The notes under the pieces are model-generated. The model made no database searches and was not told where the DNA came from. It was given only the letters and a program-made list of their open reading frames with translations. From positions 992,001 through 1,056,000 of the forward strand of contig NC_030997.1 of assembly GCF_000149955.1 (NCBI RefSeq): a stretch of DNA of 64,000 bases. The letters are read 5' to 3'. A program made the position numbers and the translations under genes. This document shows, one piece after another, positions 1 to 64,000 of the stretch. The stretch is from Fusarium oxysporum f. sp. lycopersici 4287. Its lineage: Eukaryota > Ascomycota > Sordariomycetes > Hypocreales > Nectriaceae. Every line of letters starts with the position of its first letter. Position 1 is the stretch's first letter.

Positions 1-335
1 CAAAACAACGAGAAAAATGTTGAGTCAGGTAAAGGTAAGGTAAAAGCTCCGGTTGCTGGCAGTATTGATACTAATTCTTGTTGTCCCTAGTACCATCACA
101 GCACTCAAAAGTCACTTGGAACACAGACTGGCTATGTTTACGAAACATCATCATATGGCAAGTCCTTACCATGATAAACATGGGACTAGTCTTGTGTGAC
201 TGGAATGGTTGGAAGAAAGAGCGGTACTCGGCGAAAGGACGAATAATATTTGGAGCGCTACAGACTATTCTCCTGGGTATTGCCTTGATCCAAGTTTTCC
301 TGCGAAAGCAACGAGTGGTTGATCGTAAAGCTTAG
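1..335 (+). CDS. C-terminal end of an integral membrane protein, 5' part outside the window
   Basis: Last part of a gene that enters from the left edge. An open segment runs from base 1 to 28. An intron from 29 to 90 (donor gtaaag, branch-like ctaat, acceptor ccctag) joins it in phase to a terminal exon at 91-335 ending with TAG. The visible tail is about 90 residues and has two hydrophobic stretches, around IIIWQVLTMINMGLVLC and IIFGALQTILLGIALIQVF, separated by a short basic loop. This suggests two transmembrane helices close to the C-terminus, followed by a basic tail (FLRKQRVVDRKA). I do not recognise the family. The donor could also be gtaagg at 36; I prefer 29 because it keeps the frame open to the edge. 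Confidence 0.55.
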
Positions 336-828
336 ATATTGCCTAACACTAGATAGCACGGCACGTATAATTACTCTAGCTTTCGCGTTTGTACTCCTCA
401 CATTTCTGTGGAATGACGGAAAACCTCACAGACGAACAAACTGCTACAACCTTGGGGAAATTTCATGATCAACAGACCGCGTGATGTTATATAAGTAACA
501 CCACAGGCCAAATTACTTCGTGATACGTAGGAATTCCAAGCAGTGGAACAGCACAAAGCTTGATTTCTTACAGATCTAGCCCCAGATAGCTTTAATCGCG
601 TCTAGTGCTGACGATGGCACGGCCCTCTGTATCACGATGTGGCGTACAGGAGCTGCATCGGGTATCGCCGATCGGGTATATCGGGACTAACGTAGAGTCT
701 CATCGGCACAGATAAAACGATCTTCCACGCTGTTCAAACAAATTCTATTACTTGCATTTTGGTACCGTGCCACATTGAAGCTATTTCCATCATCTACCTG
801 AGTTCTATTGAATCGTGACTCTGCCACA
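336..828. other. Intergenic region, SABATH gene promoter side
   Basis: No supportable gene. It holds the 3' flank of the membrane protein gene and the presumed promoter of the methyltransferase gene that starts at 829. No repeat or RNA gene was seen. Confidence 0.5.
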
Positions 829-1984
829 ATGAAAGCTGACAATGTATCTATGCAGGGAGGAGGATACTACAATGAGAACTCTAATCTTCAAGGACAAGCG
901 ATAGATAAATCTTTGGAGCTGCTTCGCCCCTCGGGGCATCAGGGTATGGTACCTTTCACGATGAATCCATCGACTTAGGCTTCGTCCGGCTGATATGCAA
1001 TCTCGCAGGTCTATCGATAATCTTGGCTGATTATGGTTCCTCTGAAGGCAAGAACTCGTATGTATCTTCCTCATGGTGACATATAAAAGCCACTAAACCT
1101 TTGGTATCAGTGTTCAGCTTTTTTCGCAGTACCTAAAGACGTTACCTTCCGTTACTTCAGCAACATTGGTCTTCAATGATACACCATCAAACGACTTCTC
1201 CAGTTTGACGTTGACAATTCAACAAAATTGGGATACCCTCTCACAGGGCGGAAGCATTTCCATAAATACCCTACTATCTCCGAGATCATACTTTGAGCAG
1301 GTTCTGCCCGATGGTTTTGTTGATGCTGGCTTCAACTTTACAGCTTTGCATTGGCTACGCAATATGCCCGATGCATCTTCAACCCCCTCGTCGCTATCTG
1401 CTGCGGCTCACGAGGACTTCGTCACCTTCCTCTCAGCCCGCCATAAAGAAATTCGCCAGCATGGAACTATGACGATTTGCATTCCTAGTGACGGTGAGAT
1501 CAGCGTTTTGCCGACCTTTCGATGTTTCGAAGCCAGTCTTCGCAACCTCTACGACAAGTATCAGGTCGATCCAACGATTGCAAGACGGCTTCCGATGTAC
1601 TTTAGGACCTTAGACGAGATTCTGACATCTATCGCTGCTGTCGACACGAAATGGAGTCTCAAGAGCCGTCATAATCTACCGCTAATACATACCTCGTGGT
1701 CACCCGAGGTAATTGAGGCAAGTTCTGAAGAAGCCAGAATGGCTGGTCGGAAGAGATACACAGATGCTGTGGCCGGCTTTGCATTTGCAGCATGTTCTCA
1801 AGTCTTCATTGACGGTCTGAAGCCTCAAGGCTACCAAGGCGAAAACTCTGAAGATGAAGTGATCCGTTTGAAGGAGAGATTTATGACAGACTTGACATTT
1901 GCATTCAAGGAAGAGTTTCTATGTACTCACTGCACGGATAAAGTTGGGTTCACATATACGCTGCTACAGTTGGAAAGATTGTAG
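829..1984 (+). CDS. SABATH-type SAM-dependent carboxyl methyltransferase
   Basis: Predicted 345-residue methyltransferase of the SABATH family (Pfam Methyltransf_7), which methylates carboxyl groups of small acids such as salicylate, jasmonate or benzoate in plants. Three exons: 829-943, 1009-1057 and 1111-1984; introns 944-1008 and 1058-1110 have GTATG donors and CAG acceptors, and the phases match. Visible family marks: N-terminal MQGGGYYNENS, where SABATH proteins carry the conserved substrate-lid Tyr/Asn region; motif I written here as ADYGSSEGKNS; the acidic VFNDTPSNDF; then FNFTALHWL. The length is normal for the family. The C-terminal strand FTYTLLQLERL ends at TAG 1982-1984. A longer tail through a cryptic intron near 1923-1970 is possible but less likely. 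The substrate cannot be read from the sequence. Confidence 0.82.
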
Positions 1985-2547
1985 ATCGTACACATCTCAT
2001 GCCAAGCTGTTGTCGTATGGCCCAAAAGCGGGAAGCTTGAATATCTCTGTTTTTTCCAATGTTACTTGTACAGCCATATCACCTCATATTCAAGCTCAAT
2101 CACTCTGAGTTGCACTCGTTTCAACCAGCTCATACTCCACTATTTACAAAGAAATATTCAGATGGTGAAGAGTCTTGGGCATTATCGGGCATCATACGGC
2201 ATTATCTGCATGGTATGTTGTTGAAAGCCGCTTCCGCGTGTTTCTTGTCTGGCCACTTGGGAATCTCTCATAGGTCCAGGATACATGTTTTCGGCCTCCT
2301 ACATGCATTAGCTAAGGTCGGTTGGGACAAACTGAGGAAGCATGTAGCCCCAATTGGCTGCAGTTTTGAGGCCAGCTTTGGAACCAACAGTAGTTAATTT
2401 GCCACTGTAACCCAGTCTACCAAAACTCTCATCGCTCTTTTGTATATCTTTTGCATGTCCTACTACATATAACGCTGTTAGACTCGCTCTTCCCTCCACT
2501 TTTGCTTTCGAGTCAAACAACCCCCGCTTCATCGAAACATTCCCATC
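1985..2547. other. Intergenic region
   Basis: About 560 bp between the SABATH gene and the coiled-coil gene. A 112-codon open frame at 2059-2397 has no recognisable motif and no splice partner, so I treat this as 3' flank plus promoter. The last 100 bp are pyrimidine-rich, common just upstream of fungal start codons. Confidence 0.45.
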
Positions 2548-3754
2548 ATGGCCGAACTTGCGACAGAATTAGACAGACCAGACCTAGTCGACGACAACGG
2601 GCAGTATAGTGCTCTTGTCAAGCCCTTGTCGCCCACGGTTGAGGTGGTCAATGGGCACACCACTGAGATGAGGTTTTTGAGCAAGAAGCTAAAGAAGAAA
2701 AAGAAGAAGAGTGGTAAAGAAGAGAAACTACTGAGCGAACCTCAGCCAATCCAATTTCCTTCTGTTAATGGCCAAGAAACGATTTCTGGAGAAGAATCCT
2801 TAGCTGTTGAGCCAGTCATAGCGGCAGAGGATCAAGAACCGCTGTTCGCTGTTCCTGAGAACATCCTAGAAGGCGCACTGCCCGAAGAAGATCCAATTCC
2901 AGAGGCCGAGAGCGGTCATGAGTTATTAACTGAGACTCCACTTCCAGGGCACATCAATGGTGGTAAGCTTGCCTTTTCTGTTCCCGGCATGACTCTCACA
3001 CCTTACAGCCACGGAGATTGATATACCGCCACCAGCCCCTGAGCCACAGGAGCTCATATATCTACCATTCAGCGCCCAGCATAAACTCATGGTGCATCTG
3101 CAGGAGCGCCTCGAGACCATGTGCTTTTCTTTCGCACAGCGCGTCATGCCGCATGCTCTCGAAGGTCGCGCCTGGGATTGTCCGGAAATGGTTCAGCTGC
3201 ATCACTGGATGAAAGACTCTATTTTTCAGCGCTACGTGAAGCCAAGGGTTCCTGACGAGGAACAGCGCGATCAATTGCTCAATTCTGTTATCGAAATTCG
3301 GCGTTGCGCTGTTGATCGCAAGCGAATCGATACGACTACGTTAGAGGCTCTCCTCTCCTCCGCTTTGGAACTAGCCAATGTTCTCGCGGAGCAAACTTCA
3401 GTCAATGAGCTTGAGCAATTACGAGACAATGTCATTCAAACAAGTCAACGGCTTGCAGATGAAAACCAGATACTGCAAGCCAGATACGAGACGAAGTTGC
3501 AGGAGATCACTGCTGGTCGGGCGAGGTTGGACGCCATGGAGGAGAAGACCAAAGCCGCACTGTCTAAAAGGCTGGAGCTAAGTCGTTCCATCGCCAATAA
3601 TAGAATCATCCTGCTGATTCGGGAGGCAGAAAGTTGTAGCCCAAAGGTAGCTTTGCCTGGGGGGTCAACAACGAGATCTTGTCTTGACTGGATGAACGAT
3701 CTTGAGAGTAGCCTGGCTCTTGGTGAGGATGATCATGAGGATTTTGTCGGTTAG
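2548..3754 (+). CDS. Hypothetical lysine-rich, coiled-coil protein
   Basis: Predicted 386-residue protein from two exons, 2548-2962 and 3009-3754, joined over a 46-bp intron (donor gtaagc, acceptor ttacag). The start is ATG 2548. The N-terminal third is low complexity with a run of lysines at about residues 47-55 (KKLKKKKKK), which could act as a nuclear or nucleolar signal, followed by an acidic Glu/Pro-rich stretch. The C-terminal half is predicted helical: a Gln/Glu/Leu-rich region from about residue 270 to 350 has heptad-like spacing typical of coiled coils. No enzyme motif is visible and I do not recognise the family. The exon junction is well supported because the two halves are open only in different frames. 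Confidence 0.65.
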
Positions 3755-4487
3755 GATACTGGCAACTTTCATTTTAAGGCGACGTCGTTATGGCTTGTCA
3801 ACATTGGACTTGGTAGGAAGATTCTGAGTAATGATTACATTGACTAGCAAGTACCAACTGCCGGCTGTAGCGTCACTCATTCCATATCGTTATCAATAAC
3901 CTTCATCATTACCTGAACTCATGTCGTCAGTGATGCTTAGCTCATAGAGTTTCTAATCACCTCGGCAATGGTGGGATAAACGGCGGCACCAGCCTCACGG
4001 GCCACCCAAGACTCTGATTAATCAGCCCGGAACGAGCTGAATCGGGACGTTCATTCATGGGAAGCCGATTTTAGTGCGGTATGTGGGTTGATTGTTGCAC
4101 CGTGGTGGAGTCTAGTTTCATACTCGGGGTTCTCGAGTTGTTCCGTAAGTGGAGATATCGATTGATGCCTCGGCATCTTTTTACTAATCTCTCAAGGAGC
4201 GAGAAAAGTTTGAACCAGAAATCAAAGTGCCAAAAATAATCAGTAACAAGCTTTCTAAGTTTTATACCAGTCTTGCTTTTGTCTTTTTGTAGCTAAAGGT
4301 AGAGGCCTGGGGCTTTTCTTACTCCCATCAGTTCATCTATATTGGGGACCGTATAACCGGGCCCTCCATTATTTGTATAAATAAATACTGTCCCGAACAA
4401 TCGGTAACCCAGATCGATCATTTTCTCACTCACCTAGATCACCGATCAGTCCAATAAATTCTTTCAGTACTTACACCTACCTACATT
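3755..4487. other. Intergenic region with TATA-type promoter of the EthD gene
   Basis: No gene is supported. Near its right end a TATA-like tataaata lies at 4376-4383, about 105 bp before the EthD start codon, followed by an A/C-rich leader (ccaataaattctttcag, then cacctacctacatt) typical of strongly expressed fungal genes. The rest is unremarkable. Confidence 0.5.
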
Positions 4488-4839
4488 ATGGCTACCGTCG
4501 TTATTCAGTACCCTGTCGGTCATGACTTCGATGTCGACTACTATGTCAACACGCATATGCCTCTAGCCCACAAGTGAGACTCAGTATCCATCCTTGCCTC
4601 AAAGGAAATGTCTAATGAACCATAGGCTCTGGGGTCCTCAAGGTCTTATCAGTGGACAGGTCATCAAGCTCGGTGGAGACAGCCCTCACCAAATTTACAG
4701 TATCATCACATGGGACAGCCTGGCTTCGTTCCAGAAGGCCAGCGTTTCAGAGGAGGCGAAGGAGATCAAGGCTGATGTGAAGAACTTCACCACTGCGACG
4801 CCTACCTATGTTATTGGCGAGACTGTCGCCAAGGCTTAG
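4488..4839 (+). CDS. Small EthD-domain protein
   Basis: Predicted 99-residue protein with the ferredoxin-like dimeric alpha/beta-barrel fold of the EthD family (Pfam PF07110). Exons 4488-4573 and 4626-4839, intron 52 bp (gtgaga...ccatag). Family marks: N-terminal strand ATVVIQYP, then FDVDYYVNTHMPLAHK, the conserved Y-x2-x-H-x-P-L signature, and the second half-strand IYSIITWDSLASF. EthD is named from a bacterial ether-degradation operon where it accompanies a P450; fungal relatives include decarboxylase- and cyclase-like enzymes and proteins without a known reaction. The gene is convergent with the flavoprotein gene that ends at 5022, leaving 182 bp between stops. The start was chosen because the N-terminal strand begins immediately after this Met. 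Confidence 0.8.
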
Positions 4840-5021
4840 ACTGCATATCGTGCTGAAAAGCATGCCTGCCCTTGTACTTGGGGTTGTTCTAATGCCAAAC
4901 AATCTTGGTGGCGATTTAAGAAATGATATAATGTATTATAGAAGAGGTGGTAACCATATTATCAATAGAGACTGAGCAACGGTATACCCTTGATATTGCC
5001 AAGAAAAAGAAAGGTTTTAGT

Positions 5022-6371
5022 TCATCCCGACTTTGCATTGAGTTGCCATCTCATCTTTCCAACATCCAAATCCTCATCTGGTCCCTTAGTTGCCTTAACC
5101 AGCTCAAAATCTCCTTTCTGGATATACACCACAGCGGTATGCTAAATGCACGTCAATATCAGTCCTTGCCATTCAAGGACTCAGTGTACTTACCGTTCCC
5201 AATGTCAGGTTCAGCATCCCTTCAAAGAACTGCGGCTTGTATTCTTTTGTGGCAGTGTTACTCTTGATAAGGCTGAGGATATTTTGAACTGCAACCTCGC
5301 CTTGCATCATACAAGCCCGAGCTTGTTTTGCGCCTCCAGACTGAGCGACATCGCCAACGGCAAAAATGTTCTGTCGGGGAGAGGGCAAATTTTGGACTTG
5401 AAGTGTTGGTTTGACTAGGATCTCGCCGTTGGATGCGATACTCTTGGCAGAATATGTGGCGAGGATGTCAGATCGTGGGCGAAGACCAGTGCAGGGAATC
5501 TATAATCTCATGTCAAATTGAGAGCTTCTATGGTTGGTCCGCAACGTACCACGAGGTCGAAAGTCTTAGTCTCTCCGTTAGAAAAGGTCAGACTGGTCTC
5601 CTGGACAGATTGGCCAGCATCACTTGGAAAGACAGGTCTCTCGCCTAATCTGACCTCGATATCTTGATTCTTGAGTGCAGATATGACATGATCATGGAGC
5701 TTCTGACCAAATCTGGGCAGGAGTTGTTGTCTAGAATGAATGAGGGTAACCTTTTTGTCGGTGTACTCTTCTTTAATCTCGGTCGCCAGTTCAACCCCAA
5801 CCGCTCCAGCTCCAATTACTGCAATCCTGTCGGCCTTGGCTACGCGTTGCTGGAAACCTCGTAGTTCTTCAATTGCATCTTCCTTAATCCGTGCATTCAA
5901 TCGAGCTGGAGGAGGCTGGGCTGCGCCAGTGGCAATGACGAGATAATCGTAAGGAAGAGAGACACCGCCGACGGTGTGAACATGGGTCTCAGTGATATCA
6001 GATGCTTCGTCGCAGACTCGTTGGAAGATGCCATCCGGAGCACCTGCAGCGATGTTGTCGTACGTAATGAAAGCATTATGCTCTCGCCCTGACAGGACGG
6101 AGTTTCGAGGGAAGCTGAACGCGTAGTTAAAGTGAGAGTGCTTTTCGATGAGAATAACGCGATAGCCGGAGGGAAGCGTGTGAGCCAAACGTTGAGCAAC
6201 AAGACTCCCCGCAAAAGAGCCTCCAACGACGATCACGACACGTGGGTCAGGTAGCAGTCGATACGTAGCTTTATGGATAATTGATTGCCCCTTGTGTAAC
6301 GCCATGCTGGCAAGATAGGACACGATGACTTTGACAAAGTCGAAATAGAAGCTTAGCTGCTGTAGACTCAT
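5022..6371 (-). CDS. AMID/FSP1-like FAD-dependent NAD(P)H oxidoreductase
   Basis: Predicted 415-residue flavoprotein of the pyridine-nucleotide-disulphide oxidoreductase fold, closest in layout to AIFM2 (AMID/FSP1), which reduces quinones at membranes. Exons 6371-5550, 5499-5194 and 5141-5022, with introns of 50 and 52 bp. Visible: FAD-binding VVIVVGGSFAGS at residues about 45-56; a second Rossmann motif IAVIGAGAVGVELA at about 185-198 for NAD(P)H; DLVIPCTGLRP created exactly across the first intron; and the FAD-contact motif NIFAVGDVAQ near residue 325. There are no paired redox cysteines, as expected for AMID rather than disulphide reductases. The N-terminus has a hydrophobic stretch (FDFVKVIVSYLASMAL) that may associate with membrane. 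The start is the first ATG; the frame is open further upstream but without ATG. Confidence 0.85.
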
Positions 6372-6831
6372 TGTGAAGACGGGCACGCTGGGCGGCAGAG
6401 TTGGAGTCGTTGCAGATCCACTAAAGGCCAAATGCGAGATGATCAGATAAGATCTTTTTGAATGAGAAATTTCGGACACGAGAGAGAATAAGCGGAAGCA
6501 GGTTCATCCGCGGGATCCGATTTCCATGCAGACTCCGTGGGTAAATCACGGAGATAAATGAATAAACCGACTTCTACGGTGATTTCGAGGTTTGGGACAG
6601 GGGTTCTCCGAAGTCGGCAGGGACCAAACTGGCTTATAACGAGACTGCTTTGAGAACAGATCAGGGAGAAACGAGTTAGAAAAGATGCGTGTAATTACGG
6701 AGGATTATCTTGCAAAAAAAAAGTATTATATTATTATAATATCTGCTCTTCTGCTTTGGTGAAAATGAAAAAATAAAATTTGTGTCTGGTTCCTTGACCC
6801 AATACACCGACACGGATTCGGTAAATTCGTA
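6372..6831. other. Intergenic region between AMID-like and arrestin-like genes
   Basis: About 460 bp that hold the promoter of the minus-strand flavoprotein gene and the 3' end of the arrestin-like gene. An A-tract and AT-rich palindrome-like stretch (aaaaaaaaagtattatattattataatat) lies at about 6714-6742, consistent with a 3' end region. No gene seen. Confidence 0.45.
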
Positions 6832-8162
6832 TCAGAACACCCAAAGCCGTGACAGGCCACCCACGCCGGCAGCTGGATCTGTTTGGCGGCTGCTGCGTCT
6901 AGACCCTGATCCGAACACGTCCTCGTCATCAGAAAAGCTTGGCAGGTGATCTTCTGGCGGTGGTTGGATCCATTCCGTATTGCGCTCTGCCTCAGGCCTG
7001 CTAAGAACCTTAATTGGCTCTTCACCAGATAGCTCAAAGCTTTTACCGGCAGCCTCTACTGTCATTTCCCATTTCAAAAGGTGCGTGTGCCGAATGTTGA
7101 ATGTTTGAAAAGATGGATAGAGGCCTTTGTTTCGCTGCAGACGGAGACCAAGTTTTGCTCCGATATCGAGACCCTCTAATGGCCCCGTCTCAGATGCTGA
7201 ACCACCTCCCTGCAACTGCTGAGTCTCTGTGGCTGGTCTTTGCCATGGGATGCGCAGATCTTCGTCATATTCATTAAAGGCATCTTCAGCATGCAGTGTT
7301 ATCCGAGCCTCGCAGTCTGTCTCATGAACGTTCTTCCCCTTTGGACACTTGATCTCCGTCTTTCCAACAACGTTCATGAAAATTCGGACTATCTGAATTG
7401 AAGGAAGGCCGGGCTTTTGTTTCCCAAGGTCAACGCCCTTGGGTGGAACTGCCAAGACCAGGAATGACATGGGACCTGGACCTTCGATCTGCAGCGTAGT
7501 CGGAGTCTGAACCTCAACGCTGGCCACCATAGGGTTGTCGCCTTGGAGAGCGAGGGTATGACGTGCTGTATGAAGATCTATCTGAGCTGACAAAGGCTCT
7601 GGGTTGATATACAGCATCCTGAAGGGTAGTATTGATTCAGAAGTACCAGAACCTCTCGACGTTGTCTTCAACTCTGCCTGTAAGTAATACTCGACAAACG
7701 CTGACATGCCAGACATATAGTCGTAGCTTTCAATCAAGAATGTCGGCGGAAGAGGTTGTTCCGATACATCCCCTGTCAGAAAAGTTTGACCCGGCCCTGC
7801 CAGCGACTGCAGTGCAGGTCCGTCTACACGGTGATGGCTTGCCCAGACACGATTCAAGCGATCTGAGCCTCTGTAGGTTATATGCGAACAACTGATTCGT
7901 GTAGGTCAGGTAACCAGTACCCTTTGCGGCGGGTGGGACTCCGAATGGCTTATATGAATCACTCCAGTCAACAAATTCCCAGTCGCCAGCTAATTGAGAA
8001 ACGCGGAGGAGGCAACGTGATACTTACAGTTGCTGAAGCAGTGACGATATGAGTTTTTCGTGATATCTGACCCGTAATCACCTCTCCAGGAATGTATGTT
8101 GAATCCGGACGATCCAAATGGATGGTGAGCTCAGGGCCCTTTTTGATGGGAGTTTGCGGCAT
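6832..8162 (-). CDS. Arrestin-like (alpha-arrestin) protein; middle of the model unresolved
   Basis: The first exon, ATG 8162 to 8030, encodes an arrestin N-terminal strand pair (PELTIHLDRPDSTYIPGE, then VITGQISRKT) ending at a GTAAGT donor. The large 3' exon, open from about 7870 to the stop at 6832, continues the arrestin fold: QPLPPTF, a FVEYYLQAEL strand, GPMSFLVLAVPP, and a C-terminal domain with LRLQRNKGLYPS and WEMTVEA, followed by an acidic, serine-rich tail. Alpha-arrestins recruit ubiquitin ligases to transporters. The region 7870-8029 cannot be joined cleanly: the plausible acceptor (CTGAC...AATCAG) leaves the wrong phase, and another segment (WEFVDWSDSYKPFG) is open in a frame one base off. 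Either a small exon escaped me or there is a one-base shift in this copy or assembly. Confidence 0.6.
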
Positions 8163-8803
8163 GTTGGCAGAAGTTTCATTCGTGTTGCTTTGTCTTAGGA
8201 TCAGTATGTTGAGATTAACGTCGTGATCCTTAATATATAGATAATAGACTTGATTAAGCAGCGTCAGGTGCTCTCGTCAGACGCGGAGAAATGAAGTCGC
8301 ATCACTTCCACTTCTAGCCAAATATACGTCATTTCAGCCTTACAAGCCACCTTCAATCGGATGCTTGTGCCGTCTCTTTCTCTGATCGGGCGCAAGGCCT
8401 AAGCAATAATGGGAAGCAAGGAAACTTAGAACCTCTGTTCTTAATAGTACAAGACTTAAATATCGAGCGGCAATCTCAGACGATCGAGCCTGAAACCATG
8501 AAATTTAGGCAATATGATAAGGGTGACAGCAATTCCGATATCAAACTTTATTGCAAATAAAGTCGCTGGCTAGAAGATAAGGATAGACCCTGAAGATGTC
8601 ACTATGCTACTCGCAGTTGGGCCATGAGCCTTGATTTAATTTGGTGGCTTCATTTTATTCACTTTATTGGCACTATCGACAACTATTAGCGCGCTAGACC
8701 TGCTAAACGCACTGTTAACGCCTTCTGTAATTCTTTTCTCAGCCATGAGACCTCCGCTGAAAATCGAAGCTGTATTAAAATGACCGTTGAACCATAATTA
8801 ACC
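8163..8803. other. Intergenic region, divergent promoter side
   Basis: Between the arrestin-like start and the decayed secreted-protein gene. It contains one copy of a short dispersed repeat at 8416-8465 (listed separately). Otherwise nothing recognised. Confidence 0.45.
8416..8465 (+). repeat. Short dispersed repeat, copy A
   Basis: This 50-bp stretch resembles 34073-34122. In the first 30 bases 25 are identical and four of the five differences are A/G transitions. Both copies begin gcaag and contain cttag-acctct-ttct. It could be the remnant of a repeat altered by transition mutation. Weak, because it is short and rests on two copies. Confidence 0.3.
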
Positions 8804-9859
8804 TTGAAACCCTTTCTTGTCAATTACGCGTTTGCCGTTTTATGCCTTCAGGCTCAAGATGGGATCCCAAATATCTATCGAGACGTCAAATGATGCGACC
8901 GCCGTTCCAAGTGCCATCTTCAAAGGCCCTGGCATTTCAATCACCGACGCGACATTTGAGAAGTCATACTAGGAGCAAAATGGACTCGGCGGCTATCTAG
9001 GCAGTGCAGGTATCTTTACCTCTGATCCCTTTGGTATCGGATCAGGCTGTATCTTGACGACTGGTTATTCACGCAATGCGGATGAAAACACTCATAATCA
9101 GAACGTTGATACGCAGATGGACGGTTCAGAGTATTGCGGACCTGATACGACAAACGCCGCTGTCTTGTCCGTTGAACTCGTTGTGGAGCCAGAGTATAAT
9201 GGATTATCCATGGAGTTCATCCTTGCGACCAGGGAAAACTTGTAAGTGACCCATCGCGTGCTTAACATTATCGCTAACAGAACCTACCAGCGTTAATCCA
9301 GATCCAATTGGCATCTCTTATTGGCATTACCGAACCGAATAACCCTTCTCGAAGCACGCAATACGACAGATCTTCATCCCCGCTAATCATGGGTCTTCCT
9401 GCAGCCCCTGGTGCACATACAATGATCTTTGCAATTTACGATGCGAACAACGGACTCCTTGACACGGGTCTTATGGTCAAAGCCGGAGGATGTGTTGATT
9501 GCGACAAGGGTATCAAGATCAACTATGCGACTACAACAACAACTGTTGGCCCGACGCCCTTTGTACGCACCATCCAAGCTTCTGGGACCATATCTGGTAC
9601 TGTTGTATATGGCGTACCCGAAGACGCTACGACTAATACTGAGGAGGTAGCGACTTCAACCGAAGTTACAGCCACTACTACAGAGGCAATTACTTCGAGT
9701 GAAGATAGCACTACCGCTACAACTGATGTGGCTGTTGCAACAACAACCGGCGAAGATTCGACGTTAGTAACCGGCACGACGACCGCTTCCGACCCGTCTA
9801 CCCCCACGACGTCAACTCAAGGAGGATTTACTACAATCCGGAGAGGATGCCGGCCGTAA
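8804..9859 (+). pseudogene. Decayed gene for a secreted, threonine-rich protein with a choice-of-anchor-L-like domain
   Basis: Broken coding sequence. A signal-peptide-like segment (LKPFLVNYAFAVLCLQAQ) begins at TTG 8804 rather than ATG and is in a different frame from the next part, which reads ISIETSNDATAV and IFKGPGISITDATF from about 8863. An in-frame TAG at 8970-8972 follows FEKSY, then coding resumes in the same frame (GTFT-like GIFTSDPFGIGSGCILTTG). A good intron at 9242-9290 joins REN to FVNPDPIGISYW, but that frame then stops, and the rest of the domain (APGAHTMIFAIYDANNGLLDTGL) is in another frame. The C-terminus is a Thr/Ser-rich stalk typical of cell-wall proteins. Similar bacterial and fungal domains are extracellular. 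At least three independent lesions support a pseudogene. Confidence 0.75.
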
Positions 9860-10016
9860 TCATTGAGTCAGTGTTGTTTTGCGTCAGCTTGCAAAGGCAA
9901 GGAATAGTTTTGCTTGATTAATAGTTCAGTCTTGATACAGAGAGGCCTTTGTTCATGCGATATTCTTAATGGAGTCGAGAACTCCATGCTTCGAGGAGCT
10001 CCTTTACACGCAAAGT

Positions 10017-11977
10017 TTACACCCTCGTTCCTGTTGCCATCCTCTTGTAACTCGCCTCAGTCTTCTCACGGATCCTCTTCCCCCAGATCATCATTGGAAC
10101 ATGAAGAAATGCCATAGCCAATGCCCATAACCCCATGACAATCGTCATATTCTGCAGGCCTTGAGCATCAAGCCATGGAACAAGGGCGAACGAAATGGCA
10201 ATGCTGAAGGCATTGCGCATAAAGGCGACCCCGATAAATGCTTCTCCGGTGATCTGGTCAGTGTTAGATTACTTGCTCTTTGCGAGACTGTGTGACTACA
10301 TACCGCTTGATAGCTGTCGATGGTCACGCAAAGCGCAACATCACTCAAACCACCAAGGCCGAAACCGAAGATGGCGCTACCAATGCTGGGGTACATCCAA
10401 TGCATGCCCTATTGCTGTTAATTACTAGTCGCAATAAAGGTGAATCTCTGCATACCTTTGCTGTAGTGATACCGAACATGATAAAACCACCGCTCATACA
10501 AACTGCTGGGAAGTGGTTCAGCTGAAGTCGCATTTCCGGTTCGTAATACCCGTAGTTCTTTCGTGTGAACCAAAGAATAGCTCGATCGGAAATTGCACCG
10601 TAGGCTGAGCCCAAAATACAGCCAATAAATACTCCTAGGCTCATATTCCCAACCCCAACGGTACCGAAATTGTACGGTGGCTGTGTGAAAACAATAGAGA
10701 TGATTGACGCCTGAGCGGAGATCCAACAGAGGCAAAAGGCATACGTAAGGGCTGTGTACATGACGGCTGGGAAGCGGAACAAGATAACGACAGCGGTCCG
10801 TACAACGCCAAGTAAGCTTTCGTCGGTTTTTGTGACCAGTCGCATGCGTTGACGCCATGTGAGAAGCGGTATATCCGAGTTGATCCGATGTAATGGGGCA
10901 TTCGATGTTTCCAGTGTGATACATGTGCTCATCTCGCCACTCTGTATTTCCGAGATGTTGTCCTTCTTCGTGGCTGGGATAGGAGCTGGGACCTCGGAGG
11001 ACAGTTGCTGAGCTTCGAGACGCGGTATGTACTTGCTCTCCTCGAAGAAGAAACAGAAGTAGAGTAAAAGAGCGCTGTCAACTGCGGTAGTGATCCAATA
11101 GCAGCGCCTCCAGTTTCCATCCGCGGCCATGTATCCTGCAATTACGGGGCTCAGAAAGCTCTGCTACGCATCAGTAACGATTCCCCTGTCGGTATAGTTC
11201 TCGACTTACACCAATCATGACCATCACCATATATAGACCATTTGCACTACCACGTTGATGGACGAAATACAAATCGGCAATCTGTCCTCGGTCAGTGTGA
11301 TCCTTCTCAATGCATTATTCCCATACCGTCATCTCGACAATGCTCTCGTTGGTCGCACTAGCGAGTCCAAAGATCAACTGTGATACATATAATTCTGTCA
11401 GGGTCTTCATGCGCGCCGACCAGATGGCCATGGCAAAGATGATGGCTGTTGTAAGCAGGTACATCGACCGACGGCCATACTTCACCGCCGGAGGAATGAA
11501 TAGGATACAACCAACAGTGGTTCCGACATAGTTGAGGGCGTTCGCGTTGTTGAGTTGACCGTAAGACCATCCAAATTCCTGATTCCAGAGGACCCAGAAG
11601 ATAAGCGGCAAGGAAGTCCTGTCAACATTAGTGGCTCGTCGCTTTGTCGAAAGGCCTGGTAGCTCACTGGGTAAAGATGATGGCCGTGACTGCGAGAATG
11701 GGAACAAAGTTCATAGACTTGCGAGCACGCGACCAGTTCTAGCCAAGTCAGTCAAGTCAGTCGCATCGTATTTGGCGCATCCATACCAAAGGATCGTTGG
11801 GGTCGTCAGTCGGCATCGGTTGCTTCACCAATTGAGGCGTTTCGGCAAGACCATCCTCTACCATAAATATGAGCTTGTAGACGAAGCATCAGTATCTGTA
11901 TACTCACCACCAATGAGCCGGACCGTACCCGGCGGTGTCGTGAACTCTGGAGGAGCTGGTGCTACTTTTCTGGGCAT
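10017..11977 (-). CDS. Major facilitator superfamily transporter, 8 exons
   Basis: Predicted 540-residue MFS transporter. Exons 11977-11908, 11857-11787, 11738-11668, 11618-11327, 11281-11210, 11160-10456, 10408-10304 and 10253-10017; every intron is 45-50 bp with matching phase. The N-terminal cytoplasmic tail carries DPNDPLNWSRARK, the hallmark of the fungal DHA-like branch. The loop motif KYGRRSMYL matches the MFS loop 2-3 signature (G-x3-D/G-R-R). About 12 hydrophobic helices are visible, with a long cytoplasmic loop of about 60 residues after helix 6 (from EESKYIPR to the motif TWRQRMRL). Relatives export drugs or import small organic molecules; the substrate is not readable. The start is the first ATG before PRKVAPAPP. 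Convergent with the pseudogene ending at 9859. Confidence 0.88.
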
Positions 11978-12419
11978 GCTGAAAACGTGAAGAGTATTGC
12001 GAGAGAGATGTCTCTTGGGTGGGTTGAGCCGTGGACTTATGTGACTTCATATCAGCAACTGATCCAGGGGTTTTATGTAGGCGTTTATCTCTGTATTGGG
12101 ATGGCTAGTTGTGATACCTTCTGCGAGTCAAGATAGCATAGCCAGATGATCGATGCCTTGGGGCTCCGCCTACCTTATACGGTTAGTCTTATCGCTCAAG
12201 TCTGTCCAAGCAGCCGGGTTCATTGTCCGAAATGCGGGGGATGCGGGGAGCAATTGAGGATTAAGGTTGAGTAACTTGGTGAAATACGGCAATATTCTTG
12301 ACCAGTATCGAATTTTGACCGTTCTCTACTTCGGCACATATCGTAATTCAATGCAAGTTTTCTCTACCGAGTGGTCAACTCGGTGAATAATATGTCATTG
12401 AGTTGGCCTGGCCAATTGT
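11978..12419. other. Intergenic region upstream of the MFS gene
   Basis: About 440 bp between two minus-strand genes. Presumed promoter of the transporter. No gene, repeat or RNA recognised. Confidence 0.45.
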
Positions 12420-13073
12420 TTATCTGCCTACGTAAACATCTTCAACCTTCTGTCCAAGAAAGTTGGTCAATCGCCAGCAATCTATCACAGCAGCCCCTCC
12501 AAATGACTGCAAAGCTCCGATGGCCACGATACCATTCATCCAATTGTACGGGCTATTCCCTGCTGCTTCAAAAGTGATATGAGTAAAGTATTCCACCTCA
12601 TCCTGCGTATAATCCACGTCAATTGAGTCTGGTTGGGAGAACTCGATACCCGGTCCAGGTCGGAACAGCCCTCGAGCCTGTACAAAGATATGATGCCCGT
12701 CATTTGTTTTAATCGTGTACCTCGCATCTAGCTTGTAGTAAATCTATTCCTGTTTGTCAACACAGAATGCAGCGATGCATGCCGTAAACGCGCATACCTT
12801 CTTGGAATGAACTTGTTCTGCCCAATCAGCACCACTGTTCTCGACAAGGGTTCCCTCTATACCTGGTCCTTTTACAGTACCAGACTCAATACCTGCAATT
12901 GACCTCGTGATACCTGTGCCTTGTATGTTTTCGATATCGTAGCCATTTGTTGGATGCATCTTGGCAACAAGGCGATACACAAACTCCAACCCTGGAGCCC
13001 TCATTGCTGGCATGTCGGGGTAAAACTGGTTACCGGGGCTCGGCTGGGGGATAGATTGAGATGGCTGCGACAT
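12420..13073 (-). CDS. DUF3237-family protein
   Basis: Predicted 199-residue protein of the DUF3237 family (Pfam PF11578), a small beta-barrel family of unknown reaction found in bacteria and fungi. Exons 13073-12798 and 12743-12420; the 54-bp intron (gtatgc...gaatag) is well supported by phase. Visible: PGLEFVYRLVAKM near residue 28, GIEGTLVENSGADWAEQ, then after the intron DARYTIKTNDGHHIFVQARG and the C-terminal YFTHITFEAAG. No signal peptide. It is transcribed in the same direction as the neighbouring MFS transporter, 443 bp upstream of it, but nothing shows that they are functionally linked. Confidence 0.8.
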
Positions 13074-13500
13074 TGCTTCAACTGATGGAACAAGAGAAGT
13101 CTATTGGATGGCTGGATGCCTTTTAGTGCTATCTCTAAACCGTCGGATCTGTTAACCTTGTTTATATAACTACGCGTTTCTTACACAATGATGCTTGAGA
13201 TCTTCAAGCCTCTCATTGTGACATGTAGGGCAATCAATCCCGCGCGGCACTGCATGCTTTACTGGGTGTAGCGCAGACTTATTGTTGATCGTTACCGCTT
13301 TAAGTAGCCGGTGCCGCGCAAATCGAGGGTCCAGACCTTGTCTCTGGTTTCTGCACTAAACGAGACAGGGACGGGTTTCACGGGTTCCGACAATGCGATA
13401 GCCCGCGTGTTCATCGTTCGTAGTTTGTGAGAGAAAAAGTACAGATAAGACAGGCACAGAGTAGTCACCATCCCTCCTGGCATCGGTATTCCGGGTCATC
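13074..13500. other. Divergent promoter region between DUF3237 and GNAT genes
   Basis: About 430 bp between genes pointing away from each other. Short open frames on the minus strand here have no motif and overlap the start of the GNAT gene. I see no other element. Confidence 0.45.
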
Positions 13501-13746
13501 ATGTCAAAACTGACAAAGAGTTCGTGTAAAGTCCAGATGAGGCCACTTGGCCTGGGTTTGTTCGTCGGTCTCTCTCCCAGTCTCCTCAACTAACTATCTC
13601 CAGACTATGGCTCAATCAAGACTGCTGCTGAGATCATCAGCCTTTCTTTCGCCTCAGATCCCTTGATCCGTTGGCTCTCGCGTGACCGCTCTGGTCCTGG
13701 CTGGGAGACTTTGACACCTACCCTACAGCAATGGCAAGAGGCACGC

Positions 13747-13761
13747 CTGCGCGAGTATGCA
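13747..13761 (+). repeat. Target-site duplication, left copy
   Basis: Fifteen bases ctgcgcgagtatgca, identical to 14414-14428. They encode LREYA of the interrupted acetyltransferase and mark the insertion site. Confidence 0.9.
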
Positions 13762-14413
13762 ACTCTCCCCTGTAAAAATTCTTTCTTGGCACGCACTGTT
13801 AGTGCCGTGTTAGGAGCGGGATTTTCTGCAGGCCACGCGACCACACAAAACTGCGGGGATGCTATCGGCTCCCTAACAGCAGTTTTCAGAGAAGGAATTT
13901 TGGAGAGTTCGCCTTCTCTGACAACACCTTTGTCGGATCTAATGGCGGCACCTCAGAACCAGAACGCCTTAGATATCGGAGGACGATGCCCATGGCATCG
14001 GTAGCGACATCCTCCCGATCAACGACGCCGATTGCGATGGGTTTTTCTCCTTTGAAGGCAAGCCGCACCGTCGGCCTCTGATTCCTTCCCGAGGTTTTTC
14101 CCTGCCGCCGCGACAGTCGACTACGAGCTACAACTTGGTTACTGGAGATTGTGGACTGCGTCGGCAGATGTAGTGATGCGCGAGAGAATTCTGGTCGGTG
14201 GAAAAAGTTCGACAATAGATTGCCCCCGAACCCGCTGACGGGTGACGGGCTTGAGAAATACAGCACCTTTTGTGCCATTGGTATGCTGGATGGTGAAGGA
14301 AGCGGGGTTTCCCTGTACCTAGCTAGCTCAGCACGTCTTTTGCTCCAGTAGGAGATCTGGCTTCGTTACAGCCACCCAGACGAAAAATATACAAACAAAA
14401 ACAAACAAACAAA
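13762..14413 (+). mobile_element. Non-LTR retroelement insertion (SINE-like or 5'-truncated LINE)
   Basis: A 652-bp segment with no match to the surrounding gene, flanked by a perfect 15-bp direct repeat and ending in an A-rich simple repeat (caaacaaacaaa at its right end, from about 14381). A variable-length target duplication plus an A-rich 3' tail is the signature of target-primed reverse transcription, not of a DNA transposon or an LTR element. There are no terminal inverted repeats. Open frames on both strands inside (342 and 393 bp) show no reverse transcriptase motif. Size and tail would fit a Foxy-type SINE known from Fusarium oxysporum, but I cannot confirm the family, and RNA polymerase III boxes are not convincing. 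Confidence 0.82.
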
Positions 14414-14428
14414 CTGCGCGAGTATGCA
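14414..14428 (+). repeat. Target-site duplication, right copy
   Basis: Second copy of the 15-bp repeat directly after the A-rich end of the element; coding of the acetyltransferase resumes in it. Confidence 0.9.
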
Positions 14429-14992
14429 GTCCGTGGAATCGCCATGGAAGCCGTTACAATGGATGATACTCATAGAAGCGTTGGATCTTGCTTTTTGTTT
14501 CCCCCCAGGCCAGAGTATCGATGGCTGAACCCACTCTGGTGGCCGTCATATTTGCGAGTCTTATGGGACGAGTGGTGGGTCCAACCAACTGAACCATTCT
14601 GTCTAGAAAAGGTGATACAACTTGCACAAGTCAATAATAGCAGATCTAACAAGCCCTCACAGAGGATCGGAATCATGATGGAGTCTCATAACGATTTCGA
14701 GGAGAGGATCAAGAAGAAATACCCACCAAATTCTCTATACTACCTCGAGATTGCTGCGGTCAGACCTGATACGCAGGGAATGGGAGTTGGGAAAACGATC
14801 ATGCAATGGGTGGTGCAGAAGATAGGAGACTATCCATGCTATATTGAGTGTACAGACAGGAACAATGTCGCGTTTTACGTCAAGTATGGCTTTGAGGTTG
14901 TCGAAGAGAAGAAATTGGTGGATGAGGAGGACGCGATGCCACCAACGACTTTGTTTTACATGATTAGAGATACATTAGCACTCAAGAAGTAG

Positions 14993-15433
14993 TTTGAAAG
15001 TCGATATATAACGACAAGTTCTCTGAGGCTTTGTTTGTTTCTTATTTTAATGGTTGCACGTATCTTTGAAGTGACTTCTGAGAGGTGAAAGTTATGTAGA
15101 ATATGTACCGCTTATGTATATGTTATGCGTACGCTAAGCGGCTTCGAGTTAGTACATCCCTTATCATTTCGATGTTATCGTTATCGCTCTCCTTGATACG
15201 CGTATCTCGGCGCTAGTCTATTTCAGGTCTCTGCGATTCCTGATCTTGATCTTTCGACTCGTGGCGACGAGCTATCTCGGCCCGAGGCATCACCCCTCAC
15301 GTCAATCAAGACATTGGCAAAGACTTGATAACAATGGATGTCATCCTTTTGTCATAAGCTACGTTATAACCACATAATAATTAATCCACTTCGTGTTGTA
15401 ACCCCCTCCTGTCACGCGTTTGGTTTGACATCT
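14993..15433. other. Intergenic region upstream of the Zn2Cys6 gene
   Basis: 3' flank of the disrupted acetyltransferase gene and promoter of the regulator starting at 15434. No gene recognised. Confidence 0.45.
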
Positions 15434-16998
15434 ATGAGCTCACGGTCGCGACGCGGGTAAGTAACTTGACCATAACAACGACGATATCTCAAACTAAGAG
15501 CCTCCAGTTGCTGGACTTGTAAAAGAAGACACAAGAAATGTGACGAGAAACGACCCGTCTGTGATAGATGTGTCCAAGCGGGCATGACCTGCGAGGGTTA
15601 CAAAACACGATTGACATGGGGCTCTTCAGACACTGCAAGCTCAGCAGGGGGCGGTATAGTCTTGAAACCAATTCGTCCACCACGCCAGAAGAGTAAATCT
15701 CTGCGTAATAGAAGGGTAAGCCCCGCCGTTGAGACCGTGGGAGACCCGCTGGTGGACTTGCCCGACTTTTCGTCAATGCAGTCGCCAGATGAACTGGATC
15801 TGCTTTGCTTGCAATTCGAATCATTATCAGAAGGTTTACCAGACGAGGAAGTCTCACAGAAGCTTATGAACACTTGTAAGTAGACACAATGATACTTCAC
15901 GATCGATCATCTAACTAGGGTATAGTTACTACCATCGGATACCAGACGCTCACAGGTCGTGCCGGACATGATACCACGTTTAAATCTGACATTTTACCAC
16001 TTTGTGAAGATAGTATCTGTCTAAAGCACGCTTGCTTAGCGTATCAGGCAAGCCTTGATGTTGATACCAGTCATTTGACACCTCTCTACATGCAATCGGC
16101 TCTTTCAAACTATCTCAATGACTTGGAAAATCCAAGCATGTTGTGCCAGGATGTCACTTTGGCAACGGGGGTCTTATTATGCAGCGTTAGCGTAAGTCGA
16201 AATCTCACATTCGTACCAGAGCTATACTAATACTCGCAGATAAACTCACTATATATCTGGTCACCCCTGCTGAAAGGTCTTCACGGAGTCCTCCAAGCAC
16301 GTGAGCTGTTGAATGATCCACAGAGACCCCCCGTGGCAAACCATCTCCTTGAAGCTGTCGGGCTATTAGATATACCGTTCTTCACCCTGAACAGGATTAC
16401 ACCGTCACTGGAAATATGGAAATCCTATGTCCAACCACACAAACACTCCGGTATTGAACAAGTGTCAGGGATACCTTATAGTCTGATGAATTTGCTAGCG
16501 AACATGGACTCTACCACCATCGAACAAGATCTGTTGCAGTGGCCCGGAGAACTTGGCGATGAGTTCGCACAGATCCACCTCTGGGAAGCGTTTCGACTCG
16601 CCGGTATTCTTCACAGCCGCTGTCTGGCTGACCATCCCCAAGATCAAACAAATCCACCGACAGCCAAGGTTAGCACCGAAATATTACGCATGAAGGTATT
16701 TGCATCGATTCAAGCGATCATCGGAATCGGAACGTTCAACTTTCGACTCTCACTCGCCAGGGCCATATTATACCCTCTTTTCATAGCTGGCATTTTAGCC
16801 GAGAATGCCCAAGAACAGCAGCTGACCCGTGTGGCCTTCCAATACATAATGCAAAAGGGACAAGAGGGAACGGAGCAGATAATATTGGATATTGTGGCAA
16901 AAGTTTGGAAGAATGGAAAAGGTGGCAACGAAGCGTCTAAGTTGATGATAGCTACTGAGGCTACGGGGGAGCTGAATGCTGAGATTCATCTCTACTAA
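15434..16998 (+). CDS. Zn2Cys6 binuclear-cluster transcription factor
   Basis: Predicted 471-residue nuclear regulator. Exons 15434-15456, 15508-15875, 15926-16191 and 16240-16998; introns 48-51 bp. The zinc cluster starts right at the first junction, as is common in this family: C-WT-C-KRRHKK-C, then C-DR-C and C at residues about 9-36, with the basic KRRHKK between Cys 2 and 3. A basic linker (PPRQKSKSLRNRR) follows. The rest resembles the second fungal-specific transcription factor domain (Pfam PF11951): a helical region with LLCSVSINSLYIW, then LWEAFRLAGILHSRC near the end of exon 4. Its target is unknown; the adjacent convergent carboxylesterase (156 bp between stops) is a possible but unproven target. 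Confidence 0.85.
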
Positions 16999-17155
16999 AG
17001 ATTCGTAATTAGAGCGCCTCAGAGCCTAAACCCAATGATGCATTCATATCTGCACGGGCTCAACATACCTTGATGAATAACAGCAAAAGTCACAAAGATC
17101 AGGATGCTAGAGTGAAGAATGCGGAGATCATATCGAGCTGCCCCTTTGGTATCAG

Positions 17156-18933
17156 CTAAGCTAAGACTGCTTCCTTGATTCCGATAGCATCAGCGACTAC
17201 TGGTTCGGCCTTGATATCCTCACTAAACTGACGAGGTCTGTCCTCAAAAGTCCCCATCTTATCCCTCTTACAGGCAAGATTGTCAATAGCCAGTATGAGC
17301 TCTTCCAGCACACCCATATCAAGAATCTTCTGCATACGAGAATACTTTCGCACATTCTCATCCTCAACTTCCGTAACGACTTTGCTAGTCTCGTCTGGTC
17401 CAAACCTCATCCATTGATCACCATCGGCGACTCGAGGCCATGGATCTTTGCCGTAGGAGTAATCGATAAAGCTACCAGCCATAGTTCTTGCAAGCTTTTG
17501 CTGGCCTGGAGTCAGTCTCTCGTCGAAATTGAGAAAGACATATAGTAGATCGAGTGCGTGGTAGGCTTGACCCTTGTATATGCTATCATGAGTGCACACC
17601 TGGTCGAAGTGATAACCAAAGGTTTGCGGAATATCTGAACGGTGAACAGCGATCCAGTTGTGGATTTTGAAGACTGAATCGCCTGTCATGTCTTCGAGGG
17701 CTTTCAGAAGCTCCTCTTTCGAGAGATCAGGAGTGACGCCATAGAGATCAAGGATCTCATCAGTAGCCTTTTCACTCAAGAACTTATTCATGCCAGTTCT
17801 CCAAGAGTCAAAGGTCTCCTCAGCAAGATCCTCAGTGAAAATCATCGCCTCGTCAGTGGTATCTCCAACCATGTAGCTCTTAAGCCACGCCGGAGGTGAA
17901 GTGATACCGTTGGCGGTAGGTTTCGTCTTGTGAAAAACACCATCGTCGCATGGATTGCCCGTGGCGTTGAGGAGGCCCTCCACTGGGATCGTTGCAGCAG
18001 CGACGACAGCCTCAGGGACGTTTCGAAGCTGATCGAGAGCAGAAGGTGAGTCCGCATCAATACCAAGGTATCTCAACAAAGCGCGGTAATGCTTTTCGTG
18101 GTGCTCCAATGGCCAAGTCTGGACGGTGTTCAAATGACCAGACATGGCGATGGCGCGATGGAAGGGCGCCGGATTCTTAGCAGCGATGTGGTGAGACACG
18201 CTCATCCCTCCAGCAGATTCGCCGTAGATAGTGACGTTGTCGGGATCACCGCCAAAAGAGGCTATGTATCGATTCACCCAATGCAAAGCAACCTGCTGAT
18301 CGTAAAGACCAAAGTTCCCTACGCCTTCAAGACCATCGCGCTCTATATCTTGCTTGATTGCGGCCGATGCGAGAAAGCCACCGAGGCCGACACGATAGTT
18401 GAGGTTGACTGTGACAACTGGAGTGTTGCGGGCTGCAGCAAAGGTCGTCAAGTTGACGCAATCGAACACGCCCTTATTGGCACCGCCAAAAAGAAAAGAT
18501 CCGCCATGGATATACACCATAACGGGCAATTTCGCACCAGAGTCAGAGCCCAGTGTTGGTGTTGTGATGTTCATGACAAGGCAATTGAGTTCATCTTCAA
18601 TTGGCTCTTCAAAATGGGGCGCAATGTCAACTGGGATAAGGATATCTTCAGGTATATTGTACTCCGGCGGGTTTGGTGCGCTGGGTCTGTAAGCAGATTC
18701 AGCAATCATTACATAGCAGCGAACTTTGATCTTAATTACCCCAGCTTTGTCCCATCGTGAAAATCGTCAGGCCACGAAGTCCTGAGTTGTGAGCGTGTCC
18801 AACGCTTGGAGAGCGATGCGTAAGGAATGCCACTGAATTGGTGGATGTTGTTAGGGAAGCTCAGGCCCTTCACAACACCAAGCCCCTGAACGCTAAGCTC
18901 TGTAGTGCCGATCGGAGTTTTGCTGGCAGGCAT
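17156..18933 (-). CDS. Type-B carboxylesterase (alpha/beta hydrolase), intracellular
   Basis: Predicted 574-residue esterase of the carboxylesterase/lipase type-B family. Exons 18933-18740 and 18686-17156 with a 53-bp intron. Catalytic features: oxyanion-hole motif YIHGGSFLFGG, the nucleophile elbow GESAGGMS (Ser in G-E-S-A-G), an acidic partner region around TTDEAMIF, and a later His region (FGYHFDQVCTHDS). The length is normal. There is no signal peptide (starts PASKTPIGTTELSVQG), unlike the second type-B esterase at 53.6-55.4 kb, so it is probably cytosolic and may hydrolyse imported or endogenous esters. The start is ATG 18933; codons further upstream are open but lack a better ATG. Confidence 0.88.
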
Positions 18934-20033
18934 GTTGACCAAGTTGTCGAGGAAAGCTTGTTGAATAGAGAAGAGATACTAGAAAATGAGGCTCTTTGGT
19001 AGAAAAACGTCTATACAGTCCCTAGGCAGTTTTTATAAGCTTGATAACAATGAATTTTACCCTCAAACACTTCAATTACAGAGGGGCAATTGTCGCATTG
19101 GAGATGCAGGTGAACGCTTGGTGATCCACTAACTCGATTAAGCAGGTTGAGGAGCGTCCAAACCCCGCAAACGCCCCTCAACATGATGATAATCTTTCTT
19201 AGGTATGGTAGAATATCGGTATGGGCGACTTTCGTCGTTGAAACGAACCCCTCAAGTTGCTCGGAGGCGGGGTTTGTAGATTGTGTTATTCGGATCCCGA
19301 GATTACCGTCTCAGAGACCGAGGGTTCCGTATGGGAGGACACGGCACTACTTGCGACGAGGCGTCTAGACGCAGGACCACGAACAAGATAACATTATGAC
19401 TTGGAAGGACAAATAGAATTAAGGCTCGTTTATACGACAATCGGGGACGGTGAAGGTCAATGTACTGGATAAACTGCCTTATACAAGACGACGTTACCAT
19501 TCTTATTTTGCTGAAGATGTTGACGGGAGAAACATTCCAGCTGAGCATGAATAGCGGTCCAAAATTATAAAGGATTTTCGCTTCGCTTCTAGAAAAATAT
19601 ACTACAATTCACAGAATAATAATGATTGATAGCGAAACCTACAATTATGCTCAACTGAAGAGTTTCACCTGACTGAGGCCATCTATTCGAGCTGAGACCA
19701 TGGAGCCACCAATCGGGTCATTGCAGGGGCTCCATGGACGATCTAGACCCAATGAAGCATGCCTATGCGAGGGGGGATGATCCCGATCCTTTTCAGGGAT
19801 CATGTCAAGCAATAGATAAGGGAAAGACCATATCGAGGCAATAGAATACACAATAATCTTAATCGCTGACTATATCTCAAGAGCTGTATCGTTCAGTTTC
19901 CGGCTTCACATTGAGTAGGAACATCATCTTCTGACCCATCTTGTAACACCAATGAGCAAGGCTTACCCCGCGCGTTACATTCCAATTGATACCGGGACTT
20001 GAGAATACAACAAACACTCATTCGTGTTCAAAA
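18934..20033. other. Divergent intergenic region with two inverted repeats
   Basis: About 1.1 kb between the esterase (minus) and the DAO flavoprotein (plus). It contains two potential stem-loops: ccatggagcc at 19698-19707 with its complement at 19728-19737, and atgatccc at 19777-19784 with its complement at 19796-19803. Their role is unknown and they may be chance. No gene supported. Confidence 0.4.
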
Positions 20034-21631
20034 ATGACTGGAAACGGTAAGCCTATGGCCCTCTCTCTATCTCATATAGTTTGCTCTGACTCACTGTATT
20101 AGGATTCATCCAAGATGTCGTGAAGCTCATCACCGTTCAGTCGGGGCTACCGAGTACAAACCCAACGGCACCGACCTGGCAGACTCCACCGCATCCAGAC
20201 GTAGCAAACGCACAGTCCCATGCCTTGCCCTCAGAAACCGATATCGTCATCATTGGTTCTGGAATCACCGGTATCGGCGCCGCACACAGTCTCTTGAACC
20301 ATCCGAAAGGAACTGGTCTCAGGGTGACTATGCTTGAGGCCCGCACGGCCGTAAGCGGAGCGACTGGGCGAAATGGAGGACATCTTGTCTCTGACAGCGA
20401 TTCTTTGTTTCCAGCTCTTGTCGACACAATTGGCGTTGAGCGTGCGATAGAGACTGTGCGGTTTAGCGAGGCGAACATCCGTCGCCTAAAAGAGCTTATC
20501 GCCCAGTTGAATCCGGAGGATAGAGAGGCCGTGGAATTTCGCGAGGTGACATCAGCAACATCGTATACTGATCAAACTTCATTTCGAGGCGCTATTGAAG
20601 AAGTCAAGCAACTACTCAAAGCGGTGCCTGACAGTGAGATCAAGTTCAAGGTATACAACAGGGAGGAGGCGGCCAAGGTAGATTGAGTAACACTCCTTCA
20701 TGCGCCAACTGCTGACTGCTTATCGCAGATCTTCAACTTCACAAATGTTGTCGGCGCAGTTGCACAAACAGGAGTCGCAGCCTTGTGGCCATATCGGCTT
20801 CTGACTGCAGTTTTAGCGTCTATAAGAGAAGAGTTCTCAGGCCGCTTCACCCTCGAGACGATGACGCCCGTTCTCTCGGTACAGTTGCAGGACGATGCGA
20901 TGAAGTACCCATACCTAGTGCGTACATCAAGAGGATCCATTCGAGCTAAAAACATCATTCATTGCACTAATGGCTACTCAAGCAATCTGATTCCTGGCCT
21001 CGTTGGCAATCTATATCCACTACGCGGGACTATGTCTACGCAGAACCTTGGGCCAGCCTTTCCACGAGCTGGTCACGAGATGTCTTGGTCCCAGGTTTCT
21101 CTTGGCACATACGACGCAAAGACTGGACACATTCATTTGGGCTTATACTACGCTCAACAGAATGCAAAGACCAGGGTTATGTTCCTCGGTGGCGAGTCCC
21201 AGAGCCTTCGTGGTCTTCTCACAAGCGATGACTCGAATGTTGCAGATGATGCTCGCCAAACCCTAACTTCTGCAGCCCCAAAGATCTGGAAGGATGCAGC
21301 TCCCGCAAAGGCAAGTAATATCTGGTCCGGAATAATGGGGTTCACGGCAGATGGTATGCCGATTGTGGGAAAGCTTCCGCATAACCTCACGGGACGAAGT
21401 GGAAGTGGAGAGTGGATTGCTGCGGGGTTTAATGGGCATGGGATGGATAAGTGCTGGCTTACTGGCGAAGCTATCGCAAGGATGGTGCTTGGGGAGACAG
21501 ATCTACCTGGATTTCCCAAAGCATACCTGTTGAGTGACGATCGGATGAAGAGTTGGTCACCTGAGGGAGCTGCTGAAACTCTGATGGATCATATCATGGT
21601 GGGAAGCCAGGCTTCGACAAGCCATCTTTAG
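20034..21631 (+). CDS. FAD-dependent oxidoreductase, DAO family
   Basis: Predicted 496-residue flavoprotein of the DAO fold (Pfam PF01266), a family that oxidises C-N bonds of amino acids and amines; the general layout resembles gamma-glutamylputrescine oxidase-type proteins. Exons 20034-20046 (only 13 bp), 20103-20677 and 20729-21631; introns 56 and 51 bp. Visible: Rossmann motif DIVIIGSGITGIGAA at residues about 51-65; LEARTAVSGATGRNGGH, the FAD-contact segment following strand 2; and the C-terminal FAD motif GFTADGMPIVGKLP with WIAAGFNGHGM. No signal peptide. The tiny first exon supplies the start codon. The substrate cannot be read; alternative roles are sarcosine- or proline-type oxidation. 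Confidence 0.85.
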
Positions 21632-23678
21632 TGTTCCCCGTGTGCTTTTCAGCTTAGCATAGCTATTTTCAACGGGCTCATGAGTATAGCAATTCGCATT
21701 ATCAGGCGTCCCATGTTTTGAGTAGCCTTTAAAGGCTTGGAAACACCAATCAAAACCGGGCATGGTGATACTGACATTTTCAAGATGAACAACCGGCTAG
21801 TAACCACGAAAGACCGTTAGAGAAGTTGGTGGACCCCGTTCTACTCAGCCAGCGGCTACGATAAATACGCACCATAGATCAGATCCAGTTCAACCAGTCA
21901 GGGGTTACAATACACGATCTGAGTCTGCGTCTCGGAACTGTTGAATAAGGTAACAAGCTTGTTTCTCAGCCGGCCTCGCCTGAACGGCGGCACGTAGCTT
22001 CATCACCCCATTCAAAGCTCTTGGTGTCGGACTAAAACATCCGGCTTCGGTCTCGATCATAAAGAGGGCTTTTCATCGCTATTTTGGCTCTTGAGCTGGA
22101 CCTATGCCGGCTTTTTTGTGATCCACTCACTCTTCCAGACACTTGAGCAAGTTAATATGGTCAGCCGCTCCACGCTTCAGCCTCGAAGGCTATCACATAA
22201 CAGAACTTCGATGACCAATGGTATTCAGTTTCTATGAAACTTGAGGAACGGCGGCTATTTATACACTAAAATAGCAGGCCATCCTTGGGAATCCCAGCCA
22301 GCCTCGTGGTCACCCGCCTCTGGAATGTAGTGGTCATTTTGTCTCGAGAAACAGGCGCTATCGAAAGTCTCAAGCCACAGCCGACTTGGGACCTGCAGTT
22401 GAACATGAGATTGATAACAAGCTTCTGACTGTGAAAAACAGCGAATGCGGCATTGCTAAGTGACTTGTCGACGAGTGCCAATACTACAGTATGTTGTTGT
22501 GAAGTTGAAGACACTTCTTTGGGGCATTGTGATACTGGTCTAAGTATTTATCGACGGCTTTCAGCGGCCAACAGATGCCATTTGAGGCAATGTAATGGTT
22601 CGGAACGTATGCAGGTTGTCCTTGCTGGTCTAGGCCATGGCCTACGGAAAGAACAGGACCTATCCCAAACGTCTGACTCTGCAGACCAGAGATCGTAGAG
22701 CAAGCCACTCGAGATCCACTAGGGGTTCGGCCAGCCAGAGACGTGAATCGGTAGACTAACGCAAGGGGAACCGGCGCAGCGTGCATTAGATAGACATTGT
22801 GCAGTCGACCTCACAAGGCGGTCTATCGACAGGTGGAATAGATTCATCAGATGCACTATTGAAGTTAGCGTTATGACTGATTTTCTTAACTTTTCATCTC
22901 AATGGGCTGCAAGTTATGAGATATGAGCTGCTGCGGTGTTTGGCATGAGCAAAGCCGTTTTAGAACAAGATTCGAACACCGAGGCTCAAGAACCTTTACC
23001 TGGGAGCAGTCCAAAAACGAGCTTTGGTGACATTTAAGCGGTTTCCAATACAATTGATTCAGGCCTTTGTACTTTACCGAGATGTCACAGAAGAATGCCA
23101 TTGTCATAGCCGGGGCAACTGTATAAAAGGACACAATGCCATGTTCTCCCTCCCTTATCCCTCGCATTGTCATTCGGCTCCACGTGCCCCCCCAACCCTT
23201 CAAAAAAGTGAAACAAACAGCGTCCCTTTTTCTGTCTATTGATTTCAGAGTTCAAATCCATATCATTTTATTCCGGAAAGGGAATTCAGCTGCGAACTAG
23301 CATGCCCAAAGAAAAATAGTCACCCACAGCGCTGGAATTCGGGGTCCTCTAACACAAATCCAGCCACATCCAGACCAGCCACTGTTCGTTTTGAGGGAGC
23401 ATTTTCGGATCTAGGGTCAATAGCTAAAAATTAAGCATGCTCAGGAACGGCCAGGGACGGGTGGGGAATCGCATGTTGATCGCAATCAGCTACGGCGGTG
23501 CGCCATCTCGTTTGCACTATTCGCAGGCGAGCTTGGGCTGAGGAGAAGTCCCAGTGACGGGTTTAATATTAAATATGTAGAGCAGTATTTAAGGGCGGGT
23601 ATATATGACCCGCCGTTGATCCTCCAGAATTCCTTCCAAGAAAGTACAATCATCACCTTCTGACTTCTCTTCTTCATC
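21632..23678. other. Long intergenic region
   Basis: About 2 kb with several short open frames on both strands (for example minus 22484-22786, 100 codons) that share no recognisable motif and cannot be linked by good splice sites. I cannot exclude a decayed gene near 22.2-22.8 kb. The right end is the promoter of the protease, with an inverted repeat around its TATA (separate entry). Confidence 0.4.
23594..23614. promoter_or_regulatory. Perfect inverted repeat enclosing a TATA-like core upstream of the protease gene
   Basis: Arms ggcgggt (23594-23600) and acccgcc (23608-23614) flank atatatg. The site lies 65-85 bp before the protease ATG, where a TATA element would be expected. A dimeric regulator binding both arms would occlude or flank the core promoter. 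Inference only. Confidence 0.45.
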
Positions 23679-24993
23679 ATGGTGAATTTCAAGAATATCG
23701 CCCTTGCAGTAAGCGTCCTTCTTGGATGCGGACTTGCTGCCCCTGCACCTGCTGCCCCAGCTGCTGAGGCCGGCGCTATCATCCCAGGCAGTTACATCAT
23801 CACCTTGAAGCCTGAGGTCGATGCTGTCATGGCCAAGGCCCATTTAAAATGGGTCAAAGGCGTTCACAAGAGAAGTCTCACCAAGCGCGAGACCGAAGTT
23901 GGTGTCGAAAAGACTTATGACAGCAAGTCTGGCTTCCAGGGATATGCTGGATCATTCGACACAGAGACGATCAAGGAGATCAAGAAGAGCCCAGATGTAA
24001 GTCGAGCCTTGGCCGTCCGTCGCCAGTACCTAGATGAACAAACAAGCTAACTAGTCCGTCAAGGTCCTGGCTGTTGAGCCCAACCGTGTATGGAAGCTCA
24101 ATCGCATCAAGAGCAAGCGAAGCCTCGAGAAGAGAGATGAGATCACGCAGAAGAAGTCCACCTGGGGTCTCGGCACGATTTCTCATCGCAAGAAGGGTTA
24201 CAAGGAGTACATCTATGATGACTACGCTGGCACTGACATGTATGCCTATGTCATTGACGGCGGTGTCCGAGTGACTCACAATGAGTTCGGTGGCCGTGCA
24301 AAGGCTGCCTGGACCAACTGGAAGGGCAACAACAAGGACGATGATGGCCACGGAACCCACGTTGCTGGTACCATTGCTGGTAAGACCTATGGCGTTGCAA
24401 AAAAGGCCAATATCCTCGCCCTCAAGGTCTTCAACGGCGATGAATCTGACACATCTATCGTCCTTGACGCTTTTAACTGGGCCGTCAACGATATCATCAA
24501 GAAAGATCGCACATGGAGAGCCGTTATCAACATGTCTCTCGGCGGCGAAAAGTCCACCGCCTTCAACAAAGCTGTTGACACTGCATCCAAGAAGGGTGTC
24601 GTCACAGTTGTCGCATCCGGTAACGATGCTATAGATGCCGCTAAGGAGTCGCCTGGTTCTGCCTCGACCGCAATCACTGTTGGGGCAATTGACTCCAACT
24701 GGGCTGTCGCTGACTTCTCCAACTGGGGAAAGACTGTTGATATTCTGGCCCCTGGAGTAGGTATTACTTCTGCTGGTCACAAGTCCAACACATACACATT
24801 TACTGAAGATGGAACTTCAATGGCCGCTCCTCATGTTGCTGGATTGGTCTTGTATGCGATGAGTGTGGAGGAGGTCGAGGGAGTTGCTGATATTACGGCG
24901 TGGCTGAAGGAACTGGCGACTCCCAAGAAGATTTCTGGAAACCTTCGTGGAGCGCCTAATCTGATTGCAAATAACGGTAATGGGGTTCAGTAG
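23679..24993 (+). CDS. Secreted subtilisin-like serine protease (S8, proteinase K type)
   Basis: Predicted 415-residue preproprotein. Exons 23679-23996 and 24064-24993, intron 67 bp (gtaagt...tcaag); an acceptor nine bases upstream, after ctaactag, would add three residues in frame. A signal peptide (VNFKNIALAVSVLLGCGLAAPAPA) is followed by an inhibitor I9 propeptide from about IIPGSYIITLKPEV to residue 110, with KR sites. Catalytic triad: Asp in YVIDGG (the usual T of DTG is G here), His in DDGHGTHVAGT and Ser in GTSMAAPHVAG; the oxyanion Asn is in VVASGND. The length is normal for fungal alkaline proteases. It should act outside the cell in protein degradation. It is preceded by an inverted repeat around the TATA. 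Confidence 0.9.
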
Positions 24994-26081
24994 AATAGTC
25001 GCGCAATCAAATTTGTATGTGCTGTAAATTATTGAAAACAGGTCGATTGTCGACGGTCAATTTTACTCTTATTCTTCAATGCCCTCGTGGTTTACGGCTC
25101 GCTCGGCGACGTTCAACTTGTCGGATCCAGGGTATCTTGAATCTTGCTCACCTTTGGGCAGTTCTTTAGATTGAGAGTTAGTAAAGGAATCCTGGAAAGC
25201 AGAAGACCTTGCTCACAAGTGAGATCAATACTTGTGTAGGTTTAGGGTGATTATTAGATGAAGTTAGCATCTTTTTTGGCTAGCTATTTTTAACCCGCAG
25301 TCCAATCATCCTAGGTCGTCTGGCACCTGGAAGAGCAATTGAGTTGAGCATCAATTACGTGTCATCCAGAGATCTATCCCGAAGATACCGATTATATTAA
25401 AAATGACTCTCTAATTAGTAATCGCCGTGCCTTGCGACTAATCATTCTTCGTAAGTCGGACAATATCGCTCTCCGCGGGCCTCTAAACCCTCGCGTCGGA
25501 TTGATGGACATAATTCAGATCGACCGGATGTAACGGTAAATTGATATCTACCGGCATGCACAGACTGCAAATCCCGCGTCCACGGATATAACGGACACGT
25601 CTTATGATAGTCGTATTGTTCCCCTGTCACCCAACACAGCCTCTCTTTTGCCTCAGGCGGAAAAGATGGCAGCCTTCGCTTTCATATCACCAGCTCTCGA
25701 TTGGCTCGGCTCTGTGTGATTTTCGCGTATTTGCTCAACGAGGCTGCCCCGCGGAAAGCTCCCGGTTATAAAGAAATTGGTAGCTCGCGTGGGAACAAGC
25801 ACTACCAAGCCACTAAGATGACGATCCAGTGTCCGAGCACCTGGAATGTTGCCCCAAACTTCCTCCAATAGGTTTAATCGGCACCGCCACGCCGTAACAC
25901 TTTGCCTTTTGCGTCTAGTACATCAATATTGGCGTCACAACCGAACGTGCCGCGCTACTGGGGGAATAAGCAGCCAGTGTCGTAATCAGTGCTGAGTGAA
26001 TTGATAAAACCCCCTCTTTGACCACGAATTCGTAGCACTATCATCGCTTCAGAGGCCTCATTCAAGAGAGACTGCAATACA
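24994..26081. other. Intergenic region upstream of the first LaeA-like methyltransferase
   Basis: About 1.1 kb without a supportable gene. Short minus-strand frames here have no motif. The right end leads into a leader that carries an upstream open reading frame (separate entry). Confidence 0.45.
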
Positions 26082-26216
26082 ATGGCTAGCGAACCTACAG
26101 AAACGCCTGGGCTGACTCTGCCGCCCGCTCCAACGCCGGCTTGGGAGGTCTTACAGAACCTCCAGCAGGGCCAAGAGGTCCGAAACTTGCACGAAGAGTT
26201 CGAACATAATGGCTGA
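26082..26216 (+). promoter_or_regulatory. Upstream open reading frame overlapping the methyltransferase start
   Basis: A 44-codon frame from ATG 26082 to TGA 26214-26216 that ends eight bases into the main coding sequence (ATG 26209) in a different frame. If the leader includes it, ribosomes reading it would pass the main start, which would lower translation of the methyltransferase. It has a Pro/Thr-rich composition. It could instead be a missed N-terminal exon, but I find no donor with a matching phase. Confidence 0.45.
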
Positions 26217-27592
26217 CTTGAGTGACCAGAATCAAGATCCAGAGCATGATGATGCCGAAACTGACGAGGGCTTTGATGGCCACAGTGATTCAGACCTGGA
26301 CTCTGCTCTGGGATCCAACGTGGCGGACTCGACCTATTCCTTGAGCTCAAGTATTTTCGAGTACCGAACCCTGCATGGCAGGACCTATCATTCAGATAGA
26401 GGTACAGCCCAGTATTGGTATGAGTACTTCCGTTCAACATGAGACGGTTCTAACAAGCCCCAGGGCATCCAATGATGATCAGGCCAGCCAATCTCTGGAC
26501 ATTGCGTAAGTGAACGCACTGTGAAAATATGATGAGGGCGTCTAACAATAGTTAGACATCATTTTACTCTACTTCTGCTGGAAGATAAACTACATCTGGC
26601 ACCTCTCAAGCCTGATATCCAGGTTAGATTCATTGGTCCTGCCGTATCAGATTTCATTTGCTGATAATGGTTTTGACAGAGGGTGCTTGATATTGGGACG
26701 GGAACAGGTAAGACGCCCCGGTATTGACTCAATCATCTGTTTCTAACGATGTTATAGCTATCTGGGCCATGTAAGTAACGAGTGGATTGGAAATTGAATG
26801 AGACTGATCACGATAAAGTGACTTTGCCGACGAACATCCTCATGTCGAGGTCGTGGGCACTGAGATCAGCCCTATTCAGCCAACCTGGATGCCATCAAAT
26901 CTACAGCTGTAAGCTCCCCTTACTGCCAATAATAGCACCGAAGCTCACCCTTAGGTAGCGAAATCGAGGACTGCAACGACACCTGGACCTTCCGACCCGA
27001 CTCCTTTGACTTCGTCCATATGAGATTCATGCTGGGAAGCATTACAGACTGGACTGCCACTTTCCGCGAAGCGTTCACAGCTTGTGCCCCGGGCGGCTGG
27101 GTCGAAAGCTACGAAGTCTCATCTACTATGGAAAGTGACGACAATTCTATTCCAGATGGAAGCGCTATGAAACGCTGGGGTGAAGTATTCGAAGAAGGCG
27201 GCCAACGTGCAGGAAGAAGCTTTGCTATCATCCGAGAAGATGTGCAGAGGAAGTCGATGGAAGAAGCGGGATTTGTCAACATCCACGTCGTCGACCTCAA
27301 GGTAACTTCATACTCCATGTCAATTTTCTGGATCAGCCTAACAGTTTCGCAACAGGCGCCAATGGGAGGCTGGCATACAGAAGAACGACTCAAGCAGGTT
27401 GGACATTATATGCAGGCAGCTCTGGAGCGAGATTATGAGGGGTATCTTCTGTTCCTGGCGTGCGAGCTTTTGGGATGGACTGAGGATCAGGTCAGAGCTC
27501 TGTGCACTCAGCTCCGACGAGAGATCCGATCAGGTCAACATCATCCGTACTTCAGACAAAGGATTGTGTACGGTCAGAAGCCTGAAGTTTGA
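26209..27592 (+). CDS. LaeA-like SAM-dependent methyltransferase, copy A (8 exons)
   Basis: Predicted 342-residue class I methyltransferase of the LaeA/TAM-like fungal family. Exons: 26209-26417, 26464-26505, 26556-26622, 26680-26707, 26758-26770 (13 bp), 26819-26908, 26959-27301 and 27356-27592. The N-terminus is acidic with [20 protein letters not shown], the usual lead-in motif. The SAM motif [21 protein letters not shown] is assembled from four exons. [17 protein letters not shown] carries the ribose-binding acidic residue; [15 protein letters not shown] and [12 protein letters not shown] follow. The last intron is 54 bp, a multiple of three without a stop, so retention would insert 18 residues. 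Exon sizes and phases match copy B at 29.5-31.0 kb almost exactly. Family members act as regulators or as small-molecule or protein methyltransferases; the substrate is unknown. Confidence 0.87.
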
Positions 27593-27872
27593 TTCGAAGC
27601 AAGTGGCACTTCAGTAACTCAATATAGGATATTGCTTAGGAGGACCAGACCGCTGCAGATAGAATTAGTTAAATTTAGGACGCCTTTAGATTAGTCATTT
27701 TGGCACGATAAAGGTCCTAAGGTTTCTTGCCTCCCCTCGACAGGGCCCAACATTGGTCATGCGGCATCTCCGTAAATTTGTAAAGTAGCAAGTGACCTTG
27801 AATCTCAGATTCCATGGACTTGTAAGTAGGTACGGTGAGATTATTGATCAACTTCAACCTCATAACTTAATA

Positions 27873-28942
27873 CTACAGGCATAAGAGATCCCCATATAGT
27901 CCTTGAAACCTCATAGACGTGAGGCCTATATAAGTGAAGTACGCATAGCTGTAGTTGATAGGCAGAAAATAGTAAAATGGTATCGAGAAGCCTCGTGGCC
28001 GTTGATAGTCCTTACCTGATGGACCTTGAGGCTCGAGAGGAAAAGTCCAAAACCCAAATGCAGTTTGAAGTTCGCTATGAAGCTGCTTTGGGGTCCCATT
28101 TGAAAATTGCCATGGCCCGTCAGGGGGCGACATTGTTCCTTTGTCAAAATACTCTTGCCACCTTTCACCTTCGTCCTTGAGATACTTCATAGCACCCGCT
28201 CTATCGGTAATAAATGGCGATTCAAATCCGTCGGTTGCATATGCAAATCTGAAGACACATGGTGTTGTCGGTCTTAGCCGTTGAAACCCGTTCATCCAAT
28301 CCTGAACGACTCGCCCAGAATCAGAGAAGGTAATAATGCAGATACTATTGGGTATATCGTCCTCGATAGGACGTGGGTCTTGCTGCCGTGAAAAGCTACC
28401 AGTCGCCCCCGCAACAGGAAGTGAACGGGGATACCTCAATGGGAACTGGCGGCCGAGGCAGCAGCTGAAATACTTGGCGAAAGCCATGTTTAGCCTATCC
28501 CATTTAGTGTAATGCATAAAGGTGGCATGCTGAAGTCGGCCAATAACTTGGCGAAGCTGGTCTGTTGAAGCGGCAAGTTCATAAAAGCGACCAAATGAGA
28601 GACTACTCCTGAGTCCAAAAGATACAATACTAGTCCTGCCTTTTCGCGGTCATGGTGTCAAATACCATTCGAAAAGGTTGTAAAATAATCCAATCCGTGA
28701 ATCTTCAGAGCGTCCAGCTCAGGGTTGACCCAAAACGTTCCCGGTGCGTGTCACTGAGACCCCTTGGCAGAGTAGCAAGGAAGATGCACCCTGTAGAACC
28801 GACAAGCGCTTGCACGAGATTCGGCACTGGCGCCGAAAATAGCCTTACGCCTTGGAGGATTGATGAGTACTAATTTGTACTGTTGATTAACAGGAGGGTG
28901 GCGAGCGGATGACTCTCCAGAGGATGGCGTGGAAGACTCCAT
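27873..28942 (-). CDS. Unrecognised gene, structure uncertain, possibly decayed
   Basis: A minus-strand block between the two methyltransferase paralogues. The clearest part is open from about 28630 to 27873 and includes FGRFYELAASTDQLRQVIGRL, SICIITFSDSGRVVQDW and KYLKDEGERWQEYFDKG, which look like real protein. A possible last intron (gtaagg...aactacag, about 28000-27938) would end the protein with AMRTSLI. An upstream ATG at 28942 begins MESSTPSSGESSARH, and a plausible 57-bp intron follows, but I cannot join it to the main part without meeting stops. I do not recognise the family. It may have introns I could not resolve or may be a pseudogene. Confidence 0.4.
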
Positions 28943-29553
28943 GATGAAGATGAAAGATGAAATGAAATGAATGCAGCTCCGGCAAATGAGGTGGAAAATG
29001 GTTCTTATATATGTTGCAACTGAAAGTGTATCGGTAACTCAAAACTTTGTCAATTACCATCAGGAACCTTTCGTTGATCGAACTTTGTAATACTATACTT
29101 TCAGAGGCCGATGTATTATTTGCGGCTGTACATGTAACTCAAGACATTTTCTTCTGCACATGGACCATTATTCGTCTATGGCTTTCTATCGTTTATCGCA
29201 TAAGCGGCGATACACTTGATTGATGGATTGAGTATTAGACTACGCAAGATGACACTTGTAATTCAAGACACGGCTAAGAGACTATCCATGGCCCCAAGCA
29301 CATCATTTGCTTGAAATTTAGCCAATCATTAAAATCAACGTTGTATTTCATTGCTATTCTGGGAATAATCCGCATGGATTCCCCAACGGTGTTAGGACGC
29401 GTTGGCCGAATCATATCATGAAGATGTCGGAAGCGAACCAGCAGAATGACCGGGGGTAGAAACCTTTCCAAGACACATCCCCCCATTGAGGGATTTATGG
29501 ATGCTTCATTCCTTGCGAAACAAAACTTTTTCTTTTTTTGTGCGACTTTGATC
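28943..29553. other. Intergenic region upstream of methyltransferase copy B
   Basis: About 600 bp divergent between the unresolved gene and copy B. No motif or repeat recognised apart from a T-rich stretch just before the ATG of copy B. Confidence 0.45.
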
Positions 29554-31051
29554 ATGGCATTAGACGAAACAACTCCTGTTACAGTGACTGGAGATGATGA
29601 TTCCACGACAGCTCAGCCTTTGCATCCAGTCACGCACTGGGAGCAATTGAATGAAGTATGGCAATATCAGTTTAGCTTCAGGTAACACAGTATTGACGCA
29701 TTCTAGGAAGTGGAGGCGCAGGATAATGATGCCGACTCTCTCATCTCCGACCCCGCCGAGTCGACAGCGTCAATGACTTCGAGCATTTTGTCGTACCGAA
29801 CCATTCAAGGACGAACGTTTCACTCAGAAAGAGGAAACGCTCAATACTGGTACTGTTGTGTACAATTGACGTCGCGAATCCAGTAGCTAACGCCATTTTA
29901 TCAGGGCTTCCAATGATGAACAGCAGAATGAGTCGATGGATATAGTGTGAGATTTCCCATCATCTACTGCCCCATTCTTTCGGCCGCTGAATCTGCCAGA
30001 CATCATTTCCTCAGCCTTCTGCTTGATGATAAACTATTTCTATCGCCTTTGAAGGATAATATACAGGTTTGTGAATAGCCCTGATCTTCGGTCGCCTCGG
30101 AATTCACACCAGTCAGTCAGCTCTGGATATTGGAACCGGAACAGGTAGGATGATCGTCTTCAGATTAGCAGTGGGTCGATACTGACGAAAGACATCTAGG
30201 TATCTGGGCTATGTACGTATAAGACGAACGCCACTAGTGGAGAGAGCATATGCTAATGCTGAAACCCGGAAGTGACTTCGCCGACCAATTCCCAGGCGCA
30301 AAAGTCGTAGGTACCGATATCTCACCTATCCAGCCGTCATGGGTTCCACCGAACCTCGAATTGTGAGCCAGATGTACCATTCATCTGTATCTTTCTGCCG
30401 CTGATATCTTCTGAAAGCCACATCGACGATTGTACGCAGCCATGGACATTCGCCCCCGATTCCATCGACTTTGTTCACATGCGCTATCTGTTTGGCAGCA
30501 TCAAAGACTGGTCAGCCTTATTTAAAGAAGCATTCCGGACATGTAGACCCGGCGGCTGGGTTGAAAGTCACGAGGCTTCAGCAATGATGGAGAGCGACGA
30601 TGGAACCGTCACAGATACCAGCGCTATGCATGAATGGGGAAGATTCTTTATCGAGGGGGGGAAGAAGATGGGACAACCATGTACCATAATCGAAGATGAC
30701 CTTCAGCAAAAGTGCATGCGCGAGGCTGGCTTTGAGGATATTCAAGTCGCTGATTACAAGGTAAGAGTCTACTTTGACATCCACGATCAGGGACTTGCAG
30801 CTGACTTACAGATTGCTATCGGTGGGTGGCCTAAAGATAAGAAGATGAGAGAGATTGGTCAGTATGTTCTAGCCGCTCTGGAGCAAGACTTTGAAGGCTA
30901 CGTCTTGTACATGGCGAGCCAGCTCTTGGGCTGGTCTATGCAGGAAGTCAAGGTATACTGCGCGCAGCTGCGCCGTGAGCTTAGATCGACTGCGAACCAT
31001 CCTTTCTTTCGTTACCGCGCGGTTTATGGTCGAAAGCCACAGACTCCTTGA
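29554..31051 (+). CDS. LaeA-like SAM-dependent methyltransferase, copy B (9 exons)
   Basis: Predicted 355-residue paralogue of copy A. Exons 29554-29655, 29707-29849, 29905-29946, 30000-30066, 30117-30144, 30200-30212 (13 bp), 30273-30362, 30418-30760 and 30812-31051. Six internal exons (42, 67, 28, 13, 90 and 343 bp) have exactly the lengths found in copy A. Visible: [68 protein letters not shown] and [12 protein letters not shown]. The last intron, 51 bp, is again a stop-free multiple of three. Copy B has an additional first exon relative to copy A. The 3' end is 46 bp from the convergent flavoprotein gene. It probably arose by segmental duplication with copy A; the substrate is unknown. 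Confidence 0.87.
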
Positions 31052-31096
31052 ATCGGGTTTAGATATCAGCATTCATTTAATACGATATCTCTTCAC

Positions 31097-32182
31097 TTAT
31101 TCATTGAATCTATCGAGACGAAAATGCTCAAGGTTTGGATCCATCTCGCCTGTGAGGATCTGTTTGCTGAGCAGTTCTCCGACAATAGCAGCGTTTGTAA
31201 CACCAGAGTGCATGACAGCGACACTGACCGCTTCCAGTCCAGTTGGTCCAATGATTGGCAGGCCGTCTTTAGGAGTCGGCTTGTAACCCACTGTGTAATA
31301 GTCAAACTCAATGGTCTCTCCCCCAACCAGCGTTGATCGGACCTTGGAGAAGACTTGATGTGCCATTGCTTCCGGATCGTCGCCTGGGTCATCGCCTGGA
31401 TTCTCGCAGCCCGCCTTGATGATTCCATCTGATGTCTGCCGAATGTATAGATATTTCGAGTTGACTACATGCCTGACCAAGCTTTCATCAGTCGGTTTCG
31501 AGTTTACAATCAGCGCTGGTACCGAGGTGATAGGGACTGTGATTCCTTCAGTAGCCAGAAGGGGCACACTACCCAGCCCAGCAGCCACGACAACATGATC
31601 GCCAGAGATCTCCTCGCCAGAAGCCAGCTTGACTCCCCTGACGCTTCCACTCTCCTGGAGAAGCCCCTTAGCTGTCGCTCTGATTACTTTCACGTTGCCT
31701 TGGGCTTCTGCATTCGCCACGAGCATCTGAGCGACAACATGGGCTTCCATAGCACCCTCTTCAGGGTAGTAGAGGGCCCGATCTGGCAAGGTAGACTGAT
31801 CAAAGAATGGCTCTTGCTTAGAAACTTGGGATTTCTTCATGTCGGCGATATCGTAGCCCCATGCGGTGAGGTTATGCTCGGTCTTCGCCAGGACCTCAGT
31901 GGGTTTGTGCCAATTAATGGAGCCACTCCAGGAGATTGGAAGGTCTGGAAGCTCCGTATGGATCTGTTTCCATCTCTGTAGGGATCGACGGCGAAACTCG
32001 TAGTAGAACTTTTGGTTGACGGAGCTCGCATTGAGCCAAGCGAAAGAGGCTTTGGAGGCGGGCCCACCAATGTCCTCTGCAACTACGGTTACGCTAGTGT
32101 GTTGAGCCAGGTGCCAGGCGATTGCGGCACCAATAATACCGCCGCCAACGACAATGACGTGAGGTTGAGCGGAAGTTGCCAT
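31097..32182 (-). CDS. FAD-dependent oxidoreductase, DAO family, intronless
   Basis: Predicted 361-residue single-exon flavoprotein of the DAO/glycine oxidase fold. Visible: N-terminal Rossmann motif HVIVVGGGIIGAAIAWHLA at residues about 8-26; GPASKASFAWLNASS, the segment after the second strand; DHVVVAAGLGSVPLL; and the C-terminal FAD motif YYTVGYKPTPKDGLPIIG with VAVMHSGVTNAAIVGELL. The repeated GDDPGDDP, encoded by a 12-bp tandem duplication near 31376-31399, is a small local expansion. The length is slightly short of typical bacterial DadA but normal for fungal members. The likely reaction is oxidation of an amino acid or N-methylated amine; the substrate is not readable. Start ATG at 32182. 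Confidence 0.86.
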   Translation of the reverse strand: MATSAQPHVIVVGGGIIGAAIAWHLAQHTSVTVVAEDIGGPASKASFAWLNASSVNQKFYYEFRRRSLQRWKQIHTELPDLPISWSGSINWHKPTEVLAKTEHNLTAWGYDIADMKKSQVSKQEPFFDQSTLPDRALYYPEEGAMEAHVVAQMLVANAEAQGNVKVIRATAKGLLQESGSVRGVKLASGEEISGDHVVVAAGLGSVPLLATEGITVPITSVPALIVNSKPTDESLVRHVVNSKYLYIRQTSDGIIKAGCENPGDDPGDDPEAMAHQVFSKVRSTLVGGETIEFDYYTVGYKPTPKDGLPIIGPTGLEAVSVAVMHSGVTNAAIVGELLSKQILTGEMDPNLEHFRLDRFNE

Positions 32183-32418
32183 GCCTTGTTGGAATGTTTA
32201 ATGGAAGAATTGGAGATTGAGGTCAATGTGAGCGGGGGCTTGAGAATAAGCCAGAGGCTCGGGTTACACGAACCCCGCCTTTCAATCATCATACATGCGT
32301 AATGACAACAAGTCGGGTGACCAGAAGGATGGGAAAAGAAAAGAGTCAAGTTTGTGAGTGATTATTTGGGAGTGCTTAAAATATCAATTTAGACAAAAAA
32401 TGAAATTGAGAGGCGAAT

Positions 32419-32502
32419 CTCCCCCGGGAAGGCTCGAACTTCCGATCTCCCGATTGTCTATGAATAACAGTCGGACGCTTTAGCCAACTAAGCCACAGGG
32501 GA
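32419..32502 (-). tRNA. tRNA-Asn (anticodon GUU) with a 10-nt intron
   Basis: Read on the minus strand the segment folds into a full cloverleaf: acceptor tccccTg/cgggggA with discriminator G, D stem gctt/aagc, anticodon stem tccga/tcggg with GTT at 32468-32466, T stem ggaag/cttcc with loop TTCGAGC. Ten nucleotides at 32464-32455 lie one base after the anticodon, the canonical position of eukaryotic tRNA introns. Confidence 0.9.
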
Positions 32503-32619
32503 TCAGCTAATTGGATAATAACGACGGTTCAAAATGAGATTCATATTCCCAAACTGACTTCCTCACGTTCTAATCATTACATGCAGCCAATATTGATGCC
32601 GTCCATCTCTCTCATGTTC

Positions 32620-33515
32620 CTATAGTTTGGGCTGCCGAGATGAGTCAAACTGTGGCAAGTAAGCATGCTTCCAAATGTAAAGATAACGAAAAGCATACCT
32701 GAATATTGTGGTCCTGATTGAGGACGAGGCCGCGTTGACCGAAGGCTATCCATGAATTTGGGAGATTGATCTTGGCTCCATGCCCCGCCTCAAAATGTTT
32801 CTGGGCTTTCCTCACATCCGCGACGCTTTCCTTACCGCGCAGATGGATTGCGAAGATCAAATTGAATTTTGGACGGTTGGGGTTGCTCCCAAAATAAGCA
32901 TCCGGGTTGAGGCTCAGCTCTACTGGAGTATTCGCAACAAGAGTGCGGACCTGGCTCCCTGCGAACTTCTGCAAACTATTGACGAATCCAGTGATGATAT
33001 CGTCGGTTTCGCCGCCGGTTACAGTTAAGTAGTACATCGCGACAGGTGAAACCGATAAGGTATCAACGTCTTCAGATGGCGCGTTCTCAGACTCGTGTAG
33101 CGGAACAACTCTTTCCTGAACAGTCACGGGTAATGCCGATGCAAAGTCGGAGAAGTTGATACCATCCGGCGCGACGTGTTCTCTGACATATTGCGAGCCG
33201 AAAATCGTCTTCATATGATCTTCAGATTGGAAGTAAAGCTCAACGATGTCATCAGAAAAGGCCCACCAAGGATTGGCGTTTACGCCTTGGCCTTCCTGAT
33301 GATAGTATACTGCATCCTGGATATGGGTCTGGAAATACTTTCTGTGAAACCTGTTAGAGTTGTATGGTGGAAGATTAGTCGACATACGATGGAGTAATAT
33401 CTGGAGAGGGTGCTTGGCTGAGTTTGCCATGAACTTGGAAGTGATAATCGAAAAACTCCTGTCGGGTGAGGCCGGGCTTTCTCCTTATGGCTACTACTTG
33501 CTTAATATGCGACAT
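32620..33515 (-). CDS. EthD-domain-like protein (larger form)
   Basis: Predicted 269-residue protein from exons 33515-33388, 33350-32699 and 32649-32620. The first half has the EthD pattern: KQVVAIRRKPGLTRQEFFDYHFQVHGKLS, then DIVELYFQSEDHMKTIF, a dimeric alpha/beta-barrel lead strand with a Y/F-x3-H-x-x-x-H core. A second, less conserved half repeats a similar arrangement (FNLIFAIHLRG, VADVRKAQKHFEAGHG), so it may be a fused double barrel. The first intron is only 37 bp (gtatgt...ctaacag), short even for this genome; the second is 49 bp. The gene lies upstream of and parallel to the DAO flavoprotein gene with the tRNA between them. The reaction is unknown. Confidence 0.75.
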
Positions 33516-35269
33516 CCTTGCTTTTTTCTTTTTGAAATTTTGACAGCGTTGTTTTACTTGCCGAGAACATGGACGGTTTGTGCGACGGAACTTAGCTATA
33601 TAGCTGACACCTAATGCCGAGTGACCTGATGCTGTGGGGCCGATTCCGATACCCGCAAGTCAATGGCCGAGTGGGATCGATTTTCTGAGAGTCGAGTATT
33701 GGTGTAGTGATTTCTGACGAGTTGAACCTCGAGATGCGGCGACCCGGTAATGGGGGAGCTCCGTGCGTGGTTGAAGCCGGCATTGGGGGGCATCCTGGCG
33801 GGGCCGACACACCGCCGTGATGACATGATAGTTCTGCATTGACTAAGCGGAAGACGGCATTCAGTGATTTACGTCCCCACGTACATAGGAAATTTCCATA
33901 TGCTTCAAATGAACAGGAAGTGTATCATAATTTCATAGGGTGCCTCTGGTTAAGAAAACCATTCAATTGCTATAAAATCCCAGAAATCACCCACCATAGC
34001 CACCCTTCCTAGTCCGTCCATAACAAAAATTCCCCCTTCTACCCTACCAGACTATGGTCCTTCCTGCAGGGCGCAAGAAAGCTTAGGACCTCTATTCTAA
34101 ATGATAGAAAAGTCTTAGGTAAGTTTGGTGCAACGTATTGGGCCTTTAGACTAGTTATTTCTGTCATTTTAGTTCAAGATCACACAAGCCTTCTTAAACC
34201 CGGCCGGCCTCGCCAGTGAGCGCATACCAATGCTAGTCAACGTAAACACAAATGAACTGCTGTTGAGATACTAAATGTCACGAAACATGCTGGATGCAGT
34301 GAAACTTCACCTTTTGTGAGGAGATAGTTGGCAAGGCAATGCAACCACGACGAGATAAAGATGGACATACCAGTAAACACAAATAGCCTAAGCAGAGTTA
34401 GGAAGCAAGCAAGTGTCGCCAAGAAGCAATTTTGCCAGTATCTGGTGACGAGGGTCAGGATAAAAGAGCACTGGGGTTAGATTACCCGTACCCCTAAGTT
34501 GATGATGAGGGGTTTTAAAGCAGCAACCTTATCATGACTTCGAATGTAGATGAGCTGTTGTCGAGAAGAATCTGCATGCCGAAGTGTCGAGTGCGCGTCA
34601 ATGAGTTGAGTGCGTGCGTACAGGGAAGGTCAGTAAGAACAAGGCGACCGGAGTTAATTCATATAGAACAGATCCATGATATAAAGCACCAAGGTGAACA
34701 CTTGATAGAGAGCCTGGGTACTCACTGTTGGCTCTGTTGCGTAAGTTAAAAGACTTGAGCTTTGCAGTGAAGCAAAATAATAAGGTGGATGACGCTGGAA
34801 CGATTCCTACGACACTGGCAGACAGTGAGTCCCGAGCAAATGGAGATGTAGCGTTAGAGGCATAGCGACTCATCGGGATTGGGTTATTTGGTTAGCATGG
34901 GGTTATCAAAGAAGGAGTTTCAGCTTCTCCCTGTTGAGTTGCCCAAAGCTGTTGTCCTCATTGATTAACAGGGGACAACAGAAACTACCAGGGAGAGAAT
35001 ACTCATTGGCATAAAACGACAGTGATTAACGAGAAATTACAGTGAATAGTATTGAATAGGCGTTGCGTATTCTTAGTAGGCATCACCGACGAGAATGACA
35101 ATTATCACCGAGACAATGACGGTGATTGACAATAAACTGCAGTGGCTTTGACTATCTGAGGTAATGGTCAGTGTGTCAGTGATGTGCCATTACTTGTGAC
35201 TCTATCTTTTCAATGCTCGATTTATGGCCTATTTGTATTTCCTATCATTATACTAAACAAGTAAACGCC
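33516..35269. other. Long gene-poor region
   Basis: About 1.75 kb. Short open frames on both strands (for example minus 34598-34873) have no motif and no convincing splice partners. It contains copy B of the short repeat at 34073-34122. Around 34960-35130 a loose motif ending acagtga recurs several times, too degenerate to call a tandem repeat. Confidence 0.4.
34073..34122 (+). repeat. Short dispersed repeat, copy B
   Basis: Partner of 8416-8465; 25 of the first 30 bases agree, with mostly A/G differences. It lies just after a gggcgcaag-like stretch that is also present near copy A. Confidence 0.3.
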
Positions 35270-35545
35270 ATGTCTAGCCCAGAAGGTTCGCTTACTAAAT
35301 CCTGCCAGTATTGCCAGTCACTGACTTGAAATTAATTAGAAAACACAAAAGCAATTCAAGCTCTCCTTGAAGGCAACGGGGCCATCATGTCAAGAGACCA
35401 AATCTCGGAGACCTTGGTGTTTCTTGTCAAGTGGATTGACGGAATAACTGGAGAAGCTGGTCAAGCCACGGTCCCGGAATGCGAGCTGAGAGCATCCTGT
35501 TCCACACAATTAGATCAATACTTGCTCAGCGAGGGGAAGGCTTAG
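35270..35545 (+). CDS. Small two-exon gene, 73 residues, unknown function
   Basis: Exon 1 (35270-35285) encodes MSSPE plus one base; a 54-bp intron with donor gttcgc, branch ctgac and acceptor aattag joins it in phase to exon 2 (35340-35545), which is open for 68 codons to TAG. The protein has no stop-frame alternatives of similar length and looks globular: ALLEGNGAIMSRDQISETLVF, then VKWIDGITGEAG, and an acidic C-terminus with two cysteines (PECELRASCS). No signal peptide or membrane segment. It sits 661 bp upstream of the HET-domain gene on the same strand. I do not recognise it. The short exon 1 and the slightly unusual donor limit confidence. Confidence 0.55.
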
Positions 35546-36206
35546 TGAGGGAAAGACACAAAAGCTCAGTGAACAGCATTCCCAGAAGATCTATATCGAA
35601 GGGGGGGAAATGAGCAACAGATACTACATAATATTAGCTGTTCTCGAATAATGAACGTAAATATTCTCTGACCCCTGCGACTTATTAAACGACAGAATCT
35701 ATCACCAGTGCGGCGTAGGTAGTTCCGGCACACATAATATGACAAGTATAAGTTTATTTAATACTCTCAATTATTAAATTTTGGAATAAACAAGACGTTG
35801 AGCCTTTAGAGATATAAATCTATCAAGGTAATCCTTCACTTTAATCATTCCCAGACTTTATTAATTCAGATTTTTAAAGTTTTTATACTATGTATCTATT
35901 TACCACTAATACTGCAGTACAATATAGCGAGCCAGGAATAGGTTCTAAACAATTTCCCTACTACCATTACTAAGAAAATGCTGTAAGACTTCACATGGCT
36001 ACGTGTCGATAGTTGCCCCAATGGTGTAACAGATAATTTCGTCCAGAGATGTACGTCCAACTTACTTAAACGAGTTGTGCAACAAAGCCAAGGCATAAAT
36101 TGGGCTTCGCCCCCTCATCTGCCTCTCTAATTTTGCTCCCTTACCACTGCTTTCAAACGTTCAGACGTTATACTCAGAGTCAATAACCCGACCTATAACC
36201 TATCAA
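35546..36206. other. AT-rich intergenic region upstream of the HET gene
   Basis: About 660 bp; the part from 35680 to 35930 is clearly richer in A and T than its neighbours and rich in taat/tta words, which could be an old mutated repeat or simply promoter DNA. A minus-strand frame of 66 codons at 35896-36096 has no recognisable motif. Confidence 0.4.
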
Positions 36207-38199
36207 ATGACTGATGATCTCTCTGTGGTAGAGCCTTCGAGGCTTTGTGCTGTCTGCGACATGGCCCTGAGAAGCAACATACGGTGCCTCAGTCAGCCTC
36301 ACCACAAGAGCGGCTTTGACCTAGAGAAGGCTTCCGATCTTGGATGTTACATTTGCGGCACAATCCGGCATAGTCATACGTGGTCACGAAGGTTGGAAGA
36401 GTGTCGCTCAAGCTCTTTTCAGTATGCAATAAACCTGCATAATGCCGGTTTCGTAGACACTCTGGAGGGCCTGATTGTTGGGAAGTCTCCAAGTGGCTGT
36501 TGCTGGGCTTTCCAGCTTTGGAAAGAACCTGGTATTCTTCCAATCCCTACATGTCAAATCTTTCTAACCAAGAATTCTAGATCCTGCTTCTGGTACTATC
36601 TCTTACAAACCACCTGTCTCACACCATCATTTTGATTTTATCCGACTTGCCAAGGACTGGCTTGACTCCTGTTGTCGAGCCCATGTTAAGTGCCGAAACA
36701 GCGGCCCAGATTACAGGCCAACAAGATTAATCGAGATCGTTGACGAATTAGGCGTTCGCCTCAATTTTCCAAGGAACCTCTCTGTTGATTCAATTGATTA
36801 TGTCGCATTCTCTCATTGTTGGGGAAAAGTTGAGGCGATCAAGCTTCTTGAGAAGAACGTTGATCGATTTCGGCTTGGCATCAGCAACCGCGAACTGCCC
36901 AATTCCTATCAAGAAGCCATTCAATTGTCTCTCAGAATGGGTTTCAAGTACATATGGATTGATTCACTCTGTATTATTCAAGATTCAATGTTGGACTGGG
37001 TGCAAGAGGCGAAGGATATGAAGCGGGTCTACGAGCATGCAATATTGAACCTGTGCTCTGCCACAGCCTCCGATAGCTCCGGAACCAGCTTTGTGGCCCG
37101 CCATGCAAACCTCCTCAGGCCGCTTCGTGTAAAAGTTGATGGCGAAGTCTTCCAGTTGCTGTGTGATGGCCTCTTACAGGACGATATCACTTATTGCACC
37201 TTGCGCTCTCGGGCATGGGTCTATCAAGAATGGTACCTTTCCAAGCGCTCACTGGTCATGGGCTCACATCAGCTTTGGTGGCATTGTAGAGAAAAGCTGG
37301 CATGCGAGATGTGGCCAATTGGAACACCACAAGCCAACAGGGGAAGATGGTGGAGTCAAACCCAGCCCCTCAAGGAGTCAGCACCATCTGAAGATTCAGA
37401 CTATATGGGTGCCTGGAGCCAGCGTGTCCTAGCATATATGAGAACTAAGCTGACGAGAGAAACTGACCGTTCGGTTGCATTCCTGGGTGTTGTTCAATCT
37501 TTCGGGCAGTCACGGCAACTATGTGGAGACTATCTTGCCGGCCTCTGGCGATGTCATCTACCAGCAGCACTCTTGTGGAAGGTCACCTCTCCAGCACGGA
37601 GATCAGCTACATGTACGGCAGCGTCCTGGAGCTGGACATCTTTTGCTGGAGACTGTCTGGTCAATACAGATAGGGACTTAGTTCACGAACCTTGCTTCAT
37701 AACTGTCGAGCAGACAATGCCCCTTGGTGTACCAGGACCAGACGGTTTCTTGATGGGCGGAGCAATCACACTCAGTGGCCATTTGTTTGAAGTTGTCTAT
37801 CGATCTGTCGGACTGTTCCTTGGTAGAGGAGACTTCATGGTTCCCGGAGACCAAACGACAGGTGGTGAACTCTACCTTGACGAAGGATCAGGGAATGAGC
37901 AATTTGTCTCATACTTGGAGGCAACAGACCTCGATGATCTTGGTGGATGGCTGGAAGGTAAGGCCGTGCGGCTATCAATGCCACTCAAAGACGCAAAGGG
38001 TCGTTTCTATTTCTTATTGTTCCTTGATAGGGGAGACAAGTATCGTTTTCGTTTTCGAGGACTAACTTTGTATCAGCCTATTGATCAGTCAGGTTCCTTT
38101 TATCGTGTCGGATATATGAATTGGGGGAAGCTCCCAGGAGTCCTCAATACGGATGAACTCGCAGTCAATTGTGTTAAGAGCATGGTGAGGATCTTATGA
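36207..38199 (+). CDS. HET-domain protein (heterokaryon incompatibility family)
   Basis: Predicted 647-residue protein from exons 36207-36531 and 36581-38199 (49-bp intron, gtattc...ttctag, phase 1). The N-terminal part has a zinc-ribbon-like cysteine pattern (LCAVCDMAL and LGCYICGTI) common before HET domains. The HET domain (Pfam PF06985) starts near residue 210 with VDYVAFSHCWG and continues with GFKYIWIDSLCIIQDS, DWVQEAKDMKRVYEHAILNLCSA and LRSRAWVYQEWYLSKR. The C-terminal 250 residues are beta-rich and lack NACHT or WD repeats. HET proteins trigger cell death on non-self recognition or act in related defence; most paralogues have no known allele specificity. A small gene lies just upstream. 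Confidence 0.87.
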
Positions 38200-39843
38200 A
38201 GCTTGAGTTAAAAGGCTGCACTATCGGAGGCTTCTCGCAGGGATAAAGCGTTTGATGTGGCATTTGACTTCCTTAGTAAGGGTTATGTTAAATAGTGTCA
38301 CGACTCTTATTTCTCCAAGCTATTGTTTACCATTGGTTCATCTCGCCAGATGGTTTGGAACTCATACGACGAAACGGCATTAGAGCGTTATAATGTAAAT
38401 GTGCTTGCCAACTCCACACTGACCAGATAAAGCCACCAGGATTTCGCCTACCCTAAAGACCACATTGCTAAATCTTTTCTTTTTTGCTTTGAGTCTTTCG
38501 ATAAGTCTGTGCATTGGAATTGTCCCAATAGGATAATTCTGACTTGAATATTTATCAAAATCTGCGCATATTCCCTTTGCATTCTCAAGACTTTGCGAAC
38601 TGACTAATTATGGCTTGAGAATTGTTGTGCCAGTGGAGGAGGACTCCTTTCGCCAGCAACTCCACCTTCCATCGTCCCAAAACCAAGCCCCTGTTCCCGA
38701 TCCTGCGAATCAGATTCTTTCTCCTGTCTATAACCCTGTATGGCCAAGAAATCTGCCCTATTGGCCCGCTTGCGGTCGATGGCAATGAATTAGCTCCCTT
38801 TGGCATGCTTTGCGATTCCCAAAACGATCGAAAGAAGTGACAACGGCACTCAGGAGGGAAATCATGATTCCATTCTGCGGAAAAATTTGTCTTCTATGCA
38901 GTAAGACGTTGGCAATCTCGGCAAAACCGTATATGGCGGTTTTCGCTAAGGAGCTAAACTGCATTCGCATCCAACTTGGTGGAGAATGAACATGGGTAAA
39001 GTCTTGGGAGTAAGCACAGCTGGGATGGCGAGCCTACTGCAACCTTGTGAGGCAACTTTATTTGGTCTCGATTGCAAGTGTGACTTGGTTTTTGCGAAGG
39101 TAGCACGAGGTGGATGACTGTCCGCGGCGATGACAGAGTGCATCTTGGTAATTTTGGGTTACTTCTGACCCCCTTCTCCAAGAATTCCTTGACTATGTAT
39201 GTAAGCTTAAAAGCGACTGTTGCAACTTAAGCTTCAGTTACGTATCGAATCAGGCTGTGCTAGTGCTCTAGCTAGGTCTTCAGGTGTCTTGGCAGTCTGA
39301 AAGACAAGCTTCTGAGCCAGGGTTTCGTTACGGCCTCGACTCTGATAGGACACCCAAAGCCTCGTTTCAGTTAGCCATGGGAACTACCTGTACAAGGTTG
39401 CGATCGGTAATAGCCAGATCCCAGCATCCGCCAATTTGGCTATCCGCCACCAGCCTTATGGGGTCTCGATCAGACGATACCCAGCAAACCCGTCTCATCG
39501 GAACGAATGCCCAGGTCGTTGTTCCCAGGAGGGCGTTACGAAATACGAAGGCAGGCCTTTACCCAGAAGACGGCTCGGCTAGGCTTCCTCAACTGGGAGG
39601 TGTCACCGCAGATGGCTCTGGGCATTGGGGGCCAAAGACATTGACTATGCAGCTTATTCTTTAGCTGCAGTAGCTGACACCCTTTAATGAAAGCGAGGCA
39701 AGCGCAATTTCGCCACGTTTTCGTCCCATATAAGCACTTCCCGTCGAGACATCCTTGGATACGGCTCCCGACTGGACTTTCGTTCTCTTGGACAAACCTC
39801 GACCCAACCTGCGACCACCTCATCGAGTGGATATCAACACGCA
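38200..39843. other. Long intergenic region
   Basis: About 1.6 kb. A 126-codon frame at 39284-39664 and several shorter ones show no motif or codon pattern that convinces me. A stretch around 38660-38960 reads as a longer frame interrupted by one stop, which could be a degraded gene but is unsupported. The rest is promoter of the membrane protein gene. Confidence 0.4.
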
Positions 39844-42072
39844 ATGGATGGTAAAATCGTCAACGATGGACAGGAGCGTAAAACGTATGCTTATTCTCCT
39901 GTCCAACACCAACAGGCTTTCCCAGCGCCGGTCGTGTCTCCGCAGCCTTCTTTAGGCCAGTTCCCTCCCCAGGCCGTCTCCCCCGAGTCAATCGCACGAG
40001 AGACATTCCCGCACCATTCACTATGGATAGATCCCCAGAGCCCGAATCTTCGAGATACTTCCGACTACGATAGGGCTCACGACAGTCACAGAGGTCTGAT
40101 GGGCCAGGCGCCTGCTAATGATACATACTCGAAGGTTCCTGATGTACACGTCGTGAATCGATCTACTGCTGGTGCCTTGCCTGAGTCTGGACCTCTGATG
40201 TTGAGGATCATGAAGAGTCGATGGTCTATGATTGCTTGCCTGGTCCTTGGGGTCGCTGGCGCAGTCGGCCATCACTTTCTATACATGCATCTCGATGGCC
40301 AGGAAGCAAAACACCAACAATGGTGGATGCGACTGGGTCAATTAATCTCGTTCATAGCCAACGCAAACTTCATACTAGCTGCCGTCATGGCCCATCAGCA
40401 AGTCGCATGGCGAGCCGTAGGCCAGAAAGGATTCTCGATCCACGCTGTTGATGCCCTGTTCGGAGCTACCCACAACATCATCGAGCTTTTCAACAGGGAG
40501 GCATGGATCAAGTCGTGGTTTGTGATGTTTCTTGCTGTATATATGTGGCTCAGCCCTCTTGTTGTCATTCTTTCATCAGCATCACTCTACGTCGTACCAG
40601 GCGAGAGGATAGAAGATACACTCTGCCCCTCAATCCGAACTTTGAACTTCAGCAACGAGGCAAAGGAGAGTTTCCAGACTCCGAAGAAAGCCGAGGGCGA
40701 AGTTATGAACGGTCGCTCACTTTCTGGCTACAACTGGACAGCCCCAGATGGAAACCTTGCCGAGGGAGCTGCGGAGGACGACGACATCTTCGAATACTAC
40801 AACGTTCCTTCTTCTGCACTTGACCGCATTGCCGCTGGTGTGTTTTCAAGTGGACAGACAACCCAAAAAGCGAACATCTCGCTCGAGATCTGTGGAGATG
40901 GATGGGATTGTTCAACGACTGTCCATTTCGTCGGGCCTGGATATAAATGTGAAGAGCTTGCCAACGGGGTAGGATCCGAGATGAAGAGCTTCGGAGATGC
41001 TGAAGCGCCTTTCAACCTTAGCCAGCTTGTACCTGCCTCCAACTTCACCTACTTCGCAAACACCGATCTGGGAGAGTATATGCGTCCTCAGATGGACAAT
41101 GTTTCTATTGGTGGAATTCCTTCCGAGGTCGATGGCCCGCCTTTTCCCAAGCATCTTGGTGTTTTTCGAACCGAACCTTCAATCTGGATTGGCTACGCCG
41201 CCGTGGACGATCACACCAAGGCTCATGCGATGGACAGCGAAGCCGATGGCTGGAACGACGATTACACTCCTATCATCTTTGCTTGCGATCATTGGGAGGT
41301 CAATTACACCGTCACCTTCAACTTTACCTCGGGATTTCAGAAGTACAACATTACCAATCGTGACTACAAGCGAAAGATTATCGATACTACCTGGAGCAGT
41401 TGGACCAATGAGTCCACGGATGGAACAGCTGATGGAAACGTTGCGGAGCCAGAGAAGAACTATGTCAGCCCGCGCAATGATTACGCTCGATACCGCCGCA
41501 TAGCCGCCTACCATAGTCTCGGGCTCAGACTTCGTGAGAAGCTCTTCGGCAATGTCAAGGTCCAGGGATCCGTCTTAGCAGACGGAGCTATTACAACCAC
41601 CAACCTCCTCGATAGACATGAGAGTCTTCCCGTCCACGACTTCCAGCAACAGGTCCGCCGCGTGTACGAAGACTTGATAATCTCACTCCTTTCTGATCCT
41701 CAGCTTCTTGTTGTAGCATGGGCTGCCGATGCATCCAAGCTGTCTGGTACCGGCATCGGAGGTGAAGACACCAAATACCAATGTGAACGCCGACGAAAAG
41801 CCAACTTCTTTGACTACGGTTGGCCTGTCCTTGTCGCTGTTTACGCCGTGTCATTCGTCGTCGCATCGATTGGTGTGTACTATGGCATCGATGCTATGTC
41901 AAGTGATGGTAACAACGCTCAACGTGTGATGACCTTCTCTGCTATTGCGGGAGCTACCAAGAAGGTTCCAGTGGATGAGGTTGAGAAGCGAGACACTAAG
42001 ATCAGGTGCTTCCCTAATGATCAACGGCCAGGAGAACGGACATATGAGTTCAGGGCTGAGTTGGAAGGATAA
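39844..42072 (+). CDS. Large multi-pass membrane protein with glycosylated ectodomain
   Basis: Predicted 742-residue single-exon protein. The N-terminal 120 residues are polar, Pro/Gln-rich and probably cytoplasmic. Helices are visible at about residues 126-148 (SMIACLVLGVAGAVGHHFLYM), 163-185 (LGQLISFIANANFILAAVMA), 222-246 (WFVMFLAVYMWLSPLVVILSSA) and 660-684 (WPVLVAVYAVSFVVASIGVYY). The roughly 410 residues between the third and fourth helix carry many N-glycosylation sequons (for example NWT, NIS, NFT, NVS, NYT) and probably face outside. This four-helix plan with a large loop is shared by an uncharacterised fungal family. No catalytic motif. There is no evidence of truncation. Confidence 0.8.
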   Translation: MDGKIVNDGQERKTYAYSPVQHQQAFPAPVVSPQPSLGQFPPQAVSPESIARETFPHHSLWIDPQSPNLRDTSDYDRAHDSHRGLMGQAPANDTYSKVPDVHVVNRSTAGALPESGPLMLRIMKSRWSMIACLVLGVAGAVGHHFLYMHLDGQEAKHQQWWMRLGQLISFIANANFILAAVMAHQQVAWRAVGQKGFSIHAVDALFGATHNIIELFNREAWIKSWFVMFLAVYMWLSPLVVILSSASLYVVPGERIEDTLCPSIRTLNFSNEAKESFQTPKKAEGEVMNGRSLSGYNWTAPDGNLAEGAAEDDDIFEYYNVPSSALDRIAAGVFSSGQTTQKANISLEICGDGWDCSTTVHFVGPGYKCEELANGVGSEMKSFGDAEAPFNLSQLVPASNFTYFANTDLGEYMRPQMDNVSIGGIPSEVDGPPFPKHLGVFRTEPSIWIGYAAVDDHTKAHAMDSEADGWNDDYTPIIFACDHWEVNYTVTFNFTSGFQKYNITNRDYKRKIIDTTWSSWTNESTDGTADGNVAEPEKNYVSPRNDYARYRRIAAYHSLGLRLREKLFGNVKVQGSVLADGAITTTNLLDRHESLPVHDFQQQVRRVYEDLIISLLSDPQLLVVAWAADASKLSGTGIGGEDTKYQCERRRKANFFDYGWPVLVAVYAVSFVVASIGVYYGIDAMSSDGNNAQRVMTFSAIAGATKKVPVDEVEKRDTKIRCFPNDQRPGERTYEFRAELEG

Positions 42073-42247
42073 TTAGCTAGAGATATGTGGAGGAAAACAT
42101 TAATAGCGTTCATTAAGATATCATCTGTACTATAATTCTAATTTCTTAATGTCATTTACTGTCGTTCCTAAAAAAGAGAAAATGCTCCAGTTTTCAAGGA
42201 GTGTACAATCAAAAAATGAAATCGTCTTTGAGACATTTTTGGAAGAC

Positions 42248-42319
42248 TGCGACCGAGGGGAATCGAACCCCTCTCTAACGCTTGGAAGGCGTTAATGCTA
42301 ACCACTACACCACGGTCGC
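42248..42319 (-). tRNA. tRNA-Gly (anticodon UCC)
   Basis: Full cloverleaf on the minus strand: acceptor gcgaccg/cggtcgc with discriminator A, D arm with gtagtggtta, anticodon stem aacgc/gcgtt enclosing CTTCCAA, T loop TTCGATT with stem ggggt/tcccc-type pairing. No intron. Confidence 0.92.
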
Positions 42320-42824
42320 TTATTAATGACAACCGTATCTGTCTTACAGCTTATATCGACGAAACCGGAGAGTTCTGCCATTCAGCTTCACAATATCCCA
42401 ATTCCATGGAGGAATACCACTGTGTCTTATGCCAGCTTTGGACAGATTCGAGTCTTTTGTATCTATAGAACTCAACAGGGAACACATGCTACACAGTACC
42501 ATTCTGAGTTTAGAAATCTTAAGTAGCAGCTCCAATCACGGGAAGCAGATTGAGGCGAAGGTTTAACACAGTCTGCAAGCCTGAAACCCGTTGAGTCCAC
42601 GGAATTCCGTTTACAAAAGAAGCTCAATGATAGGCTCCACCGCATGAGCTTCATCTTATCTTAGCATGCTGGGCAAACGATATTCCGCCACTAGTGAGAG
42701 GGGCAGCGTAAGCAAGAGCTTCCATTGCAATTTTCACATTCTCTTATTCGTGTTCTTGTTGAAACAAAGCTCTCGAGGCTATTCTTGTAGATAATCGCTG
42801 TTGAACGAATCTGAGCGATAAAGA
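42320..42824. other. Intergenic region upstream of the first P450
   Basis: About 500 bp between tRNA-Gly and the P450. No gene recognised; presumed promoter. Confidence 0.45.
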
Positions 42825-44503
42825 ATGGCTGGAACCAGTCCCGCGCTGAAATGGGGCGGCATCTTCCTCCTCACGTCCATTGGGTACTTTGTCTTTAAGC
42901 TTTACCAGCAGCGGGTCTTTTTTCGGCGATCGGTCAAAAAGTACAACCTTGTGAGTTAAATCAAGTATTCAGGTCTCATGCCCACCGCTAATGCATACAG
43001 CCAACACTACCTGGTCACTCATGGCTTCTAGGTAACCTCATCGCCGTGGGCAAAATCATGATGAAGTATCCGGAAGACGTCCACGGTCAACTGATGCCAG
43101 ATTTTCTCGCTCGAGACTACCCTGAAATCGCGGAGCTGGGCATTTGTTACATCGATCTGTGGCCCATCTCATGGCCGATGTTGGCAACCTTTCATCCTGA
43201 TATCGCGGCGCAGTTTACTCAAGAAACGTCACGACCAAAGCACGAAATTATCAGATGTCAATTTCGACCGTTGACGGGGTTAAAAGATCTTGTTCTGTCC
43301 GAAGGAGCGTTCTGGAAGAAATGGCGAGCGACCTTCAATCCTGGTTTTTCGACGCAAAACATCACGGCCCTTGTTCCTGAGTTCATTGAAGAGGCATTGA
43401 TTTGGAAGAAATACCTGCAAGAGATCGCTAAAGATGGACGTGTTGTCCCTCTTGAAGATTGTGTCATGAAGGCTACTTGCGATATCATCGGTCGTTCTGT
43501 CTTGGGTATAAGTCTGGGCATTCAAACAGGCGTTGACGACAAGATTTTCCCGACACTCAAAAGTGCCATCTCACTGCTTGTCACAGACTGGTCGCCACCT
43601 CAATGGGGTAGACTTCTAAATCCTTTCCGCCACTCTCGCCTCTCGTCTCTAAACCGACAACTTCGCAGCCAACTCCAGCCACTGATAGAAGCTCAACTTC
43701 AAAATCACGAATGCAACGAGGGGCCGAAGACCGTGAATGGTCTCGCCATCAGAACGTATATGAAGGAATATGGCTCCGAAGGCACTTCAAGGAGCACTAT
43801 TGACTCTGACTTTCTGGATGTCACCATTGAGAATCTGAAGATCTTCCTCTTCGCTGGCCATGACACCACGGCATCTACGCTCTGCTTTGCTTACAATTAT
43901 CTTTACCAACATCCAGATGTCCTTGCCAAGTTGCGGGTGGAGCACGATGCAGTCTTGGGGACTGAACCATCTGATGCAACCAGAAGGATATCTGAAACCC
44001 CGACATTGCTCAACCAGCTTTCTTATACCACTGCGATCATAAAAGAGACTCTGAGATTAGAACCGCCAATTGGATCTTGTCGAGAAGGCTCTCCGACATT
44101 CTTCCTGAGACATCCTGAGACAGGGCAGCAGCTTCCAACAGACGGCTTCATCCTCTTCTCAGCAAGCAAGGCCATCCACAGAAATTCTAAGTTCTGGTCT
44201 GAGCCTGACAAGTTTATCCCGGAAAGATGGCTTGATCCTGTCGTTCATAAGAATGCGTTTCGTCCATTTGAGCTAGGTCCTCGGGGATGTATTGGTCAGG
44301 AATTGGCTTTGACAGAGTTGAGACTTCTTCTTGCTATGACCGTTAGGGAGCTTGAGATTGTGCCTGCATACAAGGAAAAGGACGAAGTTCTGTTGGGATA
44401 TCAAGCTTATCAGGCACAAATGCCTGGAGAGCTGACAGCACATCCCAGTAAGGGTATGCCTGTCACGGTATGTCTTAGGAAGGCCGGAAATACCAATGAG
44501 TAG
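42825..44503 (+). CDS. Cytochrome P450 monooxygenase (microsomal)
   Basis: Predicted 542-residue P450 from exons 42825-42950 and 43001-44503 (50-bp intron). An N-terminal membrane anchor (GGIFLLTSIGYFVFKL) is followed by a basic stop-transfer and the proline-containing hinge PTLPGHSW. Conserved elements: I-helix FAGHDTTASTL, K-helix ETLRLEPP, the PERW-type motif FIPERW and the heme-binding loop FELGPRGCIGQE with the axial Cys. The length is slightly above 500, normal. The sequence resembles fungal P450s annotated near sterigmatocystin-type StcS proteins, but such names say little about substrate. It ends 269 bp from the convergent sugar-type transporter. The reductase partner is not in the window. 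Confidence 0.88.
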
Positions 44504-44771
44504 AATGGAGGTTCTGCGAAGCCAGTCTATGGGAGACCTGTGACTTGTGAAACGCAATGGCGTTGAAGGTTGAGACATACTACAGCCAGTCCGCACGCGA
44601 AGCCATCGAGGTGATATAAGTAGGAAAAATGACGAAAAGGCAACAGCTCATATATTGATAGATCATCTGTCTTACTAACATCTCAGAGTTGGAGGATAGA
44701 CTGCGTTGAGCTTCCATCCAAACGTGCTCAAGCCTCCAAGCGCCGATCTGCCCAACGGACTCGAGGGCGCT

Positions 44772-46473
44772 TCAGACCTCCACTACATCCTTCTTCAGCC
44801 CATACTCGACGATACCCATCCTAGATTGCATAATTTCCAACTCCTCCTGACCTGCATGGTCACCGAAGATCTCGTCCATCTGCTCCAACGTCTTCCCCTT
44901 GGTCTCTGGGACCAGGAAGAACGCCCAAACAGCCGCGAGGAAACACCAAGACCCGAAGAAGATATAAACACCGAAACCGATACTCTCAATCATCGGGGGT
45001 GTTGCGACGCCCACAATGAAATTGAAGAGCCAGACTGTGGCTGTAGCAAGTGCTACTCCCTTGGACCTAGAGGCATTGGGAAAGACTTCCGCGGGAAGAG
45101 CCCAGCCCAATGGAGCATAGGAGACTCCGTAGATGAGGATGAAGCAAAAGGCCATTGCCACGGCAGCCCACCCTGCAGACGGATTGGAACTCCACTTGTC
45201 ATTGAATACACCCACTAAAACTGCCATGATGCCCCATGCTGTGCCACCTCCAATGCCGCCCCAGATAGCTAGTGGCCGTCGTCCAACTTTGTCGATGATG
45301 AAAAAGCAAACAGTCACTGCAACAAGTTGTAACATATTGAAGACACCAGACATGATCAAAGACATTTCAGAGGATTGACCCAAGGACTGAAAGAGTGTAG
45401 GGGCATAGTAGATGAATGCGTTGATGCCTGAAAGCTGCTGGAAGAAGGCCACTCCAACGGCGATGGAAGTTCGATGCCAGGACTTCTTCTGGAAAAGATC
45501 CTTCCAGCCAAGAGTCTCAAGCTTGAGGCCGCTGACACCTGGGTGTCGCTTCTCTTGCATGATCTTCTGCAGTGCCACTTCGTTGAGGATACCGATATGT
45601 TCTTTCTCAACGCGAGGGTCGGTTCTGGGGAGTCGACGTAGCCTTTCTAAGCTCTGCAGCGCAGCGTCTGATCGGTCAACAAGAGCAAGCCATCGTGGTG
45701 AGTAGGGAAAGAAGTGGATGCCGATACCGAGAATAGTGCTGCAGACCATCTGAAGACCAAACGGCAATCGGAAAGAGAGGTCACCGGGAAGATGGCGGGT
45801 AGCATAGGTGATCCAGAAAGATACGACCACGCCTAGAACACATGAGACAGACTCGAGGACAAGCAACGTTCCTCTCAGGTTGGGCGGTGCGATTTCTGAG
45901 ATGTAAATTGGTGCACCCTATTCTGTTAGTCATTATAACAAGACAAAGACGGCATCTGCATACCATTGCAAGCGTCCCAACGCCTATACCGCCTATAGTT
46001 CTTCCAGCCACCAGAATGCCGTAGGAGTTAGCTGCAGTCTGCATAATAGCGCCAATGTTGAAGATGACTACAACGATCGAAAGAGCCTTCTTGCGTGATA
46101 TTTTGTCGGCGAGCGTAGGCATGAAGAGACATCCGATGAAAGCCCCAAGCTCTAGCATGCCAGTCATGAAGCCTTTGCCAAACGCAGTCTCAGTGCGAGG
46201 GAATGCCTCGTGAAACTGGCTCATCACGTTGACGATGGAGATGACTCCTTGGTCGTAACCGAAAGAGAAGCCTCCCATGGATGCTAAGAAGGCAGCGCCG
46301 AAGATGTAGGGCGATTGGACGACACCGCGAATGCCACCTTTCCCATATGAGATCTCCTCATCTAAAAAAACGATGGGAGCATTGTTCGATAAAGCAGCGG
46401 GATCTTCAATGTTCTCGACTTGTGGGTGATCCTTGGGAGGATATCCACCAGGAGAAGGGCTCTCAGTAGACAT
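44772..46473 (-). CDS. Sugar-porter family MFS transporter
   Basis: Predicted 551-residue plasma-membrane transporter of the sugar porter family (Pfam PF00083). Exons 46473-45964 and 45917-44772, intron 46 bp. Signatures: GFSFGYDQGVIS in helix 1; loop 2-3 DKISRKKAL; the IYISEIAPPNLRGTLL signature that follows the junction; QQLSGINAFIYYAPT in helix 7; DKVGRRPL; and VPETKGKTLEQMDEIFG at the end of helix 12. An N-terminal cytoplasmic tail of about 50 residues is typical of fungal quinate, inositol or hexose porters; the substrate is not fixed by sequence. Two overlapping CreA-type motifs lie about 200 bp upstream of the start codon, which suggests carbon-source control. Confidence 0.88.
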
Positions 46474-47378
46474 TGTGCGAGTTTTGGAGCCAATGATGTT
46501 GAGTAAGGAGGCTGGTCAAAGACAAAGATGATGATTAATGCGATGAGGATAAGAAAGGCGAATTAAAAGAACAGCAGAGGGCATGATGATGATGTTATAT
46601 AGCCACCTGCTTCAGAAGAGACCACCATCGTAGTTGCGAGTCATGGAAAGTAACAAATCATGAAACGGTTTCGTTCCCCGCGGGGAAATTATCTGGGGAA
46701 GACCAAGGCGTTGAAGCTAAAGTGTCGGGATTTGTCTGAAATGATGGTGCGTTGCCTAATTCGGGGAATTCATTCCGCGGGTTTCAACTTTGTGGCTTCC
46801 CCAATTTTAGGCCAAGCCACTAGCATCACGACTTGGAGGCATGAATCCGATCTCAGCCAATGGGAAGCAGTACATTATCACTCGACAGTGGCATTGGTAC
46901 TAAAAGCGGACAACATTTCCCGATACCGTAGTTGGGGTATTGGCTCTCAACGCTGATGGTATCTGGAAGAACACAAGGCCCAATCATCTACTGATAAACA
47001 AAAATATTATGTTGTTCTAGAATTATTTGCAATCGGAGAGAAACCCGTTGGCAGACGGTCTCACAGCCGAAAAATGCGCATTTGTTGAGTTTACACGTAT
47101 GATTGACGTTCACGTACCTGGGTTTGACGATGCATGCATGAAATATTGGTACCATCGCATTATGGTTCAGCTTCCTTCTTTGGTCTTCAATGGCATCATA
47201 GAATGCTTCGGCAAAACTTGATCTTGAAGTTTACAATGCCAGTCTGGCCCCGTTAAGAAAATACAATAAATTTGTTTTTACTATTCTTGTTCAACCATCA
47301 GCCTCGGGTGAGGACGAGGCGGTGCAGCTAATGCCACGATTCTTGTGTAAGTAAGACCATTGTCTGGTTCTATAGCGG
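46474..47378. other. Promoter region of the transporter plus 3' flank of the dehydrogenase
   Basis: About 900 bp. It contains the palindromic GC-rich site described separately. Short open frames in it show no motif. Confidence 0.45.
46674..46698. promoter_or_regulatory. CreA-type candidate sites upstream of the sugar transporter
   Basis: A perfect 14-bp palindrome ttccccgcggggaa at 46674-46687 contains GCGGGG on each strand, matching the SYGGRG consensus of the carbon repressor CreA. A third match, CTGGGG, lies at 46693-46698. Location is about 200 bp before the ATG. Paired sites are the functional arrangement known from Aspergillus genes. Binding here is inference. Confidence 0.45.
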
Positions 47379-48619
47379 CTAGCCAGTCCATTTCAAGACT
47401 GGTTTAATGACTTTTCCACTCTTCATGTCGGCCATAGCCTTCTCATAATCCTTGATATCATAATATGCTATCAGCTTCTCCAGTGGCAGAAGGCCCTTGG
47501 CATGCATCTCGATGAGCTCAGGGATCAGCTAGTCGGAGACCAGTCAGTAACGGTAGGCTCAGATTAAGACAGGGCTAATACTCACAACCCCAGGGTTGCT
47601 ATCACCCTCAGAGCAACCCACGTACTCCTTGCCGTACGTGAGATGACTCATGATATCTATCTTAGCATGCGCGTTGCCTCCAGGTGCGCCAACTGTAGCT
47701 GCCCTGCCCCTCATTCCCAACGCAGCGACCATAGTTTCGACGATGGAGGGGACGCCAGTACAGTCAACTGCAAAGTCGACACCAAGAGGGGGGCAGATGT
47801 TCTTTATCGCCTTGATTATGTACTCCTGATCTGGACCGAGAACTCCATCCGTAGCACCTAACTCTTTGGCAAGTTCTAGTCGCTCTGGCTGCAGGTCAAT
47901 CGCTATGATTCTGCTGGCCTTCCGTGCCTTTGCAGCCATCACGGCAGCCAAGCCAACAGATCCCACGCCGAAAATCGCGATAGAGGTACCGGGCTTAACA
48001 TTCAAAGTATTGAACACAGCACCAACGCCTGTCTGGATGCCACATCCCAATGGCGCAAAGAGGTCCAGTGGTGTTTGTTGAGGAACCTTGACAATACTTG
48101 ATCGATGAACAATTGTTCGCGCCGCAAAGGAGCTTTGGCCGAAGAAGGTGCTGTAAATCGGTTGCCTCGTCCCATCTTTCATAATGGACATGGCAGCTGA
48201 TCCGTCCGGTCGCTTTCCACCGAAGTTGTAATTGTTGAAGCTGTAGCAATAGGCTGGGTGGTCTGATTTGCATCCAGGACATGAGCCACAGGATGAGAAG
48301 GATAGAAGGACTTTATCGCCGGGTGAGACAGAAGTAACATTTGCGCCTATCTCGAGAACAACGCCTCCTCCTGCAACGGTCATGATAGTTAGCATACGTA
48401 TCTGTGATGCAGCAGTCGACATGAGCTACCTTCGTGGCCAAGAACAGCATTCGGTGCGCATGGCAATTTACCACTTGCACAAGAAAGGTCAGTATGGCAG
48501 ACACCAGAGGCGTGGATCTCTATCAACGCTTCATCTGGTTGCAGAGAGTCCAAATAGACTTCCTTTAGTTCGAAGCTGCCATCCAAGGCTGGTGCAATAA
48601 GTGCTGTTGTCCGTGTCAT
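47379..48619 (-). CDS. Zinc-dependent alcohol dehydrogenase (MDR family)
   Basis: Predicted 374-residue medium-chain dehydrogenase. Exons 48619-48430, 48370-47586 and 47528-47379; introns 59 and 57 bp. Catalytic zinc ligands: GVCHTD (Cys) and LGHEG (His, Glu), the latter completed across the first intron. The structural zinc site is C-GS-C-PG-C then C in SCGSCPGCKSDHPAYC. The Rossmann motif GVGSVGLAAVMAAK lies near residue 205, followed by the acidic residue IAIDLQ that favours NAD. The layout is that of aryl-alcohol/benzyl-alcohol or class III-like ADHs rather than yeast ADH. It probably oxidises an alcohol to an aldehyde; its neighbours (P450, transporter, esterases) suggest a catabolic role. 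Candidate CreA sites lie upstream. Confidence 0.87.
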
Positions 48620-48952
48620 TTTCTCGTCGATGAACAATGTAACATATTATTTCAACATGGGAGAAACCCCCCGCATTATTAGGCTTTTGATGCGCTGGTT
48701 GCAAATCGCGGGGGTTACAGCGCTTTTCCGAGGCTACTTGCCGCTGGAAGATGCCGGTCGGAGACGATGTGGGGGCGGAATGGCGATCTCGAGTAACTCC
48801 GTTACTGGACTACCGACTACATAGTAGGGTTACTGGATTATGCGCCTGAGGGTTCGAGGTCTTTCTTAGATAATGGAGCGAAATGCTCGGGACGGTAGTG
48901 GAAACAATGGAATAGTTCTGGGATGACGAGAAGGTTCTAATCGACAGCTTGC
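48620..48952. promoter_or_regulatory. Promoter of the dehydrogenase with three CreA-type candidate sites
   Basis: SYGGRG matches at 48669-48674 (minus strand), 48708-48713 and 48769-48774, in about 150 bp before the ATG. GC-rich runs of this kind are absent from most other intergenic regions here. Inference of carbon repression only. Confidence 0.4.
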
Positions 48953-51262
48953 CTAGTGAATATGTACATTCTGAAACCCTGTGATCAAGTCATTGACTTG
49001 AAGCATACTCGTTTGATCATATCTCGTGAGAATCGGTTCGTGTGCTGAACCGCTCGCATCAGGCACCGTAGACTCAGGACTTCCGAATGAATCACTTGAA
49101 AGGCGATCAACCAGCAGTTTCCCCAGGAGCCAATATTCTGGAGAATGCCGCATAAAGCCTACCCTCCTCCATAGATTCTCCGTTGCCACATTATGTCTGT
49201 CAACCATGACATGTGGCGGTGAGAATGAGAATTCATCTGAGTATGTTTCCCAAGCTGATTTCCAATTATCGAGAGCGTTGCGAACTGCCTGTAGTTGATC
49301 ATGGCCACCAAAGGAGTTTTGGTGTTGAAATATCAGTGCATGGAAGGCTGTAACATGTATCAGAACAGTAGGGTAGTTGAGGCTTGTTTGGTAGTCTTAC
49401 CTGATACAACCGCGAAGAGGTTAAGGGGACCAAGATCAGCGAAGAGCCGTCGCATGTCACTCGAGAAAGATCTTCCACAAAAGCTCTCAACAACCTCACG
49501 AAAGGTTATGTTTCTTAACAGCGTGGATCGCAAGTGCCAGTTTTGTAGTTCTCGAGCGCATTCTGTTGATGTGCTGGCTTGGAAGGCTGCTTCAGGAAAT
49601 GCCATATGCATGCTCATTTCTTTGATGACCATCCTAGGAGGTAGGTTGTTGAAGATCACGAATGCATGGTCCAGAAGATATATCCAGAGAAAGGTACTTA
49701 AGTAAATGTCAGTTATTGGTCAACATGTATACGAAGCCTGTTTACCGTATCAGCTGCTCTCGTGCAGCAAAGTCTCTCCAATCAAATCTGTCATATAGGC
49801 ACGTAGAGTAATCCGGGTGCCTGGCAGACATAATACCAAAGTCTCTTGCCATCTGAACATTTATTAGTTGATGTGACCAGGAGAGACCGGATATCTTACA
49901 GATATGACAGTACTGAACCGGTATCGACGGATTCGTCGTTTGTTTGCCTCTGTTCCCTCCCATCCCTGGTAGAGACAAACCATATATGCTGCCTGCAGGG
50001 CTTGGATCTTCGAAATATTTTGGATCGGATTCAGCAACAGGGTGTCCTGGTTGTTTAGAGGGTCGTTGCAAAAGTCGTCATCAGTAAAGACGATTTCTTC
50101 GACACAGTTGAACCAGATCTTCGCTTGTTCGTTATCAGTCTTGCTAGGTGACACACTCGCACCTATTGACGTTAAGATTTATCCTTCAGAGATAGCTTTA
50201 GGGTTACATACCTATCAATGCCATGCAAGCCACAAGGATTGACTTCGAGGTCACTGGGTCAAAAGTAGGCCGGTGCACGAAGTTGACGTTAGGGTGCCAT
50301 ATATGCCAGAAGAGGGAAAGATATTTCCGTAAATTATGCGGAGAAAAGAATTGGATACAGGTCTGTTCTAGGACCGTCGACCATTCTAGCTCGACGACGC
50401 TGTTTCGAGGTTTGACGGTAACGACTTCTTTGATGTCTAGAAGTATTTGGTGAGTTTGGATGATGAGAGGGTCATGGAGATCTAATGGTTGCGGTCGCGG
50501 AAGATCCCTTGATGAGCCATTGAGGTGTACAAGCTCGTCTAATTCCGTAGTAAGGCAACCCTGGCCTTCGCCTGGTCGGTGAGATGCCTCAACCTGCACT
50601 CGCTGTTCAAATGTCCCGCAGTCAAATGAGCCCACCAGCCCAGATCTTCTCGTGAAATTGTCGAGAAAGTGAAAGGTGTAATTGTCTAGGTGCGTTTGGG
50701 GACTGGTCGGCATTATCTGAAAATGACCGGCAGCGAGGTTGATGAAGTCCAACCAGTCTTGATTGTTATCTGATCCTTGGAGCATATCAGAGACTGAAGT
50801 ATAGTTGCCAAGATAGTCGAATAGCGTGTCATCTCCAAACACCACGGTCGGTAGGTTGGTTTCGTCATCATATTGCTTCTCATCCTGGCCTACGAGCAAG
50901 TTGCTTTCTGTTACTACACCGTTACTGAAGGAGTAAATACATTGGACCGACTTCCGACGACAATGTTCGCATGGCTGGCCAGTGCTACAGGCCTTCTTCT
51001 GCTGAACGCAGAGGTCGCATGCTCGTCGGCTGCTGGACGCTGTAGCCGATACCTCCCCGGTCCTGACTTTGGTCTGGCAGGCTAGAGCATGTCGCTTGAG
51101 TACATCCGCTCGTTGGTATGATTGGCCACAGAAGCTACATCTGTGAGGTCGGAGGCTAGTGTGGGATGCAGCGTGACGCTGGAGGTGTTCTCGTCGTTTG
51201 TACGTCTTGCTACAGCGGGGACACGCAAACCCGGCCCCTGAGGATGATGCGTTGTCAGACAT
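48953..51262 (-). CDS. Transcription factor with two C2H2 zinc fingers and a Zn2Cys6 cluster
   Basis: Predicted 703-residue regulator. Exons 51262-50212, 50162-49900, 49852-49746, 49696-49401 and 49347-48953; introns 47-53 bp, all in phase. The N-terminus has two consecutive C2H2 fingers (CPRCSKTYKRREHLQRHAASH and CSFCGQSYQRADVLKRHALAC, the second ending in C rather than H), followed at about residue 80 by a Zn2Cys6 cluster, C-DL-C-VQQKKA-C and C-EH-C-RRKSVQ-C. The large C-terminal part matches the fungal-specific transcription factor domain, with HNLRKYLSLFWHIWHPNVNFVHRPTFDP and QALQAAYMVCLYQGW. Such C2H2-plus-Zn2Cys6 proteins are a recognised but less common fungal class. It lies between the dehydrogenase and a divergent P450 and is a plausible local regulator. 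Confidence 0.86.
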
Positions 51263-51686
51263 TGTCGGATGTCAATGTGGGTGGATTGGATTGTGACGAG
51301 GGAAAGATGTAGCTTTGATGGGACAAAGATGATGCAACTCCGCATTCCGGTTTCGATCCCGGTTTAGGTTTTCAGATCGCGGGGAAGTGGGGCTGTGCTC
51401 CGTGGAGGAAACGGGGCCAGTCGGAGTCCTTGTGGGAGGCGAATGAGAGCTCAGAAGTTGGTCAACCACTGCTTTGGGTAGTTGGAGACAAGGGCCAACA
51501 TGATCAATCAAGACGGGTCAGGAGAAGGTGTGGCGTCTATAGCTATCCCACATAGTTCCGCTGCAAGACTCGACACTGGGCGATTGTGAGACGCATCTTA
51601 TATAAAGGCAGATGAATGAAATGATTGCAATTTGCTTCCAGCTCACGAAACAATTGGATTCACTTTTTCACTCACATTTCTCCATT
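51263..51686. promoter_or_regulatory. Divergent promoter between the regulator and the second P450
   Basis: About 420 bp shared by the two genes. A TATA-like tatataaa at 51599-51606 is 81-88 bp before the P450 ATG at 51687. Because transcription would begin downstream of 51612, the in-frame upstream ATGs at 51612 and 51621 are probably not in the message, which supports 51687 as the start. Confidence 0.5.
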
Positions 51687-53427
51687 ATGCTGACCGTACA
51701 ATTATTTTGGGTCGCTCTCGCTGCGATCTTCGTACGTCTGCTGTTCACTGGTAGAAGACCCAAGAATTATCCACCTGGACCTCCTACACTGCCGATCCTT
51801 GGAAACATTCACTTGGTACAGCCTTCTTCACAGAATTTGCAAACACTCTTACTGATAGTATCAGATGCCCACAAAAGATGCCCATCTGCAATTCCGTAAG
51901 TGGGCAGACGAGTATGGGCCTGTTTATAGTCTCATTCTGGGCACTAAGCCTTTCATTGTCTTGTCAAGCGCCCAAGCTGTCAAGGATCTGCTCGATAAGA
52001 AGAGTGCACTCTACTCTGACCGACAAGAAATGTACGTTGGGCAGATTCTTGGCAGCGGTGGTCTCAGACTTCTGATGATGGTTCGTCATTCTCGACCCCA
52101 ACCTTTACCTACAATGACACTAACAGTTATTTCCTTCCTCAGGGATATGGACCAACATGGAGATCAGTAAGTCACCCTTGAGTGGTTTAGCTACGATATA
52201 GCCTAACACAGTCTTAAGTTCCGCAAACTGGTACACTCGCTGCTCAACGTCACCACAGCCAGGAGCTACGTGCCCTACCAAGACCTCGAGAACAAGCAAA
52301 TGCTATATGAGATGATCGTTCAACCCGATCAATTCCTCCAGAGTATTCGACGATACTCCAACGCACTCACAACAACCATGGTATTTGGCTGGCGCTCGCC
52401 TATCTATCGAGACCCCAAGCTCATGCAGCTCTTCGACGGCTTTGCTGAGTTTGCCGAGATCAATCAAACCGGTATCGCTGCCCTCCTTGACTCGTTCCCC
52501 GTACTTAGGAAGCTGCCTGACTTTCTCTTGCCCGTGCAGAGGAAAGCCAAGGAGCTTCATAAGAAGGAAAAGGATCTCTACATGAGTCATTGGCTTAAGG
52601 CGAAGCAGGACATCGCAGATGGCTCTATTAAGCCATGTTTCTGTGTTGGATTAGCCGAAGCGCAAGAGAAGGAAAAGTTTGATGATGCGCAAGCTGCTTA
52701 TATCTCTGGGACTCTCCTTGAAGCGGGTTCAGACACAACATCTAGCACCCTGTATGCCTTTGTGCAGGCAATGCTTCTTTATCCTGAGATCCAGCGAAAG
52801 GCTCAGGACGAAATCGACAAAGTAGTTGGTAAGCGCATGCCAACTATGGATGACGAGCAGAGCCTTCAGTATGTCCGCGCATGCATGAAAGAGACATTGC
52901 GATGGATGCCGACAACCATCCTCGGTGCTGTTCCTCATGCTGTCACGCAGGACGATACATACAACGGATATCTTATCCCCAAGGGCGCAGGTGTTCTCAA
53001 CAATGTCTGGGGTATTCATATGGATCCTGAGCGTCATCCCAACCCTCGCCAGTTCAACCCTGACAGGTACCGGGATGACTTCCAGAGCTTGGCAGACGCC
53101 GCAGCCAACCCAGACGCGTCAAAACGGGATCAGTTCACTTTTGGCGCAGGCCGTCGTATTTGCCCTGGAATTCACGTTGCCGAACGAAGCTTATTCCTGG
53201 GCATTTCACGGATCCTATGGGCATTTAATATTAAGCCTACTGTGGATAAGAACGGCAAGCCCGTTTTGCCAGATCCAGATAAGCTGACTCAAGGCTTCGT
53301 ATGCATGCCCGAGGAATTTCCAGCTAGAATCATTCCAAGGTCTGAGGAAAAGAAGGCTCAGGTGATCGAGAGTTGGAAGAAGGCTGAGAAAGATGTCCTG
53401 GATCCTGAGACGAAGCAGTGGCGTTAG
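51687..53427 (+). CDS. Cytochrome P450 monooxygenase (CYP64/CYP620-like group)
   Basis: Predicted 525-residue microsomal P450. Exons 51687-51815, 51865-52080, 52143-52166 (24 bp) and 52219-53427; introns 49-62 bp. An N-terminal anchor (LFWVALAAIFVRLLF) precedes the PPGPPTLPILGN hinge. Conserved motifs: I-helix LEAGSDTTSST, K-helix KETLRWMP, NPDRY and the heme loop FTFGAGRRICPGIHVAE. The type with PKNYPPGPPTLPILGN and WGIHMDPERHPNPRQFNPDR is typical of fungal families often named after O-methylsterigmatocystin oxidoreductase or phenol-hydroxylating P450s; the substrate is not defined. The gene is divergent from the two-finger-type regulator and convergent with a secreted esterase, which argues for a common unit. 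Confidence 0.87.
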
Positions 53428-53577
53428 AGAATGTTCTCAATTAATAATTATGTATCTATCAAGTTTTCATAGTTGACTAAAGTCAATCATCAAGAATGGC
53501 ACTGCAGCATTGCTTCATCATGTGTCCCAACACTATTCATATCTCGGAGGCAGATCGTAATCTATATGTATATAAGT

Positions 53578-55412
53578 TTAGGCAGAGCCCAAGAGCTCCT
53601 CGACAAGACCAGCGACGGACTGGACGACGGGGTACTTAGGGAAGTTGGGCTTGTAGACCTGGGACATGTCAGTGTTGTGTCTTGTAAAAATGATAAGGTA
53701 TGGGCACTTACAGCCTGGCAGACAGCGTTGAACTCGCTGCGGGGAGCCTTGCCACGGGCAAGCTCGTCACCGGGAACTCCAAGCTTGACCACCTCCTCGG
53801 CCTTGTCAACGGTATCCCAGCCAGGTCCGGCAGCGGGGTTCTTGATCCACTGAACAAACCAGTTGTGGATAGAATCGGCAAGAGCCTGCTGAGCCTTGGT
53901 GACACCCTGAAGAGCGGCAAAGCACTCATTACCACCGTGGAAGAAAGGAACCTCAGTACCGTGGGTAGGAGCAGTGTTGGGGGGTCCAACGACGTTATCG
54001 TACTTGCCGAAGAAGCGGTAGACCCAGGTCTTCTGCTGCTCACTTCGCATGTCGAGGAGATAGTCAACGGGGCAGTTGAAGCGGGCATCACCGTACTGGA
54101 TACCGCTGCGGAGAGACTCGGTGGCGTAGTCGTTGGGGTTGTATGCCTGGATCAGAGACTCATCGGGGATATGAGCGCTATCGGCATCGAAAGTGTTGAT
54201 CCAAGAGCTGAAGTTGCTGTTCTCAGCGCCGTAGACGAGGCTGAAGATGGTACCCTCTCCGTTGGAGGTACCAGTCAGCATGGGGACATGGGAAGGATAG
54301 TTTCCGGCAGCGAAACGGGCAGAGTAGTCAGAGAAGCGGGTGATATCGTCAACAACGGGAGTGAACCAAGTGTTGAAGGTGGAGTTGAAGTTCTTGGTCT
54401 GGAAGTCAAGGATGTCCTTGTTGCGGAGACAGTCGAGCTGACCGTTGCCGCCCTTGGGGCAGCCAACTTCCTCGGCGACAGCGTTAAGAGCCTCATCAAC
54501 GGGAGCGTAAGCGGGGCCGGACATGGCGTTGGCGCTCATCTCGACGGCACCCTTGAGGAAGGTGTTGGGGTTGTTCCATAGGTAGTGATCGACCTGGACA
54601 CCACCAGAAGAGTGACCACCAAAGACAATATGGTCAGGGTTACCTCCAAAGGCTGCATAAACGTTAGTCAAGTTTTGCATGTGATCGATAAGCGTGAAAC
54701 ATACCCCTGATGTTCTTGTGGACCCAGTCAAGAGCCTTCTCGACATCCAAAATGCTAAAGTTCTGTGTCTCATCAGGGTTGGCGCTCGTCAACTCAGAAG
54801 AATGAGGCGAAGCAAAGATGCTCTCGCGGGTGTTGAAGTTGACGTAAACAACTCCATTGCGAGCAAAGTTTGTGCCTTGGATCTGGGGGTTGCTGCTGGA
54901 GCCAGTGACCATAGCACCGCCATACATGTAAACGAATACCTAGTGGGTGTCAGTTTGTGTCTCGGAATATTATGCGGGAGGGTAGGGTAAGGCTGACAGG
55001 CAAGTTCTTGCCCTTGGATGGGGCCCAGATGTTAAGGTTCAGACAATCCTCATCTTGACGAGTAAAGGCATCGTTTGAGATGGCTTGAGGACATGTCGCA
55101 CCATATGACGTAGCCTGGAACTTGGAACGAGACTCGGGAAGATCCTGAGGAGCCTTCCATCTACACCAGTGTCAGCTCATCAAAATGTGAAACAAACAAT
55201 TAGATGACCTACCTGTTTTGGCCACCAGTGGAAGCAGCAAAAGGAACACCAAGATAAACGGCGTTACAGTGCTTGTCACGGAAACCTTGAATGTCACCCT
55301 GAGGAAGAGCAGCTTGCGGAATTGGAGGACAGGGAGGCTTCGCAGTCACAGGGACAAGACACGTGGCGGCCAGGATTAAACCTGTTGTTGTGAACATGCT
55401 GCTGAGGCCCAT
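53578..55412 (-). CDS. Secreted type-B carboxylesterase (cholinesterase-like)
   Basis: Predicted 539-residue esterase. Exons 55412-55213, 55160-54998, 54939-54705, 54652-53712 and 53658-53578. A signal peptide is visible (FTTTGLILAATCLVPVTA followed by KPPCPP). Typical landmarks: EDCLNLNIWAP, the oxyanion region VYMYGGAMV, the nucleophile motif FGGHSSGGVQVD (Ser in G-H-S-S-G), and the catalytic-His region near VPFFHGGNECF. Sequons such as NST and NFS suggest glycosylation. The intron 54940-54997 has an unusual donor, gtcagc. Codon use is strongly C/G-ending and leaves long antisense open frames. Substrates are unknown; this class takes plant and lipid esters. The last exon encodes only 26 residues. 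Confidence 0.85.
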
Positions 55413-56775
55413 GGTGAGGAATGTGATGAGACGGGACGGGAAAAGGTGAAGATCGACTGAGACACGAGAAAAGCTTGAAGAATGAGTGGACAGAAGTTCC
55501 CGCAGCTTTTGGTTTTTATCACCAAAAGATGCTTGCTATTATTCGATTCGCCTATATCAGAGACGAAGAATTTCCGAGCGGCGGACGCTTAGCTACAATG
55601 AGACGTCTGAGCGGTCTCGGCAGTGGAACCAAGGCCCTTTAGTGCTGGGGGCTTCTAACTGTATTTAGTAGGACACAGCCGGAACATGCACTATAATAGA
55701 GTTTCGCGGAACGTGCACCGGTCGATTTTGTCATGCATGATCCGAGTCATGGATCCAGAATGCCTGTAAAATCTCGACTTGGGGAAAAAAAAAAAAGATG
55801 TTGGGTAATAAAAAAAGGGGCTCACGGGAAGAACGGGAGGCTGGTGAGACTATTGAAAAGAAACGCCGGATATACTGCGTAGGGCAGAAGTTGAGCGGCT
55901 TCACGGCCAACTCTGTTAGTTGCAAGCCATTGCCGTTGATAGCATCACAGTGGGCATTTTACGCTGATCTTTTGATGCCAGATGGATCCGAGGCTCAATG
56001 AGAGATCCCACATCGCTTATCCATCAGTGCAAAATGACAGAATTTGTGGATTGACAGCTCCTTGATGGTTGAGATTGTTCTCCACGATAGGAATTGATCG
56101 GCCAAGCTGCCCCTGGTCAATCGCAACAGTGCCAGTTCGCCGACCGAGCTTGATAATCAAGCACAGATCTCTCGCATCGGATTGGAACCCTTACGACGAT
56201 CCTCCGACGCACATCCCGAAGCAGAAGGTTACGGGAATCCCTCTCGGCGCCGACAAACCACGTCCCTTGCATATCAGCCAATCCAGACACCCGGACGTCA
56301 GCCCAATTGCCTTACTGCTAATTCCGCTCAATGTCACTTGAGTCATAATATTAGAAACCAAGACACTAATGAATAATACCTTACGAGATATAGCCATAGC
56401 CAATATTTGTGCGGAGTGTCCACCTTGTTGTTCCGAGGTTTTTCTTTCCGCGCCACTAGTTCAGGTGCACAAGTCTGGTTGGAAACATGACTGGATATCG
56501 CCGCGCAAAATCCACATTTGGTGCCCTTTTGACTTCGGAGCTAGAGACAAGTCTGTCAGGACTCTCCACAGAAGTAACGGCTTCTGGAATCTCACTCTGA
56601 CAATCTCTTACACAATGAGCTGATACCAAGGACCGAGTCCACGGGTCCTGTTGATCAGGGGGGTTTGGGGTTTGGGCTCCGGATCCTTCGGTAGGAAATA
56701 AGTCTTGCTGCATTCCCACCTTGCCTTGCATTTTGTGCTAGGTTGTTTTGCAGATCAGATCAGACCAACGTCGCA
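55413..56775. other. Intergenic region
   Basis: About 1.36 kb divergent between the esterase and the seven-helix protein. A 12-base A run follows gggg near 55785, and a second A run near 55810. Short open frames on the plus strand have no motif. Confidence 0.4.
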
Positions 56776-58191
56776 ATGGCTGAGGGTCTGGGACAAGTTG
56801 TAAGTTTATACTTTTGACGAGGTTATGGTGATGTTTTTGCTGATGGTTTTAGATTTCGTGGTACATTTGTACCGTCATTGCGTGCATCTTTCTGATTTTG
56901 AGAATATGGGTTCGTGTGCGCAAGCTTGGACTATTGGCGATTGATGATGGACTCATTATTCTGGCGGCGTGTTGTTTGATCGGTGATTTGATCATCCAGC
57001 AGCATATGTGGAATTTGGGAATGGCGGATATGGCGAATGCTTCTCGCGATGAGTTTATCCAGATCATGAAGGTGAGTTGATGTCTCTCGATCGCAATACT
57101 GATATTTGCTAACAACCAACAAGATGATCGTTCCCGGATCGATTCTCTACGTCACCTCGTTATGGGCCATCAAGATTGCTCTGGTTCTGTTCTACAAGCG
57201 ACTTGCTGCTCCTGGAACAAAGCTGCAGGTTATTTACAACGTCACTCTTGGTCTCTTGGTGATTTTCTGGGCTACCATCTTCTTCCATATCATTTTTCAA
57301 TGTTTCCCACATGACAAGCGATGGTCGCAAGATCCAAACTGTGCGTTACCTCACTCCCGTTTGAGACAACATATGCTGACGACTGAACAGATCAGTGCGA
57401 CCCGAAGGAAGCAGAGAAGAACTATTGGTTGACCGTTATCCGTATGTTATTTCATCCCTTTGGAGTCTATATGCGCAATACTAACTCTTTACAGTAAATA
57501 TCGGCACCGACGTCATCAGTATGTTTAGAAGATACGGATTCAAGTTGCCCGACTAATAAATCGCAGCCATCAGTCTTCCCATCACCATGGTCATGAAGCT
57601 CCAGATGAAGACAAAGCAAAAGATCGGTGTTGCAGCCATCTTCGCCCTCGGTTTCCTGGTCGTCATCGCGAGCAGTGCGTCCTCCAACTTCTTTACCACG
57701 AGCTTCGCTAACGACTTCAGTCATTCGAGCCTACTACTCCAAGAAGAACGAAACCATGTTGACATGCACCGTTTCCATGATCGAAACCGCCGTCGCCATC
57801 ATCGCAACCTGTCTTCCACGTACGTCTACCCATCTCCACTATCTCCATCCCACTAACAGATTCTCCAGCGCTGCGAACTCTCTTCCTTGGCCAAATGTCA
57901 TCTGCCCGATCAGGCTCCAACTACGGACGCTACGAGCTCTCCTCCACCGGTCAACCACGATCCCGACGAACGAACCAAAGCCGAATCGTCACAAACGTCA
58001 TGGGCGGTACGCAAAAGCTCGACAACGATTCACAGGACGAACTATTCAAGGAGTCTGCGCATTCAGTGGCGGGACGAAGTACGACTAGTGATAAAACTCC
58101 TGGTATCACTGTCAACACCACCATTCAAATGCACCATAGCAGCGAGGAGGAGGCGAGACGATCACAGGCTAGGCTTGATAGCTTCGCTTAA
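56776..58191 (+). CDS. Seven-helix membrane protein of the fungal rhodopsin/PTH11-like group, 8 exons
   Basis: Predicted 354-residue integral membrane protein. Exons 56776-56799, 56853-57071, 57124-57340, 57391-57441, 57495-57518, 57567-57674, 57721-57819 and 57869-58191; introns 45-53 bp, every junction in phase. About seven hydrophobic helices are present: ISWYICTVIACIFLILRI, DDGLIILAACCLIGDLII, ILYVTSLWAIKIALVLFY, VTLGLLVIFWATIFFHI, DVITISLPITMVMKLQM, IGVAAIFALGFLVVIASII and SMIETAVAIIATCLPPL. The domain is the fungal rhodopsin domain found in PTH11-related GPCR-like proteins, without an N-terminal CFEM. The cytoplasmic tail of 100 residues is polar and Ser/Arg rich. Its job would be sensing a surface or a small molecule; the ligand is unknown. 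Confidence 0.86.
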
Positions 58192-58245
58192 GTGTTTTTA
58201 TATGTATATATATATAATTTGTAATAATTTATGGAAGCGAAATGT

Positions 58246-59916
58246 TTACTTGCAAGTAAAAGAGGATGCGACATCTGGGTTGCCGCCCTTGTATGTTAGC
58301 CGCTTTGGATAAGCGCACAACTCAACAGCTCGTCGCTTTTCCGTGCCAACAGTCTCCGCATACAGAGTCTCGGGTGCTTTGCCGTGTTCAACCCACCTGA
58401 CAAGAGCGTCAAACGCACTTCCAGGATACCATCCATCGCCGCCTTTGCAGTGCGCAACACCTGGTGCTTCGAAGAATCTGTAGTAATCCGTGGCGCTAGA
58501 ATCTTCCTCGAGAACACGCTTGTAGTAATCCACTGAGCCCTTGTGCGGGATGAGTTGATCTGCTGTTCCGTGCCATGAGATCAATTTTCCTCCTGCTTTC
58601 TTGAAGTCTGTGAGATCCGGGTCTGATGTACCCATTACTGAGGCAAAGCGGTTAACGGATTGCCGGAAGAGCTTGCTGTACTCTGCGTGGGACAAGTCTT
58701 CCAGACTAGCTGATTGATCCTGAAGAAGGAAAGTGGTGAGCCAGTCTTGAGCAATGGCGAAGGGACTTGAAGTGCAATCCTTCAACGATGCGCATGTGGT
58801 ATTGGCAAGACCACTCAAGTCTGCGCCACGATCAAGTCCATACCAGAGAAACTTGCCATCTTCTGTCTCCGGACCGCGCCAGGTCAGATGAGCAACCTCA
58901 GAGCCCTTCTTGGAAATCTTGATTGTGCCAGATGGGTTGGTACACTCTACCGATTTACCAACGACAGACTTGGGGTCGAACTTGCACAGATCTGGGTTTG
59001 AGATAACACCGTCTTTGACTCCATCTAGTTGGTCACAAGCTTCAATTGCAGCCTTAGTGATGGCGTTGAGCTCGCAGATAGGAGGATAATAGTCTGAAAC
59101 AGGTTAGCATGGCAGGCTTCTAATAATGAGGCAATAATCTTACCGAGCTTGTGCATAACAACCTGCGGCCAGTACTCCGATGTAACAAACTTGTCCCAGT
59201 TGAAAGCAGAAGCGGTAGCAAGAACGCCATTATACTGAGTTGGATACCTCTGCGCCATCATATGGCCCTGTCGTCCACCTGTAGAACACCCCTGACAGCC
59301 ATCAGTAAAGCCCATCTGCCCAAGAGTATGATATACTTACGTTCCAGTATGAGTATCTTGGCTTTTTGCCGTAATAAGCCGCTGTCACGGCTTTTCCCAA
59401 TGTCGCTGCATCATCCAGAGAAACAGCTGCAAAGTTCTGCAAAGCAGGCCAATTGAGGTTTCCGGTGCTATCTAAAGCCCAGTCCAACTCCTGTCTGTTA
59501 GCCAAGAGGTGGCCACCATCTGTAGTGACAGCGGCATATCCATTGGAAGCAGGTTGTGCAAGGTCGGGTAGGTCTCCCGTTGACCAGCCTCCGCCACCTA
59601 CTCCAACAAATCGTCCGTTCCAGCCTGAGACTGGCAGTGTTACATATGTGTTGATGGTGTCATTCCAGCCTGGGTGTGTATACTGGACTGTAACTTGACA
59701 CACGGGAAGTGGATCCGTTGAGTTATTGGGCCATTCATTGGTTGGGAATGACGGCAGCTCGGCGTTGGTGAGATTGGTGCTGATGGATAGAATCTTGGCA
59801 TTGGCGAGCTTTATGGAGCGGAAGGTATGATCTGTGCAGGTGGGCTTTGAGAGTACGCTTTGAAAGCCCTGAAACATGAAAGCAAATGATATGGCGGAAA
59901 GGTTTGAGGAGAGCAT
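58246..59916 (-). CDS. Tannase/feruloyl esterase family protein, secreted
   Basis: Predicted 523-residue secreted esterase of the tannase/feruloyl esterase family (Pfam PF07519), which cleaves ester bonds in gallotannins or in ferulate-linked hemicellulose. Exons 59916-59341, 59291-59144 and 59093-58246; introns 49 and 50 bp. A signal peptide (SNLSAISFAFMFQGFQSVLS) precedes KPTC. The nucleophile is in GCSTGGRQGH, the usual C-S-x-G-G tannase form, and the next Cys pairs support the disulphide linking triad loops (ICELNAITKAAIEACD). Late catalytic positions: ISWHGTADQLIPH with Asp and GVAHCKGGDGW with His. The start is ATG 59916; an upstream TTG is in frame but is not a likely start. Ends 54 bp from the receptor gene (convergent). 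Confidence 0.9.
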
Positions 59917-60699
59917 GGCCACAAAATGCCTCCGAGGCTTGGCGCAGCGGGGATAGGTCAGAGAACGAGATGCCAATTGGCAATTGCAATCAAACAGTAG
60001 ACTACGTAAGAGAAACCATTTCTTGTGAGTATTTCCTCAGATATATAATACTCCATCAGTGGCATAATGCTTCGAAGCGATCATCGTCAGCCAAACCAAT
60101 GCGTTTACTCCTCCTCACTAGGAACCCTATTCATTGGGCAAGCTATCTACTCCGAGGAACACGCAAGACTAGCCAAGATCAGCGCAGAAAATCCCCAGAT
60201 TCAGCCAGTCGGTAAGTTCGCACGGGAACGAATATCCTGTCTCTTAATACGCAAAACAGACCTATTTTCGACGTATCCCCGGATAATGTCGCATGGACTG
60301 ATCCCCTGTAGGATCGCGAAGTATCATCGGTCAAGGGCTTAACCTTGTTGCGGTAAAGTTTACCCCATGTTCCCATTTCAATGCCGCGGAGACTAGTCGA
60401 TATTCGGACTACCCCACGATTCGGGGTCTGAAGAAGACTCCGTCAAAACAGCAAATCTGGGGTAATGTACTGCTGGCAGGTGATTGTTTTTGCTTGTGAG
60501 TGGACGGAAAAGCGCTGTTGCTGACTCGGGTCTAAATGACTCGCGAGAAATCCAGGGTTTGCATATACCGCTACCGCGCCCTGGAGCAGTCCCGGAGTCT
60601 CGGTCATGGGAGGAAGCCGTTCAAGGACATTTTAACGAAGATTACAAAGAGAATAGTTCGGAAATGCATGTACGTTGGATCTGAGAAACTCAATTTTGG
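59917..60699. other. Intergenic region upstream of the tannase-type esterase
   Basis: About 780 bp. It holds the promoter of the esterase and the 3' flank of the third methyltransferase. Short open frames show no motif. Confidence 0.45.
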
Positions 60700-61686
60700 T
60701 TACTCTTTCGGCTTCTGACCAGTGACTATCAAGCAATCAAACATCGGGTGCACAGATCTATCGCGTGATGCCTCTCTAACACGAGCATTAAAGAGCTCAA
60801 CCTCTTCGCGTGACCATCCCAAAACATCGGTAAACAAAACCGCCGTAAAGGCAGCTACACCTTCTCTCATGTTAACTCCCATCAAAGTTCCTATCTCTTT
60901 GAGCCGTTCATCCTTAGGCCATGGTCCGATTGGAAGCTTGAACCGCTCCTCTTTGACACTAGCGAAGCCAGCTTCCTTAGCCCACTGCTGAAAAGACGGC
61001 GCAGGATCCATGGTTCTTCCAATCTTATCACAGGCTAGTTTCAGGTAGTCCATCATCTGGACTAACGCGTTGTCGGGCTTGATCGAGTCATCCTCGGAAT
61101 AGAGCGTATTGGCTGTTTCTTGAAGCTCGATCCAGCCGCCTGGCTTCAGGTTGTCGTATGCTTGTCGAAGTAGTCTGGGCCAGTCTTTGATAGACCCAGC
61201 CATGTATCTGCAGTGGATATAATCATATGGGATTGGCTCAACCCATTCCGCTTCAACATCGTCCACAATGAATTTGACATTTGGAGGAACCCAGTCTGGT
61301 TGTATGGGGCTAAGGTCATTTCCGACCACTGTCGCAGAAGGATGCTCGTCACCGAACTGAATTGCCCAAATTCCTGTTCCTGTTCCGATATCAAGAACAT
61401 TCAGTCCCTCCGGGTCTATGGGAGCCAGGAACAATCGATCCTTTACAGTTCGGCAAAAAACGTGGTGAATCATGTCAAGGCGATCCTGCTCCTGGTCATC
61501 ATTGGGGAAACTGTATTGTCCTGCGCGATCACTGTGGTATCGTCGGCCATGCTTCCATTTGTATTTGAGAACACTGCTAGCAATAGAGGTAGTTGCACCC
61601 ACGGAGTCAGCGGTGAAGACTGAATCGGAGTCGGAGGTGGTATTTTCGTCGACCTGAACTTCAGGCGTTGTTGGGTTATCAGACAT
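60700..61686 (-). CDS. LaeA-like SAM-dependent methyltransferase, intronless copy
   Basis: Predicted 328-residue single-exon methyltransferase. The lead-in KWKHGRRYHSDRAGQYSFPNDD and DRLDMIHHVF are the standard fungal form, unlike copies A and B, which lack the PNDD segment and have WASNDD instead. Motifs: [54 protein letters not shown] and LKPGGWIELQE. Length and order are complete. It shares the fold with the pair at 26-31 kb but is more distant and, having no introns, is not part of the same recent duplication. Function and substrate are unknown; family members range from the regulator LaeA to metabolite methyltransferases. The start is ATG 61686; an in-frame TTG 15 bases upstream was ignored. 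Confidence 0.87.
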   Translation of the reverse strand: MSDNPTTPEVQVDENTTSDSDSVFTADSVGATTSIASSVLKYKWKHGRRYHSDRAGQYSFPNDDQEQDRLDMIHHVFCRTVKDRLFLAPIDPEGLNVLDIGTGTGIWAIQFGDEHPSATVVGNDLSPIQPDWVPPNVKFIVDDVEAEWVEPIPYDYIHCRYMAGSIKDWPRLLRQAYDNLKPGGWIELQETANTLYSEDDSIKPDNALVQMMDYLKLACDKIGRTMDPAPSFQQWAKEAGFASVKEERFKLPIGPWPKDERLKEIGTLMGVNMREGVAAFTAVLFTDVLGWSREEVELFNARVREASRDRSVHPMFDCLIVTGQKPKE

Positions 61687-62061
61687 CTTTGCAGTTGTCA
61701 ACTATGGGAACCAAGGTACGCAGATGCTTTTATCAGTATGATCGATGATAGAAAACGATATTGCGAGTGTATAATATGATCGTCGCATGCACAAAGTGGA
61801 GGTGCCGCGCAAGCAACGGCAGCCGAGGCATGGAAAACAACTCATCCAGTAAGAGCATATGCGGTTCTGAAGATGAATGTAACCCCAGACATATTGCAAT
61901 AACGAGGTTGCTGATCATCATGAGATTAAGTCTTCGATATGCAGGTCTGATGAAAGCCCCATCAAAACGCCTTTTCTGGAAGGTAGATAAAATAACAGCC
62001 CATGTTTGCTGAGTCTTCCCATAGAGGCTTGTTGCAAGCGGAAACCTCACCGATAAGATAA
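61687..62061. other. Intergenic region between methyltransferase and tRNA-Ser
   Basis: About 375 bp. Open frames of about 65-105 codons on the minus strand here have no motif and overlap the promoter. Nothing else recognised. Confidence 0.4.
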
Positions 62062-62160
62062 GACAACGTGGCCGAGTGGTTAAGGCGATGCCCTGCTATC
62101 TCTTATGAGACATCACAGGCATTGTGTTCGCACGCGTAGGTTCGAATCCTGCCGTTGTCG
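62062..62160 (+). tRNA. tRNA-Ser (anticodon GCU) with an 18-nt intron
   Basis: Type II cloverleaf: acceptor gacaacg/cgttgtc with discriminator G, D stem gcc/ggc, anticodon stem atgcc/ggcat with anticodon GCT at 62095-62097, a long variable arm (tgtgttcgcacg) and T loop TTCGAAT. Eighteen nucleotides at 62099-62116 sit one base 3' of the anticodon, the usual place for a nuclear tRNA intron. Confidence 0.92.
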
Positions 62161-62904
62161 ATGTTCTTTTTGTATTCATATCTTGATGATAGATGAATCG
62201 ATTCTCATTCATTTTTTGTTTTGTTGATGATTCTGTGTCCGATTTTATGTGCTGAGCATTTTATCGCATCGGCGGGGCACTCGTGATCTTTTCTGTCCTA
62301 ACACACTCCGCTAGATCTAAGCATGAGATAAAGGCAGATGGCTGGTTCAATGTGTCTTCAATTGATAGCCGAAGCGATTAATAGCGCACATGCAAGCGGT
62401 GTATGATGCGCCTTCGAATAAGATCTTGATGACTGGCAGGTTGGGCTTCACTACTGTGCATAACAGCTAGGCTAGGGTTAGCCCGATCACAGAAGCGGCA
62501 AACAAGATGACCTAATGGTGTTTGTTGATGCGGCCCGTCAAATTCAAGGACCCAGGGTTTCATGCACCACTGGGTTTATAGCAGCTAGCCATGTCAAGTG
62601 TTCCTTCAAGCACATAACGTGTGTATAACTTCTTCGAAACGGAATATGTAAGTCATTAATGCAAGTGATCAAGAGCTACCGGCCTGTTCAAGGTTCGGGC
62701 AAATGATGAATGTTATTGATGAGCTATGGTGCTCATATCCTGTCTCAACTTCAGATATTTATCCTCCCGTTTTTTCTAGATAGCTAAGTTTATGAGAGAC
62801 CACATTTCTTTCTTAAGAATGTTGCTTGTCTCAACGTTGATATGCACATATCCCAGCTTTCGATACCTTTCGCAAGTACCCATCACATTGGCTTCGCTGG
62901 GTAC
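62161..62904. other. Intergenic region
   Basis: About 740 bp after tRNA-Ser. A minus-strand 61-codon frame at 62378-62563 contains CRFCDRANPS but has no splice or motif support. No other element seen. Confidence 0.4.
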
Positions 62905-64000
62905 TCATCCCTCTCTCATCTCAACGTCCTTTCCGTCCCCTCCTACATCCGGAGTGACCAGTCTTTCCAGCTCTGTCAGCTTCTCTCCACCCAGGCTCGC
63001 CAGTCCCAAAGGTCCCATATCGACCATAACTTTCAGGACATCGAACGCCGATTTCATGCGAGTCAATTGATCCAAGTGCGCAGCCAGAGCCTCGGCCTGT
63101 TCGGCACATTGCTCAGCCGCTAGTTTCGCCGACGCAACCATCTCGTCAACATGTTCGATTTCTTGTTTCTTGTGGTTTATGATCGCCATGGTCTTCTTTG
63201 AGTCATCCTCAAATACTTTCAACGACTTATCGCAGCGTTCTAGGGCGATATTCCAGCCATCGGCATTGTCAGCGACTCGTCGCTGGATGATTCGAAGGAT
63301 AGAGTCTCGGATAACATTATTGTCCTGTATATCCTGACGGATTCTGGTCAAGTCGGCTTGTGCGGTGTTGAGTTCTTGTTGGAGCAAACGTTGCGAGGAG
63401 TTCAACGCTTTCAGTCGGTTCTCGTTCTCAATCTGCTGGGCACGTACGCGGTCGGCATTGTTTCGAATGGCGGTAGTCTTGTTGTTCAACCGCAAGATGT
63501 ATGTGCTCTAGAGCCAAAAGTCAGTCCATTCGGTGCTTGAGAGTAATGCAGACTCAAGATTACCTCATCATCTGTTAAGTCTTTTATCCTCGTGCCTTTG
63601 TGGCTCGCTTCAAGCGTACCGCGGGGCGTGTGAGGTGGCAGAGATGATGCCTTTTGCCGCTTTGGTGCTGGGGCGCTACGAGCTGTAAGTTCGCTCGCAT
63701 TCTTCCTCTTTTTAAACCAACTCGCCCCTCTTGGTTTGGCTCTCGGTTTGCTCAACACTGAGTGGTTCGGAGTGAGAGTTGCTGAGGTCAAGCGAAGGCG
63801 GGGCTGTGAGATCACGCTTGTTGTTCTGTCTGGGTTGAGGTGACGGACTCGGCGACTGGGCGACGACGATTACATCGCGGACTAGATTGGCATCAATACT
63901 CTTGGCACATCCGTTATGTCTATTGTGCTCAAGATTAGCGCTCCGTGTCTGGGCATTGTTTGTTCGACGTTTCGCCCTCTGATGCTGGACAGACGTCCGG
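62905..64000 (-). CDS. Coiled-coil protein, 5' end outside the window
   Basis: The last exon, 63506-62905, encodes about 200 residues that are almost entirely predicted helix: AIRNNADRVRAQQIENENRLKAL, then LLQQELNTAQADLTRIRQDIQ and later VDEMVASAKLAAEQCAEQAEAL, with heptad-like spacing. A 57-bp intron (63563-63507) joins it in phase to an upstream exon ending KGTRIKDLTDDE. Upstream of that, a basic region (KPRGASWFKKRKN, then APKRQK) suggests a nuclear protein. Further 5' the frame stops and another open segment (VRDVIVVAQSPSPSPQ) lies one base off, so an intron or the first exons remain unresolved at the window edge. I do not recognise the family. It may act in chromosome or septum structure, but that is only a guess. 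Confidence 0.6.

What the first reader, a model, noticed from the sequence alone, without database searches (positions are those of the whole stretch)
13501..14992. Acetyltransferase gene split by a non-LTR retroelement with intact 15-bp target duplication
The two halves of a GNAT coding sequence are separated by 652 bp ending in (CAAA)n, and the flanks carry a perfect 15-bp duplication. Removing the element plus one copy rejoins the frame exactly. Perfect duplication and undecayed halves indicate a recent insertion, so related strains may carry an empty site. It offers a clean example of gene loss by a SINE/LINE-type event.
Basis: seen in the sequence. Interest (0 to 1): 0.8.

Follow-up and report, generated by a model that had tools for sequence, protein, structure and literature searches.

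The report
Fungal acetyltransferase gene broken by SINE
A Fusarium acetyltransferase gene has been interrupted very recently by a copy of an abundant, known type of small mobile element, which shares its tail with larger elements that probably supply the copying enzyme.

Summary
Confirmed, with refinement. A 652-bp segment ending in an A-rich CAAA tail splits a GNAT gene; a perfect 15-bp direct repeat flanks it. Both halves align to uninterrupted homologues with exactly the five duplicated codons overlapping (17 of 21 clearly, 3 weakly, 1 not). The segment is a dispersed repeat: 133 exact 5' ends and 136 exact 3' ends in this 61-Mb genome. Of 62 fetched insertions with different flanks, 37 have a 621-bp body identical to this one and 21 form a second uniform subfamily; 60 of 62 have duplications of at least 10 bp, against 9 of 3782 mismatched pairs. 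Many copies start with an extra CA, which here also matches the target, so the true duplication is 13-15 bp. It is most probably Foxy, the known F. oxysporum SINE, but no published sequence was available to compare. Added here: its 3' end matches the 3' end of LINEs (20 of 46 windows read), 19 of them with endonuclease and reverse-transcriptase domains. I found no tRNA-like head. An ordinary recent insertion of a known kind, with a candidate SINE-LINE pairing.

The parts
13501..13555 (+). Probable exon 1 of the GNAT gene (MSKLTKSSCKVQMRPLGL)
   Evidence: Same 18 residues as the start of P0001; exon end inferred from that comparison
13556..13603 (+). Probable 48-bp intron 1 (gtttgt...ctccag)
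   Evidence: Inferred: P0001 joins MRPLGL directly to DYGSIK
13604..13761 (+). Upstream half of the interrupted exon (half A), including the first copy of the repeat
   Evidence: 96% identical to P0001 residues 16-71 (query began at 13594)
13747..13761 (+). Upstream copy of the direct repeat CTGCGCGAGTATGCA (its last CA may belong to the element)
13762..14413 (+). Inserted non-autonomous retroposon, full length (Foxy-type SINE, here called subfamily A)
   Evidence: 133 exact 5' ends and 136 exact 3' ends genome-wide; 37 of 62 distinct fetched copies identical over 621 bp
14231..14400 (+). LINE-related 3' region: two blocks, element positions 470-534 and 562-639
   Evidence: Both blocks matched by 20 of 46 LINE 3' windows
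14334..14382 (+). Predicted 3' RNA structure: outer stem CGUCU/AGACG around hairpins CUCC-AGUA-GGAG and UGGCU/AGCCA
   Evidence: Minimum-energy fold (the centroid differs); shared hairpin in alignment
14383..14413 (+). A-rich tail ending in (CAAA)n
14414..14428 (+). Downstream copy of the direct repeat
14414..14611 (+). Downstream half of the interrupted exon (first part of half B)
   Evidence: Matches P0001 from residue 67
14612..14662 (+). Probable 51-bp intron 2, read through in P0001, absent from P0002 and P0003
   Evidence: Inferred from protein comparison
14663..14992 (+). Last exon, with the matched part of the GNAT domain; stop codon included
   Evidence: PF13508 E=2.9e-7 and PF00583 E=8.9e-6 in half B

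Best explanation
A full-length copy of a young, high-copy, non-autonomous retroposon (most probably the Foxy SINE family of F. oxysporum) was inserted into the second exon of a single-copy GNAT gene. Mechanism, inferred: the element RNA is recognised through its 3' end and tail by the endonuclease/reverse transcriptase of a LINE clade that has a similar 3' end; the LINE protein nicks the target, primes reverse transcription on the A-rich tail, and repair of the staggered break gives the 13-15-bp duplication. Shown: the insertion structure, the repeat family and its target duplications, copies with shortened 5' ends, the LINE-like 3' end, uninterrupted homologues. Inferred: that this LINE clade is the actual helper, that the name Foxy applies, and that the gene is inactivated.
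For: Direct repeat and tail. Copies: 133 and 136 exact ends; exact 145-mers of the two subfamilies 67 and 57 times. Duplications of 10-17 bp in 61 of 62 distinct copies; control 9 of 3782. 5'-shortened copies L012, L014 and L011/L013/L015. LINE 3' match in 20 of 46 windows, best block 66 bits, against at most 28.3 bits in 200 shuffles and no minus-strand match at E 1e-3. 19 of these 20 LINEs have a PF14529 endonuclease match upstream of the PF00078 match on the same strand (not seen for L136), and 11 of 20 lie in open frames of 1253-1256 aa with no stop in the matched domain. Shared hairpin: C-G in 13, U-A in 4, U-G in 2 of 19 distinct rows, none broken. Uninterrupted homologues. Gene flanks single copy in this genome.
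Against: Young copies end in (CAAA)n, the LINEs read in (CATA)n or (CATAA)n; a LINE-like end with a CAAA tail was not found (0 exact matches). LINE identity in the shared blocks is only about 73-81%. 26 of 46 LINE windows did not match; most were cut at a fixed offset, and at least one (L142) looks cut off. In the consensus fold the SINE breaks 5 of 16 pairs; its second hairpin uses other columns. Fold energies are modest (SINE z -0.78; 49 of 200 shuffles fold as well) and the SINE's centroid structure lacks the three-stem shape. Published Foxy sequence not available.
Confidence: 0.88

Rival explanations
1. The segment is spliced out like an intron: splice signals in the element and the repeat restore a nearly full protein, so the gene is not lost.
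For: Four GT-AG pairs (loose motifs) keep the frame without stops; one, 13772 to 14429, would give a 246-codon half-A-to-end frame, three more than without the insertion.
Against: 35 of 300 shuffled elements give at least four such pairs, mean 1.4. Homologous proteins show no extra residues at the site. No RNA data were available.
Confidence: 0.07
2. The element is an internally deleted LINE (5' end plus 3' end of a LINE, as recalled for RIME of trypanosomes) rather than a SINE with its own head.
For: The 3' part is LINE-like. A repeat about 70% like positions 1-154 has copies about 4 kb upstream of two LINE RT domains on the same strand (coordinates).
Against: One of the two places was read (L182): it is a separate SINE-like element with its own flanking repeat GTAAAGCAGCATC, not a LINE 5' end. 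No LINE 5' end was read, so the idea is not excluded.
Confidence: 0.12
3. A DNA transposon or MITE made the insertion.
For: Short element, many uniform copies.
Against: None of the four inverted-repeat pairs found around the site joins the two ends; tail length varies from 20 to 49 nt and duplications from 10 to 17 bp; 5'-shortened copies.
Confidence: 0.01

Closest known systems
Foxy SINE family of Fusarium oxysporum (Mes et al. 2000, not held; known here from passages of PMC3599309 and PMC5063351)
   Same: Same host group; dispersed over core and accessory sequence; about 160 copies reported, 133/136 exact ends here; described as active. A review passage (PMC13253344, citing Sun et al. 2025, not read) reports a genome-wide expansion and an insertion that inactivated a copy of another gene
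   Different: Published sequence not compared. A figure legend in PMC5063351 calls Foxy tRNA-derived, whereas no tRNA-like head was found here
SINE-LINE pairs with shared 3' ends ('stringent' type; PMC5135761 and PMC3747384, search listing with start of abstract only)
   Same: SINE 3' end resembles the 3' end of a LINE, with a stem-loop in both
   Different: Tail repeats differ between young SINEs (CAAA) and the LINEs read (CATA/CATAA); dependence not tested
MgSINE of Magnaporthe grisea (passage of PMC5063351)
   Same: Fungal SINE of similar copy number (ca. 100)
   Different: 472 bp and described there as tRNA-derived; no sequence comparison made

Membership tests
LINE-mobilised non-autonomous retroposon | Target-site duplications of variable length | tested here: met
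   61 of 62 distinct copies, 10-17 bp; control 9 of 3782 at 10 bp or more
LINE-mobilised non-autonomous retroposon | A-rich or simple-repeat 3' tail of variable length | tested here: met
   20-49 nt in 61 copies
LINE-mobilised non-autonomous retroposon | No terminal repeats pairing the two ends, no known protein domain | tested here: met
   Repeat scan of 13300-15300; the two internal frames tried gave no Pfam match at E up to 1
LINE-mobilised non-autonomous retroposon | 5'-shortened copies occur | tested here: met
   Alignments begin at 286 (L012), 86 (L014), 328 (L011/L013/L015)
LINE-mobilised non-autonomous retroposon | 3' end shared with a LINE of the same genome | tested here: met
   20 of 46 LINE 3' windows match both blocks
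LINE-mobilised non-autonomous retroposon | Mobilisation needs that LINE's enzyme | not testable with these tools
   Needs an assay
SINE in the strict sense | Head derived from tRNA, 5S or 7SL RNA, with Pol III boxes | tested here: not met
   Rfam at E up to 10: one match inside the element, an snoRNA model far below its gathering score; no tRNA there; best A+B box score 10 of 14, reached by 298 of 300 shuffles, while two tRNAs of the window score 14. A very degenerate head could escape these scans
Foxy family | Sequence identity with published Foxy | not testable with these tools
   No paper in the library holds any of six 18-20-mers of the element (0 papers); original paper not held
Foxy family | High-copy SINE dispersed through the F. 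oxysporum genome | tested here: met
   133/136 exact ends; the listed places alone span contigs C1-C10; host inferred from the 97% match to an F. oxysporum protein
GNAT acetyltransferase | Acetyltransferase domain | tested here: met
   PF13508 and PF00583 above cut-off in half B and in P0001; substrate unknown

The most novel reading that the evidence does not exclude
Foxy-type elements are not tRNA-derived SINEs but LINE-tail retroposons with a head of unknown origin, mobilised by one clade of endonuclease-RT LINEs (frames of 1253-1256 aa) through a shared three-stem RNA structure at the 3' end; two master lineages have amplified side by side and have switched from the LINE-type CATA tail to a CAAA tail.
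Probability: 0.42. Interest if true: 0.5.

Novelty: new member of a known kind. Interest (0 to 1): 0.33.

Why it matters
It is a clean, recent gene disruption whose empty site probably still exists in other F. oxysporum isolates, so it can serve as a marker for tracing and dating lineages. The LINE match names a candidate helper for an abundant Fusarium SINE, which can now be tested directly. The gene itself is an uncharacterised acetyltransferase, so the effect of its interruption is unknown.

Tried and rejected
Internally deleted LINE: suggested by a head-like repeat about 4 kb upstream of two LINE RT domains; the one place read, L182, is an independent element with its own flanking repeat. 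No LINE 5' end was read, so this stays a rival.

Intron reading: in-frame GT-AG pairs exist, but 35 of 300 shuffles give as many.

Target-site preference: A is common at the first base of the duplication (35 of 61) and rare just before it (2 of 61), but choosing the longest repeat next to an A-ending tail produces this, so I claim no preference.

LINE with a CAAA tail: exact pattern not found. Published Foxy sequence: six 18-20-mers in no paper. Solved structures with sequence similarity to the GNAT: none at E 0.001. Of the papers, I saw passages of PMC3599309, PMC5063351, PMC12345182, PMC8176585, PMC7640661 and PMC13253344, and listings of the rest; I read none in full.

Mended on checking: an earlier count of homologues was split by alignment strength, the endonuclease claim was reduced to 19 of 20 LINEs, and the note that all 26 dropped copies were segmental duplicates was corrected to 24 plus two places fetched twice.

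Full report
What is there. The direct repeat CTGCGCGAGTATGCA stands at 13747-13761 and 14414-14428, around 652 bp ending in an A-rich CAAA tail. The sequence before it reads as the N-terminal part of a GNAT protein, the sequence after it as the rest, with the acetyltransferase domain (PF13508 E=2.9e-7). I searched half B alone, so that nothing had to be joined: 28 proteins matched among 59 candidates. Half A, compared separately, matched 21 of these 28. In 17 of the 21 the end of half A and the start of half B overlap by exactly five residues with clear alignments; in 3 (P0011, P0017, P0018) the same overlap rests on a 13-residue alignment of E about 0.4; P0019 has no alignment at the start of half B. 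The five residues, LREYA, are the translation of the 15-bp repeat. The best homologue, P0001 (F. oxysporum, 258 aa, a cluster of 50 sequences), is 96% and 97% identical to the two halves. Protein records cannot show DNA introns: the models P0011 and P0016-P0019 skip conserved coding sequence soon after LREYA, which I take for annotation choices but cannot prove. The net insertion of 667 bp shifts the frame, and the upstream frame stops at 14002-14004 inside the element. Both gene flanks are single copy in this genome.

The element family. The own genome (61.24 Mb, 71 contigs) holds 133 exact copies of the element's first 32 bases and 136 of a 31-mer near its end, against none for the reversed control patterns. 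BLAST scored only 40 of 257 candidates and listed 41 matches, so these are lower bounds. For study I took 88 fetched stretches: 8 from the best BLAST matches and 80 from the 100 places listed, taken in order as far as C7 where an exact 3' end also stood at the right distance; eight odd places were set aside and fetched separately. Dropping those with flanks already seen left 62: 24 of the 26 dropped lie on C3 and C6 and repeat other flanks there (segmental duplication), and 2 are places fetched twice. Of the 62, 37 have a 621-bp body identical to the window's, 21 share a second sequence 21 substitutions away, and 4 differ. Without the 8 BLAST-picked stretches it is 31, 21 and 4 of 56. Exact 145-mers specific to the two subfamilies occur 67 and 57 times. 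Requiring exact ends favours young copies; among the separately fetched places some are older, 94-98% identical.

Insertion signature. Of the 62 distinct insertions, 61 have a flanking duplication of 10-17 bp, median 14; L058 has none of 8 bp or more. With flanks of different copies paired as a control, 9 of 3782 reach 10 bp, against 60 of 62 true pairs under the same rule. The bases before ACTCTCC that lie outside the duplication are CA in 36 of 61, A in 13, other in 7, and none in 5. The window copy is one of the last five; in three of those five the duplication itself ends in CA. So the window copy's duplication is 13 to 15 bp. 5'-shortened copies occur: L012, L014, and L011/L013/L015, the last three with the same start.

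Candidate helper LINE. Reverse-transcriptase domains were found at 150 scored places of 211 candidates. I read 3' windows at 46 of them (6; 40, at a fixed offset). 20 of 46 match the element in both of two blocks, positions 470-534 and 562-639, at about 73-81% identity and on the plus strand only; the best block reached 66 bits, and 200 shuffles at most 28.3. L142 carries the terminal motif at the very start of its window and may be a further match. 19 of the 20 LINEs have a PF14529 endonuclease match upstream of the RT on the same strand, L136 being the exception, and 11 of the 20 lie in open frames of 1253-1256 aa without a stop in the matched domain. The terminal 74 nt fold, at minimum energy, in the SINE and in the three relatives folded, as an outer stem around two hairpins, but the centroid structures of the SINE and of L182 differ, and 49 of 200 shuffles of the SINE end fold at least as well. 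In the alignment of 23 ends one hairpin pair changes from C-G to U-A in 4 and U-G in 2 of 19 distinct rows, all still paired (1 of 500 shuffles does as well); the closing pair of the outer stem also changes on both sides once. The SINE breaks 5 of the 16 consensus pairs and forms its second hairpin from other columns. The structure is supportive, not decisive.

Tail and head. Young copies end in (CAAA)n, the LINEs read in (CATA)n or (CATAA)n; a LINE-type end followed by CAAA was not found with an exact pattern. Several older copies have LINE-type tails (L019/L024, L020/L023, the second copy of L025, the first copy of L182), so the tail seems to have changed within the SINE lineage. The head shows no Rfam match above chance, no tRNA, and no better Pol III boxes than shuffles (298 of 300 reach its score, while two window tRNAs score 14 of 14). 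T5 runs lie at positions 283 and 336, counted from the CA start. A related family (L147, L182) shares the head at about 70%.

What is known. Foxy is the SINE reported for F. oxysporum, about 160 copies in one strain (PMC5063351, passage), 32 copies on the pathogenicity chromosome and dispersed on core chromosomes (PMC3599309, passages). Several Foxy families are distinguished (Foxy2 and Foxy5 in a passage of PMC12345182). A review passage (PMC13253344, citing Sun et al. 2025, not read) reports a genome-wide expansion and an insertion that inactivated a copy of another gene. I therefore take this element for Foxy with high probability but unproven identity. That the host resembles the tomato strain 4287 is my recall from contig sizes, not a result. 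The listings and passages that I saw name no LINE partner for Foxy; only open-licence papers are held, the original Foxy paper and Sun et al. are not among what I saw, and no listed paper was read in full, so this is not proof of novelty.

Verdict. The event is ordinary for an active SINE family; what is added is the two uniform subfamilies and a candidate LINE partner.

Noticed in passing
L061 and 20 further loci (subfamily B): A second subfamily, 21 substitutions from the window copy over 621 bp, is just as uniform (21 identical of 62); ten of the differences fall at positions 45-102. L085 is intermediate.
   Followed up: partly
L182 101-780; L147 1-200 minus strand: A related SINE-like family with a head about 70% similar and a LINE-type tail, flanked in L182 by GTAAAGCAGCATC; 40 places scored of 54 candidates. 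Three copies on C14 start about 1329 bp apart (1344083, 1345412, 1346740).
   Followed up: partly
L025 (C7:1602900-1604800): A young copy sits directly next to an older one (97%) with a CATA tail, as if inserted at the older copy's own target site.
   Followed up: no
P0002 (F. oxysporum f. sp. phaseoli, cluster of 7 sequences): The protein model begins at the first methionine after the insertion site, as expected if that strain shared the disruption; it could equally be an annotation choice.
   Followed up: no
window 10345-12743 and 15476-18766: Neighbours by Pfam: an MFS transporter, a DUF3237 protein, a Zn2Cys6 transcription factor and a carboxylesterase. The window holds no second copy of the element and no tandem repeats at the default score.
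   Followed up: partly
L018, L022: Copies matching only positions 1-587 and 1-484 of the element; cause not examined.
   Followed up: no
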